61,047 bases of DNA, from the NCBI GenBank assembly GCA_022565795.1, contig JAIUMA010000015.1:1-61047 (forward strand). The letters are read 5' to 3'. This document shows positions 1-61,047 of the stretch, piece by piece (position 1 is the first letter of the stretch; each line of letters starts with the position of its first letter). The notes under the pieces were generated by a model, which saw only the letters and a list, made by a program, of their open reading frames with translations, was not told the origin of the DNA and ran no database searches. Position numbers and translations under genes: made by a program. Origin of the DNA: Balneolia bacterium. Lineage in GTDB: Bacteria > Bacteroidota > Rhodothermia > Balneolales > Cyclonatronaceae.

Positions 1-330
1 GGCCGCGCAGTCGGCCACAAAAATTGCCAGTGAGTAGCCCGGCTTGTTGGTTACAAGTGCATCGGTGTTCGGAAACACGCCCGGCTCATCCACTACCTGC
101 ACCCAGTTCTGATGTACCTGAATACCCCAGGAGGTCAGCCTCGGATCGGCACCGGCGGACTCAATCCACGCGCGGCGGTTCGCGGCTGTAAGCGCATCAT
201 CCTCGCTGGTATTATAGCCCAGGTTCAGCCCGGGAATCTTCACATCGGCATTCCAGTCCGGATTTTTCAGACTGAACGCGCCCTTTATCCCGGCTGCGGG
301 TTTCCAGGATATGTGGTTGAATTCGGACAT
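1..330 (-). CDS. pgeF: PgeF/YfiH (LACC1-like) family protein, N-terminal part, cut by window edge
   Basis: Only the first 110 codons are in the window; the gene runs off the left edge in frame with no stop. The translation begins MSEFNHISW and carries the family hallmarks: LNLGYNTSEDDALTAANR at about 36-52, QVHQNWVQVVDEPG at about 71-84, DALVTNKPGYSLAIFVADC at about 90-108. The family (formerly called polyphenol oxidase or DUF152) includes PgeF, which helps purge mis-incorporated residues from cell-wall precursors, and LACC1-type purine nucleoside-metabolising enzymes. The zinc-ligand Cys of the ADC motif is visible; the later ligands lie outside. The start ATG at 328-330 is chosen because the leader upstream has no other in-frame ATG. 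It is preceded by a good Bacteroidota-type promoter at 417-447. Family call is firm; the exact substrate is not decided by sequence. Confidence 0.85.
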   Translation of the reverse strand, partial: MSEFNHISWKPAAGIKGAFSLKNPDWNADVKIPGLNLGYNTSEDDALTAANRRAWIESAGADPRLTSWGIQVHQNWVQVVDEPGVFPNTDALVTNKPGYSLAIFVADCAA

Positions 331-416
331 TTCGGGAATGGTGAATTTTGAATGGTGAATTGCTGGTTTTTTGTGCAATTATCATATGTGGTAATTGAAC
401 ATACCAATATGCTATT

Positions 417-447
417 CAAATCTACAACATCTCAACTCATAAAATAA
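417..447 (-). promoter_or_regulatory. Putative Bacteroidota-type promoter for the pgeF-like gene
   Basis: Read on the minus strand, a perfect -7 element TAGATTTG (424-417) follows a TTA at 447-445 with a spacing of exactly 20. The consensus is TTG-N about 20-TAnnTTTG, so only the -33 G is off. Transcription would start near 410, giving a leader of about 80 nt before the ATG at 330. Confidence 0.45.
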
Positions 448-480
448 TTGTCGTGCCGGGATACTTGTTGAGATCGACCC

Positions 481-508
481 AAAACACTTTTGTGGGCTTT
501 AGTGTTTT
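481..508. terminator. Hairpin between aroE and the pgeF-like gene, possible terminator
   Basis: AAAACACT (481-488) is complementary to AGTGTTTT (501-508) around a 12-nt loop. On the plus strand it is followed by ATTTTTTT; on the minus strand, which both neighbouring genes use, it lies downstream of aroE but has only a short T tract. It may be a weak terminator for aroE. The stem is AT-rich, so the call is uncertain. Confidence 0.3.
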
Positions 509-556
509 ATTTTTTTGTGTTTCACCTTCAAAATAATCAACTACCCCGACACCAAA

Positions 557-1429
557 TCACCTTACCAACAATTGCTCTTTGATTGCTTTTGCAGCCTCAT
601 CTTTTGGGAAGGATTTACCTGTCCAGATGCGGAATGATGCGGCGGCCTGTTCTACAAACATGGTGAGTCCGCCCGTAACGGAATGCGCACCGGCTATTTC
701 CGCCTGCTTCAGAAACTGCGTTTCGAGCGGATTATATATAGCGTCCATACAGACCTTTCCCTCGAGCAGGTGGCTCAGATTAGGAGGAACCGGTGATTTA
801 TAAATATCCGGATGCATGCCCAGCGGCGTGGTGTTAATCACGGCAGCGGACTGCATGAGCGCGCTCTCGAGCTGATTATAGCCAACAATTTCAACCGGTA
901 CTTTATTGATTGCAGACGGCCAGTCGGTCGCTGCTGGGCGGCGGGAAACCACGAAGGCTTTGGTCATCTTCAGCTCTCTGAACGAGGCAACCGCAGCACG
1001 CGCCGCGCCACCGGAACCCATCACCACGCCGGGCTGACCGGTAAACATAAGCGCATGAGGCAGAAGCGACTGCACAAATCCCGTTACGTCGGTATTGTAG
1101 CCGATGAGACCGTTTCTGTGAGGCGCAACAGTATTTACTGCACCTACAGCGATAGCCAGCGGATCGATAATATCGAGCGGCTCGAGAATTCGAGACTTGT
1201 GCGGGATAGTTACGTTTAGCCCGCGAAATCCGGGGAGGCTCAGAAGCTTTCCAATCCACGCAAAAGCATTCGACGGGGTGTCGATCGCGTAATAGACGGC
1301 CTTCATATTATGATGCTGAAGCGCAATATTATGAATCAGCGGGGATTTGCTGTGCGCCAGCGGATGTCCGATTACGGCGTAAAAAGGCCCGTGGGGTGGT
1401 TTCTTTAAAAACTCCTGGAGATGGTTCAT
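557..1429 (-). CDS. aroE: Shikimate dehydrogenase (NADP+)
   Basis: Reduces 3-dehydroshikimate to shikimate in the aromatic amino-acid pathway, in the cytoplasm. The 290-residue length is typical. The N-terminal substrate domain shows YAVIGHPLAHSKSPLIHN (residues 17-34) and NVTIPHK with the catalytic Lys at 78. The partner Asp is D114 in GYNTDVTGF. The NADP-binding glycine-rich loop GSGGAARAA is at 138-146. The C-terminal region has the expected MDAIYNPLET and GLTMFVEQA segments. It stands alone on the minus strand between a terminator for the SRPBCC gene (1536-1564) and the pgeF-like gene. No oddity is seen. Confidence 0.95.
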   Translation of the reverse strand: MNHLQEFLKKPPHGPFYAVIGHPLAHSKSPLIHNIALQHHNMKAVYYAIDTPSNAFAWIGKLLSLPGFRGLNVTIPHKSRILEPLDIIDPLAIAVGAVNTVAPHRNGLIGYNTDVTGFVQSLLPHALMFTGQPGVVMGSGGAARAAVASFRELKMTKAFVVSRRPAATDWPSAINKVPVEIVGYNQLESALMQSAAVINTTPLGMHPDIYKSPVPPNLSHLLEGKVCMDAIYNPLETQFLKQAEIAGAHSVTGGLTMFVEQAAASFRIWTGKSFPKDEAAKAIKEQLLVR

Positions 1430-1535
1430 TTCAGCTGCAGACCAGCCTGCCCGTTAATTATGAAACAAACAGCGTCCTGCACTGAGAAACGCCCGTTCAG
1501 ATACCGTTTTGATCTGATAATGCGACAACTTGTAA

Positions 1536-1564
1536 AGAAAAAGGCCGCACATCGCTGTGCGGCC
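1536..1564 (-). terminator. Rho-independent terminator of the SRPBCC gene
   Basis: A perfect 9-bp stem, GGCCGCACA (1543-1551) with TGTGCGGCC (1556-1564) and a 4-nt loop. On the minus strand it is followed by TTTTTC, immediately after the stop of the gene at 1589. Confidence 0.85.
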
Positions 1565-1588
1565 CTGAATTCTGTGTCGTATCGGTTA

Positions 1589-2062
1589 TCAGACGGCAGC
1601 TTGCTCTTTGTCTGATACTTCAGAATCTTCGCTTTCTTTGAAGGTTCCGTTTTCTACCGCCTGACGGAAGAAATCGAGATCTTTTTGAAGCTGATCGTCT
1701 GAGTTATCAATAAAAGACTTCAGTTCGCCTTCAGCTTCGCCGAAGAACGGTCTGTAATCGAGGCTGAAGTCGATACGGGTACGGGTGCCATTTTCCAGAG
1801 GTGTGAACCGAATGGTGCCGGTTTGGTTCAAATTACCATTGATTGTAATCCACGCGAAACGTGTGTTGCGGAGATCATCAATGATGTTGGTTGTCCACTT
1901 GTACTCTTCTCCTCCGATGGTGGTCTTGAATTCGTACGTCTGAGAGTTAATTTTGGTCACCTCTTCGATTCCGCTCATGAAACGAGGAAAATCTACAGGG
2001 GAATTCAGACTTTCATAAACTTTAGCGAGAGGCAGGTTGACTTCAATACGTTGATGCGCCAT
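1589..2062 (-). CDS. SRPBCC (START-like) family protein
   Basis: A 157-residue soluble protein without signal peptide. The opening HQRIEVNLPLAKVYESLNSP, the FPRFMSGIEEV segment and the later GTRTRIDFSLDY strand followed by a long C-terminal helix (about 111-138) match the SRPBCC/polyketide cyclase-like helix-grip fold, which binds hydrophobic ligands. Residues after 140 form an acidic tail. No catalytic residue can be assigned, so ligand and role are unknown. It is a single gene with its own promoter candidate and a strong terminator, divergent from the porin-like gene at 2270. A second, unrelated SRPBCC gene lies at 46020. Confidence 0.75.
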   Translation of the reverse strand: MAHQRIEVNLPLAKVYESLNSPVDFPRFMSGIEEVTKINSQTYEFKTTIGGEEYKWTTNIIDDLRNTRFAWITINGNLNQTGTIRFTPLENGTRTRIDFSLDYRPFFGEAEGELKSFIDNSDDQLQKDLDFFRQAVENGTFKESEDSEVSDKEQAAV

Positions 2063-2159
2063 ATTCTGATAATTGGACTTCGTAATGATTACAGGTTATG
2101 ATTCGTGGCTGATAAAACAGCCTGCTTGGATAGACAGTTATATCATCTCCACATTATTG

Positions 2160-2190
2160 TAAAATTAAGATTTTTTCCCGAAAATATCAA
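2160..2190 (-). promoter_or_regulatory. Putative promoter for the SRPBCC gene
   Basis: Minus strand TTG (2190-2188), 20 nt spacing, then TAATTTTA (2167-2160), one base off TAnnTTTG. The predicted start near 2153 leaves a leader of about 90 nt. Confidence 0.4.
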
Positions 2191-2269
2191 TTTGGATTTA
2201 AAACTAATTATTCGTCTCTTTTGTTTGGGTTGCCTTACTCCTGTTTTTTGGAAGTCCAAACCTCCATGT

Positions 2270-3691
2270 ATGCGCTCCAACCCACAATTTATTTTACTGC
2301 TTCTTACTGTTACGCTTGCGTTTACGCTTCTCCCCTCCCCACAGCATGCCCAGGCACAGAGCAGTTTCTCCGGCTTCGTAAGTAACTATAATGCCTTCAC
2401 CACGCAGCCTCCCAACGAAATTATCAGCGGCAGAAACCGCGTAAGATTAAATTTCAGAAACGACTTCAGGGACGGCCGCGTCTACATTTCTTCCGACCTG
2501 CGCCAGCTCTACAGCTTCTCCAGCGACTCGCTCGACTTCAGACTACGCGAGGCCTTTCTCGACATCTATCTCGACAACGCCGACCTGCGCATTGGTAAAC
2601 AAACCATCGCTTGGGGCAAAACCGAGGGCGACTTCATCTTTGATATCGTAAGCCCGTTTGATCTTTCGGAGTTTCTCACGCAGGACTTCAGAGAGCTTCG
2701 GGAAGGCGTTACCGCATTTAATTACACGCATTTCTTTGGCCGGAATCAGTTTCAGTTCATAGTTAATCCGGTATTCGAGCCATCTCGACTGCCTGATTAT
2801 GATGGCGTCTGGGGTATTGTTCCCACCGATATTTTCCCAATCCCTACAGAGTTTGAATCATTTGATCCGGGCCGTGTTACCCTTAGCGACATGCAGTACG
2901 CCGCCCGTTTTGCATGGCGGCCTTCCGCTTCTTTTGATATTGATCTCGCGCTAATGTACTGGAGAAGCAGCACGCCCGGCTATAGAAAAACGTTTGAGAC
3001 CATTGGAATCAGCGGATTCAGAGTACCGCTCTCCGTAACGTTCACCGAGGATTACGAGCCGGGAATTGTTGGCGGATTTTGGGGTGAGTACCGGGTATCA
3101 TCGGATTTGCGGTTTGTTTTTGAAGCCGCCTGGTTTCAGAAAAGACCTTACGACATTCTTCCCGGCGACCTCACCGATGATGATCTCAGGCTCTTTCGCC
3201 GCTTAGATCAGGGAACCATCAACCTTCCTGACATCGGTCAGCTTGGTCCGGCCTTAACGAGATTCAACAATACCCTGAATGCCGGCCAGGCCAACGGGTT
3301 CCTCACCTACCGTCCCGCTCTGAAATGGATGACCGGTATCCAGTATCCGGTGTTAAACTGGAACACAAGCGTTCAGTATGTGGCTGATGTTGCTCTTGAT
3401 TATGAAGACGCCATTCTGCAGGAAGAGTGGTTTCACGGAGTTTCTCTCAGCACCAACAGAAGCTTCTTCCGGGATCAGCTGCTGGCCAGACTTCTCACCC
3501 GGTATCAGTTCAACGGAAACGACTATTGGATAAACCCCGAGCTGGCCTGGGATTTCCGTGACGGGCTGACCTTTACCGGGGGCGCACATCTATTCGGTGG
3601 GGAATCACCTGACCTCGACTATACGCAGCTGAGTTTCAGAAGATTTGGAGGCAACAGCCTTATATACCTCTCCGCCGCCTGGTTCTGGTAG
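2270..3691 (+). CDS. Outer-membrane porin-like protein (DUF1302-like) paired with an RND/MMPL transporter
   Basis: The open frame begins at 2105, but the ATG at 2270 is preferred: the 473-residue product then starts with a typical signal peptide (MRSNPQFILLLLTVTLAF, then AQAQ before the mature chain). The mature part alternates short amphipathic strands and ends in an aromatic strand, IYLSAAWFW, as beta-barrel outer-membrane proteins do. IGKQTIAWGKTEG and SPFDLSEFLTQDFRELREG resemble the conserved region of DUF1302-type outer-membrane proteins, which often neighbour MMPL/RND transporters. The next gene on the same strand is exactly such a transporter (130 bp gap). I infer that the pair moves a hydrophobic compound across or out of the envelope; substrate unknown. 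Confidence 0.6.
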   Translation: MRSNPQFILLLLTVTLAFTLLPSPQHAQAQSSFSGFVSNYNAFTTQPPNEIISGRNRVRLNFRNDFRDGRVYISSDLRQLYSFSSDSLDFRLREAFLDIYLDNADLRIGKQTIAWGKTEGDFIFDIVSPFDLSEFLTQDFRELREGVTAFNYTHFFGRNQFQFIVNPVFEPSRLPDYDGVWGIVPTDIFPIPTEFESFDPGRVTLSDMQYAARFAWRPSASFDIDLALMYWRSSTPGYRKTFETIGISGFRVPLSVTFTEDYEPGIVGGFWGEYRVSSDLRFVFEAAWFQKRPYDILPGDLTDDDLRLFRRLDQGTINLPDIGQLGPALTRFNNTLNAGQANGFLTYRPALKWMTGIQYPVLNWNTSVQYVADVALDYEDAILQEEWFHGVSLSTNRSFFRDQLLARLLTRYQFNGNDYWINPELAWDFRDGLTFTGGAHLFGGESPDLDYTQLSFRRFGGNSLIYLSAAWFW

Positions 3692-3820
3692 AGTGAGAAA
3701 GGATTTTTTTTCATCTAATCTGCACGGATAAATAGCCCAAAAGGCAGGAATGCTTACCGACGAACTGAATGTTAAAACTGATTCAATCAAAACGCTTTTG
3801 AAACGCAGAATTATTCCTCA

Positions 3821-6190
3821 TTGGAACGCATAGCTGACTTTATTCTCGGGAACCGCAGACCCATTCTCATCATTGCCGTACTGCTTAGTATTGCATCTGT
3901 TTATCCCATACTAAATGTACAGGCTGACTTCAGCCTGGAGGGATTCTTCCCTGAGAACGATCCTACCATTGATGCCTACCAGCAGTTTTCCGAGGAGTAC
4001 GGGCGTGATGACAATGTAATCGTGATTGGCATCGAAACGGATAACGTGCTGGATGGGTCCTTTTTGACAAACCTCAGAAGCCTCACCGACAGTCTTTCCG
4101 TCATCGAGAATATCACCGAAGTCCGCTCTATTTTTGATGCGCAGCGTCTTCGGAACGTGAACGGGAATCTCGAGGCTGAATCCTATTTGAACGGTACGCT
4201 CACCAACGGGGAGATCTTTGATGAGATAATCAGCGATCCGTTCACCGAGGGGTTATTCATCAACCGCGACGCCACCTTTACGGCTATTTATATCGCCATC
4301 GACGAGGATAAAAACGATTTCCCCGTGCGCGAGCAGGTGATTCGGGATTTCAAGGAGGTTCTCGCCGGTCAGAACGGGCTCGATTATTACGTGGCGGGCA
4401 TACCCTACTTCAGGAATCAATATGTGAATGTGCTGAACAGTGAGATCATCTTTTATATCAGCATTTCTTCTGTACTGATTATTCTGCTCCTTTGGTTCCT
4501 GTTTCGCAACGCTCAGGGAATTGTGATTCCTATTATGATTGTGTGGCTCACCATTCTGTTCACGGTGGTTATCCTGCAGCTCACGGGCGGCTACTTTGAG
4601 GTTCTTACCAGCACTATTGCTCCGATTCTGCTCTGCGTGGGAGTGGCAGATTCAGTCCACATGCTTTCAAAATACCGGGACAACCGGATGGCAGGGCTTC
4701 CCAAACCCAGAGCCATGCGGGAAAGCCTGATTGTACTGGGCAGCGCGACCTTTCTTACAAGCGTAACCACGGCCGTTGGTTTCGCCACGCTGCTTACCAG
4801 TAACGTCATTCCGATGCGCACCTTTGGCATGTACACGGCTATAGGAGTGATGGTGGCCTATGTCATCACCATTTTCCTGCTGCCCTCGATGATGCCCTAC
4901 TTCAAGGATTCGAAGCCGGAAAGCAACACCAGCGGACGCGTTCACGATGCCATCGGTGCAGCACTGAGATATAGCTTCAGAACGGCGCTTAAATACCATA
5001 AAGCGGTCGTAATCGGAACGCTTTTGCTTACAATCGGAATCGGCACCGGCATAACACAGCTAAGGGTTAACGGCTTTGTCTTTGATGATGTGGGGCAGGA
5101 TTCACCGCTTATTGCCGACAGCCACGTTATTGCCGACCGGCTGAGCCCTCAGTTTCCCCTCGAAATCATTATCGATACCGGTGAAGAGAACGGCATCACC
5201 AATCCGGATCTGCTTCAGCGCGTTGCCAGCCTCGAGGATAAGCTCCTTTCTTATGATGAAATGGAAAAAACCCGCTCTGTGCGAACGCTCATGGAACAAA
5301 TCCACAGGGTGATGTCGCCCGAAGAGGCCGAAGCGGAGCCCCTGCCCACGAACCGCGCCCTGCTGGCCCAGTACCTGCTGCTGATGGAAATCACCGACGC
5401 TGATGCCCTCGACCGCTTCACCGACTTTACCTACAGTCAAATCCGGATTTCAACGCAGGCCTTCGATTCGGGATCGTACCGCATTAACCAAATCCGGGCC
5501 GAGCTGAACAGCTACATAGCTGAAAACTTCCCGGATGAAGAGATAACTATGACCGGCACCACGATTCTCGTTGCCGATCTCACCGATAATATCGTTTTCT
5601 CGCTGGCCTCGAGCATTATTCTGGCGTTTATCTTTATATCGCTCATCATGGCCTGGCTGTTTAGAAACGGTAAGCTGGTGCTCATTTCGCTGCTGCCCAA
5701 CATTATGCCGCTCGTCGTAATTGCCGGTCTGATGGGCTACTGGGGCATCGATATAAAGCCTTCAACAGCCGTTATTTTTACGATAGCCTTTGGTATTGCC
5801 GTAGACGACAGCATTCATTTTCTGGCCAGGTTCCGCATAGAAAGCAAGCGTGGACGAAACCTGATTGAAGCCGTACGCATTACTACAGAACGCACCGGCC
5901 GCGCCATCATTCTGACCAGCGCTATTTTGCTGGTCGGCTTCGGAACGCTTGGCAACAGCGAGTTCGACTCCACTATGTATATGGGCCAATTGGTAAGCCT
6001 CACCATTTTCACCGCCATCATCGCAGACCTGTTCTTCCTGCCGGCCCTTATCTACTGGATGAAGCCGGATATGAAGGCCATAAGCCTGAAAAAAGCACCC
6101 GGATTCTACCCGGAGGTTGATGGCCCGGTTAAGGGTTCACCTGCAGATCATACCCGTCCGGCCGACAAAGTGCTGGAAAACGCACGATAG
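3821..6190 (+). CDS. MMPL-type RND-superfamily transporter
   Basis: A 789-residue membrane protein in two similar halves, each with one N-terminal helix, a periplasmic loop (about 35-215 and 410-600) and a bundle of five helices. TM4 of each half has an Asp-centred motif, VGVADSVHMLSKYR (about 273-286) and GIAVDDSIHFLARFR (about 654-668), typical of the MMPL/HpnN-like RND branch and probably the proton-coupling site. These proteins commonly export lipids or hydrophobic small molecules. The start is TTG at 3821, directly before ERIADFILGNRRP; no better ATG is seen. It follows the porin-like gene and precedes, after 175 bp, the tripartite RND operon. The natural substrate cannot be told from sequence. 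Confidence 0.85.
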   Translation: MERIADFILGNRRPILIIAVLLSIASVYPILNVQADFSLEGFFPENDPTIDAYQQFSEEYGRDDNVIVIGIETDNVLDGSFLTNLRSLTDSLSVIENITEVRSIFDAQRLRNVNGNLEAESYLNGTLTNGEIFDEIISDPFTEGLFINRDATFTAIYIAIDEDKNDFPVREQVIRDFKEVLAGQNGLDYYVAGIPYFRNQYVNVLNSEIIFYISISSVLIILLLWFLFRNAQGIVIPIMIVWLTILFTVVILQLTGGYFEVLTSTIAPILLCVGVADSVHMLSKYRDNRMAGLPKPRAMRESLIVLGSATFLTSVTTAVGFATLLTSNVIPMRTFGMYTAIGVMVAYVITIFLLPSMMPYFKDSKPESNTSGRVHDAIGAALRYSFRTALKYHKAVVIGTLLLTIGIGTGITQLRVNGFVFDDVGQDSPLIADSHVIADRLSPQFPLEIIIDTGEENGITNPDLLQRVASLEDKLLSYDEMEKTRSVRTLMEQIHRVMSPEEAEAEPLPTNRALLAQYLLLMEITDADALDRFTDFTYSQIRISTQAFDSGSYRINQIRAELNSYIAENFPDEEITMTGTTILVADLTDNIVFSLASSIILAFIFISLIMAWLFRNGKLVLISLLPNIMPLVVIAGLMGYWGIDIKPSTAVIFTIAFGIAVDDSIHFLARFRIESKRGRNLIEAVRITTERTGRAIILTSAILLVGFGTLGNSEFDSTMYMGQLVSLTIFTAIIADLFFLPALIYWMKPDMKAISLKKAPGFYPEVDGPVKGSPADHTRPADKVLENAR

Positions 6191-6365
6191 CAAAAAGCAT
6201 TTAGATGAATCCCCTTCCTGTTACCACACATCAGGTTAACAGATTCCATGCCGTTTGCAGATTTTTTTATGAGTGAACTTAACCCATTTACAGCAAACGA
6301 AATAGCTCTTCAGCCTGTTGGGTCAATCAATAATTACAAATCATTCTCCCAACACATCCATTCGT

Positions 6366-7502
6366 ATGAGCACCCGAAATAAATCATCCAATCAGCGGTA
6401 CATCGCTTATGGGGCTGCAGGAAGCATCATTCTGCTTACCTTTCTTATTCTGTTTTTGCTGCCGGACAGCCCCTCAGCTGAAGATGCACCCGATTCAGCT
6501 GATCCGGAGCGCGAAGTTAACGTCCGCAATTTCGAGCCTGGAGAAATAACAACCGACATTTCAATTACAGGCCGTGTCAGGGCCGTTGAGCGTATTGAAG
6601 TGTTTACCGAAGTTCAGGGTGTTTTAATTTCAGGCGCGCGTCCGTTCCGTACCGGAAACCGATTTGAACAGGGTGATGTGCTCGTTCAGCTGGATAATAC
6701 GGATGAAGAGCTCGACTTGTTTGCGCAGCGCAGCCGTTTTCAATCAGCCCTTGCCTCGCTGCTGCCAACCATTCGCAGCGATTATTCGTCCAGCTTCGAT
6801 AATTGGGCAGCATACGTCGAGTCTTTCGACCCGGAAAGCAGCCTGAATGAGCTTCCCGAGCCCGAAAGTCGTCAGGAGCGCTTTTTTCTTGCTGCAAATG
6901 ATATCTATGGTCAATACTACAGCATAAAAGCACAGGAAAACCGGATCTCCAAATTCACTCTGCGCGCTCCCTTCAGCGGTGAGCTCCGATCTGCCGACGC
7001 CTTCCCCGGAACCCTCATTCAGCCCAACACGAGCCTTGGCGAGTTTATCGGGGACGTGTACGAGCTTGAAACCTTTGTAAGTCTCAGCGAACTGGATTTT
7101 ATTTCGGCCGGTGATATCGTTCGCCTTCGCTCGGCGGGTACCGGCCTCGAGCTTGAAGGGACCATTGCCCGCATTGGAAGCTCCGTAAACGCTCAGACAC
7201 AGTCGTTTCCCGTATACATTGAGATGGAATCGGAGCGCCTCAAAGACGGTCTCTATTTAGAAGGTACCATAAGCGGGCGCACGCTCGAAGACGTAGTTGA
7301 AATACCCCGGAATCTGCTTACCCGCGAGAACACGGTTCTTATTATTGAAGATGATATCGGCACCCACCGGGAAGTAGAACCACTGTTCTTTAACCGCGAA
7401 ACCGTGCTTGTTCGTGGGCTTCAAAGCGATGACGACGTCATTGAGCTGAGAGCAGGTACCACTTCCCTTGCCGGCGCCAGAGTTCGTAAAATCGAAGAGT
7501 AA
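6366..7502 (+). CDS. RND efflux periplasmic adaptor (HlyD/MFP family)
   Basis: The ATG at 6366 is chosen over an in-frame TTG at 6318 because it directly precedes a basic stretch and the single transmembrane helix (about residues 13-31). The product is then 378 residues. After the anchor come the lipoyl-like segment (VRAVERIEVFTEVQGVL and VLVQLDNTDEELD), a short helical hairpin, the returning half FTLRAPFSGELRSADAFPG, and a C-terminal beta domain. This is the usual order for adaptors linking an inner-membrane RND permease to a TolC-like channel. The coding end is 32 bp before the permease start, so the two are co-transcribed. The hairpin is short compared with AcrA. Confidence 0.85.
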   Translation: MSTRNKSSNQRYIAYGAAGSIILLTFLILFLLPDSPSAEDAPDSADPEREVNVRNFEPGEITTDISITGRVRAVERIEVFTEVQGVLISGARPFRTGNRFEQGDVLVQLDNTDEELDLFAQRSRFQSALASLLPTIRSDYSSSFDNWAAYVESFDPESSLNELPEPESRQERFFLAANDIYGQYYSIKAQENRISKFTLRAPFSGELRSADAFPGTLIQPNTSLGEFIGDVYELETFVSLSELDFISAGDIVRLRSAGTGLELEGTIARIGSSVNAQTQSFPVYIEMESERLKDGLYLEGTISGRTLEDVVEIPRNLLTRENTVLIIEDDIGTHREVEPLFFNRETVLVRGLQSDDDVIELRAGTTSLAGARVRKIEE

Positions 7503-7534
7503 CCCAAAGACTCACTATCCCAAAAAACTTTTTC

Positions 7535-10500
7535 ATGAAAGAGCTCATAGGTTACTTTATCAGCTACAAATCGGTAGCTAATTTCACGTTATTGCTTATC
7601 CTGGTGATGGGGGTGCTGGTTTTCTCAAACCTGCGCTACTCCTTCTTCCCGGAAGAGTCTATCCGTTTTGTAAACATCGATATCATTTACACCGGCGCCT
7701 CACCGACGGAAGTTGAAGAAGGTGCTATTGCTAAAATCGAGGAAAATCTCAAAGGCGTAAGCGGAATCGAACGCTTCACTTCCGTATCTGAAAACAACCG
7801 GGGTACCATTGAAGTTGAGCTTCTCGAACGTGCCAACCCCGACGATGTTCTGATTGATATTCAGAATGCGGTAGATCAAATCACCACTTTTCCATCGGTC
7901 ATGGATGATCCGGTGGTGTACAAAGTTGAAGTTCTCACAGATGCCATGACCTTCGCCATTAGCGGTAACCAGCCGCTCACGGTTATAAAAGACATCGCAC
8001 GGGAAATTGAAAACGACCTGCTGAATCAGCCCGGAATTTCCAAGGTAACCATTGAGGGTTATCCGGATGAAGAGATCGAAATCGCCGTCCGGGAAGAGAC
8101 GCTTCGTGCCTTTGATATTACGTTTGAGGATATCAGCAACGCAGTAGCCGGTTCCAATATCGAGCTTTTCGGTGGTACCATTCGCACCGGCCGCGAGGAG
8201 ATTCAGATTATGGCCAACGCCCGTGAGTATTTTGCTCAGGATATGGGTCGGATTGTGGTCCGTGCCACCGACGACGGACAGGTGGTTCGCCTCAGCGACA
8301 TAGCCCGGCTTTCAAACAGATTTGAGGAAATCCCAGACCGTCGAACCCTAAACGGCAACCGATCGGTAAATATCAAGGTCGAAAACACCGTAGATGAGGA
8401 CATTCTGGAAACGGTAAATTTCCTTCGCGAATACATCGAGCGCTTCAACGAGGATCGAGAAGATCTGCGCGCAACCGTAATTAATGATCAGGCCGACGGG
8501 CTTGAGGAACGAATTCAGGTGCTGTCTGATAACGCCTGGCAGGGCGCGCTGCTGGTTGTTATCGTGCTCGGTATCTTCCTGAACTTCAGGCTTGCGCTTT
8601 GGGTATCGCTTCAGATTCCGATTTCGTTACTTGGAATGATCATCTTTGCCGGAATTTGGGGAATCACCGTTAATCAGCTCTCAATGTTCGGGGTCATTCT
8701 GGTGCTCGGTATTCTCGTGGACTATGGAGTGGTGGTTAGTGAAAACATCTACCAGCACTTCGAACGCGGCAAAGATTCCATAAATGCTGCTATCGACGGC
8801 ACTATTGAGCTCGTAGCACCGCTAATGCTCTCCTTCACCACTACCGTAGCTGCCTTTTCATTCTTCTTCTTTTTAGACGGCACGCTGGGCGAGTTTTTCT
8901 CCGATATTTCTTTTGTAGTCATTGCATCAAATATCGTGGCGCTGGCCGTAGGCTTCTTTCTGCTTCCGGCTCTTATTGCCAATTCGAAATCATTACGGAA
9001 AGACAACAGACCAAATCGTCTTGAACGCTTTTTTGACAAAGTATTCAAAAAAATACTCAAAGGCTTCTATGCGCCTTCGCTCAGGTTTGGTCTGCGCTAC
9101 CCGTTTGTTGTAATCATTTCTGTGGTCGGCCTTTTCATTATAACCATTGGCGGGTTCCGCAGCGACATCATACAAACCACCTTCTTCCCCAACATCGAAT
9201 TTGACGAAGTTTCTGTAAGCCTGCGTCTGCCAGCAGGAACCGGAGATGAAATAACTGAGTCTATTCTCATGGAAATTGAAGAAGCGACAGAACGGGTAAA
9301 CGAGCGCCTGACCGAAGAAGCAAACGGTAACTCACCCATTCTGTACGTACAGCGTGTAGTAGGACCTCAACCCAATACAGGCAGTCTTCAAATTACCCTT
9401 ACCAAACCCGAAGAGCGCGATTACCTGGCCTTCGACATAGCCGGTATGATTCGTGAAGAAACCGGTGAAGTGCCTGAGGCCGAAAATATCTCTTTTGGAG
9501 CAGGTGATGCCTTTGGCAAACCAATATCGATATCAATGATCCACCGTTTCGACGATCTTGATGAATTACGCCAGGTCAAAACAGAGTTGATGCGCCGTAT
9601 GAACTCTGAAGACAGCATCATAGACGTTATCGATAACGATGAAATCGGCCAGCGGGAGCTCGACATCAGTCTGAAGCCTGAGGCTGAACTCCTTGACTTC
9701 AGCCTGCAGCAGGTTATCGATCAGGTGAGACAGGGATTCTTCGGAAATGAGATTCAGAGTATTCAGCGGGGCGATGAGGAAATCAAGGTCTGGGTTCGTT
9801 ACGAGCGTGATGCCCGGTCCTCAATTACCGACCTGGAACGTATGCGCATCACCGCTCCGGACGGAAACCGCTACTTCCTGCGCGATATCGCAAACATCAA
9901 CGAAACGGAAACGGTGGTACTCATCAACCGCAGAGACGGGCGGCGCGAAATTCTTGTTGAGGCAGATGTAGCTTCGCTGGACATTCCGGTCCCGGCCGTA
10001 ATCGGTATGATCCAAAGCCGGATCTTGCCCGAGCTGATGGAAGACTTTCCTTTTGTGGAATACACCTTCGAGGGCCAGGCGCGTCAGTCCAGAGACACTG
10101 CGCAATCAGCCGCCAGAGCCGGGCCCGTTATCCTGCTCATTATGCTGTTCATGATTATGCTGAACGGTCGCTCGGTATCACAAAGTATTATTTCAGTACT
10201 CATAATACCATTTGCGATCATTGGTGTTGCCTGGGGACACGTTATTTCCGGTATACCGCTCAGTATTTTCTCGATGCTGGGGGTCATCGCACTCATAGGT
10301 ATTCTCATCAACAACATGTTTGTTCTTCTGAGCAGCTTCAACGAAAAGCTGAAGGCAGGAAGAGGCTTTGCGGCCTCAGTCTACACCTCTGCATTAAGCC
10401 GGTTTAAGCCGATTATGCTCACTGCCATCACTACGGCAGCCGGACTAACTCCGCTTCTTCTTGGCACAAGTATTGGTGCGCAGTTCCTGAAGCCAACAGC

Positions 10501-10696
10501 CGTTGCCGTATTTTATGGATTGCTTTTTGGCACCTTTCTAACGCTGGCGCTGGTTCCGGCCCTGCTGGTGATTTTCAACTTCGGCAAGCGGCAGGTTATC
10601 GGACTTTTCAGAAGCGAGAAACCAACTCCAGAGGAAATAGAAACCGCCCGAATCGAAATGAGAAAAATTGAATCCCTCAAAAAGGAAGCATTATGA
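7535..10696 (+). CDS. RND efflux permease, AcrB-like, with non-canonical proton-relay residues
   Basis: A 1053-residue inner-membrane pump with the AcrB architecture: TM1 at about 12-30, a large porter loop with TGASPTEVEEGAIAKIEE (about 54-71), TMs at about 335-480, a second porter loop, and TMs to the C-terminus. In AcrB the proton relay uses two adjacent Asp in TM4 (407/408) and Lys940 in TM10. Here the TM4 motif is GILVDYGVVVSENIY, so only D396 is kept and the next residue is Y397. TM10 reads GILINNMFVLLSS, with N926 in the place of the Lys. The second RND permease in this window (14950) keeps all three. The gene sits between adaptor and TolC genes and overlaps the latter by ATGA. Confidence 0.9.
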   Translation: MKELIGYFISYKSVANFTLLLILVMGVLVFSNLRYSFFPEESIRFVNIDIIYTGASPTEVEEGAIAKIEENLKGVSGIERFTSVSENNRGTIEVELLERANPDDVLIDIQNAVDQITTFPSVMDDPVVYKVEVLTDAMTFAISGNQPLTVIKDIAREIENDLLNQPGISKVTIEGYPDEEIEIAVREETLRAFDITFEDISNAVAGSNIELFGGTIRTGREEIQIMANAREYFAQDMGRIVVRATDDGQVVRLSDIARLSNRFEEIPDRRTLNGNRSVNIKVENTVDEDILETVNFLREYIERFNEDREDLRATVINDQADGLEERIQVLSDNAWQGALLVVIVLGIFLNFRLALWVSLQIPISLLGMIIFAGIWGITVNQLSMFGVILVLGILVDYGVVVSENIYQHFERGKDSINAAIDGTIELVAPLMLSFTTTVAAFSFFFFLDGTLGEFFSDISFVVIASNIVALAVGFFLLPALIANSKSLRKDNRPNRLERFFDKVFKKILKGFYAPSLRFGLRYPFVVIISVVGLFIITIGGFRSDIIQTTFFPNIEFDEVSVSLRLPAGTGDEITESILMEIEEATERVNERLTEEANGNSPILYVQRVVGPQPNTGSLQITLTKPEERDYLAFDIAGMIREETGEVPEAENISFGAGDAFGKPISISMIHRFDDLDELRQVKTELMRRMNSEDSIIDVIDNDEIGQRELDISLKPEAELLDFSLQQVIDQVRQGFFGNEIQSIQRGDEEIKVWVRYERDARSSITDLERMRITAPDGNRYFLRDIANINETETVVLINRRDGRREILVEADVASLDIPVPAVIGMIQSRILPELMEDFPFVEYTFEGQARQSRDTAQSAARAGPVILLIMLFMIMLNGRSVSQSIISVLIIPFAIIGVAWGHVISGIPLSIFSMLGVIALIGILINNMFVLLSSFNEKLKAGRGFAASVYTSALSRFKPIMLTAITTAAGLTPLLLGTSIGAQFLKPTAVAVFYGLLFGTFLTLALVPALLVIFNFGKRQVIGLFRSEKPTPEEIETARIEMRKIESLKKEAL

Positions 10697-12069
10697 AATC
10701 AGTAATAACGGGCATCTCATTTTCTTTTGTGATGACAGTTTTTGTTTGGGTGATGCCGTTTGTGCCTTCATCAGGTTTCGTGGCACTGGCACAGTCTGGC
10801 GAAACCCTCACCCTGGAGCAGGCTTTTGAACGTGCGCTGCAAAACAACCATGCAATCCGTATAGAACGGTTTGAGCAGGAACAAAGCAGTAATTCAGTTT
10901 TCAGAGGAAATGCGGGACAGCTACCCGTATTAAGCCTTTCAGGAAGCGCAGAGTTGTCCAGAAACGATGTGGAAATCGAATTAGCTGACTTCGAATCTAA
11001 TGGTGCTGACCCCCGGCGTATCTCCGTAGACGGTGCCGAGTCCCGAACCCTGAGTGCCGGCGTTGAAATGAGCTACACTATTTTCGACGGATTCAGCGGC
11101 AGATACCGCTACCGGCAGCTGCAGGCTCAGGATCGCCTGACCCGGCTCTCGGTACGAATGACTATAGAAAGCACGCTTCTGGAAGTTGCTGAGGCCTATT
11201 TTGGTGTTCTTCAGGCAGAGGAAGAGCTGCGTATTGTTTCAGAAAATCTTGATCTTTCGGAACTGAGACTGCAAACCACCAGAGAAGCGCTCCAGTTTGG
11301 AAACGCCCGCAGACTGGACGTGCTGAACGCAGAAGTGAATCTCAACAACGATCGCATCAGTGTTGAGCAGGCTGAAAACGGACTGCAACAGGCAAATCGC
11401 GCGCTTCTATTTGCGCTTGGAATGGAATTTTCAGACGGAGAGCCGGTATTAACCGACGACTTCACCGTACAGGACGAAATGCCGCTTGACGAACTGCTGC
11501 AAAGCGCGTTAACCAATAACGCCATGGTAAAGCTGGCCGATGAGGAAATCAGCCTGGCTGAGATTCAGCGCAGACTGGAAGGAACGGGACGTTTCCCCAG
11601 CCTTACCGCCAGCGCAAGATACGGCTACGTGCGGCAGGATAACGACGCCGGCAACTTCACCTATCTGGAAGAGCTTGGCTATACGGCCATGCTGAGTCTG
11701 CGCTATGATATATTTGACGGTGGCGTTACGAGACGTTCCGTACAAAATGCCCGGATAGCTGAGAAAAGCAGGGAAGAGAACAAGCAGATGATGCTCAAGC
11801 AAGTCGAAAAAGATCTGCTCAACGCTTTTTCCGATTTCCAGACGCAGCTGCGCCAACTGGATATCGCAAATCTGAACGTAGAAACAGCCGAACTCAACTT
11901 CGAGGATGCAGAAGAGTCCGTCCGTGTTGGCACTATATCGTCTATTGAGCTTCGTGAAGCTCAAATCAATCTTCAGAACGCACGCCTCACTCAAAATGAA
12001 CTTCGGTATGGCCTCAAGCAGCAGGAAATGATATTGCTACTGCTTAGCGGCACCCTGCTTGAGAGCTGA
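10693..12069 (+). CDS. TolC-family outer-membrane channel of the RND pump
   Basis: A 458-residue outer-membrane efflux protein. A signal peptide occupies about residues 1-34 (ends ...SGFVALAQS). The mature chain has the two repeated halves of TolC proteins: LTLEQAFERALQNNHAIRI (about 38-56) and the long helices around 165-235, then DELLQSALTNNAMVKLADEE (about 264-283) and the second helical pair ending near 440. A strand segment YTIFDGFSG is matched by LRYDIFDGG in the second half. The start codon overlaps the stop of the permease (ATGA), so translation is coupled. It is the only TolC-like gene in the window and may also serve the second RND pair at 14950-19167, which lacks one. Confidence 0.9.
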   Translation: MKSVITGISFSFVMTVFVWVMPFVPSSGFVALAQSGETLTLEQAFERALQNNHAIRIERFEQEQSSNSVFRGNAGQLPVLSLSGSAELSRNDVEIELADFESNGADPRRISVDGAESRTLSAGVEMSYTIFDGFSGRYRYRQLQAQDRLTRLSVRMTIESTLLEVAEAYFGVLQAEEELRIVSENLDLSELRLQTTREALQFGNARRLDVLNAEVNLNNDRISVEQAENGLQQANRALLFALGMEFSDGEPVLTDDFTVQDEMPLDELLQSALTNNAMVKLADEEISLAEIQRRLEGTGRFPSLTASARYGYVRQDNDAGNFTYLEELGYTAMLSLRYDIFDGGVTRRSVQNARIAEKSREENKQMMLKQVEKDLLNAFSDFQTQLRQLDIANLNVETAELNFEDAEESVRVGTISSIELREAQINLQNARLTQNELRYGLKQQEMILLLLSGTLLES

Positions 12070-12074
12070 TATCT

Positions 12075-12686
12075 TTACCGGATCATTCCGGAAACGCGCA
12101 GCCATATTTCGTGATGAATGTCTTCGGCCGGCCGGTTTGCATCGATAGTGTGATACCGGCCGTTTTGTTCAGACATATAGTGGTAGCCGTCTCTCACGCG
12201 CTCAAAGAAAGCCCCCCCGGCCCGTTCAATCCGGTCGGGTCCCTTACCGGTACCGTTCTGTCGCTCTAGCGCTTCATCTACGCCGATATCGAGAAAGAAA
12301 GTCACATCGGGCTCCAGACCATGAGCCGCAATTTTATTCAGCTTATTAATTTCGTTAATCGGGAGGCTGCCTCTTCCAAATCCCTGATACGCCACGGTAG
12401 AGTCGTAAAAACGATCGAGTATCACAATCACTTTCTGATCCAGCAGGGGCTTCACACGGGTTGAAACCAGCTCAGACCGGGCTGCGGAAAACAACAGCAG
12501 CTCGGTAACCGGATTCATCGGGATATCGGAGTTCAAAAGAATGCCCCGAATCATTTCAGACAGCTCCGTGCCGCCCGGTTCCCGAAGCACATCGACCGGC
12601 ATTTTTTCACGCTGGAGGCGTTCATGTAGCAGCATAATCTGGGTTGTTTTCCCACAACCATCAATTCCTTCAAAAGAAATCAGCAC
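12075..12686 (-). CDS. tmk: Thymidylate kinase
   Basis: Phosphorylates dTMP to dTDP in the cytoplasm. The 203 residues contain the P-loop FEGIDGCGKTTQ (residues 5-16), the LREPGGT motif (about 35-41) that binds dTMP and holds the DR-type loop, and DRFYDSTVAYQGFGRG (about 96-111). The lid region is around 140-155. The start codon appears to be GTG at 12686, since the conserved beta strand LISFEG begins at once. It converges on the TolC gene with only 5 bp between stops and no clear terminator there. Confidence 0.93.
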   Translation of the reverse strand: MLISFEGIDGCGKTTQIMLLHERLQREKMPVDVLREPGGTELSEMIRGILLNSDIPMNPVTELLLFSAARSELVSTRVKPLLDQKVIVILDRFYDSTVAYQGFGRGSLPINEINKLNKIAAHGLEPDVTFFLDIGVDEALERQNGTGKGPDRIERAGGAFFERVRDGYHYMSEQNGRYHTIDANRPAEDIHHEIWLRVSGMIR

Positions 12687-12756
12687 AATATCAAAACTAA
12701 GCTTAGAACATCCGTAATTTTTAGCCGGTCAACACTTTATGCCCGGCATGGTCCTG

Positions 12757-13398
12757 TTATTCAGGCTCCTTTTTCATAACAATCGCAAGCAGAAAGTACA
12801 GCAAAATTGGTGTGCCGTAAAATGCCATCGAAAGGCCAAACAAAATACGAACAACTGTGGGATCAAACCCAAAATAATCTGCAATACCTCCGCAGACGCC
12901 CAAAAATCTCTTATCCTTCCGGCTACGTCTTAACTGCTTCTTTTTGGTGAAAGCATAAGAATCGTAATTTCCATCCTTTGCAGAAGTCTTTCCATCACTA
13001 TAGGTTTTGTTTGCGCCGGCTGGTCTCACCTTCAGTTTTGGAGCCACAGTTTTGTTCTTTTTCTTATTCCTTTTCCTCTTGCTTATGCCCGACCAGATTA
13101 AAAGTGTAAACAGTGCCAATAGCGACGGACCAATCACATGCTGTGTAAACGAGATATCGGGGCCGGCATCAAGTCCGAGCATCTGAAGCCCGAATAGTAT
13201 GGTAACAACCAGCATCACACCGCCAAAAACCGACAGGGTATTTACCAGCCCGCGATCCCGCGGCTCTTTTTGAGACTCATCACTCTTTACAAAATCCTGA
13301 AAAGCTTTTTCGATATCCTCATGGGTGATATCAAACTCTGTTTCAAGACCGGAGTGGTCAGGCTCGTATGGTGATCTTTGTTCTGTTTTTGACTGCAT
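12757..13398 (-). CDS. PspC-domain membrane protein
   Basis: A 213-residue protein. Two hydrophobic helices lie at about 52-70 and 85-103, followed by a Lys/Arg-rich linker (105-150). The C-terminal 60 residues are a clear PspC domain: RRSRKDKRFLGVCGGIADYF at about 155-174, then DPTVVRILFGLSMAFYG and a final helix. PspC-domain proteins act in envelope-stress sensing, but no PspA or PspB gene is nearby, so a stress role is only inferred. The order here is reversed from enterobacterial PspC, with the domain at the C-terminus behind two extra helices. Confidence 0.8.
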   Translation of the reverse strand: MQSKTEQRSPYEPDHSGLETEFDITHEDIEKAFQDFVKSDESQKEPRDRGLVNTLSVFGGVMLVVTILFGLQMLGLDAGPDISFTQHVIGPSLLALFTLLIWSGISKRKRNKKKNKTVAPKLKVRPAGANKTYSDGKTSAKDGNYDSYAFTKKKQLRRSRKDKRFLGVCGGIADYFGFDPTVVRILFGLSMAFYGTPILLYFLLAIVMKKEPE

Positions 13399-13542
13399 GA
13401 TTGGAATATAAGCCCTTTGGCGATTCTTTTTCTATCAGAAAGCATTGTAGCAGGTTTGGATAAAACCCGATTTCCCCTCCCGTTTTAAAGAGTTCTTACG
13501 AATGGAACCCAAATATGTTGAGCCCTTAATTAGTTTAATTAT

Positions 13543-14112
13543 CTAAATCAGACCAGTCTCGGTAATAATCACATCCAGCGGTATGTCGTGCGGTTCCACC
13601 GGCACTTCAGGAACCAGCATATCGCTAAACAGAAGCCCCGCTTTGAATGCTGAAGTCCGTGCCAGAAACGTATCGTAATATCCTTTTCCGTAGCCAAGAC
13701 GATTTCGATGGCGATCAGCTGCAAGAAGGGGAACAAGGACCAAATCGAACTCTTCAGCTGCAATCAAAGGGCCGGCCGAAGGCTCTTTCACACCCCATCT
13801 GTTTGTCTTCCAGCTTGTGGTTTCATCAACCTTAACGTGGGTTAGCTCACGCGAGGCTAAGTCCATAACTGGCACGGCCACGCGTTTGCCCAACCGAAGG
13901 AGTTCACTTATAATTTCAGACGTATCGGGTTCCCCTCTTTCAGTCATAGCAACATAACAATGAATGGTATCGGAGCCTGCAAGCTTTTCGAGACTCATCA
14001 CCCTTTCAAAAAGGCTCTCGCTCTTCTGTCTAAAACGTTCTTTCGAAAGCTCCATCCTTTTGCCCAGCATCTGCTTACGGAGCTCTTTTTTTCTGATTTT
14101 AATGTCCGACAT
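13543..14112 (-). CDS. 5-formyltetrahydrofolate cyclo-ligase
   Basis: Converts 5-formyl-THF to 5,10-methenyl-THF using ATP. The 189 residues match the family: an N-terminal basic helix with KKELRKQMLGKRMELS (about 8-23), a GEPDTSEII segment, and the C-terminal signature LVPLLAADRHRNRLGYGKG followed by YYD, which binds ATP and folate. In many bacteria the 6S RNA gene sits just upstream of this gene (called ygfA/fau there). I looked for it here and did not find the expected long imperfect hairpin. A cluster of TTAAC motifs sits 26 bp upstream of the start. Confidence 0.92.
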   Translation of the reverse strand: MSDIKIRKKELRKQMLGKRMELSKERFRQKSESLFERVMSLEKLAGSDTIHCYVAMTERGEPDTSEIISELLRLGKRVAVPVMDLASRELTHVKVDETTSWKTNRWGVKEPSAGPLIAAEEFDLVLVPLLAADRHRNRLGYGKGYYDTFLARTSAFKAGLLFSDMLVPEVPVEPHDIPLDVIITETGLI

Positions 14113-14137
14113 TCCCCGATTTCATCCTTTTTTATAC

Positions 14138-14180
14138 GTGTTAACTAAACGAATGATTAACCTTAACACTGCGTTAACAC
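14138..14180. promoter_or_regulatory. TTAAC repeat cluster and 8-bp inverted repeat upstream of the folate cyclo-ligase gene
   Basis: Four TTAAC units start at 14141, 14157, 14163 and 14174. The outer two lie inside a perfect inverted repeat, GTGTTAAC (14138-14145) and GTTAACAC (14173-14180). On the minus strand a TTG-N20-TAATCATT promoter-like pair lies across it. This looks like a protein-binding operator for the gene at 14112; the regulator is unknown. Confidence 0.35.
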
Positions 14181-14275
14181 AAAAACTGTATTTGATTTTA
14201 TTGAACTTACGTAAATAAGTATTAATATTCCGGCAATATAAGTGTTACATTAACTTTAATTTAAGCCCACTGCTA

Positions 14276-14306
14276 TTGACAACAAAAGATTTAGGCCATA
14301 CCTTCG
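14276..14306 (+). promoter_or_regulatory. Putative Bacteroidota-type promoter of the leader and gene at 14498
   Basis: TTG (14276-14278), 20 nt spacing, then TACCTTCG (14299-14306), one base off TAnnTTTG. Predicted start near 14313, leaving a long leader of about 185 nt. Confidence 0.5.
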
Positions 14307-14346
14307 TTATTAAGGTCGTGACAAATTATTAACTGAATTTATAACA

Positions 14347-14409
14347 ATGAGCGAACCATATCACAGTTGTTTTTGCAACTGCAGGAAAAAGGTTACTTCA
14401 TCTGTTTAA
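14347..14409 (+). CDS. Possible 20-residue Cys-rich leader peptide
   Basis: ATG to TAA encodes MSEPYHSCFCNCRKKVTSSV. It lies wholly inside the long leader downstream of the predicted promoter and ends about 90 nt before the gene at 14498. The HSCFCNC cluster could bind a metal or sense cysteine supply. A perfect 6-bp hairpin (14364-14381) sits within it. There is no clear ribosome binding site and the length is near chance, so this is a low-confidence call. Confidence 0.2.
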   Translation: MSEPYHSCFCNCRKKVTSSV

Positions 14410-14487
14410 GCTTTTCAGCCTTTCGAACCTTACAATTTCCAAATTTCGGAATTGTGACTTCATCGGATAGGTTGTAGAGCCTACGAC
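14364..14487 (+). promoter_or_regulatory. Structured 5' leader with three consecutive hairpins
   Basis: Hairpin 1: CAGTTG (14364-14369) with CAACTG (14376-14381). Hairpin 2: ACAATTTC (14432-14439) with GGAATTGT (14448-14455), one G-U pair. Hairpin 3: GTTGTAG (14471-14477) with CTACGAC (14481-14487) around a 3-nt loop, one G-U pair, ending 11 nt before the start codon. None has a T tract, so translational control is more likely than termination. It matches no riboswitch class I can recognise. Confidence 0.4.
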
Positions 14488-14497
14488 AGCCTAACTG

Positions 14498-14887
14498 ATG
14501 AATACTATGAACAGACTATCTATTCTTAACGACGCCAACAAGGCCGAGCTCTACGACTTCACCAACTTGTATGAGCTAAAAAATGCATGCTATAATCTTG
14601 ATATACAAAAGATTATACAGTATGCCAATGAAGCAGAAGCCGATGAGGTTATTTCTCTGCTTCTGGTACTCGAAGGCCATAAGCGTAAAGAGTTTATCGA
14701 TGGCGTGGACATTGATAAACTGGCTGATACCAGCGAAGATCTTCATGCACGCGAGCTGATGCTTTTACTGGACGAACTTTCCGAGCGCAGACGCGAGCTG
14801 TTAATGCGAAAGCTTTCGGATAATGCATTATACAGACTAAGTTCCGTGAAAAAGCACCTTATGAAGAAATCTTCAGGATTTATTTAA
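14498..14887 (+). CDS. Small all-helical protein, MgtE-N/FliG-like repeat pattern, unknown function
   Basis: A 129-residue cytoplasmic protein with no signal or membrane segment. From about residue 35 it shows repeating helical units such as ADEVISLLLVLEGHKRKEFI, LMLLLDELSERRRELLMRKL and DNALYRLSSVKKHL. The spacing and pattern of these units recall the superhelical N-terminal domain of MgtE, also seen in the mgtE gene of this window (25475). The resemblance is by pattern only. An alternative start is the ATG at 14507. Behind it are a strong terminator and before it a structured leader, so it is a single regulated transcript. Function unknown; an adaptor or regulatory role is a guess. Confidence 0.75.
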   Translation: MNTMNRLSILNDANKAELYDFTNLYELKNACYNLDIQKIIQYANEAEADEVISLLLVLEGHKRKEFIDGVDIDKLADTSEDLHARELMLLLDELSERRRELLMRKLSDNALYRLSSVKKHLMKKSSGFI

Positions 14888-14890
14888 ATA

Positions 14891-14925
14891 GAAAAGCCCG
14901 TTTACATACGTAACGGGCTTTTTTA
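14891..14925. terminator. Bidirectional terminator between convergent genes
   Basis: AAAGCCCGTT and AACGGGCTTT form a stem with an additional TAC/GTA pairing and a one-base bulge. It is followed by TTTTTT on the plus strand and by a short T run on the minus strand. It serves the gene at 14498 and the RND permease ending at 14950. Confidence 0.85.
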
Positions 14926-14949
14926 TTTATCTGAATTCAAGAGCCAGGC

Positions 14950-17900
14950 TCAGGACTCTACGGCTACCTGAGATTTTGGCTTCACCTCGAGGTCATAATC
15001 ATCTACGTTAACCTGGCGATTTGCACCTTCCTTCGAGAAGAAAGAGTACATGGCCGGAATCACGTAAAGAGTAAGAATACTCGCAAAAAGCAGTCCACCG
15101 ATAATAGCAATACCCATCGAAACGCGGCTTTCGCTTCCCGCCCCGATTGCAAGCGCAATCGGTAGTACACCAAGAACTGTAGAAAGGCTGGTCATGAGAA
15201 TTGGCCTGAAACGAGCTGCAGCCGCATCCTGTATGGCATCCATCACGCTGAGTCCTGCTTCTTTACGCTGGTTAGCGAACTCAACAATTAGAATCGCGTT
15301 TTTCGTGACCAGACCAATGAGCATAATCATACCGATCTGCGAAAAGATGTTTATGGTCTGTCCGAAGAAGAAGAGCGTCATTAGCGCACCTCCTACCGCA
15401 AGCGGCACCGTAAACAGAATGGTAAAAGGGTCCCGGAAGCTTTCAAACTGAGCGGCGAGAATCAGGTAAATTAGAATGATGGCAAGCATAAACGCGTAAA
15501 GAAGGCTATTTGAGCTTTCCTGAAAGTCACGCGATGTCCCGGTAAGCGACGTTGAAAAGGAATCGTCCAGCGTAGCAGCTGCTACGCGGTCCATGGCATT
15601 AATACCGTCGCCGAGGGAGAATCCGCTGGCCAGACCGGCCGACACGGTAGCAGATACAAATCGATTGAATCTGAATAACTGAGGTGGATTGTTGTCCTCC
15701 CGAATGGTGATGAGGTTATCGAGCTGAATAAGCCTCCCTTCTTCAGAACGCACGTAAAGAGACGCCAGGTCAACCGGCTCGTTTCTGTGCTCCCGAGCCA
15801 TCTGGCCAATCACTTCATACTGCTTACCGTCCATTATGAAAAAGTCAAAACGCTGGCCTGCAAAAGCAAGCTGAAGCGTCTGGGCAATATCCCGAATCGA
15901 GACACCCAGCGCACGGGCTCTGTCTCTGTTAATATCGATGTTGAGCTCGGGTCTGTTAAACTTAAGATCAACGTCCACTACTGAGAATGTTCCATCGGCA
16001 TTTGCAGCATCTATAAACTCCGGCAGCACTTCACGTAGTCGCTCAAAATTAGGCGCCTGTATTACGTACTGAACGGGCAGTCCACCCCGCTGCGCGCGGA
16101 TAGACTGCTCCTGAGTGACAAATCCACGCGCAGCACTATAGTTATTCAGCATTTCAGAAAGCTCATCCGCAAGTTGAAACTGAGACTTATCACGCTCGGC
16201 AGGATCTTTAAGTATGATGTTTAGAAACGCAGAGTTCACCGAACTTGAAGCGCCAAAGCCCGGAGAAGTTACAGAAATGATTGCATCGACCTCTTCAAAA
16301 CGTTCTTGAATAGCCTCGGTCACTTCATCTACGTACGTATCCATAAACTCAAAAGTTGTCCCCTCAGGTCCGGTTGCAAATACGCGCATTCGACTCCGGT
16401 CTTCAAGCGGAGACAGCTCCTGCTGCAGATTCAGTCCGAACCATGCGATCATACCTGCTGTAATCAGTACGATTGCAAAAGCTGCCCAGCGAATCTTCAT
16501 GAATGCTGCAAGAGAGCTGCGATAACCTTTGTTCAGAGCCACAAAAAACGGCTCAGTAGCGCGGTGGATAAAGGACTGCTTTTCACGCTTTTTCAGGATT
16601 TTCGAACAAAGCATGGGTGAGAGCGACAGCGCTACAAACGATGAAATAATGACCGCACCGGCCAGTACCAGACCGAATTCCCTGAATAGTCGCCCCGTTA
16701 AACCTTCAAGAAAAATAACGGGTAGAAACACCGCCACCAGCGCCGTTGTAGTAGAGACAATCGCGAAGAAAATCTCCTTAGAGCCTTTGAGCCCGGCCTC
16801 TATAGGATTCATTCCCATTTCGATTTTGGCGTAGACGTTCTCCATTACAACGATGGCATCATCCACTACCAGACCGATGGCAAGCACCAGCCCGAGCATG
16901 GTTAATACGTTGATGGAGAAGCCCAGGGCAAACATCACAAAGAAGGCCCCGATGAGCGCAATCGGAATTACAATTATTGGTATTAGCGTAGTCCTCCAGT
17001 CCCTTAAAAACATAAATATAATGAGGACCACCAGCCCAAATGCTATGAAGATAGTTTGCCGCACTTCAGCGATTGAGTCCTTGATATACTCGGTTACATC
17101 GAAGCCGATTGCTACACTCACGTCCTCCGGCAAATTCGCCTTAATCGTTTCCAGTCTGTTGTAAAATTCGTCGGCGATGGCAATGTTATTGGCTCCCGGC
17201 TGCGGACGAAGTACGACTCCGACCATCGGGATTCCATCGCGCTTAAGAATGGTACGCTCGTTCTGCGGGCCAATCATGGCGAGACCGATATCCCGGAAGC
17301 GCACGATCTCATCTCCGTCCCGCCTTACAATCATGTTGTTAAACTCTTCGGCCGTGGTCAGACGGCTGAGCGTTCTTACGCTAAGTTCTGTCGTTGAGCC
17401 TTCAATACGTCCCGATGGCAATTCTACGTTTTGCTGTTCGAGCGCACGCTGTACATCAATTGGGGTGAGCCCGTGCGCAGCCAGACGGGAGGGTTCCATC
17501 CACAGTCGCATGGAGTACTCTTTTGCCCCCCATATGTTGACCTCACTAACTCCGGGAATCGTCTCAAATCGTTCTTTAAATTCCGTGGTGGCAAACTCGG
17601 TGAGATCCATCAGATCCCGCATATCCGAACGGACATTCAGAAATATGATGGGGTTACTGTCCGCATCAGCCTTGGATACAATGGGATTATCAACATCAGG
17701 AGGCAGCCTTCTAAGCGAGCGTGACACCCGGTCACGAACGTCGTTGGCAGCCGCTTCCATATCGATTCCAAGATTAAACTCAACCGTAATGGTGCTTCTG
17801 CCCTCACGCGAAACGGAGGTCATGGTTTCAATTCCGGCAATCCCGTTGATTGACTCTTCAAGCGGTTCTGTTATCTGCGACTCAATAATGTCTGCATTCG

Positions 17901-18060
17901 CGCCGGTGTAGTTCGTCGTTACCGTTACAATGGGCGGATCAACAGCGGGATATTCACGAACGCCCAAATAGTTGTAGCCAATTACACCAAATAAAACGAT
18001 GATGATAGACATCACCGTGGCGAGTACAGGCCGTCTGATGCTTAATGATGAAATGCTCAT
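14950..18060 (-). CDS. RND multidrug-type efflux permease (HAE1, AcrB/MexB-like)
   Basis: A 1036-residue inner-membrane pump. It opens with SLSIRRPVLATVMSIIIVLFG (TM1) and YPAVDPPIVTVTTNYTGANA, both hallmark AcrB-family segments. TM4 carries the intact proton-relay pair in GLVVDDAIVVMENVY (near 400) and TM10 carries the Lys in GLVTKNAILIVEFA (near 940). The porter subdomains and hairpin loops have normal length. Downstream of, and co-transcribed with, its adaptor gene (18 bp gap). There is no outer-membrane channel in this operon, so it must borrow one, for example the TolC protein at 10693. Substrates are not predictable. Confidence 0.93.
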   Translation of the reverse strand: MSISSLSIRRPVLATVMSIIIVLFGVIGYNYLGVREYPAVDPPIVTVTTNYTGANADIIESQITEPLEESINGIAGIETMTSVSREGRSTITVEFNLGIDMEAAANDVRDRVSRSLRRLPPDVDNPIVSKADADSNPIIFLNVRSDMRDLMDLTEFATTEFKERFETIPGVSEVNIWGAKEYSMRLWMEPSRLAAHGLTPIDVQRALEQQNVELPSGRIEGSTTELSVRTLSRLTTAEEFNNMIVRRDGDEIVRFRDIGLAMIGPQNERTILKRDGIPMVGVVLRPQPGANNIAIADEFYNRLETIKANLPEDVSVAIGFDVTEYIKDSIAEVRQTIFIAFGLVVLIIFMFLRDWRTTLIPIIVIPIALIGAFFVMFALGFSINVLTMLGLVLAIGLVVDDAIVVMENVYAKIEMGMNPIEAGLKGSKEIFFAIVSTTTALVAVFLPVIFLEGLTGRLFREFGLVLAGAVIISSFVALSLSPMLCSKILKKREKQSFIHRATEPFFVALNKGYRSSLAAFMKIRWAAFAIVLITAGMIAWFGLNLQQELSPLEDRSRMRVFATGPEGTTFEFMDTYVDEVTEAIQERFEEVDAIISVTSPGFGASSSVNSAFLNIILKDPAERDKSQFQLADELSEMLNNYSAARGFVTQEQSIRAQRGGLPVQYVIQAPNFERLREVLPEFIDAANADGTFSVVDVDLKFNRPELNIDINRDRARALGVSIRDIAQTLQLAFAGQRFDFFIMDGKQYEVIGQMAREHRNEPVDLASLYVRSEEGRLIQLDNLITIREDNNPPQLFRFNRFVSATVSAGLASGFSLGDGINAMDRVAAATLDDSFSTSLTGTSRDFQESSNSLLYAFMLAIILIYLILAAQFESFRDPFTILFTVPLAVGGALMTLFFFGQTINIFSQIGMIMLIGLVTKNAILIVEFANQRKEAGLSVMDAIQDAAAARFRPILMTSLSTVLGVLPIALAIGAGSESRVSMGIAIIGGLLFASILTLYVIPAMYSFFSKEGANRQVNVDDYDLEVKPKSQVAVES

Positions 18061-18078
18061 AATACAGATACTCCGGGG

Positions 18079-19167
18079 TTAGTTTTCTACAAAATCGGCA
18101 ATGCGTACATCCATATTGGGGCGCAGTTGAAGCATACCTGTAGTCAGCAGGGTATCGCCCGGACTCAGGCCGTCAGTTACGTGTACGCGTCGTTCAGTTC
18201 TGATGCCGAGCTCAACCTGTCTGCGCTGGGCCTTGCCATCTTCATACACAAACACGCTCTGTCCGCCCATCTCAGGAATAATGGCTTCTGACGGTACCAG
18301 CAACGCATCAGCAACGGAACGCATCGCAATTTGGACCTCAACAAACGCGCCGGGCAGAATAAGCTGATCTTCGTTGCTTGCAATTCCACGGAGCCTGAGG
18401 GTGCGCGTATCCTGCTCGATACGCGGTTGAATGGCGTAAACGCTACCTTCATACTCCTGCTGTGAACCCTCACGGCGAAAGTTAAAACTCTGATTGCGGG
18501 TTACCAGACCGGAGTAGCGCTCCGGAATCGAAAAGTCCACCTTAACAGGGTTGACCTTCTGGATTTCTGCGATGTATGATGAAGGGGTTATATAACTTCC
18601 TGTGCTCACGCTGCGCAGACCAATTATTCCATCAAACGGAGCGCGGATTTCGGTTTGCTCGATACGCGCGTTGATCAGCTGGATTTCAGCCTCGATAACA
18701 TTCAGTTCGTTGAGTGCTACGTCGTATTCAGCCTGTGCTGTTGCGTTTCTTTCTATCAGGCTGGCGAGGCGCTCTTCACGAAGTTTGGCTAAATTCCGGC
18801 GATATTCAGCACGGCGAAGCTCTGCCTGCAGCTCCGAGTCGTTTATTTTAACCAAAAGATCTCCTTCAGAAACCACATCACCTTCACGAAAATAGAGAGC
18901 GGTTACACGACCCGATACTTCAGGCCGAAGCACCACGTCTTCATCGGCCAAAACGGTTCCGGTAGCCCTGATGCTGTTATCAAAACTCTGCGGCTCAAGC
19001 ACCATAGCTCGCACGGCAAGGCGACGGTCATTCTGCTGCTGCTGCGGCTGCTGAGCATTGATTTCCGCAGAATTTGAACCGGGACCGGATATTCTCGGGA
19101 TGATAATCATTGATACAATAAGTACAACAACTGCACCGATGATAATGTATTTTAGCTTAGACGACAT
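18079..19167 (-). CDS. RND efflux periplasmic adaptor
   Basis: A 362-residue membrane-fusion protein. One N-terminal anchor (about 5-24) is followed by a Gln-rich linker (QQPQQQQN at about 40-47). Then come the lipoyl half with VTALYFREGDVVSEGDLLVK (about 88-107), a helical hairpin (about 110-170), the second lipoyl half IRAPFDGIIGLRSVSTG, a beta-barrel domain and a membrane-proximal domain ending LRPNMDVRI. It is first in a two-gene operon with the RND permease at 14950. The 273-bp gap to the divergent cca gene holds no promoter that I can identify with confidence on either strand. Confidence 0.92.
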   Translation of the reverse strand: MSSKLKYIIIGAVVVLIVSMIIIPRISGPGSNSAEINAQQPQQQQNDRRLAVRAMVLEPQSFDNSIRATGTVLADEDVVLRPEVSGRVTALYFREGDVVSEGDLLVKINDSELQAELRRAEYRRNLAKLREERLASLIERNATAQAEYDVALNELNVIEAEIQLINARIEQTEIRAPFDGIIGLRSVSTGSYITPSSYIAEIQKVNPVKVDFSIPERYSGLVTRNQSFNFRREGSQQEYEGSVYAIQPRIEQDTRTLRLRGIASNEDQLILPGAFVEVQIAMRSVADALLVPSEAIIPEMGGQSVFVYEDGKAQRRQVELGIRTERRVHVTDGLSPGDTLLTTGMLQLRPNMDVRIADFVEN

Positions 19168-19440
19168 AAAGATTGAGTTATCAGATATGGTTTAAAGGCG
19201 TAAGAATTTAGTTTTGAAGCGCTTATTCTTCGAACGCTTGTGTAAACAACAAAGATGGGAAGTTTGTTAGAAATCCGTTGTAAAAAGATGTAGGTCGCCT
19301 CTAATGTCCTTTACATACCAGCACGAAAACTGGTGAAGCTAACTTTCACTTCATTAGCCGTATGCGCTTCATTATACATCTTGATTATCGTATCTTAAAC
19401 TGCACTTAACGTATTCACAAACCCTCTCGTCATTTACGAT

Positions 19441-20859
19441 TTGAACCGTATTACCGCAGAACAAAAGAAGATTTTTTCAATTGTATCGAAAGCCGGCGCT
19501 GCATGCTCACAGCCGGTATATGTAGTCGGAGGTTTTGTACGCGACCACTATCTCGGCCGCCAAAAAGATGAACGTGAAGCCGATATCGACTTTGTGACCG
19601 TAGGTTCCGGCATTGACCTGGCAATGGAGGTCGCACGGCTGCTTAAAACAACCAACGTATCCGTTTTTCGCCACTTCGGTACTGCTCATATACGCCACAG
19701 AAATTTCGACCTCGAATTTGTAGGGGCCCGCACCGAAAGCTACGACCGCAACAGCCGTAAGCCCGTTGTTGAGGACGGCACCTTAGAAGACGATCAAAAA
19801 CGACGCGATTTCACCATTAACGCCATGTCATGGTCGCTTAATGAAATGAACTACATGGAGTTGATCGACCCGTTTGGGGGTATGGCCGACCTCGAAAAGG
19901 GAATCATCCGTACGCCTCTCGAGCCAGAACAAACCTACGACGATGATCCGCTAAGGATGATGCGCGCCGTTCGTTTTGCGACTCAGCTTCAGTTTCAGAT
20001 TGAACATTCGAGTTATGAGGCCATCAAAAAAATGGCCGAACGGCTATCGATTATTTCTCAGGAACGCATCATCGATGAACTAAATAAGATCGTGCTGTCG
20101 CCGGTTCCTTCGATTGGCTTCAAATTGCTTTTTCATACCGGGCTGCTGGAGCAATTTTTTCCGGAGATGGTAAATCTTTACGGAGTTCGCGAGGTCGACG
20201 GGGTGCGCCATAAAGACAACTTCTGGCATACACTTCAGGTACTGGATAACATTAGCGAGCACACCGACGATTTGTGGCTTCGCTGGGCGGCCATTATGCA
20301 CGACATTGCCAAACCGGCAACTCAAAAGTTCTCCAAACAGCACGGATGGACGTTTCATGGTCATGATGCCGTGGGAGCCGCAATGACCAAACGCATCTTC
20401 CGGAGACTTGGCCTCCCGCTCGACAGCCGCCTCAAGTATGTTCAAAAGCTTGTTAGGCTTCACCTGCGACCGATCGCTCTGGCCAATGCAGAAGTAACCG
20501 ACAGCGCTGTTCGCCGCCTCATTTTCGAGGCCGGAGACGACGTAGACGACCTGATGACCCTATGCCGTGCCGACATCACCAGTAAAAACGACCGGAAGGT
20601 GCAGCAATATTTGAGCAATTTCGACCGCGTGGAGGAGATGATTAAAATCGTGGAAGAAAAAGACCACGTCAGAAATTTTCAGCCTCCCGTAGACGGGCTC
20701 GAAATTATGGAGCTGCTAAATATGAAGCCCAGCCGTGAAGTTGGGATCATAAAAGATGGCATTCAAAACGCCATTCTGGACGGCATCATACCTAACGAAC
20801 GCGAGGCGGCGCTCGAATATATGTACAAGCTGTACAACGAAAAGTTGAAGCCATCTTAA
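19441..20859 (+). CDS. cca: CCA tRNA nucleotidyltransferase / poly(A) polymerase family with HD domain
   Basis: Adds or repairs the 3' CCA end of tRNAs; in this window the tRNA-Ser gene lacks an encoded CCA, so the activity is needed. The class II nucleotidyltransferase head shows VYVVGGFVRDHYLGR (residues 26-40) and the metal-binding ADIDFV (47-52). The body has RRDFTINAM (about 121-129), DPFGGMADLEKGIIRTP, and DDPLRMMRAVRFATQL. An HD domain follows with FWHTLQVLD and WAAIMHDIAKP. The start is TTG at 19441. At 472 residues it is long for CCA enzymes, as usual for the HD-containing Bacteroidota form. A poly(A) polymerase role cannot be excluded by sequence. Confidence 0.9.
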   Translation: MNRITAEQKKIFSIVSKAGAACSQPVYVVGGFVRDHYLGRQKDEREADIDFVTVGSGIDLAMEVARLLKTTNVSVFRHFGTAHIRHRNFDLEFVGARTESYDRNSRKPVVEDGTLEDDQKRRDFTINAMSWSLNEMNYMELIDPFGGMADLEKGIIRTPLEPEQTYDDDPLRMMRAVRFATQLQFQIEHSSYEAIKKMAERLSIISQERIIDELNKIVLSPVPSIGFKLLFHTGLLEQFFPEMVNLYGVREVDGVRHKDNFWHTLQVLDNISEHTDDLWLRWAAIMHDIAKPATQKFSKQHGWTFHGHDAVGAAMTKRIFRRLGLPLDSRLKYVQKLVRLHLRPIALANAEVTDSAVRRLIFEAGDDVDDLMTLCRADITSKNDRKVQQYLSNFDRVEEMIKIVEEKDHVRNFQPPVDGLEIMELLNMKPSREVGIIKDGIQNAILDGIIPNEREAALEYMYKLYNEKLKPS

Positions 20860-20907
20860 CCCGAATGCTCACTACCTGGCACCATAACCATAGCAACTAA
20901 CCTGAAC

Positions 20908-21780
20908 ATGACGGATACCTTTATTGCCCGATCGTATGCCAAGATAAACCTTGGATTGTTTATTCGGGAGCGCTTGCCAAACGGTTATCATGATATTGAA
21001 ACCGGGTTTGCGTTCATCGATTTAAGCGACCGACTTGAAGTGCGCAAGGCAGACAAAACCACAATTATTTGCAACGATCCCGGCGTGCCGACCGGCAAGG
21101 ACAACCTCATAAACAAGGCGATTCTTGCATTTAACAGAGCATTTGGTACAAGCGGTTATTTCCACATCGATCTGCAGAAGTCTATACCGGCCGGAGCTGG
21201 ACTAGGCGGCGGCAGCAGCAATGCCGCAGTAATGCTGAGGCTTCTCAACCGGATACATGAAAAAAATATCCCGCTCGATGAGCTATGCAAAATTGGTGCT
21301 GCTCTTGGGGCCGATGTCCCGGTTTTCATTCGCTGTGAGACCGCAATCGGAACCGGAACCGGAACAGATTTGGAGTATCTCGACTTCCAGCCCGATTATC
21401 ATATTGTTACGGTTTGGCCCGGAATTCACAGCGATACCCGTGAAGCCTACCAAATGTGCGAACCCGGCGGAGCGCCCGAAGAGCCGCTTTCTCAGATTCT
21501 CACGGAGTACAATCCGGACGAGTGGACATATTTATTACGCAATGATCTTGAGTCGGGTGTTATCCAAATGTACCCCCAGATAGGCAATCTAAAGGACCAA
21601 ATGTATGATATGGGGGCTTTGTACGCGGCCATGAGCGGTAGCGGGAGCTCGGTTTTTGGCATTTTCGATCAGGAAGTTACAGCTCATGAAACGTATCAGT
21701 ACCTGCTGCAACTCGACTACAGGGCAAACCTCACCCCCGCAGGTTTTAAACCAGACCACGGGATTTATCTGAAAGGATAA
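20908..21780 (+). CDS. ispE: 4-diphosphocytidyl-2-C-methyl-D-erythritol kinase
   Basis: A GHMP-family kinase of the MEP isoprenoid pathway; it phosphorylates CDP-ME at the 2-hydroxyl. The 290 residues carry the N-terminal YAKINLGLFIRERLPNGYHD (residues 10-29, containing Lys12), the ATP-binding loop PAGAGLGGGSSNAA (94-107), GADVPVF with the catalytic Asp, and MSGSGSSVFGIF near 246-257. It starts 48 bp after cca on the same strand, so the two may be co-transcribed. The gap to glgP is 69 bp. Confidence 0.95.
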   Translation: MTDTFIARSYAKINLGLFIRERLPNGYHDIETGFAFIDLSDRLEVRKADKTTIICNDPGVPTGKDNLINKAILAFNRAFGTSGYFHIDLQKSIPAGAGLGGGSSNAAVMLRLLNRIHEKNIPLDELCKIGAALGADVPVFIRCETAIGTGTGTDLEYLDFQPDYHIVTVWPGIHSDTREAYQMCEPGGAPEEPLSQILTEYNPDEWTYLLRNDLESGVIQMYPQIGNLKDQMYDMGALYAAMSGSGSSVFGIFDQEVTAHETYQYLLQLDYRANLTPAGFKPDHGIYLKG

Positions 21781-21849
21781 TTTTTTTTCGTAAATTGAAC
21801 ACGCTAATATGGTGTGCGATAACAGATTATAAACCGATAATTTTAAGCT

Positions 21850-24345
21850 ATGAGTAAAAAAGCAAAACCGGATCTACGGACCGGTATGGACGCGGAGTCT
21901 ATTAAAAATGATATTATTAACCACCTCCGCTACACACAGGCAACAGACCTGGACAGTGCTACTGAACGCGAAATATACAAAAGTGTAGTTCTGTCCGTAA
22001 TGGATCGCCTGCACGACAACTGGCTGAAAACCCAGAAAGAGTATCGCGAAAAGAAGACCAAGAAGATTTACTATATCTCTATGGAATTCCTGATTGGCCG
22101 TCTTCTGGACAATGCGCTAATCAATCTTGGCATCGAAGAGCCTATTCGTGAGGCCTGCAAAGAAATCGGATACGACTATGAAGTTATCCGCGATATGGAA
22201 GATGATGCAGCCCTCGGCAACGGAGGCCTCGGTCGCCTGGCCGCATGCTTTCTGGATTCCATGGCCACGCTCGGTCTGGCCGGATACGGTTATGGTATTA
22301 AATACGACTACGGAATTTTCAACCAGCGCATTATTGACGGCTATCAAGTGGAGCGCCCCGACGACTGGCTTCGTTTTGGAACCCCATGGGCCGTTACGCG
22401 CCCAAGCGTGATGTACCCGGTTCGGTTTTATGGCCGCTCAACGCCCTATACCGACGAAAATGGCGTGCTCCGCTTCAAGTGGGAGAATACACAGCATCTG
22501 TATGCGCTCGCCAATGATATCCCGATGCCGGGCTTCAAGAATGGCGTCGTAAACAACCTTCGCCTGTGGAAAGCCACATCACCAAAATCTCTGGATCTTA
22601 CCAGTTTCAATCAGGGTGAATACATCAATGCGGTTCGGGATATTGAGCTGCACGAGAACATCTCCCGCGTACTCTACCCGAACGATAAAGTATTTGTAGG
22701 CCAGGAGCTTCGACTGAAGCAGGAATATTTCCTTGTATCCTCTACTCTGCAGGATATTATTCGTGAGTTTAAGGCTCAGTATGATGATTTCCGAGAGCTT
22801 CCAGAGCGCGTGGCCATACAGTGTAACGACACCCACCCGAATCTTGCTATCCCGGACCTGATGCGAATCCTCATGGACGAAGAAGGCCTCGACTGGGATA
22901 CCGCATGGGATATCACCACCCGTACGCTATCCTACACTAACCACACAGTACTTCCTGAAGCGTTAGAAAAATGGCCCGTTTCGCTGCTCCGTAATTTACT
23001 GCCGCGTCACCTCCAGATTATTTACGAAATCAATAAACGGTTTATCAACAAGGTCCATGAGACCTTTGGTGACGACGTTAATCGGGTGCGCCGGATGTCG
23101 ATCATCAGCGAGGGCGAGCAGCCGTCGGTTCAAATGGCTAACCTTGGAATCGTTGGAACGCATAAAGTTAACGGCGTAGCGGCTCTTCATACGGAGCTCA
23201 TCAAAAAAACGATATTTCGTGATTTCTACGAGCTGTATCCGGAGCGCTTCACCAACAAGACCAACGGCATTACGCCGCGCCGCTGGCTGAAGCAGTGTAA
23301 TCCACCGCTTGCTGATCTTATCGACAGCGAAATCGGTGATTCCTGGATTACCCATCTGAGCGATCTGAAAAAGCTGGATAAAAAAACCGGCGACAAGTCA
23401 TTCATGACAAAGTATCGCGATATCAAGCAGCAAAATAAAGAGCGTCTTGCCGATTACGTTCGTGAGCACTACGGCTACGATCTGAACACAAACGCTATTT
23501 TCGATATCCAAATTAAACGTATCCACGAGTACAAGCGCCAGCTGATGGCTGCGATTCATACCGCAGCGCTCTACAATCGTTTGAAAGCAAATCCTGATCT
23601 CGACATTGCTCCGAGAACGGTCATTTTTGCGGGGAAAGCGGCTCCTGGTTATGCAATGGCGAAGATGTTTATCAAGCTTATCACCAGTATTTCGGAGAAG
23701 ATTAACAACGATCCGGATATGGAAGGCAAGCTTCAGTGCTTCTTCCTGGACAACTACTCGGTAACACTTGCCGAGCAGCTGATTCCGGCGGCAGATCTTT
23801 CCGAGCAAATTTCTACTGCCGGCATGGAGGCTTCAGGAACAGGAAATATGAAGTTCGCCCTCAATGGCGCGATAACCATTGGAACGCTCGATGGCGCTAA
23901 CGTGGAGATTCTGGAAGAGGTTGGTGAAGAAAATATCTTCATTTTCGGCCTCACCGTAGAAGAGGTTGAAGAACTTCGCAGAGCGGGATACTCATCATGG
24001 GATCACTACAATGCCGATGCTGAGCTCAAGCAGGTAATCGATCAGATTCGTGATGGTTTCTTCAGCCCGGACAATCCGTCGCTGTTCCATTCAATCACGA
24101 ACTCACTGCTTGAAAGTAACGATTACTTCCTCGTTATGGCTGACTACCCGGCTTACGCCGAAGCCCAGAAAAAAGTCGAAGCGCTGTACAAAAAGCCGGA
24201 AGAGTGGTTTAAGGTAGCCCTGCACAACACGGCCCGCGTTGGCAAGTTCTCGTCAGACAGAACGATTTCCGACTATGCCACGGACATCTGGGGCTGCGAA
24301 TCACAGCTCAAGGAAGGCCGTGAGTATCAGGGTACGAAAAAATAG
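21850..24345 (+). CDS. glgP: Glycogen/maltodextrin phosphorylase
   Basis: Releases glucose 1-phosphate from alpha-1,4-glucans. At 831 residues it is full-length. It shows the N-terminal YYISMEFLIGRLLDNALINL (about 75-94), ALGNGGLGRLAACFLDS (about 120-136), the NDTHP segment, TNHTVLPEALEKWP, and the PLP site EASGTGNMKFALNGA with the Schiff-base Lys at about 668, then IGTLDGANVEI. It ends at a strong terminator and is followed by an unrelated convergent gene. No glycogen synthase or branching enzyme is nearby, but an isoamylase-N domain protein lies at 32498. Confidence 0.95.
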   Translation: MSKKAKPDLRTGMDAESIKNDIINHLRYTQATDLDSATEREIYKSVVLSVMDRLHDNWLKTQKEYREKKTKKIYYISMEFLIGRLLDNALINLGIEEPIREACKEIGYDYEVIRDMEDDAALGNGGLGRLAACFLDSMATLGLAGYGYGIKYDYGIFNQRIIDGYQVERPDDWLRFGTPWAVTRPSVMYPVRFYGRSTPYTDENGVLRFKWENTQHLYALANDIPMPGFKNGVVNNLRLWKATSPKSLDLTSFNQGEYINAVRDIELHENISRVLYPNDKVFVGQELRLKQEYFLVSSTLQDIIREFKAQYDDFRELPERVAIQCNDTHPNLAIPDLMRILMDEEGLDWDTAWDITTRTLSYTNHTVLPEALEKWPVSLLRNLLPRHLQIIYEINKRFINKVHETFGDDVNRVRRMSIISEGEQPSVQMANLGIVGTHKVNGVAALHTELIKKTIFRDFYELYPERFTNKTNGITPRRWLKQCNPPLADLIDSEIGDSWITHLSDLKKLDKKTGDKSFMTKYRDIKQQNKERLADYVREHYGYDLNTNAIFDIQIKRIHEYKRQLMAAIHTAALYNRLKANPDLDIAPRTVIFAGKAAPGYAMAKMFIKLITSISEKINNDPDMEGKLQCFFLDNYSVTLAEQLIPAADLSEQISTAGMEASGTGNMKFALNGAITIGTLDGANVEILEEVGEENIFIFGLTVEEVEELRRAGYSSWDHYNADAELKQVIDQIRDGFFSPDNPSLFHSITNSLLESNDYFLVMADYPAYAEAQKKVEALYKKPEEWFKVALHNTARVGKFSSDRTISDYATDIWGCESQLKEGREYQGTKK

Positions 24346-24365
24346 TAAAAGCCTGATTTATAATG

Positions 24366-24402
24366 AAAAAGGTCGCTTCCTAAACGGAGGCGACCTTTTT
24401 TT
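24366..24402. terminator. Bidirectional terminator between glgP and the CDF transporter
   Basis: AAAAAGGTCGCTTCC (24366-24380) pairs with GGAGGCGACCTTTTT (24386-24400) over a 5-nt loop with one G-U pair. T tracts lie on both sides, suiting the two convergent genes. Confidence 0.9.
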
Positions 24403-24419
24403 ATGGCCGGAAATTTAGA

Positions 24420-25355
24420 TCAGGCAAAATCATCAAGCCCGGTTCTTTTGTTGGCGCCTTTGAGGATTTTGTGATCCTCATCATGGGCATCGTAGGGCTC
24501 CAGATGCATGGTGATGATGGCGTCGGTTTTCAGTGAGTCGATGATGCGGCGTTCGAGCAGGGTGGCATCTGCGTGTGCTTCATGAAGCGAAATACTGTCT
24601 GAAAACACAAGGTGGAGCTCAACCCAGGTCGTATTCCCGGAGGTTCGGTGCCGCAAGTGATGCCAGTCGATAATCTGACCAGGCAGTTTCTTATTTAACT
24701 CCGCGCGGATTGCTTCATCTGCTTCGGGATTTCTTGTGTCCATGATGCCCTTCACGGAAAACGTAAGCAGTTTCCAAGCCTCCCATGATATGTATCCGGC
24801 GATCAGCAGACTCACGATGATATCGATATAGACCCAGCCTGTGAAGTGAATGAGAACCAGAGCCAAAACAACGCCCCCGCTTGTCCAGACGTCGGTCAAC
24901 GTATGCTTGCCGTTACTTATAGCAATCATATTATTGTGCTTCTTGCCAACTCTAAGCACATAGCTGCCAAGCACAAGATTGATAAGAGCCGCGCCGATAA
25001 GCATCACCATTCCTGTACCCATGTTTTCTATGACCACGCCCGTAATCATGCTTTGTACAGCGTAATAGACAATCGTGATGCCCGCAACTATTATGATAGC
25101 ACCTTCTGCACCAACCGATAAAAGCTCGATTCTCTGATGCCCGTAATGATGGTCATCGTCGGCCGGTTTCAAGCTCAGATAATACCCATAAACCACAAAA
25201 GCCACCGCAAAAATATGAACTACAGACTCCATAGAGTCTGACAGTGCAGCTGATGAACCTGTTACGAAAAAAGCGCTCAGTTTTAGTGCTAATGAAACAC
25301 TGGCGACTACAAGACTTATAATTAGTGCACGCTTAACGGGGTCGGAGGATAACAT
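24420..25355 (-). CDS. Cation diffusion facilitator (CDF) family metal transporter
   Basis: A 311-residue inner-membrane metal/proton antiporter with six helices and a C-terminal cytoplasmic ferredoxin-like domain (about 205-300). The second helix has SDSMESVVH (39-47), where many CDF proteins have a D/H-containing motif. Before the fifth helix it carries KHTLTDVWTS, the HxxxD zinc-site pair. HHYGHQRIELLSV (about 68-80) is the usual loop. The exact metal (Zn, Fe or Mn) is uncertain because the TM2 motif is S-D-S-M-E rather than a standard zinc set. The next gene upstream on the same strand is the magnesium transporter mgtE, but a terminator lies between them. Confidence 0.87.
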   Translation of the reverse strand: MLSSDPVKRALIISLVVASVSLALKLSAFFVTGSSAALSDSMESVVHIFAVAFVVYGYYLSLKPADDDHHYGHQRIELLSVGAEGAIIIVAGITIVYYAVQSMITGVVIENMGTGMVMLIGAALINLVLGSYVLRVGKKHNNMIAISNGKHTLTDVWTSGGVVLALVLIHFTGWVYIDIIVSLLIAGYISWEAWKLLTFSVKGIMDTRNPEADEAIRAELNKKLPGQIIDWHHLRHRTSGNTTWVELHLVFSDSISLHEAHADATLLERRIIDSLKTDAIITMHLEPYDAHDEDHKILKGANKRTGLDDFA

Positions 25356-25432
25356 GAAGCTTTTTAATTAAACACCTGGACTGCTCTGGGCCTTATGTTC
25401 GAACAAAAGGTGAGCCTGTTCTCTAAGATAGA

Positions 25433-25467
25433 TAAAAAGCAGGGACAGCGCATACAAACGCTGCCCC
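25433..25467 (-). terminator. Terminator of mgtE
   Basis: On the minus strand GGGGCAGCG pairs with CGCTGTCCC (one G-U) around an 8-nt loop, followed by TGCTTTTT. It sits just after the mgtE stop at 25475. Confidence 0.75.
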
Positions 25468-25474
25468 AATAATT

Positions 25475-26866
25475 TTAAATACCAATGAACCATGCGACTA
25501 AGTAGAAATACAGCGCAAGTCCTACGAAGTCTTTTATTGTTGTGATGAATGGGTCAGCGCCCGGAGCATGATCAAATCCAAACTTGAGCAGAATGTAAGG
25601 GATCAGGAAACCAAGCAATGTAGCAACCGGTATTACAACCGCAAGCCCCAGACCTACAGCCATACCGATTTCGGGAATATTGTTGGGTGCTCCCTGCCAG
25701 AAATAGGCAACAGCTCCACCAATAAGGCCCAGCATGAGTCCCATAATAGCTCCGATTGAAACCTCCCTGGTGATGTGTTTGAACATTCTGGATGTGTCGA
25801 TATGTCCAAGTGCAAGTCCGCGGGCAAAAATGGTGGACGACTGCGTTCCCACATTTCCACCCATATCCATCAGTACCGGAATGAATACAGCAGCAACAAT
25901 TACTGCTTCGAGTACTTCTTCGTAAAAGTCGATGACACCACCGACGAGAAATCCACCGGCCAGGGTTATGAACAGGAACATCATGCGAAGGCGAATCGGA
26001 TACCAGATGGAGCCATTCAGCAGCTTACTGGAGTTGATGAGATCTTTTTCACGCTCACGGTCGCGATCAGACTGACCGCTGATACCTGCCTTTTGAAGCA
26101 TGGTTTCGGTTGTATCTTCCTCAATAACCTGCATCGCATCATCGAAAGTAACGATACCAACCAGCTTGTCGTCGCCATTGGTTACCGGGACGGCAATAAG
26201 GTCGTTATCTTTCAGAATTTGTGCCGTTTCATGATCCGGATCATCAGCTTTAACAGATACCGCATCAGTGGTCATGATGTCTGTGATCTTCGCACTATGG
26301 TCCGCCACCAGCATGCTTCTGAGTGATACAACACCCTCAAGTTTTCTGTTCTGATCTACTACATAGGCGTAGTAAATGGTTTCCTTATCGGGAGCTACAG
26401 CACGCAGCGTTTCTATCGCCTGATCAATCGTCATATTTTTACTGACCACGGCATAGTCGGTGGTCATGATAGAGCCGGTTGTGCCCTCTTTGTATGATGA
26501 AAGTTTCAGAATATCTTCACGCTCTTCAGCAGCTACTTGCGCAAGGATAGACTTTCTTTTTTCCGGTGAGAAATAGCGAAGAAGGTCAACCCTTTCATCG
26601 TGGGCCATCTTCTCGACTATTTTTTTGATGAAGCTATCAGGCCGCGAAGTCAGCACCCGGAACTGCATCTCTTCGCCCAGCTGCTTTAAGACTTCAATTT
26701 GCTCTTCTTCCTCGATTTGGGCAAAAACCTGAATCTGGCGCTGCTCATCGAGCGTTTCAATATAATCGGCGATAGTGCCGGGGTTTAGCTCCTGAAGCAT
26801 CTGCGCAAGCGACTTAAATTCGCCTGCACGCAGTGCTTTGTTCAGTTCTTTAAAATCCTGAGACAT
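25475..26866 (-). CDS. mgtE: Magnesium transporter MgtE
   Basis: A 463-residue Mg2+ channel, close to the usual length of about 450. The N-terminal superhelical domain spans roughly 15-130 and includes AQMLQELNPGTIADYIETLD. Two CBS domains span about 133-260, with SIMTTDYAVVSKNMTIDQAI and DIMTTDAVSV. Five transmembrane helices follow from about 285 (LRMMFLFITLAGGFLVGGVI) to the end (LALYFYLVAWFIGI), including the pore segment with MDMGGNVGTQSST. The N and CBS domains sense cytosolic Mg2+ and gate the pore. A near-perfect inverted repeat lies 29 bp upstream (26895-26920). I found no M-box. Confidence 0.95.
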   Translation of the reverse strand: MSQDFKELNKALRAGEFKSLAQMLQELNPGTIADYIETLDEQRQIQVFAQIEEEEQIEVLKQLGEEMQFRVLTSRPDSFIKKIVEKMAHDERVDLLRYFSPEKRKSILAQVAAEEREDILKLSSYKEGTTGSIMTTDYAVVSKNMTIDQAIETLRAVAPDKETIYYAYVVDQNRKLEGVVSLRSMLVADHSAKITDIMTTDAVSVKADDPDHETAQILKDNDLIAVPVTNGDDKLVGIVTFDDAMQVIEEDTTETMLQKAGISGQSDRDREREKDLINSSKLLNGSIWYPIRLRMMFLFITLAGGFLVGGVIDFYEEVLEAVIVAAVFIPVLMDMGGNVGTQSSTIFARGLALGHIDTSRMFKHITREVSIGAIMGLMLGLIGGAVAYFWQGAPNNIPEIGMAVGLGLAVVIPVATLLGFLIPYILLKFGFDHAPGADPFITTIKDFVGLALYFYLVAWFIGI

Positions 26867-26894
26867 AATTTGTATGATTTGTTGCCAATAGGAA

Positions 26895-26920
26895 ACAGAT
26901 CATGCAAATCATGAATCTGT
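26895..26920. promoter_or_regulatory. Inverted repeat just upstream of mgtE
   Basis: ACAGATCATG (26895-26904) is complementary to CATGAATCTGT (26910-26920) with a one-base bulge and a 5-nt spacer. It lies 29-54 bp before the mgtE ATG, either as an operator or as a hairpin in the 5' leader. Confidence 0.4.
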
Positions 26921-27018
26921 AACCTACCGGCAGTAGTTAAAAATGCAGTTTTCTTTTAAGGAACCGGCGGTCGCTTTTTCAGTGAATGAAAAGCTTACAG
27001 CCGACTCCGGGAATAAAT

Positions 27019-27055
27019 AAGGTTCGGGGTCCGGGTCCGCAGGGGCTTCCGAACC
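27019..27055 (-). terminator. GC-rich hairpin downstream of the outer-membrane protein gene
   Basis: GGTTCGG (27021-27027) pairs with CCGAACC (27049-27055) around a 21-nt GC-rich interior that can fold further. On the minus strand it is followed by TTATTTATT, not a clean T run. It is probably the terminator of the gene ending at 27102, but this is uncertain. Confidence 0.35.
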
Positions 27056-27101
27056 CTTGCATAAATGTGATTCCATATTTTTTTTTCTTAAATGTTAATA
27101 G

Positions 27102-27782
27102 CTACCAGAGGCTGTCTGGCGTAAAGGCAAGACCAATGGTGAAACCGGGAAAATCCATACCCGACTGAAATCCACGGCCGTACATTACATCCATTTCGAG
27201 CAGTCCGGGCACAATCCCGAATCGACCACCGGCCTGAAAACCAAAGTCGTCGTTTTCCGCGTAGGCTTCTGCAAGGACTGCAAACCTATCGTGGATTCCG
27301 AAGTCACCGCGTGCTCCGTATATGAAAGCTGTTTGCCACTCATCACCATTATCAGCTGATGCCAAACCTGCATTTAAGTGCAGCACGGCGCGATTGTTTA
27401 AAATCATTCTGCTGTATGGTACATAAGCGACAAATTCCTCAAAGTCAGACGCATCGCTGAAGCCAAAACTAACTGCAAGTCCGAAGGCCTGTGTTGCTTC
27501 TTCGAAATCCGCATTTACTGCTTTCGCTTCAAGGGCATATCCTGCGAATGAGAAATCATCCTTGGAATCGAAAACAAAGGCAACTCCCGCTTCCAGCCAG
27601 TTTGTAACTGAAACTGCAGGAATAAATTCCGATTCAAATTCGCCATACCAGGTTTCAATCTGGAACGAGCGTTCTGTTGTTACCGCGGCATCATCTACGA
27701 TAAACTGCTGAGCGTAAGCTGATTTGGCTACCAGAACAAAGGTTCCAAGTACTGCCAGTATGGTTATTTTTATCATCAGCAT
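27102..27782 (-). CDS. Putative outer-membrane beta-barrel protein
   Basis: The frame is open from 27860 (TTG), but a start at ATG 27782 or 27776 puts a standard signal peptide first: MIKITILAVLGTFVLVAKSAYA followed by QQF. The mature part of about 200 residues alternates hydrophobic and polar residues in short strands (FQIETWYGEFE, WLEAGVAFVFDS, RAVLHLNAGLAS, FAVLAEAYAEN, FTIGLAFTPDSLW) and ends with an aromatic residue, as outer-membrane barrels do. It has no recognised family motif. The predicted promoter puts the transcript start near 27870, which leaves too little leader for the TTG and supports the internal start. Role unknown. Confidence 0.65.
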   Translation of the reverse strand: MLMIKITILAVLGTFVLVAKSAYAQQFIVDDAAVTTERSFQIETWYGEFESEFIPAVSVTNWLEAGVAFVFDSKDDFSFAGYALEAKAVNADFEEATQAFGLAVSFGFSDASDFEEFVAYVPYSRMILNNRAVLHLNAGLASADNGDEWQTAFIYGARGDFGIHDRFAVLAEAYAENDDFGFQAGGRFGIVPGLLEMDVMYGRGFQSGMDFPGFTIGLAFTPDSLW

Positions 27783-27876
27783 GATGTTTGCTGAATAATT
27801 GTATTCGTAACGCATGTTTTTTCGTGTTTTGGGCACGATAAACAGCACTTTGCGCAGCAATTATAACTACTTAGAA

Positions 27877-27907
27877 AAAATATATAGTCGGTTATTACAC
27901 GACACAA
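27877..27907 (-). promoter_or_regulatory. Putative promoter of the outer-membrane protein gene
   Basis: Minus strand TTG (27907-27905), spacing 20, TATATTTT (27884-27877), one base off TAnnTTTG. Transcription start expected near 27870. Confidence 0.5.
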
Positions 27908-27959
27908 CGATACAGCGTAACACTGTCGCGTAATTAGACTTATGCTACTTTTTTGCTAA

Positions 27960-28071
27960 GAGTTGGAGGTGCTTCACGGGTGGGCTTTGTGAAGCAAATC
28001 AGGACTAAGGCTGGCTTAGAAAAAACCTGCCTGCTGATTTACGGCACAACTCACCGGAAAGCTTTCCGGTG
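27960..28071. ncRNA. Candidate structured RNA or multi-stem DNA element, unknown class
   Basis: The gap 27861-28259 holds no convincing gene but a nested set of perfect stems. An outer stem GAGTTG (27960-27965) pairs with CAACTC (28047-28052). Inside are TGCTTCAC (27970-27977) with GTGAAGCA (27989-27996), and AAATCAG (27996-28002) with CTGATTT (28034-28040). The latter encloses CTAAG (28005-28009) with CTTAG (28015-28019). It ends in a 20-bp perfect palindrome, CACCGGAAAGCTTTCCGGTG (28052-28071). A weak TACTTTTT -7-like element at 27946-27953 would start a plus-strand transcript almost exactly at the outer stem. The next 188 bp to the glycosyltransferase are AT-rich and show nothing I can name. 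It could be an independent RNA, a leader of the gene at 28260, or a DNA element. Confidence 0.45.
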
Positions 28072-28259
28072 TTATATGTTTGCTACAACTATGACTGTCG
28101 TCCATTGCCGTAATTATGAGTTTAGTACTATCTGTCAGAACGTTTTTTTAACAGACTTAAAAATTAAGAGGTTTATTTTATAATATCAATAGCCAAAGTT
28201 TTTTATTCAAAACTCTGATTTTTCTTGTTCTGTTCAAATGAAAACGCAATTTTCCTTTC

Positions 28260-29540
28260 ATGAAAATAGCCGAGCCTAACATATCTACCGTTTTAATTCT
28301 GAGCAACGTGTGGCCCGAGCCGTCATCTTCAGCAGCCGGATCGCATATGATGCAGCTCGTTTGTCTGCTGCACGGAGCCGGCTATTCTATCACCTTTGGA
28401 AGTACAGCAGCCAAAAGCCCGCACGTTTCGCCAAGTCTGAAAAACTACGCCAAAACGGTTACTGTTAAGATGAACGACGCTTCATTCGATGCGTTAATCA
28501 AAAATCTTAAGCCTGATGTTGTAATTTTCGATCGCTTCATGGTCGAAGAACAGTTCAGCTGGCGCGTAAACGAACACGCACCTGATGCCATCCGTATTTT
28601 AAACACCGAAGATTTGCACGGGCTCAGAAGGTTTCGGGAGAAGCAGATTCGGGATAACGTATTTCATCTTCAGACAAACCCACAAAGCCTTTTCCACAGC
28701 GACGACGGGCGTCGTGAGCTGGCTTCCATATACCGCAGCGACCTCACGCTAATCATATCTCAAACCGAGCTAAATCTGCTTGTTGATGTAGCCGGAGTGA
28801 GGGCCGCGCTACTTCACTACTATCCCCTTACGTACGACAATAAAACCAGCTCTTCGAATCTGCCCTCCTTCGATGAGCGCAGGCATTTCATGTCGATCGG
28901 GAATTTCCATCACCCACCAAACCGCGACACCGTGCTCTATTTGCGAGATGAAATCTGGCCGGTGATCAGAGAAAGCCTCCCGGAAGCTGAGCTTCACATT
29001 TATGGTGCATATGCTACTCAAACGCACAAAAGCTGGTCGCAGCCTAAGAACGGTTTTCTGGTTAAAGGGCGCGCACCTGAAGTCTCAGAAGTGATGAAAT
29101 CGTACCGTGTGCTCCTGGCCCCTATCCGGTTTGGAGCCGGCCTGAAAGGTAAACTGCTCGATGCGATGTATTACGGTCTGCCATCTGTAACCACCGAAGT
29201 TGGTCTTGAAGGTATAACCGAGCCCCGGCACTGGGAAGGCTGGAGCAAACCAGAGGCTGCAGATTTCGCCCGGAAAAGCATCACCCTATACAACGAACCC
29301 ATGACCTGGAGGAAAACGCAGTCTCAGGGCTTCGATATCCTGCACAAACGATTTAATCCCCAAATGTATGACAAGCCGCTTGCTGACCGCATTTCATTAC
29401 TCCGTGAGAAGCTCTATGACCACCGGCTGAGCAATATAACAGGCAGCATGCTCTGGCACCAAAGCCTGATGAGTACGCGCTATATGAGCCGCTGGATTGA
29501 GGAGAAGGAAAAAGCAGCTGGTTCAAACAAAAAGACATAA
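28260..29540 (+). CDS. Glycosyltransferase, GT4-like (GT-B fold)
   Basis: A 426-residue cytoplasmic protein. The N-terminal Rossmann half begins TVLILSNVWPEPSSSAAG, with a Gly/Ser-rich loop and HMMQLV helix as in GT-B enzymes. A middle segment DVVIFDRFMVEEQFSWRV and ILNTEDLHGLRR suggests an acceptor site. The C-terminal half carries the donor-binding region LLAPIRFGAGLKGKLLDAMY and YGLPSVTTEVGLEGI (about 287-322), like the EX7E-type region of GT4 enzymes though the first Glu is not obvious. Donor and acceptor are unknown. It is a lone gene, preceded by the candidate structured RNA and followed by a strong terminator. Confidence 0.8.
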   Translation: MKIAEPNISTVLILSNVWPEPSSSAAGSHMMQLVCLLHGAGYSITFGSTAAKSPHVSPSLKNYAKTVTVKMNDASFDALIKNLKPDVVIFDRFMVEEQFSWRVNEHAPDAIRILNTEDLHGLRRFREKQIRDNVFHLQTNPQSLFHSDDGRRELASIYRSDLTLIISQTELNLLVDVAGVRAALLHYYPLTYDNKTSSSNLPSFDERRHFMSIGNFHHPPNRDTVLYLRDEIWPVIRESLPEAELHIYGAYATQTHKSWSQPKNGFLVKGRAPEVSEVMKSYRVLLAPIRFGAGLKGKLLDAMYYGLPSVTTEVGLEGITEPRHWEGWSKPEAADFARKSITLYNEPMTWRKTQSQGFDILHKRFNPQMYDKPLADRISLLREKLYDHRLSNITGSMLWHQSLMSTRYMSRWIEEKEKAAGSNKKT

Positions 29541-29575
29541 AAAAAGCCCTCTTGCGCAATGCAGGAAGGCTTTTT
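29541..29575. terminator. Bidirectional terminator after the glycosyltransferase and tRNA-Ser
   Basis: AAAAAGCC (29541-29548) pairs with GGCTTTTT (29568-29575), extended inward by about six pairs around GCAAT. T tracts on both strands serve the glycosyltransferase (plus) and the hpt/tRNA transcript (minus). Confidence 0.85.
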
Positions 29576-29583
29576 GAAGACTG

Positions 29584-29671
29584 CGGAGAGAGAGGGATTC
29601 GAACCCTCGATACCCTTTTGAGGTATACTCCCTTAGCAGGGGAGCGCTTTCGACCACTCAGCCATCTCTCC
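29584..29671 (-). tRNA. tRNA-Ser (anticodon GCT)
   Basis: 88 nt on the minus strand. The acceptor stem GGAGAGA pairs with TCTCTCC, with G as discriminator. The D arm starts TGGCTGAGTGG, the anticodon loop CTGCTAA gives anticodon GCT for AGC/AGU codons, a long variable arm marks class II, and the T arm holds GGTTCGAATCC. The CCA end is not encoded (CAG follows), so it needs the Cca enzyme. It lies 44 bp downstream of hpt and may be read through from that transcript. Confidence 0.97.
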
Positions 29672-29715
29672 GGCTGTGTCGAAGACTGCAAATATAAGAC
29701 AATTCGTATCTGATA

Positions 29716-30288
29716 TCAATCTTTTTTCTTCGCTTCATCGTCAAGAACATAGACCTGACCCAGATTCCTGCCCTCCTGAGCGTAATCCAGACCGTAGCCC
29801 AGCACAAAAAGGGTAGGAATCTCGAAGCCCACATACTTGATATCAACATGGTATTTAAGCGCTTCGGGCTTTTTCAAAAGCGTAACCCACTCCACCGATG
29901 CCGGCTTTTTCTTGTCTACGATATTCATGATGTAATTGGCGGAAAGTCCGGAATCGATGATGTCTTCCACAATGATTACATGGCGTCCGGTGATGTCCGC
30001 ATCCACATCTTTACGCTGCTGAACTTTACCGGAAGAAACCTTTTCGTCTCCATAGCTGCTGAGCTTGTAAAAATCGACCTCGCACGGAATAGTAATATGT
30101 CTCATGAGGTCGGCCAGAAAAATAAACGCACCGTTCAATACACCGATCAGAATCGGACGCTTTCCGGCGTAATCCTCATCTATTTGTTTGCCCAATTCCT
30201 GTATTCTTTCGGCAAGCTGTTCTTTACTTAACAGCACCTTAAACGTTTCCCCGTTACACTCCACTTTTTCCGGTATATAGTAGCTCAT
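29716..30288 (-). CDS. hpt: Hypoxanthine phosphoribosyltransferase
   Basis: Salvages hypoxanthine/guanine with PRPP to IMP/GMP. The 190 residues hold the PRPP loop VIIVEDIIDSGLS (104-116), the PPi loop around ILIGVLNGAFIF (46-57), the flexible loop with KLSSYG (75-80), and the C-terminal FVLGYGLDYAQEGRNL. Its ATG overlaps the tilS stop (ATGA), so translation is coupled with tilS, an arrangement also known in other bacteria. It is upstream of tRNA-Ser. Confidence 0.95.
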   Translation of the reverse strand: MSYYIPEKVECNGETFKVLLSKEQLAERIQELGKQIDEDYAGKRPILIGVLNGAFIFLADLMRHITIPCEVDFYKLSSYGDEKVSSGKVQQRKDVDADITGRHVIIVEDIIDSGLSANYIMNIVDKKKPASVEWVTLLKKPEALKYHVDIKYVGFEIPTLFVLGYGLDYAQEGRNLGQVYVLDDEAKKKD

Positions 30289-31631
30289 AGCTTCTTTTTT
30301 ATAGCAATAGTTAATGTTTCCTGACCTGCATCTGTGCAGGAAAATTGTTGTGAAATAATACCCGGCTGCTTTCTCTCGCCGGCACTAAATATAACGGCAC
30401 AGATTTTACCATCAAAAGACTCGACAATTGGAATATCAGGCTTTTCGGTGGTGCTGATCTTGTAGTCCGTGAGCAGGTCGGAGATCAGTTTCGTGCCTTG
30501 TAAACTATAAGGCTTAATTCGGTCTCCGGCTTTCCACTTTCTTATGGTTATGGGGAACCGAACGCTCTCCAGACAAAGCTCCAGTACTCCCGTTACGGGT
30601 CTGCCCAACCATTGTCCGCGGCTCAGACTTATAGTACCAATTGCTGTTTGGTGATGCGCTCCCTGCCTCATTTCCTCAAGGTTCAGGCGCAACGCTTCAC
30701 AATCTTCAGCAGATTGAACCACTCTGTTATGAATGGTGAAGATGTCACGGTCCCTAATTACGTACCAGCCCGACTGAACATCCAATGATGCGCCTGTTTG
30801 CAAATCCGCCAGCTTATCAATCATAGCAAGCCAGTTCTCGGCAGGAAACTCCTCCGTTTGCGACTGAATCCACTTTGAGAGTACTATTTTTTTGAGTCCC
30901 GGCCCGAGTGAAAGCCAGCGTTTTCTGTCGAGTTGATTGCCCAATCCTACAGTCAACTCCCCCATTAGCTCATCTATAGCGTTACTGACTAACTCAGATG
31001 TTTTACGCAGACCATAAAGCTTGTTTCGCCAGCCTGGATTTTCCCTGTCAAGCCTGGGAATGAGCAGATTCCGAATTTCATTGCGCCTGTAGTCGTTTTC
31101 AAGATTCGTGTGATCTTCTCTCCAAACCAGGCCTCTGCTTCTTGCCATCTCTATTATCTGCTGTTTGGTGAGCTTAATGAGCGGGCGGCGAATCTTGCCT
31201 CGCTGCTCAGGAATCCCAGTGAGACTAAACACATTTCCACCTCTCAGCAGCTGAAAAAGCAGGCTTTCATCATCGTCATTTTTATGATGAGCCGTTAAAA
31301 TGAATTCCGAACTCGTTGCTTTACGAACATCTTCAAAAAAAGCATAACGAAACTCACGGGCCAAACTCTGAAAATTACCTTTAGTGGTACTATCAAATTG
31401 TTTTACGAAAACGGGAATGCCATTTTCTTTGCAATAGTCACGAACAAGCTTTTCATCAGCATCGGATTCTATGCCGCGCTTCCCGTAGTTGACGTGTACT
31501 GCAACAGTTTCAGTATCAGAATGTGCGCAGATATCCAGAAGCAGCATGCTGTCTGCACCACCGCTTACAGCAACTACCAGCTTCGATTTCGGAATCGGTA
31601 TGTGTTTAGCGTGGCTAATTAACGGGATCAA
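30285..31631 (-). CDS. tilS: tRNA(Ile)-lysidine synthase
   Basis: Modifies C34 of tRNA-Ile(CAU) to lysidine, changing its decoding to AUA. The 448 residues begin with the PP-loop motif AVSGGADSMLL (21-31), followed by VHVNYGKRG and LTAHHKNDDDESLLFQLLRG, the family's second signature. A substrate-binding middle domain and a C-terminal TilS domain follow (about 365-448, FPITIRKWKAGDRIKPYSLQ). It lies between birA (17 bp overlap at its start) and hpt (4 bp overlap at its end). Confidence 0.94.
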   Translation of the reverse strand: MIPLISHAKHIPIPKSKLVVAVSGGADSMLLLDICAHSDTETVAVHVNYGKRGIESDADEKLVRDYCKENGIPVFVKQFDSTTKGNFQSLAREFRYAFFEDVRKATSSEFILTAHHKNDDDESLLFQLLRGGNVFSLTGIPEQRGKIRRPLIKLTKQQIIEMARSRGLVWREDHTNLENDYRRNEIRNLLIPRLDRENPGWRNKLYGLRKTSELVSNAIDELMGELTVGLGNQLDRKRWLSLGPGLKKIVLSKWIQSQTEEFPAENWLAMIDKLADLQTGASLDVQSGWYVIRDRDIFTIHNRVVQSAEDCEALRLNLEEMRQGAHHQTAIGTISLSRGQWLGRPVTGVLELCLESVRFPITIRKWKAGDRIKPYSLQGTKLISDLLTDYKISTTEKPDIPIVESFDGKICAVIFSAGERKQPGIISQQFSCTDAGQETLTIAIKKKL

Positions 31632-32427
31632 AACGGATGTCGGCTCTTGTAATACGGTTTACTTCATCGTCCTCATTCAGGAATACAGGAAAGCCTTCGA
31701 GATCCACACCGAGAAATTTAAATTTGCCTTCAATTTGCTCATCAGCAATCTTGATTGCATTCCATTCCCCGTAGCCCCTGTGATGCTTGTTAATATCGGT
31801 AACAAGGGCGTGTTCCTCGTTCAGCCATCGTTTGTACTGCACCTCCAGTTCATCCAGAAGATGACAAAAGAGCTCAGTTATATCTACAGGTTTTCCGAGA
31901 ACAGACTCCAAATTAATGGCAATTTCTTCAACTTTATCAGATAATTTGCCGTTAATGTTTATTCCGATACCAATCACAAATCTTTCCATTATCGAACCCA
32001 GGAAAGTTCCCTCTGCAAGAACCCCACAGATTTTCCTGCCGCCTACCAAAACATCATTGGGCCACTTCAATAGTGAGTTTACGGAGTATTCCTGCTTCAG
32101 TACGTTAATTACAGACAGGGCTGATGCCTGGAGCAATAGCTGAAGCCTGTCGGTTGTATTAGGTTCCAAAACCAGCGAAAAAGTTAACGAGGTACCTGAA
32201 GATGTATCCCATTTTTTACTGTGTTGTCCCCTGCCGTTGGTTTGTGAACGTGCAATGCAAACCAAACCTTCACGGGTCTGAACCGGAGGCAGTTTTTTCA
32301 AAACCGTACTAGTCGAGCCCAGATTGTTGAATACCCAAATCTGATTTGCAAGCAGCCTGTTGTTCCGGCTACAGCATATCTGACTGAGTCTGAGCGTGTT
32401 AAGATTTTCGTACTCCTTAATCTTCAT
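31615..32427 (-). CDS. birA: Biotin--[acetyl-CoA-carboxylase] ligase
   Basis: Attaches biotin to carboxylase carrier protein. The 270 residues contain STSTVLKKL (38-46), the biotinyl-AMP loop NGRGQHSKKWDTSSG (64-78), LKWPNDVLV with KICGVLAE (120-139), and GIGININGKL. There is no N-terminal helix-turn-helix, so it is the monofunctional form and cannot act as a biotin repressor. It is the first gene of the birA-tilS-hpt group on the minus strand. The N-terminal 30 residues are less conserved. Confidence 0.92.
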   Translation of the reverse strand: MKIKEYENLNTLRLSQICCSRNNRLLANQIWVFNNLGSTSTVLKKLPPVQTREGLVCIARSQTNGRGQHSKKWDTSSGTSLTFSLVLEPNTTDRLQLLLQASALSVINVLKQEYSVNSLLKWPNDVLVGGRKICGVLAEGTFLGSIMERFVIGIGININGKLSDKVEEIAINLESVLGKPVDITELFCHLLDELEVQYKRWLNEEHALVTDINKHHRGYGEWNAIKIADEQIEGKFKFLGVDLEGFPVFLNEDDEVNRITRADIRFDPVN

Positions 32428-32443
32428 ACCCTAATTTGCGCAT

Positions 32444-32475
32444 AAAAAAAGCCCTGTGCAAGAGCACAGGGCTTT
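32444..32475 (-). terminator. Terminator of the isoamylase-N domain gene
   Basis: A perfect 12-bp stem AAAGCCCTGTGC (32448-32459) with GCACAGGGCTTT (32464-32475), 4-nt loop. On the minus strand it ends in seven T (32450-32444), 22 bp after the stop at 32498. Confidence 0.92.
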
Positions 32476-32497
32476 CGTAACACAGTACGAGTACTGT

Positions 32498-32800
32498 TTA
32501 TTTTTTTTCAATAACAACTACAGAATCTTGTGTTCCGTACTCGTTCGATACATAGCTATCAGCCTGATCGTCGTTTTCCCAGCGCTCGCCATCGAGGAAA
32601 TAGCGGAACTTGTACTCAGACTCTGGCTTCAAACGAAGAACGGTTTCCCACCCCCCGTTTTTCTTTTCCAGTTTGTTGGCTTTTGGATCCCAGTCATTGA
32701 AATCTCCAACAACTGAAGCTTCTTTTTCGGCCCACTCGGCAGGAATCTGAAGCGTTACTTTGCAGATGGTTTTCTTGGGTGTAAACTCTTTGCTGATCAT
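32498..32800 (-). CDS. Isoamylase N-terminal (CBM48/AMPK-beta-like) single-domain protein
   Basis: A 100-residue protein that is almost entirely one early-set beta-sandwich: KVTLQIPAEWAEKEASVVGD, FNDWDP, GGWETVLRLKPESEYKFRYF, LDGERWENDDQADSYVSNEYG. This is the glycogen-binding fold of isoamylase N-domains and AMPK beta subunits; the conserved Trp residues and the DWDP turn are present. Alone, without an enzyme domain, it may bind glycogen or tether a partner. It has its own promoter inside an inverted repeat, and a strong terminator, which suggests dedicated regulation. Its link to glgP at 21850 is inferred only. Confidence 0.85.
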   Translation of the reverse strand: MISKEFTPKKTICKVTLQIPAEWAEKEASVVGDFNDWDPKANKLEKKNGGWETVLRLKPESEYKFRYFLDGERWENDDQADSYVSNEYGTQDSVVVIEKK

Positions 32801-32840
32801 AGCAGTGATTTTTTATTAGGTGTTACTTAAGGGTGAACTC

Positions 32841-32871
32841 ATAAATTATTGACTTTAATTTATAAAGTCAA
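32841..32871 (-). promoter_or_regulatory. Putative promoter of the isoamylase-N domain gene
   Basis: Minus strand TTG (32871-32869), spacing 20, TAATTTAT (32848-32841), two bases off TAnnTTTG. The same stretch also fits a sigma-70-like TTGACT-N17-TAATTT. The start near 32834 gives a leader of about 33 nt. Confidence 0.5.
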
Positions 32872-32874
32872 TAA
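32846..32874. promoter_or_regulatory. 12-bp inverted repeat (operator-like) over the promoter
   Basis: TTATTGACTTTA (32846-32857) and TAAAGTCAATAA (32863-32874), perfect, 5-nt centre. It covers both promoter elements, as expected of a repressor site. The neighbouring 32876-33013 is AT-rich with no further signal I can name. Confidence 0.5.
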
Positions 32875-33013
32875 CCCAAAATACCACATCTTATGATAAC
32901 ATTTAGATAATACTTCTAATTTTATTAGTTAATTCGTGTCTTTGCTTTATTAAATTACAAGTGGTACCGCTTCCAGCTTTTTTAATAACAAGCCGGGACG
33001 ACGAGATGACTAC

Positions 33014-33058
33014 ACAAAAAAAATCCCAATCACTTTATAAAATAAAGTGATTGGGATT
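33014..33058 (-). terminator. Terminator of the ptsH-ptsI-isomerase operon
   Basis: A perfect 17-bp stem (33022-33038 with 33042-33058, 3-nt loop) with CCCAATCACTT in one arm. On the minus strand it is followed by a run of T, 31 bp after the isomerase stop at 33090. Confidence 0.92.
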
Positions 33059-33089
33059 ACAAAAAGCCTTTCTGCTGGTCTTTAGCTGT

Positions 33090-34136
33090 CTACATCTCCT
33101 CAAGCTTTCTTTTTAGAAGCTCAATTTTTACTATCGGCATTGGGTCAACTTCAGAAAGTATGGACAGGAAAAAGGAAACAAAGTCACCGTACATAATCAT
33201 ATAGAAAACCCTCTCAAGAGCATTATTTCCTGTTGATGAGACTTTTTTAAGACTCACCGAATGCGGCTCAATAAGCTTCCCGGCAACTTCCATTCTTCGC
33301 TTCACCCTTTCGTGATCACTTTGATCTTTCAGAAAGATAACGGAGAGTTTACCCATCAGGTGAGCCGTGAGCTCCCAGCCCTCAATCTCGTTGTGGTTCA
33401 TTTCCGGGATTTCACCGCGAAAAGCCAGCATCTTTGAGTTCTCATTGAACTGTGTCTTCCAGCGCAGTGCGACAGGCGCCATCAAGGTATCGTTCGAATA
33501 GATAATTGGCAGCGTGTGAACGAGCCCTTCCGCGAGCTCTACGGCGTCGTTATCACTCAGATCGGAAAGAATGTCTATTTCACTGGTGAAGAAATCAGCG
33601 GCTTCCAGCAGGGTTTTGTCGCCGGGCAGAAAAACATCCAGCTTTTGAAAAACCCGCCACAGCGCAACGAATGTGAACGCAAGAGCCGCTCTTGTTATAC
33701 GTGACTTCGGCAGCATCACTGTGGATATACCTTCTTCCGCTGCAATTTCGCTCAGACGGCCTCCCGTGGTAATGATTACCCGCTGCGCACCACGCGCTCC
33801 GGCTTCCTCGAAAGCCGAAAGTGTTTCTTCGGTATTTCCGGACTGCGATATTGCAATCACCAGCGTGGAGTCGGCAACGAATGAAGGGAGTGAATAGGAT
33901 TTGTTTATATGAACCGGGAGATGACCTACTTCAAGACAAATTGCACGAATAATATCGCCGCCTATAATAGCGCCTCCCATGCCGGTAATAACCACATCGC
34001 GGATTTTATCCACTTCGATATTGAGCGCAGCATTTTGCGTGTGATACACAGCATCACGCCACTGCTCGTCGAATGTACAGAGGCGATCCCACATCCCCTG
34101 CGTATCAATAGCCCTAATTTGTTCCAAATGGATCAT
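33090..34136 (-). CDS. Bifunctional phosphoglucose/phosphomannose isomerase (SIS domain)
   Basis: Interconverts fructose 6-phosphate with glucose 6-phosphate and mannose 6-phosphate. The 348 residues show two SIS halves. The first has VVITGMGGAIIGGDIIRA (48-65) and the sugar-phosphate loop AISQSGNTEET (95-105). The second half has EMNHNEIEGWE, the conserved catalytic region of the PGI/PMI family first described in archaea. It is third in an operon after ptsH and ptsI (20 bp after ptsI), linking PTS signalling and hexose-phosphate entry. No classical pgi or manA is seen in the window. Confidence 0.88.
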   Translation of the reverse strand: MIHLEQIRAIDTQGMWDRLCTFDEQWRDAVYHTQNAALNIEVDKIRDVVITGMGGAIIGGDIIRAICLEVGHLPVHINKSYSLPSFVADSTLVIAISQSGNTEETLSAFEEAGARGAQRVIITTGGRLSEIAAEEGISTVMLPKSRITRAALAFTFVALWRVFQKLDVFLPGDKTLLEAADFFTSEIDILSDLSDNDAVELAEGLVHTLPIIYSNDTLMAPVALRWKTQFNENSKMLAFRGEIPEMNHNEIEGWELTAHLMGKLSVIFLKDQSDHERVKRRMEVAGKLIEPHSVSLKKVSSTGNNALERVFYMIMYGDFVSFFLSILSEVDPMPIVKIELLKRKLEEM

Positions 34137-34156
34137 ACGCTTCCAATATCAAATAA

Positions 34157-35929
34157 TTACGGAGTTTTTATCTCCCTTAAAATATCCTCAACTTCACTTA
34201 CAGTCTTACATTTTAATATATGTACGGCAGTTTTTTCCAACAACGCTAATGTGTTAAGTCGAAGCACTTTTTTAACCTGTGGAATATTAGGTGCTGACAT
34301 GCTTAATGAATCAACTCCCATACCAACTAATACGGCTGCTGCACCCGGATTGGCGGCCATTTCTCCGCATACGGAAAGAGTTGTATCATGCTCGGCGCAG
34401 GCCTTTGCGGTATGGCCGATAAGCCGAAATACAGCAGGGTGAAGTGAATTATAGTAGGAAAAGACGGCGCTGTTCCCGCGATCGGCTGCAAGTGTGTATT
34501 GAGTGAGGTCATTGGTACCGATGCTCATAAAATCTACCCAGGGCGCTATATCTGAGGCCAAAAGCGCAGCCGATGGAACTTCAATCATAACGCCAAAGTC
34601 GATTTTTGCTGCGGGATAGCCTTTCATCACCTCGTCAAACTCTCTGCGGCACTCAATTACCTCTTCCAGATTGGTAATCATGGGAACCATCACCCTTGTT
34701 TTACACGGGTATTTATGAAGGGTTTTGATAATCATTTCAAGCTGCGAGTGCAATAGTGCGCGTTTATCCAGCAGGATTCGAACGCCACGCCAGCCAAGTG
34801 CCGGATTTTCCTCCCGTGCCGAGAAGCTTGGCAGCTTATCGCCTCCCACGTCATAAAGACGCACCGTAAGTTCACTTTCACCGGCCAGCTCGGCGGAGCG
34901 TTGCAAAAAACGTATCTGATCATGTCCTTCAAAGCGGCCGTTCTCATAATCCCCGGAATCCAGAAAAAAGGCTTCGGTTCGCAGCAGGCCTATTCCTTCA
35001 GGATTAAAGCGCTTCACCCGGTCGATTTCAGCTTCCAGCTCGAGGTTTACTCTTAGCGGTACTTTATGTCCGCAGGCGGTCATTCCGGGCTCAGCATGGA
35101 GCTTCTGCTCTTCTTTACGCAGTATTTCCCGGTTTGCAATCTCTTTCTTCACGCTCTCGATGAGCGTTTCGGTTGGACTTGAAATCACAATACCCTTGTA
35201 GCCGTCGACTACGATTTCTTCACCCTGCTTCACAATTTCTGTAATGCCTTCAACCTCCAGCACAAAAGGAATGCCCAGCGACTTAGCGATGATGGAAGCA
35301 TGTGTTGTGAGCCCACCCCGCTCTGCCACAAGCCCGCCGACCTTTTTTCTGGCAAAAAGAATGATTTCAGAGGGGTTGATTTCCCGGCAGACCACGATGG
35401 TGCCTTCCTCAACCTGAACAATCATCTCCTTCTGCTGCAGATTGCTGATGAGCCGGCTTCTGATATCAACGATATCCGGAATCCGTTCCCGGAACATTCG
35501 GCTTCCCGACACCTCAAGTTTTTGTATATAGTTCCGAAATACCTGAAACACAGCTCTGTCGCCCGGCATGAGGTCGGTTCTGATTCGCTCATTAATCTCA
35601 GCTATCAGCATCGGGTCGCGCAGTACCTCCCGGTGAAATTCCAGTATAGCAGCAGAAACGCTCTGCTGCTGATCATCACCCTCCTCACCTGCGGATAACT
35701 GTGCCAGTTTCCGTGTCTCAAGCTCAACTATGCGAAGCGCTGAAACCACCTTCTGCTGTTCCTCGTTAACCTGAGAAGAGGTGATTTTACGCTGTGAGAG
35801 CACCATTCCCTGCGGATTGAAAATGAAGCTTTTCCCAACGGCCAAACCTTCGGCAGAGGCAACACCTTTGTGTAAATTGTTCTTTCCGTTTACCTCTTCT
35901 ATGATATACATGCCGGCCTCACTCTTCAT
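34157..35929 (-). CDS. ptsI: Phosphoenolpyruvate-protein phosphotransferase (PTS enzyme I)
   Basis: Transfers phosphate from PEP to HPr. At 590 residues it is full-length. The HPr-binding domain is at about 45-165. The phosphohistidine is H210 in RGGLTTHASIIAKSLGIP. The PEP-binding TIM barrel (from about 275) has GLLRTEAFFLD, RLYDVGGDKLPSF, NPALGWRGVRI, and the catalytic VCGEMAANP near the end. The start at 35929 overlaps the end of ptsH by 11 bp; an internal ATG at 35911 would leave a 7-bp gap and is also plausible. No EII component is in the window, so substrates or a regulatory role are unknown. Confidence 0.93.
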   Translation of the reverse strand: MKSEAGMYIIEEVNGKNNLHKGVASAEGLAVGKSFIFNPQGMVLSQRKITSSQVNEEQQKVVSALRIVELETRKLAQLSAGEEGDDQQQSVSAAILEFHREVLRDPMLIAEINERIRTDLMPGDRAVFQVFRNYIQKLEVSGSRMFRERIPDIVDIRSRLISNLQQKEMIVQVEEGTIVVCREINPSEIILFARKKVGGLVAERGGLTTHASIIAKSLGIPFVLEVEGITEIVKQGEEIVVDGYKGIVISSPTETLIESVKKEIANREILRKEEQKLHAEPGMTACGHKVPLRVNLELEAEIDRVKRFNPEGIGLLRTEAFFLDSGDYENGRFEGHDQIRFLQRSAELAGESELTVRLYDVGGDKLPSFSAREENPALGWRGVRILLDKRALLHSQLEMIIKTLHKYPCKTRVMVPMITNLEEVIECRREFDEVMKGYPAAKIDFGVMIEVPSAALLASDIAPWVDFMSIGTNDLTQYTLAADRGNSAVFSYYNSLHPAVFRLIGHTAKACAEHDTTLSVCGEMAANPGAAAVLVGMGVDSLSMSAPNIPQVKKVLRLNTLALLEKTAVHILKCKTVSEVEDILREIKTP

Positions 35930-36194
35930 CCATCATGCCAAAGCCGTCTTCAAAAAGCCTCAGGATCTCTTTCATAGCCTCTTTTTCATCTTCCCCGTCC
36001 AGCTCGATCTCCAGCTTTGCACCCTGCTCCGCTGCAAGCGTAAGCACACCAAGAATGCTCTTCGCATTGATTCGGTATCCATGAGAGTGGATGTGAAAAT
36101 CGGATTTAAATTTTGCGGCTGTTTTCACCAGCAGCGAAGCCGGACGTGCATGAATACCCGACGGATTTATGACTTCTACACTCTTTTTAATCAT
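35919..36194 (-). CDS. ptsH: Phosphocarrier protein HPr
   Basis: A 91-residue PTS carrier. The phosphorylated His is H15 in NPSGIHARPAS. Ser46 sits in NAKSILGVL, the site used by HPr kinase in bacteria that have it. The C-terminal FEDGFGMMDEE extends slightly beyond the usual 85-88 residues and overlaps the ptsI start. It is first in the operon ptsH-ptsI-isomerase. The 292-bp gap to the divergent gatC has no promoter I can call with confidence. Confidence 0.93.
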   Translation of the reverse strand: MIKKSVEVINPSGIHARPASLLVKTAAKFKSDFHIHSHGYRINAKSILGVLTLAAEQGAKLEIELDGEDEKEAMKEILRLFEDGFGMMDEE

Positions 36195-36486
36195 CTCTTA
36201 TTTTTTCACTGCCAGTATTTTTAAGTCGAACGATAGCCTGTTATCAGTAAATACTAAAATCCTGATCGATTTTGAAGTGATTTTTATCATATTCTCCGTT
36301 TTTATTGAAATAGTTTTTCCAGCGTTAAACTCGGCTTTTGTTTCCCAAGAGCTCAATAGAGCAGAATATATACTGAAGTAGTAATTTTTCGGCAGAAAAC
36401 TTATTTTAAGGCTTCATTTCTCACATTTTTGTGAACAATACGAGAGTGAGAAACTCCAACCTACAACCCTTGGCAAAATTTCATTT

Positions 36487-36774
36487 ATGTCCATCTCCCG
36501 TGAAGAAGTCCTGTATGTAGCTAATCTGGCCCGGCTGCGTCTCAGTGAGGAAGAAACTGAAATGCTTTCCAAAGACATGAACCGGATTCTCGAATACATG
36601 GAGCTTCTTAATCAGATTGACACCACCAATGTTGAGCCACTGGAGCACGTAATCGAAGTGGCGCAATCTCTGCGCAAAGACGAGCCCAAGCCTCCGCTCG
36701 ACCACGAAGATGCCCTCAAAAATGCTCCGGACGCTGATACAGACTACTTCCGCGTTCCCCGCGTAATCGAATAA
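36487..36774 (+). CDS. gatC: Asp/Glu-tRNA amidotransferase subunit C
   Basis: A 95-residue subunit that stabilises GatA-GatB, the enzyme converting Glu-tRNA(Gln) to Gln-tRNA(Gln). The opening SREEVLYVANLARLRLSEEE and the ending DEPKPPLDHEDALKNAPDAD followed by YFRVPRVIE are diagnostic. gatA and gatB are not adjacent, as is common in Bacteroidota relatives. It lies 22 bp before a YfhO-like gene on the same strand. Confidence 0.94.
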   Translation: MSISREEVLYVANLARLRLSEEETEMLSKDMNRILEYMELLNQIDTTNVEPLEHVIEVAQSLRKDEPKPPLDHEDALKNAPDADTDYFRVPRVIE

Positions 36775-36796
36775 AGAATCTCATTGACCTCCTTTT

Positions 36797-39316
36797 ATGG
36801 CCTCCAGGAAAAAAAGCCGGAAACCGGACCGTTCACCCTCAAGGCCATTGTCGGCCTGGGATAATATTCCCAAAAAATATCAGCACCTGATTTGCCTCGG
36901 CTTCCTGTTGATTATGCCGCTGTTTCAGTATGGTGATGTCATCATTGGTGATCAGCGCTTCTTTTCCCCGGATATCGTGCAGTGGCGGGCAAGCGCTGAA
37001 TCCATCATAGAGCATCGTGAAACTTATGGAGAAGAGCCATTGTGGTCGGAGAACATGTTTTCAGGCATGCCGGCCTTTATCGTATCATACATGCGAAGCG
37101 TCCCCCATGTTGATCAGGTCTTCACATGGCTGGCCCCGATTTTTCCGGCTGCAGCGCTCTGGGTGATGCTAATCGGAGTCTACCTTTTCCTTTTGAGGCT
37201 CAAGCTGCATCCGCTGGCCGCAACTATTGGCGCGCTTCTGATTGCTTTCACGACCTACATGCCGATAATTGTTGGAGCCGGTCATAACGCGAAGGTCTAC
37301 GCGCTGGCGTTCATTCCCTGGATGTTCTACGGCTACATGATGCTCACACGATCTTCCAAAACATTACTGGGACTTGGTATTTTCGCCCTGGCGACCACGC
37401 TGGAGCTCAGAGCAGGTCATCCTCAGGTCACTTACTTCTTCCTATATCTGTTTGCTTTCTGGTGGATTTACGATACCTGGCAGGCGCATAAGGCGCAAAA
37501 ACTCCCGTCCTGGCTCAAAAAAACCGGACTCATTGCGGCTGCAGGACTTCTCGCACTTGCGGCCAACATCCAGCCCTACTGGAGCATTTATGAATACTCT
37601 CCTTACAGTATTCGGGGTGGTTCAGCCATAGCCGAAACGCAGAGCGGCCTCGATCTTGACTACGCTATGGCATGGTCACACGGTTGGTTCGAGCTTACGA
37701 CCCTGGCCGTTCCCGGAATTCAGGGTGGCAGCTCTTCCGACAATCTCTATTGGGGACCCAAAGTGATGACCAGCGGCCCTCATTATCTGGGCGCCATTGC
37801 AGTTCTGCTTATCCTCATCGCTCTTTTTAACGTGAAAAGCGGACTGAAGTGGGTCTTCCTGTCGGGCGCGATTTTATCCATGCTTTTTGCATTGGGTGAA
37901 AACTTCCTTGGCTTCAACAAGCTCTTTTTCGACTACATGCCCTTGTTCAATAAGTTCAGGGCACCGGAAAAATGGCTGATGGTCACCACATTCAGCTTTA
38001 ACGTGCTGGCAGCTATGGGCGCAAACTGGCTGTTCACCTCCGAAAAGGAGAATACCGCAGCCTCCCTTCGTAAAATTGACTGGCCGGCCGGGCTGGCAGT
38101 TGCAATTGGCGTGATTCTACTCATTTTAGCAGGAAGCTCATTAAGCTACGATAAGCCGGGTGAGCGTCAGCAGATTGCTCAGCAGGTCGCTCAGCAAAAT
38201 CAGGTAAGCGCAGACGACCCGAGGGTGATGGAAGTTGCAAATAACTTCCTGGCCGAAATCCGCGCTGAGCGTGAGTCTCTGGCCCAGTCTGATATCCTCC
38301 GCTATCTGTTTTTTGTCGGAATCGGCATCATACTTATAGGAGCCTTCATTCTTGCAAAAATACCGGCTTTTGTTGCCGCTGCCGCCATCATACTTCTTCT
38401 TGCCATCGACCTCATAGGCGTAGGCAACCGCTACATACCTGATTCCAGCAAGATCGATGCTTCCATAAATCAGACCGATTTCATGGAACGCCAGCGTTCA
38501 GGCTATCACGACTTCATACAGCAGCAAATGAGCGGCATGGATTACCCGTACCGCGTTTTCCCGATTGATCAGAATCCGTTCAATAACGCCATTCCATCCT
38601 ACTTCTATCCGTCGGTTGGCGGCTATACCGGAGCCAAGATGAGCCGTTACCAGGATGCGATTGACAATGCTTTTTTCGGTGGCCCCGCGGGCATCAATTT
38701 CGGGCTTCTGGATATGCTTAATGTTCGCTATATGACCGTCCGACAGGATTACGGCCTTCCGGGTTATGAAGTCATTTATCAGCAGAGTGATGGCATTGTG
38801 CTGGAAAACAGAAACGTACTCCCTAAAGTCTTTTTCCCTGAAAGCGTTCGTTCTGCCTCGAGCCCTGCAGCGTCGCTCGACTTTATCTCAGCAGGCAGAT
38901 TTGATGCACTTTCGGAGTCAGTGCTTGAAAAGGAGAACTTGCTCGAGCACAGTGCCGACAGCGGAGCGGAGTTCCTGATCACAACGTACAATGCCAGAAA
39001 TATTCATTTCACAGTGAACAAGAATGAAGCCGGATATATAGCCATCAGCGAGATGTACTATCCCGCGGGCTGGACAGCAACCGTGAACGGTGAAGAGACC
39101 GATATCTTTGCCATGAACTTCCTTCTTCGCGGAATCCACTTACCGGCTGGTGAGCATGAGGTTCAGCTTGAGTTTGCTCCGGCTTCGCATACAGTCGGCT
39201 CGGCGCTTTCCTGGTTATTCAACCTTTTTATCCTCGGTTTGCTTGGTTTTGGTTTCTATAAGAGCCGAAGCCTTCCAGCCAATGGGGAGGAAAAACCTGA
39301 ATCAGAGTCCGCTTGA
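36797..39316 (+). CDS. YfhO-family large membrane protein
   Basis: An 839-residue inner-membrane protein with about twelve helices in the first 545 residues, beginning LICLGFLLIMPLFQYGDVI, then a soluble beta-rich periplasmic domain (about 555-800) and a last helix. The segments WSENMFSGMPAF and AVPGIQGGSS and the later GYTGAKMSRYQDA match the YfhO/GT-C-like family, whose members are thought to transfer sugars from polyprenyl carriers (B. subtilis YfhO glycosylates lipoteichoic acid). The start ATG at 36797 has no strong SD. Its stop overlaps the TTG start of the next glycosyltransferase (TTGA), so the two are likely partners. Confidence 0.82.
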   Translation: MASRKKSRKPDRSPSRPLSAWDNIPKKYQHLICLGFLLIMPLFQYGDVIIGDQRFFSPDIVQWRASAESIIEHRETYGEEPLWSENMFSGMPAFIVSYMRSVPHVDQVFTWLAPIFPAAALWVMLIGVYLFLLRLKLHPLAATIGALLIAFTTYMPIIVGAGHNAKVYALAFIPWMFYGYMMLTRSSKTLLGLGIFALATTLELRAGHPQVTYFFLYLFAFWWIYDTWQAHKAQKLPSWLKKTGLIAAAGLLALAANIQPYWSIYEYSPYSIRGGSAIAETQSGLDLDYAMAWSHGWFELTTLAVPGIQGGSSSDNLYWGPKVMTSGPHYLGAIAVLLILIALFNVKSGLKWVFLSGAILSMLFALGENFLGFNKLFFDYMPLFNKFRAPEKWLMVTTFSFNVLAAMGANWLFTSEKENTAASLRKIDWPAGLAVAIGVILLILAGSSLSYDKPGERQQIAQQVAQQNQVSADDPRVMEVANNFLAEIRAERESLAQSDILRYLFFVGIGIILIGAFILAKIPAFVAAAAIILLLAIDLIGVGNRYIPDSSKIDASINQTDFMERQRSGYHDFIQQQMSGMDYPYRVFPIDQNPFNNAIPSYFYPSVGGYTGAKMSRYQDAIDNAFFGGPAGINFGLLDMLNVRYMTVRQDYGLPGYEVIYQQSDGIVLENRNVLPKVFFPESVRSASSPAASLDFISAGRFDALSESVLEKENLLEHSADSGAEFLITTYNARNIHFTVNKNEAGYIAISEMYYPAGWTATVNGEETDIFAMNFLLRGIHLPAGEHEVQLEFAPASHTVGSALSWLFNLFILGLLGFGFYKSRSLPANGEEKPESESA

Positions 39317-40653
39317 AGCGTGTGCTCATCATAACGTACTACTGGCCGCCTTCGGGCGGATCAGGCGTGCAGCGCTGGCTCAAGTACAGCAAATACCTGC
39401 CGGAACACGGCTGGCAGCCGATCATCTATACGCCGGAGAATCCCGAGGCACCGGCATCAGATGAAAGCCTGCTCAATGAGATTGCCGAAGAGATTGAAAT
39501 AATTAAACGACCCATTCTCGAGCCCTATGGCTGGTATAAGTGGATTACCGGACGCAAGGAATCCGTTAATGTAGGATTCACTCGTACCGAGACTGGCTCA
39601 CCCGAGAGCCGGCTTGAGCGGATTTCACGATGGATTCGTGGCAATTTCTTCATCCCCGACGCCCGCAAATTCTGGATCAGACCTTCCGTGCGCTTTCTTT
39701 CAGGCTACCTCAAAGACGCCCCTGTAGATGCCATCATCAGTACGGGGCCGCCCCACTCTATGCATCTGATTGCGATGAGGCTCGCAAGGCACACGAAACT
39801 TCCCTGGATAGCTGACTTCCGCGACCCGTGGACCGGAATCGATTTTTACAATGATCTTCTCCTTACAAAACAGGCCGACAGACGACACCGTAAGCTGGAG
39901 AAAACCGTTCTTGAGACGGCCTCTTCAGTTATAACCGTCAGCGATCAAATTCGTCAGGAGTTGGCATCAAAAGGTGCGGGTACTGAAAAAGTTGTGGTTG
40001 TCCCGAACGGATTTGATCCCGCAGATTTCGAAGACATCAAGAGTATCGAATCGTCCACTGATGCCTTCACCCTGGTCCACACCGGCTCTCTCGTGCCGTC
40101 GCGTAATCCTGAAGCACTGTGGAAAGCGCTTGGAAGAATGTGCAGCCAAAATCCTGCGTTCAGTGAAAAGCTCCATATTAAGCTCATGGGAAGCACGGAC
40201 GGAAGTGTCATTCAGTCGCTTCGAAAATACAAGCTGTACGAAAAGGCTGAAATCATTCCGTACCTGCCCCATGCCGAGGCTATCAGGGAGTCGCTTTCGG
40301 CGTCTGTGCTGCTTTTGCTCATCAACAATACGCCAAACGCGGAAGGCTTTTTGTCGGGCAAGGTTTTTGAATACCTGGCGATGGGCAAGCCTGTTTTATG
40401 CATCGGTCCGGAAGAGGGTGATGCAGCCCGGCTGCTAAACGAAACCAACGCAGGCAAAACCGCAGGTTTCGATAATGATGAGCAGGCAGAGCGCATTCTC
40501 ACTTCCTGGTTCGATGCCATGCAGCAGGACCTGAAGCCCCTCAGCCCGGACACCTCTGCCATAAGCCGCTACTCGAGAAAAGAGCAGGCAGGCTCAATTG
40601 CAAAGCTTCTTGACGGCCTTTCAGTCAATCAGAGGGATGTTCAGGGGCGTTAA
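39313..40653 (+). CDS. Glycosyltransferase, GT4 family
   Basis: A 446-residue GT-B enzyme. The N-terminus RVLIITYYWPPSGGSGVQRW (3-22) with its Gly-rich acceptor loop is typical of GT4 proteins from polysaccharide clusters. The donor half holds PNGFDPADFE (about 236-245), LVHTGSLVPSRNPEALWKAL, and SGKVFEYLAMGKPVLCIGPE (about 349-368) with the EX7E-like Glu. The start is TTG in a TTGA overlap with the YfhO-like gene. Its last 33 bp overlap the end of the opposing GT2-GH gene. Sugar and acceptor are unknown. Confidence 0.88.
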   Translation: MKRVLIITYYWPPSGGSGVQRWLKYSKYLPEHGWQPIIYTPENPEAPASDESLLNEIAEEIEIIKRPILEPYGWYKWITGRKESVNVGFTRTETGSPESRLERISRWIRGNFFIPDARKFWIRPSVRFLSGYLKDAPVDAIISTGPPHSMHLIAMRLARHTKLPWIADFRDPWTGIDFYNDLLLTKQADRRHRKLEKTVLETASSVITVSDQIRQELASKGAGTEKVVVVPNGFDPADFEDIKSIESSTDAFTLVHTGSLVPSRNPEALWKALGRMCSQNPAFSEKLHIKLMGSTDGSVIQSLRKYKLYEKAEIIPYLPHAEAIRESLSASVLLLLINNTPNAEGFLSGKVFEYLAMGKPVLCIGPEEGDAARLLNETNAGKTAGFDNDEQAERILTSWFDAMQQDLKPLSPDTSAISRYSRKEQAGSIAKLLDGLSVNQRDVQGR

Positions 40654-43600
40654 GTCTGTGGCTATTTCCTGACCGTCAGATACGGTTAATAAAAGCCTGA
40701 AGTACTCATGATTTTGGGGAATCCTCAGTCTCAGATTCGGGCCGCTGTGAATATCCCGTACGGCAAGATAGTTTCCATTCTCATCGGTTTTCACCAGAGA
40801 CCATTCGAAGCTGAAACCATCCAGCGAGCTACCGTTTACCCAGCCCTCATCTTCATCATAGAGCTTGGCGTAATAGTCAAGAAAATTACCCGAATGTACC
40901 GCTAAAGCAGGCTTCAGAATCCTGATATGTTTATTGGCAGCAATCGCCTCTGTATCATTCAGGTATTCCTTAAGCTGGAAATACTCCGCTCTTGCTCTGC
41001 CTTTTCGGTCAATGATTCCGTCGAACGTCAGCTTATTGCTTTCATGCTGATCCTGCCATGAGGTCACAAAAAACGGTCTTCCGTTACTTCCTCCCATTGG
41101 ATGAACCAGCGTTTGCGCATTGATTTCACTGAACACATACGGTTTTTCGGACTCTTTAAAGTAGCGCACAATCCAGTCGAGATGCTCAGTCTCTTTAACG
41201 GTCAACCCAAAATAATCGAGACCGTCTACGTTATCGTACAGGAGCTGTGAATGATAAAGCGAAAGCAGATTGACCTCAAGATTTAGGATAATCGGCCTTG
41301 ATGAATCGAGCTTTTTTATGTCTGCAATGAGATTGTTCAGCCAGATAATATACGCCCGATTCTGATGCAGTAGCTCCGGCTTGTGGAAGAAGTCTTTCTG
41401 ATTGTATAAGACATCATTCTGGATATTCCAGGATGAAATATGCGGCTTGTCCTTATGCTGCTTTACCTCGCGCACGATGGATTCATGAAGCTTTTCTGCT
41501 CTTTCGGCATCATAAAGGAAATCAATCGATGATGAAACCCAAAAACCATAGGAAACATCGAGGTTAAACTCACGGGAAATGTTCAGGATATTATGCACAT
41601 AAATCGAATTCCCGGTAATTTTGATGGTATCAAAGCCAAGATTGGTGATGCGCTCAAAGTCTTCCATGAGCTTACGGCGGCTCAGCACGTGGTAATTTCT
41701 TCTCCACTGATTGCTGTACTTCAGGTTGATACCTTTCGTACCTTCCAGTGAGCTTCTTTCCGAACTGCTAACCTCGTTTTCATCCCCGTTCTCACTGTTT
41801 GTTTCGGAGTCCGGATTGCTGTTCAGATTTCCGGAATAACCGGATGAATCGGACTCCAGATTGCTTCCGGACCTCAGCGTATCGCTTCTTAGAGCAGGGA
41901 ATGCAGAAAACACGTAATCCGGCACTTCTTTACTTCTGAATGAGCTCTTGATTACATCACTTTTGGGGATCGTCCAGTCCAGGTAGCCATCAGGCTCCAT
42001 GCCTTCGGGCCAGTTTTTATCGACGCTGCTGTTGAAGTAAACAACCGATTTAATCTCGCTGAAGTTATTTTCTATAGCATCGAACGCATTTTCAACCCAG
42101 CTGCTTTGATCGCTGCCACCGCGAAGTGTACCAAACTCGGCGATTACTACCGGCGTAAGCGGCAGGTCTCTAAGCACATTGTGATATGGCTGATACAGCT
42201 GTCTGAAGTCATACCAGCTTCCGCCTTCGCTAAATGTGCCGTAATCCAGAATATTGAGCCCAATCCAGTCGACGTACTCTCTGCCCGGATAGGCTGCGAG
42301 CATATTCTCAGGTTTCCACGGATTCCATATCCAGATTACGTTGTGCGCTTCACGCTCCTTGAAAATCTCGTACGCATGAATCCAAGCGGCTCTGAACTTC
42401 GGTCCGGCCTCGTCACCCGACATATACCACGGATAGAATGGATTATCGAACTCATGGGCGAATCTCAGAAATACCGGACGATCCAAATCACGGAGTTTAT
42501 CGGCAAATTCGCCAATGAATGAGTCGAAAAAGCCCTCAGCGATAAGGTCGTAGACGTGATCATCCTCTTCGATCTGATTTTCGAACGTATTCAGCCAGGG
42601 CTCCCAGGTAATCATCGGAATAGAATGATTAATGTAGATGGAGTCAACCATTGCGGCTGGAAACTGTTCGTCTAAATCTTTATCCCATGCCAGATAAAAC
42701 GAGATAATGTCGAAGTTTTCATCAATCTCATCTGATATGTTCCGCACGATTTCCAGACTCGTAATACCGTCATCAAACTCAGGGGCAAAAATTCCGATAT
42801 AGTTAATCACATTTTTCTCCTGCGGCTCGGCCTGCACACCTTCCCACTTCACATATTCGGCTTGGTAATAAAACCCAATAGCGATGGCTGAAATCAAAAT
42901 CACCAGAGGTAAAGCGGCCTTTTGCCAGGTTGAGAACATCATATACTTCCCTGTGGTTACAATGGTTTTCTTTGGCTCTGGGAACTCAAAGGTTGGCTTC
43001 ACCGGCTTGGGCTTTTCGAAGGCAAAGACCAGCGTGTAGAACATAAATCCGGCGTTCAGGAGCGCAAAGCCGGACATAAACATTGAAAATGGCGTCAGGT
43101 CAATTGACAACCCATAGAAGATAGCGACTATTGAAATAACACCTACGATGATATTTGGCATGAGGATAATCCAGCTTGTCCGCTCATTATCCTCCTTCGG
43201 TGTAGGCAAATAAGGGACCTTCTTCCTGATGATGGTATAAACAAAGCCAATCACAAAAATCCACCAGGTGCAGGCCTGAAGCAGGCCACCCAGAAAGTGG
43301 GTTCCCCACTCGCTTTTGTGCATCACCCATCGCTGCACAAAAAGCCGAATTGCCAGAACGGAGGCCAGAACGGGTGTCACAATAAAACCAAAGTTGATAA
43401 TATTCCCCTTCCAGGGAGTAGCTGCAGCAAAAAGCGAGATGATAGGAATAAGCAGACAGATCAGAACCACCAGTCCTGATAAGTAATGAAGGGGCAAAAT
43501 CCCGAAATGAATACGCTGTCGCCAGGTAAACTTGCTGAAGAGCTTCGGTAATACAGAAACCAGCAGTTCAAGCGTTCCTCTCGACCATTTCAGCTGCTGC

Positions 43601-44487
43601 TTATAGTAGGATGTTAGCGTGGCCGGCACAAGCCCCTTGGTAAATATTTCGGGCACGTAAACGGATTTCCAGCCCTTGGCATAAAGCTGCATAGCGGTAT
43701 GCATATCTTCAGAAAGCCCCGCAGCATGGCCACCAATGGAGTCGAGCGCTTTACGGCGGAATATGCAGTTTGCCCCGATTGCGTTTACGGTCCCGTACGA
43801 GTTCATGGTCATCATCACCGGACCATAGAAGTGGAAGGTCTGCTCCGCGGCCGCTTTGGCAACCCTGGATTCATCCACATTGTAGTACGCCTGCACCGAT
43901 TGTACGAATCCGATTTTATCATCTTCGAAGTACGGAAGTATATCCTCGAGAAAATTTTCTTTCGGCACGTGATCCGGATCGAGAATCAGGCAGATATCAC
44001 CCGTTGCCTGCTTCAGCGCGTTGTTTATATTTCCGGCTTTTGCGTTTATCCGGTTGTCTCTGGTAACGTGAACAATTCCGTGCTGCTTGCAAAACTCCTT
44101 GAGGTGCGCATCATTGGCCTCATCGCACAGATAGGTGGTATGCGGATACCTCATGCGCTTGATGGCGAGAAGCGTGTTCTCAATCATATCATACGGCTCA
44201 CCCGGAAAGTAAGTGGTGAGCACGTCTACGGTGAGGTTTTTCGTCAGCACCGGCTTTTCGGGTACGGAAATATCCCAGTAGTGATACCAGATGTAAATCA
44301 CACGAAAGCTATCGAACCCAAGGAGGGCAATAAGCAGCCAGTAGAGCAGCTTATAATCCATAAATTCGGGCGCCAGAAACCAGTAAAAAAAGTTGATCAT
44401 GCTCAGCAGCCCGAAAACAATCAGGATTCTGAGCGTAAGCTTTTCTCTCAGCGTCGGTTTTTTTATGATGGTTCCGTTAGTGCTCAA
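40621..44487 (-). CDS. GT2 polysaccharide synthase fused to GH26-like and second TIM-barrel hydrolase-like domains
   Basis: A 1288-residue fusion. Two helices (about 20-68) lead into a cytoplasmic GT2 synthase domain with D122 (CDEAND), DPDH (170-173), SED (259-261) and QQLKW (297-301), the cellulose-synthase signature with Lys in the Arg position of QxxRW. Further helices run to about 490, and after a basic stretch a last helix (525-542) leads out. Then a GH26-like domain (about 560-850): RFAHEFDNPFYPWY with acid/base E679, NVIWIWNPW, and nucleophile E784 in IAEFGT. A Ser/Asn/Glu-rich linker (868-917) joins a second TIM barrel (about 918-1180) with WNIQND and FSEI (E1121), then an Ig-like end. 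The start is TTG in a TTGA overlap with the upstream hydrolase gene. I infer synthesis plus trimming of a beta-glycan. Confidence 0.85.
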   Translation of the reverse strand: MSTNGTIIKKPTLREKLTLRILIVFGLLSMINFFYWFLAPEFMDYKLLYWLLIALLGFDSFRVIYIWYHYWDISVPEKPVLTKNLTVDVLTTYFPGEPYDMIENTLLAIKRMRYPHTTYLCDEANDAHLKEFCKQHGIVHVTRDNRINAKAGNINNALKQATGDICLILDPDHVPKENFLEDILPYFEDDKIGFVQSVQAYYNVDESRVAKAAAEQTFHFYGPVMMTMNSYGTVNAIGANCIFRRKALDSIGGHAAGLSEDMHTAMQLYAKGWKSVYVPEIFTKGLVPATLTSYYKQQLKWSRGTLELLVSVLPKLFSKFTWRQRIHFGILPLHYLSGLVVLICLLIPIISLFAAATPWKGNIINFGFIVTPVLASVLAIRLFVQRWVMHKSEWGTHFLGGLLQACTWWIFVIGFVYTIIRKKVPYLPTPKEDNERTSWIILMPNIIVGVISIVAIFYGLSIDLTPFSMFMSGFALLNAGFMFYTLVFAFEKPKPVKPTFEFPEPKKTIVTTGKYMMFSTWQKAALPLVILISAIAIGFYYQAEYVKWEGVQAEPQEKNVINYIGIFAPEFDDGITSLEIVRNISDEIDENFDIISFYLAWDKDLDEQFPAAMVDSIYINHSIPMITWEPWLNTFENQIEEDDHVYDLIAEGFFDSFIGEFADKLRDLDRPVFLRFAHEFDNPFYPWYMSGDEAGPKFRAAWIHAYEIFKEREAHNVIWIWNPWKPENMLAAYPGREYVDWIGLNILDYGTFSEGGSWYDFRQLYQPYHNVLRDLPLTPVVIAEFGTLRGGSDQSSWVENAFDAIENNFSEIKSVVYFNSSVDKNWPEGMEPDGYLDWTIPKSDVIKSSFRSKEVPDYVFSAFPALRSDTLRSGSNLESDSSGYSGNLNSNPDSETNSENGDENEVSSSERSSLEGTKGINLKYSNQWRRNYHVLSRRKLMEDFERITNLGFDTIKITGNSIYVHNILNISREFNLDVSYGFWVSSSIDFLYDAERAEKLHESIVREVKQHKDKPHISSWNIQNDVLYNQKDFFHKPELLHQNRAYIIWLNNLIADIKKLDSSRPIILNLEVNLLSLYHSQLLYDNVDGLDYFGLTVKETEHLDWIVRYFKESEKPYVFSEINAQTLVHPMGGSNGRPFFVTSWQDQHESNKLTFDGIIDRKGRARAEYFQLKEYLNDTEAIAANKHIRILKPALAVHSGNFLDYYAKLYDEDEGWVNGSSLDGFSFEWSLVKTDENGNYLAVRDIHSGPNLRLRIPQNHEYFRLLLTVSDGQEIATDLTPLNIPLID

Positions 44488-45815
44488 TGGTTATTCAGTA
44501 CGTAGAATGGAATATTTGTTGAGGCGAAGGTACCATCCTCATTATAGACATAGGCAAAAATCCTGTACGGCCCTTCTCGCAGAGGTGCCCTGAACCTCAC
44601 CTGATTTTCTTCAAAGCCGAGAAAAGTCCCGACTGGGATATAGTTCTCAACCACCAGCTCATGCGTATCACTGTACCACGCTTCAGGGTAAATCTCCCAT
44701 TTCAGAACTAAGCTGTCCGAAGGGTTTTCCTTGAAGAATATCTCAGCCACGCTCGACTCTCCCGGCGATAATATGATGTTGTTTTCCGCTCTGCGTTTAT
44801 TTACGAGCATATACTCCAGACCTGAGGTTGGCACTGGTTCACCAGACTGTTTCCACACGGATTCTATAACCCGTACGCTTTCTGATTTACGGTCGTCTTT
44901 AAATAGGCTGAACCACGTGTGCGTTCGCTCGAGTTTCGAGCCCCAGTAGAAAACGAGCGCGCCAAGGCTGGAGGCCTGCTCATTCGCTTTCATCAGTTCA
45001 ATTCTGGAACGGTACAGCTCTGATTTCACAAACGTCGGTGCTTCGATTGGTGACCCCCATGATGTAAACTGAGACTCCCACGGGCCGGTTGGCCCCAACT
45101 CGCTAAAAAAGTATGGACGGGGGCCAAACAGAAACGAGGTCTGTGCCAGATGATCATTCACAAACGCTGTATTCCCAAACGTGTTAAAAGCAATGATATC
45201 TAGGTGAGGCGAGTGAAAGAAAACGCTGCTCATCGTTTTGCGCCCCGCTCCGATTATTGAGGTCGAAACCGGATGATTCGGATCCAGTTCCTGCACCATG
45301 CTCACCAAATCATTGAAAATCCGGATGAAGCTGTTCTTGCGAAAGACAAGCGGATAGTTAATTTCATTGCCCAAATTCCAGATAAGCAGCGCAGGGTGAT
45401 CTTTGTGCTCATTTACTAAATCAGCAATCTCTTGCCTTAACGTCTCGACAACATCACCAGCATACATGTCGTATTCCGTACTGTAGTAAGGCAGCCAGAT
45501 ATCTACAATAACCGCAAGATTATGACGGTGGGCCTCATCAAGCTTTTCACCTATATCATCTGTCGAAAAAATGCGGACTGTGTTTCCACCAACGGAAGCC
45601 AGCTCCTCGAAGTAGGAATCGCCGCCTCCACCCTGTATAATAAATGGCTCGCCGTTGCGAATGAGCTGAAATCCGTTTTCGGTCCGCTCAACATAAACAG
45701 TTCTGTTTTGTTCAGATACACGATATTTGTCCAGACTTCGCAGGTAGAACAAACCGGACACAGCAACAAGAGCAATCAGAGCAATGCCAGAGACGATAAC
45801 TATTTTGAGCTTCAC
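44484..45815 (-). CDS. Membrane-anchored TIM-barrel glycoside hydrolase, GH2/GH5-like
   Basis: A 443-residue protein with one N-terminal helix (about 5-25), so anchored in the inner membrane or a lipid-free signal anchor, facing the periplasm. The TIM barrel starts RNGEPFIIQGGGGDSYFEEL and has the acid/base Glu E151 in WNLGNE and the nucleophile E239 in FFSELGP, the GH2/GH5 clan pattern. A C-terminal Ig-like domain starts near 335 and ends RIFAYVYNEDGTFAST. The start is GTG at 45815. It is first in an operon with the GT2-GH fusion (TTGA overlap), so it probably works on the glycan made by that synthase. Its barrel resembles the C-terminal barrel of the fusion, hinting at duplication. Confidence 0.82.
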   Translation of the reverse strand: MKLKIVIVSGIALIALVAVSGLFYLRSLDKYRVSEQNRTVYVERTENGFQLIRNGEPFIIQGGGGDSYFEELASVGGNTVRIFSTDDIGEKLDEAHRHNLAVIVDIWLPYYSTEYDMYAGDVVETLRQEIADLVNEHKDHPALLIWNLGNEINYPLVFRKNSFIRIFNDLVSMVQELDPNHPVSTSIIGAGRKTMSSVFFHSPHLDIIAFNTFGNTAFVNDHLAQTSFLFGPRPYFFSELGPTGPWESQFTSWGSPIEAPTFVKSELYRSRIELMKANEQASSLGALVFYWGSKLERTHTWFSLFKDDRKSESVRVIESVWKQSGEPVPTSGLEYMLVNKRRAENNIILSPGESSVAEIFFKENPSDSLVLKWEIYPEAWYSDTHELVVENYIPVGTFLGFEENQVRFRAPLREGPYRIFAYVYNEDGTFASTNIPFYVLNNH

Positions 45816-45846
45816 AGATAAAAAAGGATTAAAATATTGCCGGATG

Positions 45847-45877
45847 CAAATTTATAACGGCAATTCGATAGCACTAA
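45847..45877 (-). promoter_or_regulatory. Putative promoter of the GH / GT2-GH operon
   Basis: Minus strand TTA (45877-45875), spacing 20, perfect TAAATTTG (45854-45847). The start near 45840 gives a 25-nt leader before the GTG at 45815. Confidence 0.5.
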
Positions 45878-46019
45878 ATTAATTTTTAAAAACTAATCAT
45901 TTTACTGCTATCAGTACAATTATTATTTATTAACTCCCTGCTTTTTTACAAACAGAAAAGACCGTCTGAATCTATGGTTTTATTTTTGATAGTTGGCGTG
46001 CTTTTCACTCTTTAACTCT

Positions 46020-46601
46020 TTACTCATCCAGATAGGCATCATGCTGGATTTCAATCTCCGTTTCGAGTATCGCCTTCAGATTTTTGAGACCATATTCGTA
46101 GTCTTCGCCAATGCTTTCATTCATGTCAATAAACAAAAGAAGCAGGTTCATCGGGTATGGAAAACTGCTTTCCATTGCCCAGGTTAGCTCAGTGCGGTCT
46201 TCTCCGGCTGCTTCAGTTACCATCCATGCGCGGGCTGTTGCCTCAAATGGCTCCTTGAACCTTAGCTCATGGTCTACCCGACGCCCTTCCTCAATCGCTA
46301 CAATTTCCTGCTCCCCGCTTCCTGCATCCTCATTGCCGGTCCAGGCATACACAAAACCAACCGTACCGTCGATTCCGCTGTACGATTTATTCAAATCGGG
46401 ATCGAGCGTATTCCACTTGGTGAAATTGTCATGATTCTGTACATATTTGATATAGTTAAATACCTCATCAACAGGGCGTTCGATATGCACGGTACGTTCA
46501 ACCTGGAATTCTTTTTCTACAAATAAAGCAGTTATAAGCGGGACAGCAATCAGCAGAACCAGGAAAACCAGAACATAGGTAAGAATACGGGAGACTTTCA
46601 T
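46020..46601 (-). CDS. SRPBCC-family protein with N-terminal membrane anchor
   Basis: A 193-residue protein. One helix at about 5-27 (ILTYVLVFLVLLIAVPLITA) precedes an SRPBCC domain: VERTVHIERPVDEVFNYIKY (about 34-53), FTKWNTLDPD, GTVGFVYAWTGN, TELTWAMESSFPYPMNLLLL and a long C-terminal helix GEDYEYGLKNLKAILE. This follows the bacterial polyketide-cyclase-like group that is often tethered and outward-facing. Ligand unknown. It has its own promoter candidate and is followed by a gap of 204 bp holding the promoter of the GH operon. Confidence 0.8.
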   Translation of the reverse strand: MKVSRILTYVLVFLVLLIAVPLITALFVEKEFQVERTVHIERPVDEVFNYIKYVQNHDNFTKWNTLDPDLNKSYSGIDGTVGFVYAWTGNEDAGSGEQEIVAIEEGRRVDHELRFKEPFEATARAWMVTEAAGEDRTELTWAMESSFPYPMNLLLLFIDMNESIGEDYEYGLKNLKAILETEIEIQHDAYLDE

Positions 46602-46656
46602 TGCAGCACATTCAGTTAGGATTTTATCTCATTGCCCCGCAGGACTTTTCAGATAT

Positions 46657-46690
46657 CAAATATACTATATGAAATGGTCTGTTAAAACAA
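46657..46690 (-). promoter_or_regulatory. Putative promoter of the anchored SRPBCC gene
   Basis: Perfect -7 element TATATTTG (46664-46657 on the minus strand) with TTG (46690-46688) at a spacing of 23. The TTG lies inside the T tract of the preceding terminator (46683-46718), so a terminator and a promoter are packed together. Confidence 0.45.
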
Positions 46691-46718
46691 AGCCCCGTAC
46701 ACGTTTGCGCCGGGGCTT
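46683..46718 (-). terminator. Terminator of the effector-binding-domain gene
   Basis: On the minus strand AAGCCCCG pairs with CGGGGCTT around a 13-nt loop that can pair further (GCGC/GTGT), followed by TTTGTTTT. It lies 24 bp after the stop at 46743. Confidence 0.8.
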
Positions 46719-46742
46719 AAAGTAAGAGTTTGAGCTTATCAG

Positions 46743-47222
46743 CTATTTCGCTACGTAGATATCCACCTCGTTGGCGGCCGTGCCCATGCTGTTCTCATTA
46801 TAGATTTCGTAATCCGGCTCGAAACTTCTTTCGATATCGGAATCCAGAATTTCAGACCATTTCTGACTTACGCTTTCAGGAGACCCGTTTTCAACAGTAA
46901 ACTTATGATAGGCTCCTGCCGGAAGCGTGAACGGTTCAATACCTTTAGGAAGGTTATCATTGTTTTCAACCGGCACAGCCATGTAATAGCGGAATGGATC
47001 CTGGTAAACCGGTGGTCTTCGCGGTCGATAGCTAACAAGAATTATTTGATCACTTATCTTATTCTGAATCTTACCGGCAATGTCTTCATCCTGAAAACGC
47101 TGCCAAATTTCGGCGCGGGCACGATCTGCCTCTTCGCCCGTGCTATTTATGTCGCGACCGAGGTCGATTCCGGCAAGCTTCATTTCAGGCTGGGTAGCCG
47201 CTAAACTCATTTTCTTTTGCAT
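46743..47222 (-). CDS. GyrI-like / effector-binding domain protein
   Basis: A stand-alone protein of 159 residues from the ATG at 47222; a GTG at 47267 would add 15 residues but lacks support. The fold pattern matches the GyrI/AraC effector-binding (SOUL-like) family: a short strand, RARAEIWQRFQDED helix, QIILVSYRPRRPP, then YYMAVPVENNDNLPKGIEPF (the conserved middle) with LPAGAYHKFTVENG, and the closing DYEIYNENS with VDIYVAK. Such domains bind hydrophobic or cationic small molecules, either in regulators or alone. No DNA-binding domain is attached. Ligand unknown. Confidence 0.75.
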   Translation of the reverse strand: MQKKMSLAATQPEMKLAGIDLGRDINSTGEEADRARAEIWQRFQDEDIAGKIQNKISDQIILVSYRPRRPPVYQDPFRYYMAVPVENNDNLPKGIEPFTLPAGAYHKFTVENGSPESVSQKWSEILDSDIERSFEPDYEIYNENSMGTAANEVDIYVAK

Positions 47223-47339
47223 GGTAAATCCGTTGTTTGTTTGGAATTTGAAGGTAATGGGAGTCACTATCTACAAATACGTAATTATTTACCTACTTTC
47301 TCAGATTATATCAGCTAAGAATCCTCAGACTTCACAAGG

Positions 47340-47361
47340 GACGGTTTTGCCGTCATTTTTG
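47340..47361 (+). other. Small hairpin with T run in the wecB leader
   Basis: GACGG (47340-47344) pairs with CCGTC (47350-47354), followed by ATTTTTG. It sits 55-76 bp before the wecB ATG. It could be a weak terminator or attenuator on the plus strand, but the stem is only 5 bp. Confidence 0.25.
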
Positions 47362-47415
47362 TATATTTTGCGCCTTCCATAAGCCGAATTTACCAATTTC
47401 CATTTTAATTACCCG

Positions 47416-48489
47416 ATGAAGGATATCGTCACTATTGTTGGTGCAAGACCACAGTTTGTGAAAGCTGCCGTCGTAAGCAAGGCATTGAGTCGTGCCGGTA
47501 TCACCGAAGAGCTGATTCACACCGGGCAGCATTACGATGCAGCAATGAGCCGGGTGTTTTTTGATGAACTCGGCATACCTGCGCCTGCGGTCAATCTGGA
47601 GACAGGCTCCGGAACGCACGGTAAACAAACCGCCGATATCCTCGAAAAGGTTGAAGACTGGCTTCTTCAGCAGCCGGCACTGCCGAAGGCGCTTATGGTT
47701 TATGGTGATACCAACTCAACCCTGGCCGGAGCCCTTGCCGCTGCAAAGCTTCATATTCCCGTTGTGCACGTAGAGGCCGGCCTGCGCTCATTCAACCGCC
47801 GGATGCCCGAGGAAATCAACCGCGTGATGACCGACCACATTAGTGATTTGCTTTTTTGCAGCTCGGATAATGGCGTAAGTCAGCTTGTGAAAGAGGGAAT
47901 CACCAAAGGAGTGCATAACACAGGCGATGTAATGTATGATGCCGTCCGAATTTTCTCATCATCAGCTGATGATGAAACTCCCGGTCTGTTCAAGGGTGAT
48001 GAGCGCATCACCCTGCCTCCTCAGTTTTACCTCTTCACGCTTCACAGACCTTCCAATACGGACAGCCCGGCGAACCTCCAGAGTATTATGGGTGCAATCC
48101 GGCGGAGCGGGAAAACGGTCGTCTGGCCGGTTCACCCAAGGGTACGTAAGCAGCTTGACGCCATTAGCCTTCCCGAGAATCTGATTACCGTCGAACCACA
48201 GCCCTATTTATCGCTTCTGAAGCTGTTGAGCGCCTGTGAGGGCGTCCTGACCGATTCCGGCGGGCTTCAGAAAGAGGCCTATTGGCTGAAAAAAAGATGC
48301 ATCACCCTGCGCGATGAAACAGAGTGGACCGAGACGCTTGATGGCGGATGGAATCAGCTTGCCGGAGCATATGAAGAGAAAATCCTTGCAGCGATTGATC
48401 AAAAGCCCGGAACACCCTGGAAGCAACTCTACGGTAACGGTCACGCTGCTGACCACATCGCACGAATATTGGGTGAGTTTTTGAGTTGA
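47416..48489 (+). CDS. wecB: UDP-N-acetylglucosamine 2-epimerase (non-hydrolysing)
   Basis: Makes UDP-ManNAc for surface polysaccharides. The 357 residues open VTIVGARPQFVKAA (5-18) and keep HTGQHYD (35-41), YGDTNSTLAGAL with D98 (96-107), HVEAGLRSFNRRMPEE with E120 and E132/133 (118-133), the FTLHRPSN substrate loop, and DSGGLQKEAYW near the C-terminus. All residues expected for catalysis are present. The stop overlaps the TTG start of the next gene (TTGA). The location next to a FemAB/GNAT-like gene and the polysaccharide genes suggests a cell-surface role. Confidence 0.95.
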   Translation: MKDIVTIVGARPQFVKAAVVSKALSRAGITEELIHTGQHYDAAMSRVFFDELGIPAPAVNLETGSGTHGKQTADILEKVEDWLLQQPALPKALMVYGDTNSTLAGALAAAKLHIPVVHVEAGLRSFNRRMPEEINRVMTDHISDLLFCSSDNGVSQLVKEGITKGVHNTGDVMYDAVRIFSSSADDETPGLFKGDERITLPPQFYLFTLHRPSNTDSPANLQSIMGAIRRSGKTVVWPVHPRVRKQLDAISLPENLITVEPQPYLSLLKLLSACEGVLTDSGGLQKEAYWLKKRCITLRDETEWTETLDGGWNQLAGAYEEKILAAIDQKPGTPWKQLYGNGHAADHIARILGEFLS

Positions 48490-49484
48490 GCAATCAGGAC
48501 CTTCATATCGTTAAATTTGAATCGGATCGCTGGAAAGAGTGGGATTCGTTCGTGCTTGCCCAGCGCGACGGAACCGTGTTCCATACCAGCTACTGGCTGC
48601 GGGAACAGCCGGGCATGGAGCCCGAATTTTACGGCCTCTTTTCCGGTGACACGCTCGTTGGTGGCGCCTCTTTCTGTGTGAAGAAAAAATGGGGGATTCG
48701 GATCGTGCCTCAGCCCAAAATCACGCCCTACTACGGTCCTGTTTTCAGCGACTCATTTATGCACAATGGTAATCTAAAAAGCGGCATTCAATTTCTTTTA
48801 GATAAAGTTTTCAGCCGGTTTGACGCCTGTCGCTTTTCCATTCCTCCGCAGGCCGTTCAACTGCGTGAAGCCCTAATCAAGCTTCCTTTTCACGAGACCG
48901 GAAAACGCAGCGTCACCAATCTGCGTACCAACAGAAAAAACGGAGTAGACCCCAACGAGCTAATCGAATCCTACAGCCGGATGTCGCGCCGAAATGATAT
49001 TCGCCGTTCCGTGAGAAAAGGTGTTACCGCTAAAGAAAGCACCGATTGGAACACACTTTATGATCTAACGCTGGAATCATTCCGGATTTCAGATACTCCT
49101 CATCCGCTAAGTAAGGATCATTTTTTAGTTTTGGCGACCAAATTTCACGAACTTGGGCTTTGCACGGGAATTCTGGCATATTCACCCGATGATGTCCCTA
49201 TCGCAGCTGCATGGACACTCTCCGACCGCCACACCTGTTACAACGTTTTGGCAGGGGTGAATCAGGAATACAGAAAACTGAATGGTGGCTCAGTTGCGCT
49301 TCATGCAGCTATCCGAATGGCCCTGGAGCGAAAACTGATTTTCGATTTCGGTGGTTCTATGATGGAGCGCGTAAATACCTATCTGCAGTCCTACGGTCCC
49401 GATGAGTGCTGGTACACCCACTGTCGCTCGGTCGAATCTGCGCGCTTCCGCATGCTTGAGAAAACAGGATTGGTTCGTTTTTAA
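48486..49484 (+). CDS. FemAB/GNAT-like acyltransferase
   Basis: A 332-residue cytoplasmic protein with two tandem GNAT-like halves. The segments GTVFHTSYWLREQPG (about 30-44) and PKITPYYGPVFSD (about 77-89), and the later CYNVLAGVNQEYRKLNGGSV followed by ALHAAIRMA and FDFGGSM are typical of the FemAB/Acetyltransf_6 superfamily, which often adds amino acids or acyl groups to peptidoglycan precursors or sugars. The start is TTG in a TTGA overlap with wecB, so an acyl or aminoacyl transfer to a UDP-ManNAc-derived sugar is a reasonable inference. Substrate not shown. Confidence 0.78.
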   Translation: MSNQDLHIVKFESDRWKEWDSFVLAQRDGTVFHTSYWLREQPGMEPEFYGLFSGDTLVGGASFCVKKKWGIRIVPQPKITPYYGPVFSDSFMHNGNLKSGIQFLLDKVFSRFDACRFSIPPQAVQLREALIKLPFHETGKRSVTNLRTNRKNGVDPNELIESYSRMSRRNDIRRSVRKGVTAKESTDWNTLYDLTLESFRISDTPHPLSKDHFLVLATKFHELGLCTGILAYSPDDVPIAAAWTLSDRHTCYNVLAGVNQEYRKLNGGSVALHAAIRMALERKLIFDFGGSMMERVNTYLQSYGPDECWYTHCRSVESARFRMLEKTGLVRF

Positions 49485-49608
49485 CAGGGTGATGGTATCC
49501 GCGTCGGATTGACTGCATGGGGCTTCCGCCAATTTCCTTATCTTAAGGATTGCTATTTGCGCAGATCACAACAACACTTAATACAAATCATACAAAAGAC
49601 TTTATTTC

Positions 49609-50871
49609 ATGGCTCAGGCTAAGTTTCAAACCCACCACGGAATGGTGGATATTCTTCCCGGAGAATCCGAAAAATGGCAGTATCTCGAACGAATTATCCG
49701 TGAAACAGCAGCCGAGTTTCATTTCAGCGAAATCCGCACGCCCGTTCTCGAGCCAACTGAACTCATCGCCCGCGGTATTGGTCAGCTTACCGACATTGTT
49801 TCAAAAGAGATGTTTTCCTTTTCACGGGGTGAGACCAACTACGTCCTTCGCCCTGAGTGTACTGCCCCCGTAGCCCGTGCATTCGTACAGCATCACCTTG
49901 ATCAGCGCGGCGGTGCACAGAAGTTGTTTTACATTGGCCCCATGTTTCGTGCCGAGCGTCCACAGAAAGGACGTCAGCGCCAGTTTCATCAGTTCGGCGC
50001 TGAGCTAATCGGTACCGATGCGCCCATAGCCGATGTTGAAATCATCCGTTTTATGATGCGGGTCTACGAGAAGATCGGGCTCACCAAAACCACGCTGATG
50101 ATTAACTCCGTGGGTGATCCTGAAAGCCGTGCAGCCTACAAAGCTGCCCTCCAGGACTACTTTCGTCCAAACCTGAGCAAACTAAGTGAGATCTCGCAGC
50201 AGCGTTTCGAAACCAACCCGATGCGTATTCTCGATTCCAAGGAAGAGGAAGATCAGCCTTTTATTGAAGACGCACCACTCATAACGGATTACCTGAATGA
50301 AGCCTGCGCTCAACACTACGCAGAAGTAAAGCAGTACCTGACCGAATCAGAAATCAGCTTCGTTGAAAACCCAAGACTGGTTCGCGGGCTCGATTATTAT
50401 ACCAAAACGGCTTTTGAGCTCATCAGCTCTGATGTCGGCTCACAGGATGCGCTGGGCGGCGGAGGCCGTTACGACCTGCTGATAGAGGAGATTGGCGGCA
50501 AACCCACTCCTGCAGTAGGTTTCGCATCCGGTATGGAGCGCCTGATGATCGCCTGTGAGGCCCTCAATATTCCTCTTGGCAACGAACCCACGCTCGATGT
50601 CTATATCGTTACCCGCGGTGAAGCCGCGCAGCGTTGGGCCATGGGCGCGATAACCCAAATCCGTCGTCTCGGACGCAGCGCTACCATGGATTTTTCCGGC
50701 AAATCGATTAAAGCACAGTTCAAGGACGCCGACAGACAGAACAGTCGCTTTGCTATTGTTGTTGGGGATGATGAGCTTGAATCCGGACAGTTCAACTTTC
50801 GGGATATGAGCGACAGTACCGAAACGCCAAAGTCACTTGCAGAAATACTCGACATACTGCGCCCGGCTTAA
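49609..50871 (+). CDS. hisS: Histidyl-tRNA synthetase
   Basis: A class II synthetase of 420 residues. It shows the N-terminal GMVDILPGESEKWQYLE (about 8-24), motif 1 with IRTPVLEPTELIARGIGQLT, motif 2 FRAERPQKGRQRQFHQFG (about 111-128), the histidine-A region LVRGLDYYTKTAFELI (about 256-271), motif 3 GGGGRYDLLIEE with GFASGMERL, and the C-terminal anticodon-binding domain from about 325. Full length with all catalytic motifs. Independent of the upstream FemAB-like gene (124 bp gap). Confidence 0.96.
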   Translation: MAQAKFQTHHGMVDILPGESEKWQYLERIIRETAAEFHFSEIRTPVLEPTELIARGIGQLTDIVSKEMFSFSRGETNYVLRPECTAPVARAFVQHHLDQRGGAQKLFYIGPMFRAERPQKGRQRQFHQFGAELIGTDAPIADVEIIRFMMRVYEKIGLTKTTLMINSVGDPESRAAYKAALQDYFRPNLSKLSEISQQRFETNPMRILDSKEEEDQPFIEDAPLITDYLNEACAQHYAEVKQYLTESEISFVENPRLVRGLDYYTKTAFELISSDVGSQDALGGGGRYDLLIEEIGGKPTPAVGFASGMERLMIACEALNIPLGNEPTLDVYIVTRGEAAQRWAMGAITQIRRLGRSATMDFSGKSIKAQFKDADRQNSRFAIVVGDDELESGQFNFRDMSDSTETPKSLAEILDILRPA

Positions 50872-50901
50872 CATTCACACACTGCATCTTATTAGCTTGC
50901 C

Positions 50902-52233
50902 ATGTTTCGCAAAATACTGATAACTATCGCTATCATAATTGGTCTTCTGCTGGTGCTGAACCTGCTGCTCTCCAGCCTGGTTACCCGCTCCATCAACGAA
51001 GGGCTTCGTGATATTGTGATCGAACAGGACGATACTACTTCAGTACAGATCCGTTTCGATGAGACCAATGTAAACACGCTCTCATCCAGCTTCACCATAA
51101 ACGGGCTTCGGATTTACAATACCGGCAATGAAAACGAGACCACAATTGGGCAGCTTGCGGTAAACCTCTCCTATCGCGATTTCTTCGCACTCATTCTGCC
51201 AAGATCTGAAGGTGAGCCTCCGGTTATTCGTCGCGGCCAGCTGAGGCTTAATGACTTTGAATTCGTAAGCGGAAGCTCAGGCCCCGGATACCGGTTCGAT
51301 CTGCTGATGACCCGCATAGACGGTAACCTGAATGAGCTGGTTCGGGCCATCGACACCGGGTTCGAAATCCCGCCATCGCAGGCACAGGAAGTCGAGGCCG
51401 AGGTATTGCGCTTTCAGTACTTTTACACCTTCAGTAATGAGACGCTGGGCTTATCGCAGGATTTCCCCATGCCGGAGATTGAGCGGTTCTATCTACAAGG
51501 CTCCTACGATCCGGCCGATGATATTTTCGATGTAAACGTTTTGAGCATTGAACTGGAACAAATTTCCCTCAGCGCCGAAGCGTCTCTGCGGCACATTTCT
51601 TCGTTCTCCCGGTATTTAACCGAATCGGGTTTTGCAGAGGAAAACGGGCGTGAAGAACCGTTTCTTCGCATGAATGCCAGCGCGGAGCCTCGTCTTTCCA
51701 AACTTGATGTTGGTGAAGGCGGCGGCGGTCTTCATTTCGACCTGATGAACATCACCTACAATGGTCCGTTTTTTGAAGGCATTCAAATGCGGGATATTTT
51801 CTTCACCGATGGAGCTGAAATCTCACTGGCTGCTGAAAACTTCACCTTTTTTATGCCGCGCATTTTTGTTGACACCTACGGAGCGATGTTTGGGTTTCTG
51901 GGCATCCCTTCGGACTCATTTTTTCTTCCGGGCGTACGCGGCAGCTTCAATATAGACGGAAATCAGGCCGTGATTGAAAACTTCGCGCTTGAGAATCCCT
52001 TTGCCACGGTCGAAATAAAGGGCCGGCTCACGCTCGGAAATAATGAAATTGGTCTCGCCCGCTGGGAAGGCGCATCTCTTAACATCACTCCGGTCACTGA
52101 TCAGAGCAGGGAGTTTATCCGCACGGCATCTTCCTTTTTTAATTTGAGGCTGCAGCAGGAGGACGACACCTACGTCATTCCGTTAACCGGAACGCTGTCT
52201 GAACCAAGACTGGAAGGCATCAGCCGCGACTAA
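50902..52233 (+). CDS. AsmA-like membrane-anchored protein, unknown function
   Basis: A 443-residue protein with one N-terminal helix (about 5-23, ILITIAIIIGLLLVLNLLLS) and a large periplasmic part rich in beta strands. VNTLSSSFTINGLRIYN, the repeated short strands, a long middle region and the ending FNIDGNQAVIENFALENPFA with TVEIKGRLTLGNNEIGL resemble AsmA/TamB-like proteins, which bridge the envelope and move lipids. The match is by pattern only. It ends in a 4-bp tail-to-tail overlap with the dehydrogenase gene at 52230. It starts 30 bp after hisS. Confidence 0.6.
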   Translation: MFRKILITIAIIIGLLLVLNLLLSSLVTRSINEGLRDIVIEQDDTTSVQIRFDETNVNTLSSSFTINGLRIYNTGNENETTIGQLAVNLSYRDFFALILPRSEGEPPVIRRGQLRLNDFEFVSGSSGPGYRFDLLMTRIDGNLNELVRAIDTGFEIPPSQAQEVEAEVLRFQYFYTFSNETLGLSQDFPMPEIERFYLQGSYDPADDIFDVNVLSIELEQISLSAEASLRHISSFSRYLTESGFAEENGREEPFLRMNASAEPRLSKLDVGEGGGGLHFDLMNITYNGPFFEGIQMRDIFFTDGAEISLAAENFTFFMPRIFVDTYGAMFGFLGIPSDSFFLPGVRGSFNIDGNQAVIENFALENPFATVEIKGRLTLGNNEIGLARWEGASLNITPVTDQSREFIRTASSFFNLRLQQEDDTYVIPLTGTLSEPRLEGISRD

Positions 52234-53303
52234 AGAGCTCCTTTCCACGCTTTGCGAAGCATACTTTCTACAGCAACCTGTTCAACGGGAGCGGGGCTTT
52301 CCATATCAATGGCGGCAATCTGAAAGGCTGCGTCAGCAAGATCTTCTTCCCGGAATCCAATCTCTTCGAGCGAATGAGGAATCTCAAGCTTTTTTAGCAG
52401 GCCTAAGAGCTTTTGGGCCGGATTTTCATCGCCAAAAGCAGATTTGAAGTCCGATTTAACATCAGCGGGCATGTGCTTCCACTGATAATCAAGCACGAAC
52501 GGAAGCAGGACGGTATGGCCGCTGGCATGATCCATCCCAAAGTTTCCGCCAACCACATGCGCCGATTTATGGTGCAGCGACATAGCCACCTCAAACAACG
52601 ACTTCCCGCCGAGATATGCAGCCGTCAGAAAGTTTTTGTTCGCAATCCCGCCCGGAAAACCCCTGCTGATTACATCTTCGTATCCATCAATAATCAGTCG
52701 GATACCGGACAGCGCCTGCGCGTAAGTTACCGGATTGTTATTCACGGCGTAGCCTGCCTCAACCAAATGCGCAAGGGCGTTGGTTGCGCTGGTCAGCGCA
52801 ATTCTGTACGGCATATCCTGCGTGAGTTCCGGATCGAAAATCACGAGCTCGGGAAGCACGTTTTCATTACGCCCCACTTTCTTTTTTCCGGAAGTTGAGA
52901 TGCCGTAAATGTTGGTCATTTCAGATCCGGAATACGTCGTTGTAACAGCCCAAATCGGGATTTTCTTTTCTAAAACCAATGCCTTGGCTAGTCCTACAGC
53001 CGATCCGCCGCCTATCGACAAAATGATATCCGGCTGGGTATCGAGAACTAAATCTCCTGCCTTCTTCACCAGTTCTTCTGGTACATGCTGAATCACTTCC
53101 GAAAGGTGACAGACAACCTCAGCAGCCGAATTTGCTTTCACGCTGTCAACCAGCTTCTGATTCCGCTCTGATGCTATCACAAAAATTTTAAGAGGAGCTT
53201 TGTATTCAAGGGTGATGGCTTCCGAAATCGCATCTGCAGCCGGGCGCCCAAAACGTACTCTGTTTCCTGGTCCGCGGTAAAAAAACTCTGAAGGTGATAT
53301 CAT
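52230..53303 (-). CDS. Iron-containing alcohol dehydrogenase, maleylacetate reductase-like
   Basis: A 357-residue group III alcohol dehydrogenase. The N-terminal part has RGPGNRVRFGRP and the NAD-binding GGGSAVGLAKAL (about 98-109) with TTTYSGSEMTN (about 122-132). The metal-binding C-terminal half has ALAHLVEAGYA, SLHHKSAHVVGG and GMDHASGHTVLLPF, giving the expected His residues. It most resembles maleylacetate reductase, the last step of some aromatic degradation routes, but no other such gene is present, so the substrate is open. It overlaps the stop of the thiolase remnant upstream (ATGA). Confidence 0.8.
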   Translation of the reverse strand: MISPSEFFYRGPGNRVRFGRPAADAISEAITLEYKAPLKIFVIASERNQKLVDSVKANSAAEVVCHLSEVIQHVPEELVKKAGDLVLDTQPDIILSIGGGSAVGLAKALVLEKKIPIWAVTTTYSGSEMTNIYGISTSGKKKVGRNENVLPELVIFDPELTQDMPYRIALTSATNALAHLVEAGYAVNNNPVTYAQALSGIRLIIDGYEDVISRGFPGGIANKNFLTAAYLGGKSLFEVAMSLHHKSAHVVGGNFGMDHASGHTVLLPFVLDYQWKHMPADVKSDFKSAFGDENPAQKLLGLLKKLEIPHSLEEIGFREEDLADAAFQIAAIDMESPAPVEQVAVESMLRKAWKGAL

Positions 53304-54022
53304 ACTTTCTCAATAATTACTGCATAACCCTGACCTACTCCAACGCACATGGTAACAAGGGCATAGCGTTTTCCGGTTAACTGAAGCTCTTCGGCGGCGG
53401 TTTGTAATATTCTCGTACCCGACATTCCCAGCGGATGACCGAGAGCTATTGCGCCGCCGTTCGGGTTGATGCGCGGGTCATCATCAAACAGTCCCCACGA
53501 GCGCGTACAGGCCAAAACCTGCGCAGCAAATGCTTCACTCAGTTCGATAATGTCTATATCGTCCATGGTCAGGCCTGCTTTTTCAAGCGCTTTATTTGAG
53601 GCATGGACAGGGCCAATTCCCATAATTTTAGGTTCTACACCAATCACGGCCGAGCTTATTATTCTGGCCTTTGGCTTGAGTCCGTATGCCTTTACGGCCT
53701 CACCAGAAGCAACCAACATGGCAGCCGCTCCGTCGTTTAGTCCCGATGCGTTTCCGGCAGTTACGGTTCCTCCCTCTTTTCTGAAAGCTGGCCGTAACCC
53801 CGCCAATCCCTCCGGCGTGGTATCCTCCCGAATGAATTCATCATCCTTGAAAAGAATGGGCTCTTTTTTTCGCTGTGGAATTTCTACAGGAACAATTTCT
53901 TTTGCGAACCTGCCGCTTTTCCGCGCTTTGGCCGCTTTCATTTGACTCGACCAGGCCATTTTATCCTGATCTTCCCGCGATATGTGATGCATATCAACCA
54001 GATTTTCAGCCGTCTGCCCCAT
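53300..54022 (-). pseudogene. Thiolase remnant lacking the N-terminal half
   Basis: 240 residues matching only the C-terminal part of an acetyl-CoA acyltransferase, which is normally about 390 residues. It begins MGQTAENLVDMHHISREDQD, the conserved MGxTAEN point near residue 160 of complete thiolases. The nucleophilic Cys (near residue 90) is therefore missing. The later catalytic GHPLGMSG His and the CVGVGQG Cys are kept, and no frameshift is seen. Upstream the sequence switches to a Crp/Fnr regulator stub (54006-54203) in another frame. A deletion joining the two genes is the simplest reading; a mis-joined assembly is the alternative. It is probably inactive. Confidence 0.8.
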
Positions 54023-54203
54023 GGTATGTCATCACACATCCTTTTTTGATGAGCATTAAAGGGCTCTTTGTGTTTCCCTGAGAAAGAATGATTTCATTTT
54101 TCCGGAACGAACATGGTCGCGCAATTTCCAGAAACACATCCATATCTGACTCGCTTACAGGAGCTTTTTTGCGAAAGTCTCTCAGGATATCATGTGTGGT
54201 CAT
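54006..54203 (-). pseudogene. Crp/Fnr-type regulator, N-terminal stub
   Basis: 65 codons beginning MTTHDILRDFRKKAPVSESD. FRKNEIILSQGNTKSPLMLI and KKGCVMTYH follow the start of the cyclic-nucleotide-binding jelly roll of Crp/Fnr regulators, which are normally about 190-230 residues. It stops at a TGA four codons after the point where thiolase sequence takes over, so most of the sensor domain and all of the helix-turn-helix are gone. It lies 18 bp after the acyltransferase stop, in the same direction. A fragment, not a working regulator. Confidence 0.7.
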
Positions 54204-54221
54204 GGCTTAGCTGTTCACCAA

Positions 54222-56081
54222 TCAGCCTGCTTTTTGAGAAGCTTTTGGCTCATCCTTTTCTTTCGAGTGAAACGCCTTGAATGACTCCAGACCTTCTTTG
54301 CCCATGTAACGGGACAGAATACCTTCATCGGTCTTCATCAGATCAACCAGAATTAGCCCGTCCAGTGCATCCGCAAAATCGGGGTCGACGTTGAAACCGA
54401 GCAGCTTTCCGCCAAGCTTCAGGTACTGTTTGAGCAAAATAGGAACACCTTTGGCATCAGACTCGATATTGGAAATTACGTCTGATACATCATCGATATC
54501 GATTAAGCCGTGATTATTTTTGGCAGGCTGCCAGCCGATCTTCTTAGGTGTTTTGAACGGCATTTTAGGCTTCACCTGACGGGCAAGATCCGGGAGATAG
54601 TTTGAAACCGTCAGGAATTTCACCATCAAATTACGTGAGCTGGTTTCATAATCATTCGAAATACTCACTGGCCCAAACAGAATTTTGTACTTCGGATATT
54701 TCACAACATAGTGACCTATGCCCTTCCAAAGCAGCAGCAACGGAGCAAAAGAGCGCTGATATTTAGGACTCACAAAAGACCGGCCCATCTCAAGCGCCGG
54801 GCTAATCTGTTCAAGAAGTGACGTCTTCATATCAAACAGGGTGGTTGTATATAACCCTTTTTTACCTTTGAGCTTCAGGATGTTGTCTGTTCGTCCAAGC
54901 CTGTATGCTCCCACAATTTCCTGATTTTCACGATGCCATACGAACATATGCATATAGTGCTCGTCGTAGCTGTCAATATCGATCGATTTACCTGTTCCTT
55001 CATCGGTGGCCCTGAAAGATATTTCTCTTAGCCTCCCAATTTCTTGAATGATGTTTGGAATCTGGCGGTAGGTGGCATAATAAACGTCGTACTCGTTGTT
55101 CGACAGAAGAAGCTGTCCTTTTTCGAGACCGTCCAGGTCTTTGATTAAGTCAGCTGGCGGGATAGCATCGATAATCTGCTCATACTTCTGCTTTGCCTGC
55201 TCGGTAAAGGTCTTTTTCGATTCCGAAGATTCAGGCTTCTCATCTACAATGCTTTGTAGCAAATACGTGCGCTGGCGAAGATACCTTGTAAGTTCAGTAG
55301 TGGTTGCAAACCCCTTGAGCTTCGAATGGGAAATAACTTTTCCGATTCGGACTTTAATCGTCGAATTTTGCTTATTTGTAAACTGGCGCGGAAGCAGCAC
55401 TGTACGAAGACGCGGGTGAATTAGCCCCGCAGTCTGAAATCCGGGACCGTTCTGACCACAAAAAAAGACAGGAACAACCGGCGACTCTGTTTTTTGAATA
55501 ATACGGGTGATACTCTCTTTCCATTCTGGATCACGCACCGTTTTATCTCCCCACTTCCTGTGCGAAACCGTACCTGACGGGAACACGCCCAGTGCGCCGC
55601 CCTCATTCAGCAGTGAGATGGTACCCTTCATAGACTTGAGGTTCTCGCGCGCAGCTTCACGAGACTCAAACGGATTCACGAAGAGAAACAGATCTCTGAG
55701 TTCGGGTATTCGCTCGAGCATGAAATTCGCCATAATTTTGCAATCAGGCCGAACCTTACGAAGCAGCGACCCGAGAATTACGCCCTCAATCCCACCAAAA
55801 GGATGGTTACTTACGATAACAACCTTACCATCTTTTGGAATGTTGCTAAGCTCATCTTCATCATACTCAAGGTTGATGTTCATGGCATCAATGAGCTTGG
55901 TGCTGAAATGCTGATCACCGGACATCATGGCCGCCTTATGATGAATCTCGTTCAGCCCTTTAAAATCAAGAATACTTTCAAGCGGACGCCTGAATATGCT
56001 TAAAGCAGTCCTGCCCAGAAATCCTTCAGGCTTCTGGTCTAGTCGAAATATTTTCTCAGACTCTTTTGAGTTACCCGCCAT
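54222..56081 (-). CDS. Two-domain acyltransferase, OlsF-like (PlsC-type plus GNAT/hemolysin-type)
   Basis: A 619-residue fusion. The N-terminal domain (about 60-280) is a lysophospholipid acyltransferase with VSNHPFGGIEG (about 90-100, in place of HX4D as NHPFGGIE), FPSGTVSHRKWGD and VPVFFCGQNG. The C-terminal domain (about 310-560) is a GNAT/hemolysin-like acyltransferase with YDVYYATYRQIPNIIQEIGR followed by LREISFRATDEGTG, and GRSFVSPKYQRSFAPLLLLWK. This order matches OlsF-type enzymes, known from Serratia and found in Bacteroidota relatives, that make ornithine lipids from both acyl transfers. I infer a role in amino-acyl lipid synthesis; head group unknown. It is the first gene before the regulator stub. 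Confidence 0.75.
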   Translation of the reverse strand: MAGNSKESEKIFRLDQKPEGFLGRTALSIFRRPLESILDFKGLNEIHHKAAMMSGDQHFSTKLIDAMNINLEYDEDELSNIPKDGKVVIVSNHPFGGIEGVILGSLLRKVRPDCKIMANFMLERIPELRDLFLFVNPFESREAARENLKSMKGTISLLNEGGALGVFPSGTVSHRKWGDKTVRDPEWKESITRIIQKTESPVVPVFFCGQNGPGFQTAGLIHPRLRTVLLPRQFTNKQNSTIKVRIGKVISHSKLKGFATTTELTRYLRQRTYLLQSIVDEKPESSESKKTFTEQAKQKYEQIIDAIPPADLIKDLDGLEKGQLLLSNNEYDVYYATYRQIPNIIQEIGRLREISFRATDEGTGKSIDIDSYDEHYMHMFVWHRENQEIVGAYRLGRTDNILKLKGKKGLYTTTLFDMKTSLLEQISPALEMGRSFVSPKYQRSFAPLLLLWKGIGHYVVKYPKYKILFGPVSISNDYETSSRNLMVKFLTVSNYLPDLARQVKPKMPFKTPKKIGWQPAKNNHGLIDIDDVSDVISNIESDAKGVPILLKQYLKLGGKLLGFNVDPDFADALDGLILVDLMKTDEGILSRYMGKEGLESFKAFHSKEKDEPKASQKAG

Positions 56082-56179
56082 ATATTACTACAATTCAAAG
56101 CTTTAGTTAGGAAGATATTTAACAGGAACGCTGTCTGGCATCTCCTGTTTTAATCAAAAAACTTCTTGTGTGCCACAAT

Positions 56180-56210
56180 CTGCATTCAAGTCGCACAATA
56201 AGTATATTTG
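56180..56210 (+). promoter_or_regulatory. Putative promoter of clpS-clpA
   Basis: Perfect -7 element TATATTTG (56203-56210) with CTG (56180-56182) at a spacing of 20, one base off TTG. The start near 56216 gives a leader of about 80 nt. Confidence 0.5.
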
Positions 56211-56297
56211 AGCAAATTTAAAATTAGTTTCGCAAAATTAGCGGTACACAGTTTCCCGAGATAAAAATCGTTGAAAGCTTAACTCACAGATAACACC

Positions 56298-56720
56298 ATG
56301 TACGACCTGTACAGTTCTAAACGTTTTAGTCACACCCATCATTCTGCATCTGGTTCCAACCTCGTAATAAAAGGTTATAACACAGATATAACGCTCTCTG
56401 CGGATATTCCCGGTGAGCAACCGGATGAGTTCGCTGATACGCTTGAGCAAACCCGCGAAAAGATCGACGAGCCCGGGCAGTATGTGGTGTATCTCATCAA
56501 CGACGACTATACCACTTTTGAATTCGTGGTTCAGGTTTTAGTCTCCATTTTTAAGAAAAGTATTGAACAAGCAGTGAAAATTACCAACGACGTCCATCAT
56601 CAGGGGAAAGGTGCCTGTGGCATTTATTCTAAACAAATTGCAGAAACCAAAATTGCGCTAGTCGAAGACGCCAGTGCAAATGCAGGATTCCCGCTCAAAT
56701 GCGAAATGGAGGAGGCCTGA
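56298..56720 (+). CDS. clpS: ATP-dependent Clp protease adaptor ClpS, with extended N-terminus
   Basis: Delivers N-degron substrates to ClpA-ClpP. The core (about 60-140) has QYVVYLINDDYTTFEFVVQV followed by LVSIF and VHHQGKGACGIYSKQIAETK, with the Asn-Asp and His that bind the N-terminal residue of substrates. The 58 residues before it, with an acidic segment PDEFADTLEQTREKIDE, are much longer than in E. coli (106 residues total), and there is no internal ATG, so the extension is probably real. Immediately followed by clpA, with a strong SD (GGAGG) at the end of clpS. Confidence 0.9.
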   Translation: MYDLYSSKRFSHTHHSASGSNLVIKGYNTDITLSADIPGEQPDEFADTLEQTREKIDEPGQYVVYLINDDYTTFEFVVQVLVSIFKKSIEQAVKITNDVHHQGKGACGIYSKQIAETKIALVEDASANAGFPLKCEMEEA

Positions 56721-56721
56721 T

Positions 56722-59001
56722 ATGATAAACAAAAAGCTCGACAGCGCTCTCAAAAACACCTTCATGATTGCCAAGACGCACCGGCACGCGTTTGTATGCC
56801 TGGAGCACCTTCTGCAGGCCATCTTACAGGAAGATGAGGGGCAGAAAATCCTCAGAAGCTGCGGTACGGACCTGGAGCAGCTCAATAAAGACATCAACGA
56901 GTTTTACGCCAAACTTGAGAAAATTGATGACGATGATGATGACGAGGATCCGGTGCACACCGTAAGCTTCAAGCGTGCGCTGCATAAGGCACTAGTTCAC
57001 GCGCGGTCTGCAGATAAAGCTGAGGTTACCATTGGCGACATCATTGTAACGATGTTCGACGAGGAAGACAGCCATGCCTGCTTTTTCCTGAAGCGACAGG
57101 GCGTAAACCGAATTGATGTACTTAACTACATCTCCCACGGAATTTCAAAACCCGGTTTTGAGCAGGATGATGATCATTTCGAGCCAATGGGGGAATCAGA
57201 AACCGAAGCCCCGCGCCCCGATGCTGAAACCATCGAAATGGGCTCCTCATCCGGCAAAAAGAGCATGCTCGAGCAGTTCACTGAGAACTGGACCGAAATG
57301 GCTCGTGAAGGAAAATTCGACACCGTTATCGGGCGCGACCTGGAAATTCAACGAAGTGTGGAAATCTTATGCCGTCGTTACAAAAATAATCCGCTGTATG
57401 TTGGTGATCCCGGCGTGGGCAAAACCGCCATTAACCGTGGTCTTGCGCAGCGTATTGTTAACGATCAGGTTCCGGACCGCCTGAAAGGGTTCACCATTTA
57501 CGCATTGGATTTAGGCAACCTTATCGCCGGCACACGCTACCGCGGTGACTTCGAGGCACGGCTCAAAGGGGTACTTAAAGCACTGCAGCAAAAAGATGAT
57601 GTCATCCTTTTTATCGATGAGATTCATACCATTGTTGGCGCCGGAGCAGCAGGTTCCAGCACCATGGATGCCGCGAATATGCTTAAGCCACTCCTTGCGG
57701 ATGGAAGCATTAAATGTATTGGGGCAACTACCTACGAAGAGTATAAAAATGCTTTTGAAAAGGACCGCGCCCTCTCCCGCCGTTTCCAAAAAATTGATAT
57801 TAACGAGCCCGACGAAGACACCACTATAACCATCCTGGAAGGCCTCAAAGAGACGTTCGAAACGCATCATGGCATCAAGTACCAGCCGAGCGCCGTTCAA
57901 GCCATGGTGAGGCTCACAGCGAAGCATATGAATGAGCGAAGACTGCCCGACAAAGCTGTGGATATTATGGATGAAGCCGGCGCACAGGTTTCACTGAATC
58001 ATCCGGAGCGCAAAACTGTAACCACTCGAGATGTCGAAATACTGATCTCGAAAATTACGCGCATCCCGCTTCAGTCGATTTCATCCGAGGAAAAAGAAAA
58101 CCTAAAGGATCTCGAAGATCAGCTTAGCAGCAAGGTTTTTGGTCAGGACAAAGCTGTGCATGCTCTTGTTACGTCTATAAAGCGACATCGGGCAGGTTTG
58201 GGGCATGAGCACAAACCTATTGGCTCTTTCTTGTTCAGCGGCCCAACCGGAGTTGGAAAAACAGAACTCTGCCGGGTGCTGTCGGCTCAGCTTGGTATCG
58301 AGCTGGTGCGTTTCGACATGAGCGAGTATATGGAAAAACATACGGTTTCCAGACTTATAGGTGCACCAGCTGGTTATGTTGGCTATGAGCAGGGCGGACT
58401 TTTGACTGAAGCTGTCCGTAAAAACCCGAACGTTGTACTACTTCTTGATGAAATTGAGAAAGCACATGCAGATTTGTTCAATATTCTGCTTCAAATTATG
58501 GATTACGCAACACTCACCGATAACACAGGTCGCAAAACCGACTTCCGCAATGTAATTCTGGTAATGACATCAAACCTGGGTTCACGGGAAATGTCTTCAG
58601 CCGGCATTGGCTTTGCAGGCTCAACCGGCGAACTAAAAGGCAATCCGCTAAAAGCCATACGAAATCACTTCACGCCGGAATTCAGAAACCGCCTTGATGA
58701 TATCATTATCTTTAACCGCCTGGATGAGGCCGTAATTAACAAGATTGCTCTCAAACAGCTTAATGAGCTGAAGGTCTCTCTCACCAAGCAAAAAGTTGTT
58801 CTTGAAGCAAATGATGAAGTGATTGAATGGCTTTCGAAAAAAGGTTACGATCCGGCCTATGGGGCACGACCTATGACCCGCCTTATTCAGGAGAAAATAA
58901 AGGATCCTTTGGTCGATGAAATTCTCTTCGGACACCTCCAAAACGGGGGTACTGTTCAGCTTGGAATAAAAGATGATGAGTTAAGCTTCAGCTATCAGTA
59001 G
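56722..59001 (+). CDS. clpA: ATP-dependent Clp protease ATP-binding subunit ClpA
   Basis: A 759-residue AAA+ unfoldase, close to E. coli ClpA (758). The start ATG at 56722 is set by a GGAGGAGG-like SD just upstream and by the conserved opening KLDSALKNTFMIAKTHRHAF; the frame is open from 56674 but that would overlap clpS. The N-domain (1-140) is followed by the first ATPase with Walker A GDPGVGKTA (near 228) and Walker B LFIDEIHT, then the second with GPTGVGKTE (near 507) and LLDEIEKAH. The IGL/IGF loop that docks to ClpP is seen as GIGFAG near 630. clpP is not in the window. Confidence 0.95.
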   Translation: MINKKLDSALKNTFMIAKTHRHAFVCLEHLLQAILQEDEGQKILRSCGTDLEQLNKDINEFYAKLEKIDDDDDDEDPVHTVSFKRALHKALVHARSADKAEVTIGDIIVTMFDEEDSHACFFLKRQGVNRIDVLNYISHGISKPGFEQDDDHFEPMGESETEAPRPDAETIEMGSSSGKKSMLEQFTENWTEMAREGKFDTVIGRDLEIQRSVEILCRRYKNNPLYVGDPGVGKTAINRGLAQRIVNDQVPDRLKGFTIYALDLGNLIAGTRYRGDFEARLKGVLKALQQKDDVILFIDEIHTIVGAGAAGSSTMDAANMLKPLLADGSIKCIGATTYEEYKNAFEKDRALSRRFQKIDINEPDEDTTITILEGLKETFETHHGIKYQPSAVQAMVRLTAKHMNERRLPDKAVDIMDEAGAQVSLNHPERKTVTTRDVEILISKITRIPLQSISSEEKENLKDLEDQLSSKVFGQDKAVHALVTSIKRHRAGLGHEHKPIGSFLFSGPTGVGKTELCRVLSAQLGIELVRFDMSEYMEKHTVSRLIGAPAGYVGYEQGGLLTEAVRKNPNVVLLLDEIEKAHADLFNILLQIMDYATLTDNTGRKTDFRNVILVMTSNLGSREMSSAGIGFAGSTGELKGNPLKAIRNHFTPEFRNRLDDIIIFNRLDEAVINKIALKQLNELKVSLTKQKVVLEANDEVIEWLSKKGYDPAYGARPMTRLIQEKIKDPLVDEILFGHLQNGGTVQLGIKDDELSFSYQ

Positions 59002-59112
59002 CGAAAGTCACTTTTACAATTACAGAATCGGCATCTATAAGCCCCAAAAGCTGATTACAGATTTCTTACGGGCTTTCTGAACCTTTTTAAGCATGGCCGG
59101 GTTTACAGGTTT

Positions 59113-59150
59113 AATAATTGTTACAATTATTGACATTATGCGTATCTTTC
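59113..59150 (+). promoter_or_regulatory. Promoter with overlapping inverted repeat for the gene at 59191
   Basis: TTG (59118-59120), spacing 22, TATCTTTC (59143-59150), one base off TAnnTTTG. A perfect inverted repeat AATAATTG / CAATTATT (59113-59131, 3-nt centre) covers the -33 element. A palindrome AAATGCGCATTT (59152-59163) lies at the predicted start. The arrangement suggests a repressor site. Confidence 0.4.
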
Positions 59151-59190
59151 AAAATGCGCATTTCTGCATACCCACTTTCACTCCCCTGTT

Positions 59191-59589
59191 ATGAAAAAAC
59201 TTATCGTCTCATTTGTTATCGGCGGAATCATGCTGGCTGGAGCGGTTCTATTGCTTAATAAATACGCCTCAGAACTTTTCAGCCCGACTGTGACCACTGT
59301 AGAACCGGATGCCGGTCTCTTTACCGAAGAAGAAATCGAAATGCTCAATAATTATGAAAGTGAGCTTTACCAAAGGATTGGCTCAACCAAGGAGTCATCT
59401 GAGTATTACCACTACTTATCCTACTTCGATATACCAGACTCTGTGAAATACACCCACGAATTTACATTCTACCTTCTTGAGTTCAGGAATATACGTGAAA
59501 TCCACGCTTTAGGCATTGGCGAAAACGACACTTCATTCATAAGCGCCCGAACTCTTACCAGAGAGTTTCAAAACGAGCGCAATTTGTAA
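59191..59589 (+). CDS. Small membrane-anchored protein, unknown function
   Basis: A 132-residue protein. One helix at about 4-22 (LIVSFVIGGIMLAGAVLLL) is followed by a hydrophilic, acidic soluble part with TEEEIEMLNNYESELYQRIG (about 45-64) and a mixed alpha/beta end FYLLEFRNIREIHALGIG. It has no motif I recognise. Topology is probably N-terminus inside and the bulk in the periplasm. It stands alone between clpA and a terminator, with its own promoter candidate covered by an inverted repeat. Confidence 0.7.
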   Translation: MKKLIVSFVIGGIMLAGAVLLLNKYASELFSPTVTTVEPDAGLFTEEEIEMLNNYESELYQRIGSTKESSEYYHYLSYFDIPDSVKYTHEFTFYLLEFRNIREIHALGIGENDTSFISARTLTREFQNERNL

Positions 59590-59616
59590 TACCGAAACTA
59601 ATTATCTCTCTTAAAA

Positions 59617-59655
59617 ATAACGCCCGCGGCTTTCAAACCACGGGCGTTTTCTTTT
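59617..59655 (+). terminator. Terminator of the gene at 59191
   Basis: AACGCCCG (59619-59626) pairs with CGGGCGTT (59641-59648), with inner GG/CC pairing, followed by TTTTCTTTT. Clear rho-independent form. Confidence 0.85.
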
Positions 59656-59731
59656 ATTATCAATCAACCAAAATTGAATAATTGTCGGCGAATACGGAAG
59701 ATTATTTGGTTCGTCCGAATTCCCTCGAAAC

Positions 59732-61047
59732 CTACTTCACAAGCATCATTTTTCTGGTGAAGGTTTGGCTACCGGCTGTCATTCTCAGCAGATAGACACC
59801 GCTTGTGAGCCTGCTCGCATCAAACGTCTGTACGTGGCTTCCTGCACTCATCTCCTGCCTGTTTGCAAGCAGCGCAACCCGCTGACCCAAAATATTCACC
59901 ACCTCTATAGTAACCACGCTGTTTTCGCTGAGGTCGAAGGCAATATTGGTTGTTGGGTTGAAGGGATTCGGATAGTTCTGGTTCAGCGCAGTCTCCCTTG
60001 GCAGCTCGGTACCACCGGTTGATGTGCCCGTTTCGATATCTACTTCAATCAGAACTTCTTCAAACGAAATCGCCTCTCCAACAGCATCGATGTATGACAT
60101 GCGCTTCACGTTCAATTGCGCCTCATTACTCCAGTTTTGCGTAGCCTCTACTACAAAAGTAAGCAGCTCACCTGCAGCCTCAGGATTCGTCAGCCCCTTG
60201 TGAGCGCGTGCACCTGACAACCTCGCTCCCTCGGTACGGTTAAATTCAATCAGGCTGCCGCTTTCGTTCCAGGATTGCGCCCATTCCGCCATCTGCAGCT
60301 CCGCGATCGTGAACAGATTATCAGCTACACCTTCAGTTTCAAATGCAAATGAAAGCCCCTGAAGCGCCGTTGTTTGCGGGGCTGAGATAGTAATCACAGC
60401 TCTGTCTCCGGTGTTCAGACTGCTAATAGTGGCTGAGTTAACCGGATCGGCATTAAAAACTTGCTCTCCGTGCATTTCTCCGAAATTTAACCCTATCGCC
60501 AGCAGATCAGTCTGGTTGATGAGTCCGCTTCCGTCTGTATCGGCAAACGTAGCTGCTACAGGATTCCAAACTTCTGCCTGCTGACCGGTCCACTCTACGG
60601 ATGCGTTTTCACGTGCCGGTCCGGCTTGGTTCCAGTAAATCGCCAGCGGTAGCACGTCCTCTTCGTTTACAACGCCATCGTTATTGGTATCACCCGGCCA
60701 TACGGTAACAAATTCAGGTTCTGCTGCACCTTCATCATCATTGAAGAACACAAGCGGCAGAATTTGATTCACATCAGGTTCTCCAAGTGTGAATACCCGA
60801 TTATCATCAGGATTTTCGATGAATAATTCCCAGCCCCCGTTTGGGAGCTCGCGCTCGTCGCCGGCTTCAATGAAAAACTTGTACTCACGTTCACTCCCGA
60901 CAGGACCTGAAATTTCAATCTCGGCCTCGAATACACCATCCCCGGTTAACGTCATCGGATTATCTAACGAAAACTCATTGAAGTCGCCGCGAACATAGAC
61001 CAAATCATTTAGGGTGATGTCGAAGTTGCCCAGTTCGGCCTGAACGC
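59732..61047 (-). CDS. Secreted protein with early-set domain, dockerin-like repeats and T9SS type A sorting domain, 5' partial
   Basis: The gene enters from the right edge, open in frame to 61047; the TTG at 61003 is not the true start. The visible part has an early-set starch-binding-like segment VYVRGDFNEFSLDNPMT, then two calcium-binding dockerin-like repeats, PGDTNNDGVVNEEDVLPLAI and DTDGSGLINQTDLLAIGLNF, a beta domain, and the C-terminal sorting domain: NQNYPNPFNPTTNIAFDLS, LGQRVALL, SGVYLLRMTAGSQTFTRKM ending MLVK. The last 80 residues direct secretion by the type IX system. It is likely a cell-surface or released enzyme or binding protein; any catalytic domain lies outside the window. 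Confidence 0.88.
   Translation of the reverse strand, partial: VQAELGNFDITLNDLVYVRGDFNEFSLDNPMTLTGDGVFEAEIEISGPVGSEREYKFFIEAGDERELPNGGWELFIENPDDNRVFTLGEPDVNQILPLVFFNDDEGAAEPEFVTVWPGDTNNDGVVNEEDVLPLAIYWNQAGPARENASVEWTGQQAEVWNPVAATFADTDGSGLINQTDLLAIGLNFGEMHGEQVFNADPVNSATISSLNTGDRAVITISAPQTTALQGLSFAFETEGVADNLFTIAELQMAEWAQSWNESGSLIEFNRTEGARLSGARAHKGLTNPEAAGELLTFVVEATQNWSNEAQLNVKRMSYIDAVGEAISFEEVLIEVDIETGTSTGGTELPRETALNQNYPNPFNPTTNIAFDLSENSVVTIEVVNILGQRVALLANRQEMSAGSHVQTFDASRLTSGVYLLRMTAGSQTFTRKMMLVK

Follow-up and report, generated by a model that had tools for sequence, protein, structure and literature searches.

The operons that make bacterial polysaccharides usually include an enzyme that cleaves the polymer (PMC5933820, PMC8829089), although the reason why a synthase should be accompanied by an enzyme that cleaves what it makes is 'not fully understood' (PMC5933820). 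In the cellulose system the hydrolase, BcsZ, is a periplasmic cellulase separate from the synthase BcsA. Direct fusions have also been described: NdvB and 'Orphan' of Pseudomonas are GH17-TM-GT2 proteins, a design for which cyclic beta-1,3-glucan synthesis has been proposed, with the GH17 domain acting as a transglycosylase (PMC10237404). The S. meliloti operon for an arabinose-containing polysaccharide (APS) carries a GT2 and GH26 pair as separate genes (PMC7902896), and BgsA (PMC5567048) and RiGT2 (PMC10374906) are mixed-linkage glucan synthases. Among the relevant hydrolases, BuGH158 is an endo-beta-1,3-glucanase of clan GH-A, built of a barrel and an Ig-like domain, and is much weaker on mixed-linkage glucan (PMC7157763).

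We analysed a stretch of 61,047 nucleotides from a Balneolia bacterium (contig JAIUMA010000015.1; hereafter the window), which encodes a GT2 synthase fused to a GH26 domain and a GH158-like module. Like NdvB and 'Orphan', this is a single polypeptide, predicted to reside in the inner membrane, with a BcsA-like GT2 and a putatively extracytoplasmic clan-A glycosidase, and a beta-glucan is the proposed product in each case. The Pseudomonas proteins differ in that their GH17 is N-terminal, they are without a second barrel, they have QRxRW, and no GH158 partner is reported for them; no GH17 was found in the fusion protein, in which GH26 and GH158-like modules are C-terminal instead. A synthase joined to a glycosidase is already known as a design, and the statement in a preliminary description of this DNA that partner hydrolases occur only as separate proteins is superseded by the Pseudomonas fusions. 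The GT2-GH26-pseudoGH158 version would nonetheless be new, in line with the remark in that description that no characterised example of the domain order is known; no account of a GT2-GH26 or GT2-GH158 fusion, and nothing to the contrary, was found in the papers searched.

The remaining systems each share some of these features. The GT2 can be aligned with BcsA in its core, its motifs and its channel helices, and both operons contain a polymer-cutting enzyme, whereas here the hydrolase is fused and of the GH26/GH158 type, PilZ is missing, an adjacent BcsB was not recognised, and Lys stands for Arg in QxxRW. BgsA and RiGT2 are likewise bacterial GT2 beta-glucan synthases and represent candidate product types, but they are without fused hydrolases and have a c-di-GMP-binding tail (BgsA) or PilZ (RiGT2). 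The GH26 protein ApsE of the S. meliloti APS operon (pSymB; L082 1985-6935) matches the window GH26 profile with 88 bits and keeps both catalytic Glu residues, although that system differs in its separate genes, its UDP-pentose genes and its very distant GT2, and no GH158 is present in the L082 stretch examined. Both BuGH158 (6PAL) and GH158(Pro) (9ORO) match the product of the gene upstream of the fusion over almost its entire length, including the two catalytic Glu, and share their fold with the C-terminal module of the fusion protein. BuGH158 comes from a degradation locus (PMC7157763), whereas the window GH158 is fixed to a synthase and membrane-anchored.

The fusion gene and its operon

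The fusion gene (40621-44487, minus strand) is an intact single frame of 1288 codons with a TTG start, and shares a 4-bp overlap, TTGA, with the upstream GH158 gene (44484-45815, minus strand; 443 aa). The open reading frames, their coordinates, the frame length and the overlap are as the preliminary description gave them, and so is the overall plan, in which one protein unites a processive GT2 with a GH26 domain and another TIM barrel and its operon also encodes a third hydrolase. All of the residues that it named are present in the two proteins (D122, DPDH, SED, QQLKW, E679 and E784 in the fusion, and E151 and E239 upstream), and with the exception of the Ser of SED the named motif residues are invariant among 22 aligned homologues of the fusion and 24 homologues of the upstream gene. 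Searches of the same genome revealed neither a second copy of the fusion nor a second GH26, nor a second CelA-like match at E 1e-10. The 3' end of the fusion gene overlaps by 33 bp (40621-40653) with a convergent GT4 gene on the plus strand (39313-40653).

Across Balneolota and Bacteroidota, 25 distinct copies, the window included, have all three domains at full length in a frame of approximately 1200-1315 residues. A chance fusion is excluded because the frame and its domains are conserved across these copies, and a pseudogene or a frameshift that splits the gene, which the preliminary description had raised as a concern, was rejected on the same evidence. At the level of sequence, the intact fusion, the operon, the family assignments, the conserved catalytic residues and the degeneracy of the last barrel are established.

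The synthase domain and predicted topology

Residues 1-490 (43018..44487, minus strand) constitute a cellulose-synthase-like GT2 polymerase with membrane helices, as indicated by Pfam (GT2 families, 1e-22 to 7e-25), PDB and Foldseek comparisons, and by its motifs. These include D122, D170-P-D172-H, S-E260-D261 and Q297-Q-L-K-W301, as well as AKAG149-152 and a gating-loop-like YLPTPK426-431; D122, D170PD172 and E260D261 are invariant in the alignment of 22 homologues. QQLKW, with QQIKW once, stands for QxxRW throughout the GT2 clade, including the stand-alone relatives at loci L074, L075 and L077; in the window it is encoded at 43585-43599, with Lys in place of the Arg of QxxRW. A PDB profile search matches BcsA at 5.5e-48, and Foldseek also leads to BcsA. 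The profile alignment extends over positions 15-498 and reaches BcsA residue 571, and BcsA-like channel-forming helices around the GT domain are present in the profile alignment, the model and the Foldseek comparison.

Assignment to the cellulose synthase equivalog was rejected, since TIGR03030 (CelA) scores 164 bits where the equivalog cut-off is 699, PilZ was not found in a Pfam scan of the fusion protein, and bcsB was not found among the neighbouring genes scanned. In a GT2 tree the fusion-type synthases form one clade (support 96/94), apart from BcsA and from a separate clade of HlyD-partnered rhizobial synthases that are probably BgsA-type. The fusion clade is about equidistant from these two groups, and its profile scores to them are alike. 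Because the distances to outside groups are so similar, and because QQLKW replaces QxxRW, the GT2 domain does not reveal the donor sugar or the linkage.

In BcsA, residue 571 lies at about the start of the cytoplasmic PilZ domain. In the fusion protein the last BcsA-aligned helix is followed by a Lys-rich linker (residues 484-508, with five K/R counted), then by an extra helix (residues 509-549, with its hydrophobic core at 524-542; 42841..42963, minus strand) that is seen as a helix in AlphaFold and as a hydropathy peak, and then by GH26. One extra helix after the BcsA-like set would place GH26 and the GH158-like module outside the cytoplasm. This agrees with the location proposed earlier, albeit as a prediction from homology and from a whole-protein AlphaFold model of modest confidence (pLDDT 71, pTM 0.57).

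Intact and degenerate glycosidase domains

The GH26 domain occupies residues 561-850 (41938..42807, minus strand) and matches PF02156 at 1.6e-7, with 31.5 bits against a cut-off of 20.2. E679 is the acid/base and E784 the nucleophile, with TWEPW at residues 627-631, and each of the 25 full-length three-domain copies retains the Glu pair. Mannanases predominate among the characterised enzymes of GH26. In profile searches, however, the closest solved GH26 is the lichenase CtLic26A (2.8e-37, 132 bits), whereas the next best scores 48 bits, AlXyn26A and the beta-1,3-xylanase XYL4 about 40, and most mannanases less than 37; Foldseek similarly gives the GH26 model a TM of 0.80 with CtLic26A versus 0.53 with Man26A. 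By sequence this domain is nearest to the lichenase and not to mannanases, and lichenase activity is predicted, although identity to CtLic26A is only about 25% and the domain may cut a glycan other than lichenan.

The upstream gene had been described as GH2/GH5-like, but its product is a GH158 protein that matches 9oro (4e-85) and BuGH158 6pal (4e-82) over nearly its whole length. N150-E151 provides the acid/base and E239 the nucleophile, and both Glu are found in 34/34 GH158 gene products. The window protein has an N-terminal membrane anchor helix and no lipobox; some of its relatives are lipoprotein-like, and the hydrolases are overall either membrane-anchored or lipoprotein-like. In each of the 25 full-length three-domain copies a GH158 gene lies directly 5' of the fusion on the same strand, and in 24 of these the two genes overlap or are within 1 base of each other.

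Beyond GH26, a low-complexity Ser/Asn/Glu linker at approximately residues 856-911 (41755..41922, minus strand; pLDDT <50 at 856-911) leads into residues 912-1288 (40624..41754, minus strand), which hhalign, AlphaFold and Foldseek identify as a degenerate GH158-like TIM barrel with an Ig-like C-terminal domain. The linker region is highly variable, with one invariant residue in 80 at positions 841-920 of the homologue alignment. When the C-terminal module was compared with the PDB as a single sequence, no match was significant, and its identity required profile-profile and fold comparison. Aligned with hhalign to the upstream GH158 gene family, the last 377 residues match with a probability of 98.6 and an E value of 1e-15, the AlphaFold model of the module has a pLDDT of 87.5, and its six best Foldseek matches are all GH158 structures. 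The module is a degenerate GH158. The acid/base Glu is absent from all 31 C-terminal modules compared (the position is Asp1025 in the window protein), and the nucleophile Glu is present in 16 of the 31. An active second hydrolase within the fusion was rejected on these counts; of the two fused hydrolase domains originally described, GH26 stands, with its Glu pair, and the C-terminal one does not. The latter probably serves as a glycan-binding module.

Distribution and rearrangement of the locus

A scan of genome contigs with patterns from the window protein alone, which may miss distant members and other phyla, recovered 26 related loci, most of them full-length, with identities of 39-74% among the full-length ones. 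They are found in Balneolaceae, Prolixibacteraceae (including Mariniphaga anaerophila), Gelidibacter, Algibacter, Lutibacter, Robertkochia, Flavihumibacter, Pedobacter and Chitinophaga. A copy from the same genus as the window is 81% identical over residues 2-876. Occurrence is patchy, at 2/11 genomes in the family, 10/245 in the class and 16/394 in a sample of the phylum, with different thresholds at these levels.

Relatives carry the same parts otherwise connected, and still as neighbours (REARRANGEMENTS). In L074 and L077 a TPR protein, GT2 and GH26 are encoded by three adjacent separate genes, with the TPR gene (L074 5684-7306; L077 6235-7728) directly before the stand-alone GT2 and GH26. 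These TPR proteins may be partners for export across the outer membrane, comparable to PgaA or BcsC, and NCBIfam gives weak matches of the PgaA/BcsC type for the L077 protein only; no outer-membrane exporter was recognised among the annotated neighbours of the three-domain loci. Five further loci (L067, L068 and L071-L073) have GT2-GH26 fusions with an adjoining GH158 gene, and in all five the catalytic residues of the fused GH26 are lost or not recognisable, so that not every system of this kind depends on cleavage by the fused GH26. L069 and L070 encode a GT2-pseudoGH158 protein, whose gene is preceded by a GH158 gene and followed by a separate tandem-GH26 gene; the second GH26 repeat retains its Glu pair.

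All of these arrangements fall within one supported GT2 clade. When the tree is rooted on BcsA, the order runs from separate genes to GT2-GH26 and then to the three-domain form, within which the GT2-pseudoGH158 form nests. Because the parts join and part yet remain neighbours, a shared pathway is well supported.

Genes for a sulfatase/LtaS-superfamily membrane protein of about 830 aa and for a tandem GH26 protein, in which the first repeat is degenerate and the second intact, adjoin the operon in L022 (1391-5613), L024, L029, L030, L041 and L042, and in part in L023. The two genes are possibly a modifying module.

Proposed mechanism and alternatives

We consider it somewhat probable that this is an inner-membrane beta-glucan synthase, its product probably with beta-1,3 links, whose exit-tethered hydrolases trim, release or remodel the chain. 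The processive GT2 would make a beta-glycan and extrude it through its own membrane channel, and the same polypeptide would run through the extra helix into an extracytoplasmic lichenase-type GH26 at the channel exit. The GH158-derived domain, without a catalytic pair, would probably just grip the chain, and the separate membrane-anchored GH158 enzyme would act on the same polymer, which is most likely a beta-1,3-glucan or a mixed-linkage 1,3;1,4-glucan. The tethered enzymes could cut the polymer to length, free it from the channel, or remodel it. A glucan containing beta-1,3 links is favoured because the GH26 is nearest to CtLic26A and the GH158 partner is intact, and a shared role in synthesis is supported by the common presence of polymer-cleaving enzymes in synthase operons and by the GT2 and GH26 gene pair of the S. 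meliloti APS operon. We infer the donor sugar, the linkage, and biosynthetic trimming rather than degradation. Trimming, release or remodelling, as suggested in the preliminary description, stays the best-supported mechanism, albeit as a proposal. A bolder extension, which we would hold to be unlikely, is that Bacteroidota and Balneolota possess a self-contained machine for making, holding and cutting a chain. The degenerate GH158 would hold the emerging polymer while the tethered GH26 determined how long it becomes, and the outcome would be a defined beta-glucan, either in the periplasm or at the cell surface, as the phylum's equivalent of osmoregulated or cyclic periplasmic glucans.

The alternatives overlap in part with this reading, in that transglycosylation and a non-glucan product differ from it in the product, and a holding role for the fused domains differs in the division of labour. 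The hydrolases may act mainly by transglycosylation, closing a beta-1,3-type glucan into rings or branching it, to give a periplasmic glucan. GH26 and GH158 are retaining clan-A enzymes like the GH17 of the nearest published design, and the sulfatase/LtaS-superfamily protein near several relatives could add substituents. Relative to that design, however, the domains come in the opposite order and the hydrolases belong to other families, the closest solved enzymes are hydrolases, and no transglycosylation-specific feature was identified, so that we regard this explanation as having a real but rather small chance of being correct. More doubtful is a polymer other than glucan, such as a pentose-containing glycan like that of S. 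meliloti APS, or a beta-1,3-xylan. The match of ApsE to the window GH26, the appearance of AlXyn26A and XYL4 among the GH26 matches, and the failure of the GT2 to discriminate between products are all consistent with such a polymer, but UDP-pentose genes were not found beside the operon, in contrast to APS, whose synthase is separated by a tree branch of 4.9. The GH158 partners indicate beta-1,3-glucan, and the lichenase far outscores AlXyn26A and XYL4.

It is also improbable, and a little more so, that the fused GH26 and GH158-like domains are mainly glycan holders, with the separate GH158 doing the essential cutting. The C-terminal module is indeed degenerate in all copies, GT2-GH26 relatives have lost GH26 catalytic residues, and across the three fused classes it is the GH158 gene that is always there as an intact partner. 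Both GH26 Glu are nevertheless kept in every three-domain copy, the window included, and where GH26 has left the fusion an adjacent GH26 gene retains the pair. Synthesis of beta-mannan or glucomannan, the product suggested by the preliminary description, would fit the predominance of mannanases in GH26, but is very improbable given the much better scores and fold agreement with CtLic26A and a GH158 as the partner enzyme; a mannan product was rejected on these grounds. In this system the putative cutter, the putative holder and the synthase form one covalent chain, and nature also offers variants in which one or another part is detached, absent or inactive, so that the reason why synthases are accompanied by cutters can be tested by comparing relatives. 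The locus marks a beta-glycan pathway that is widespread in cultured environmental Bacteroidota and apparently unstudied, and it offers enzymes that may synthesise and trim glucans with beta-1,3 links.

Possible lateral transfer and an interrupted copy

The GT2 tree groups the copies from Balneolota with that of Mariniphaga, within the Prolixibacteraceae, which suggests lateral transfer. Among the copies fully read, only that of Gelidibacter sediminis DSM 28135 (L031 6004-9765) is interrupted, with an in-frame stop after residue 385; the two other Gelidibacter fusion copies are intact.
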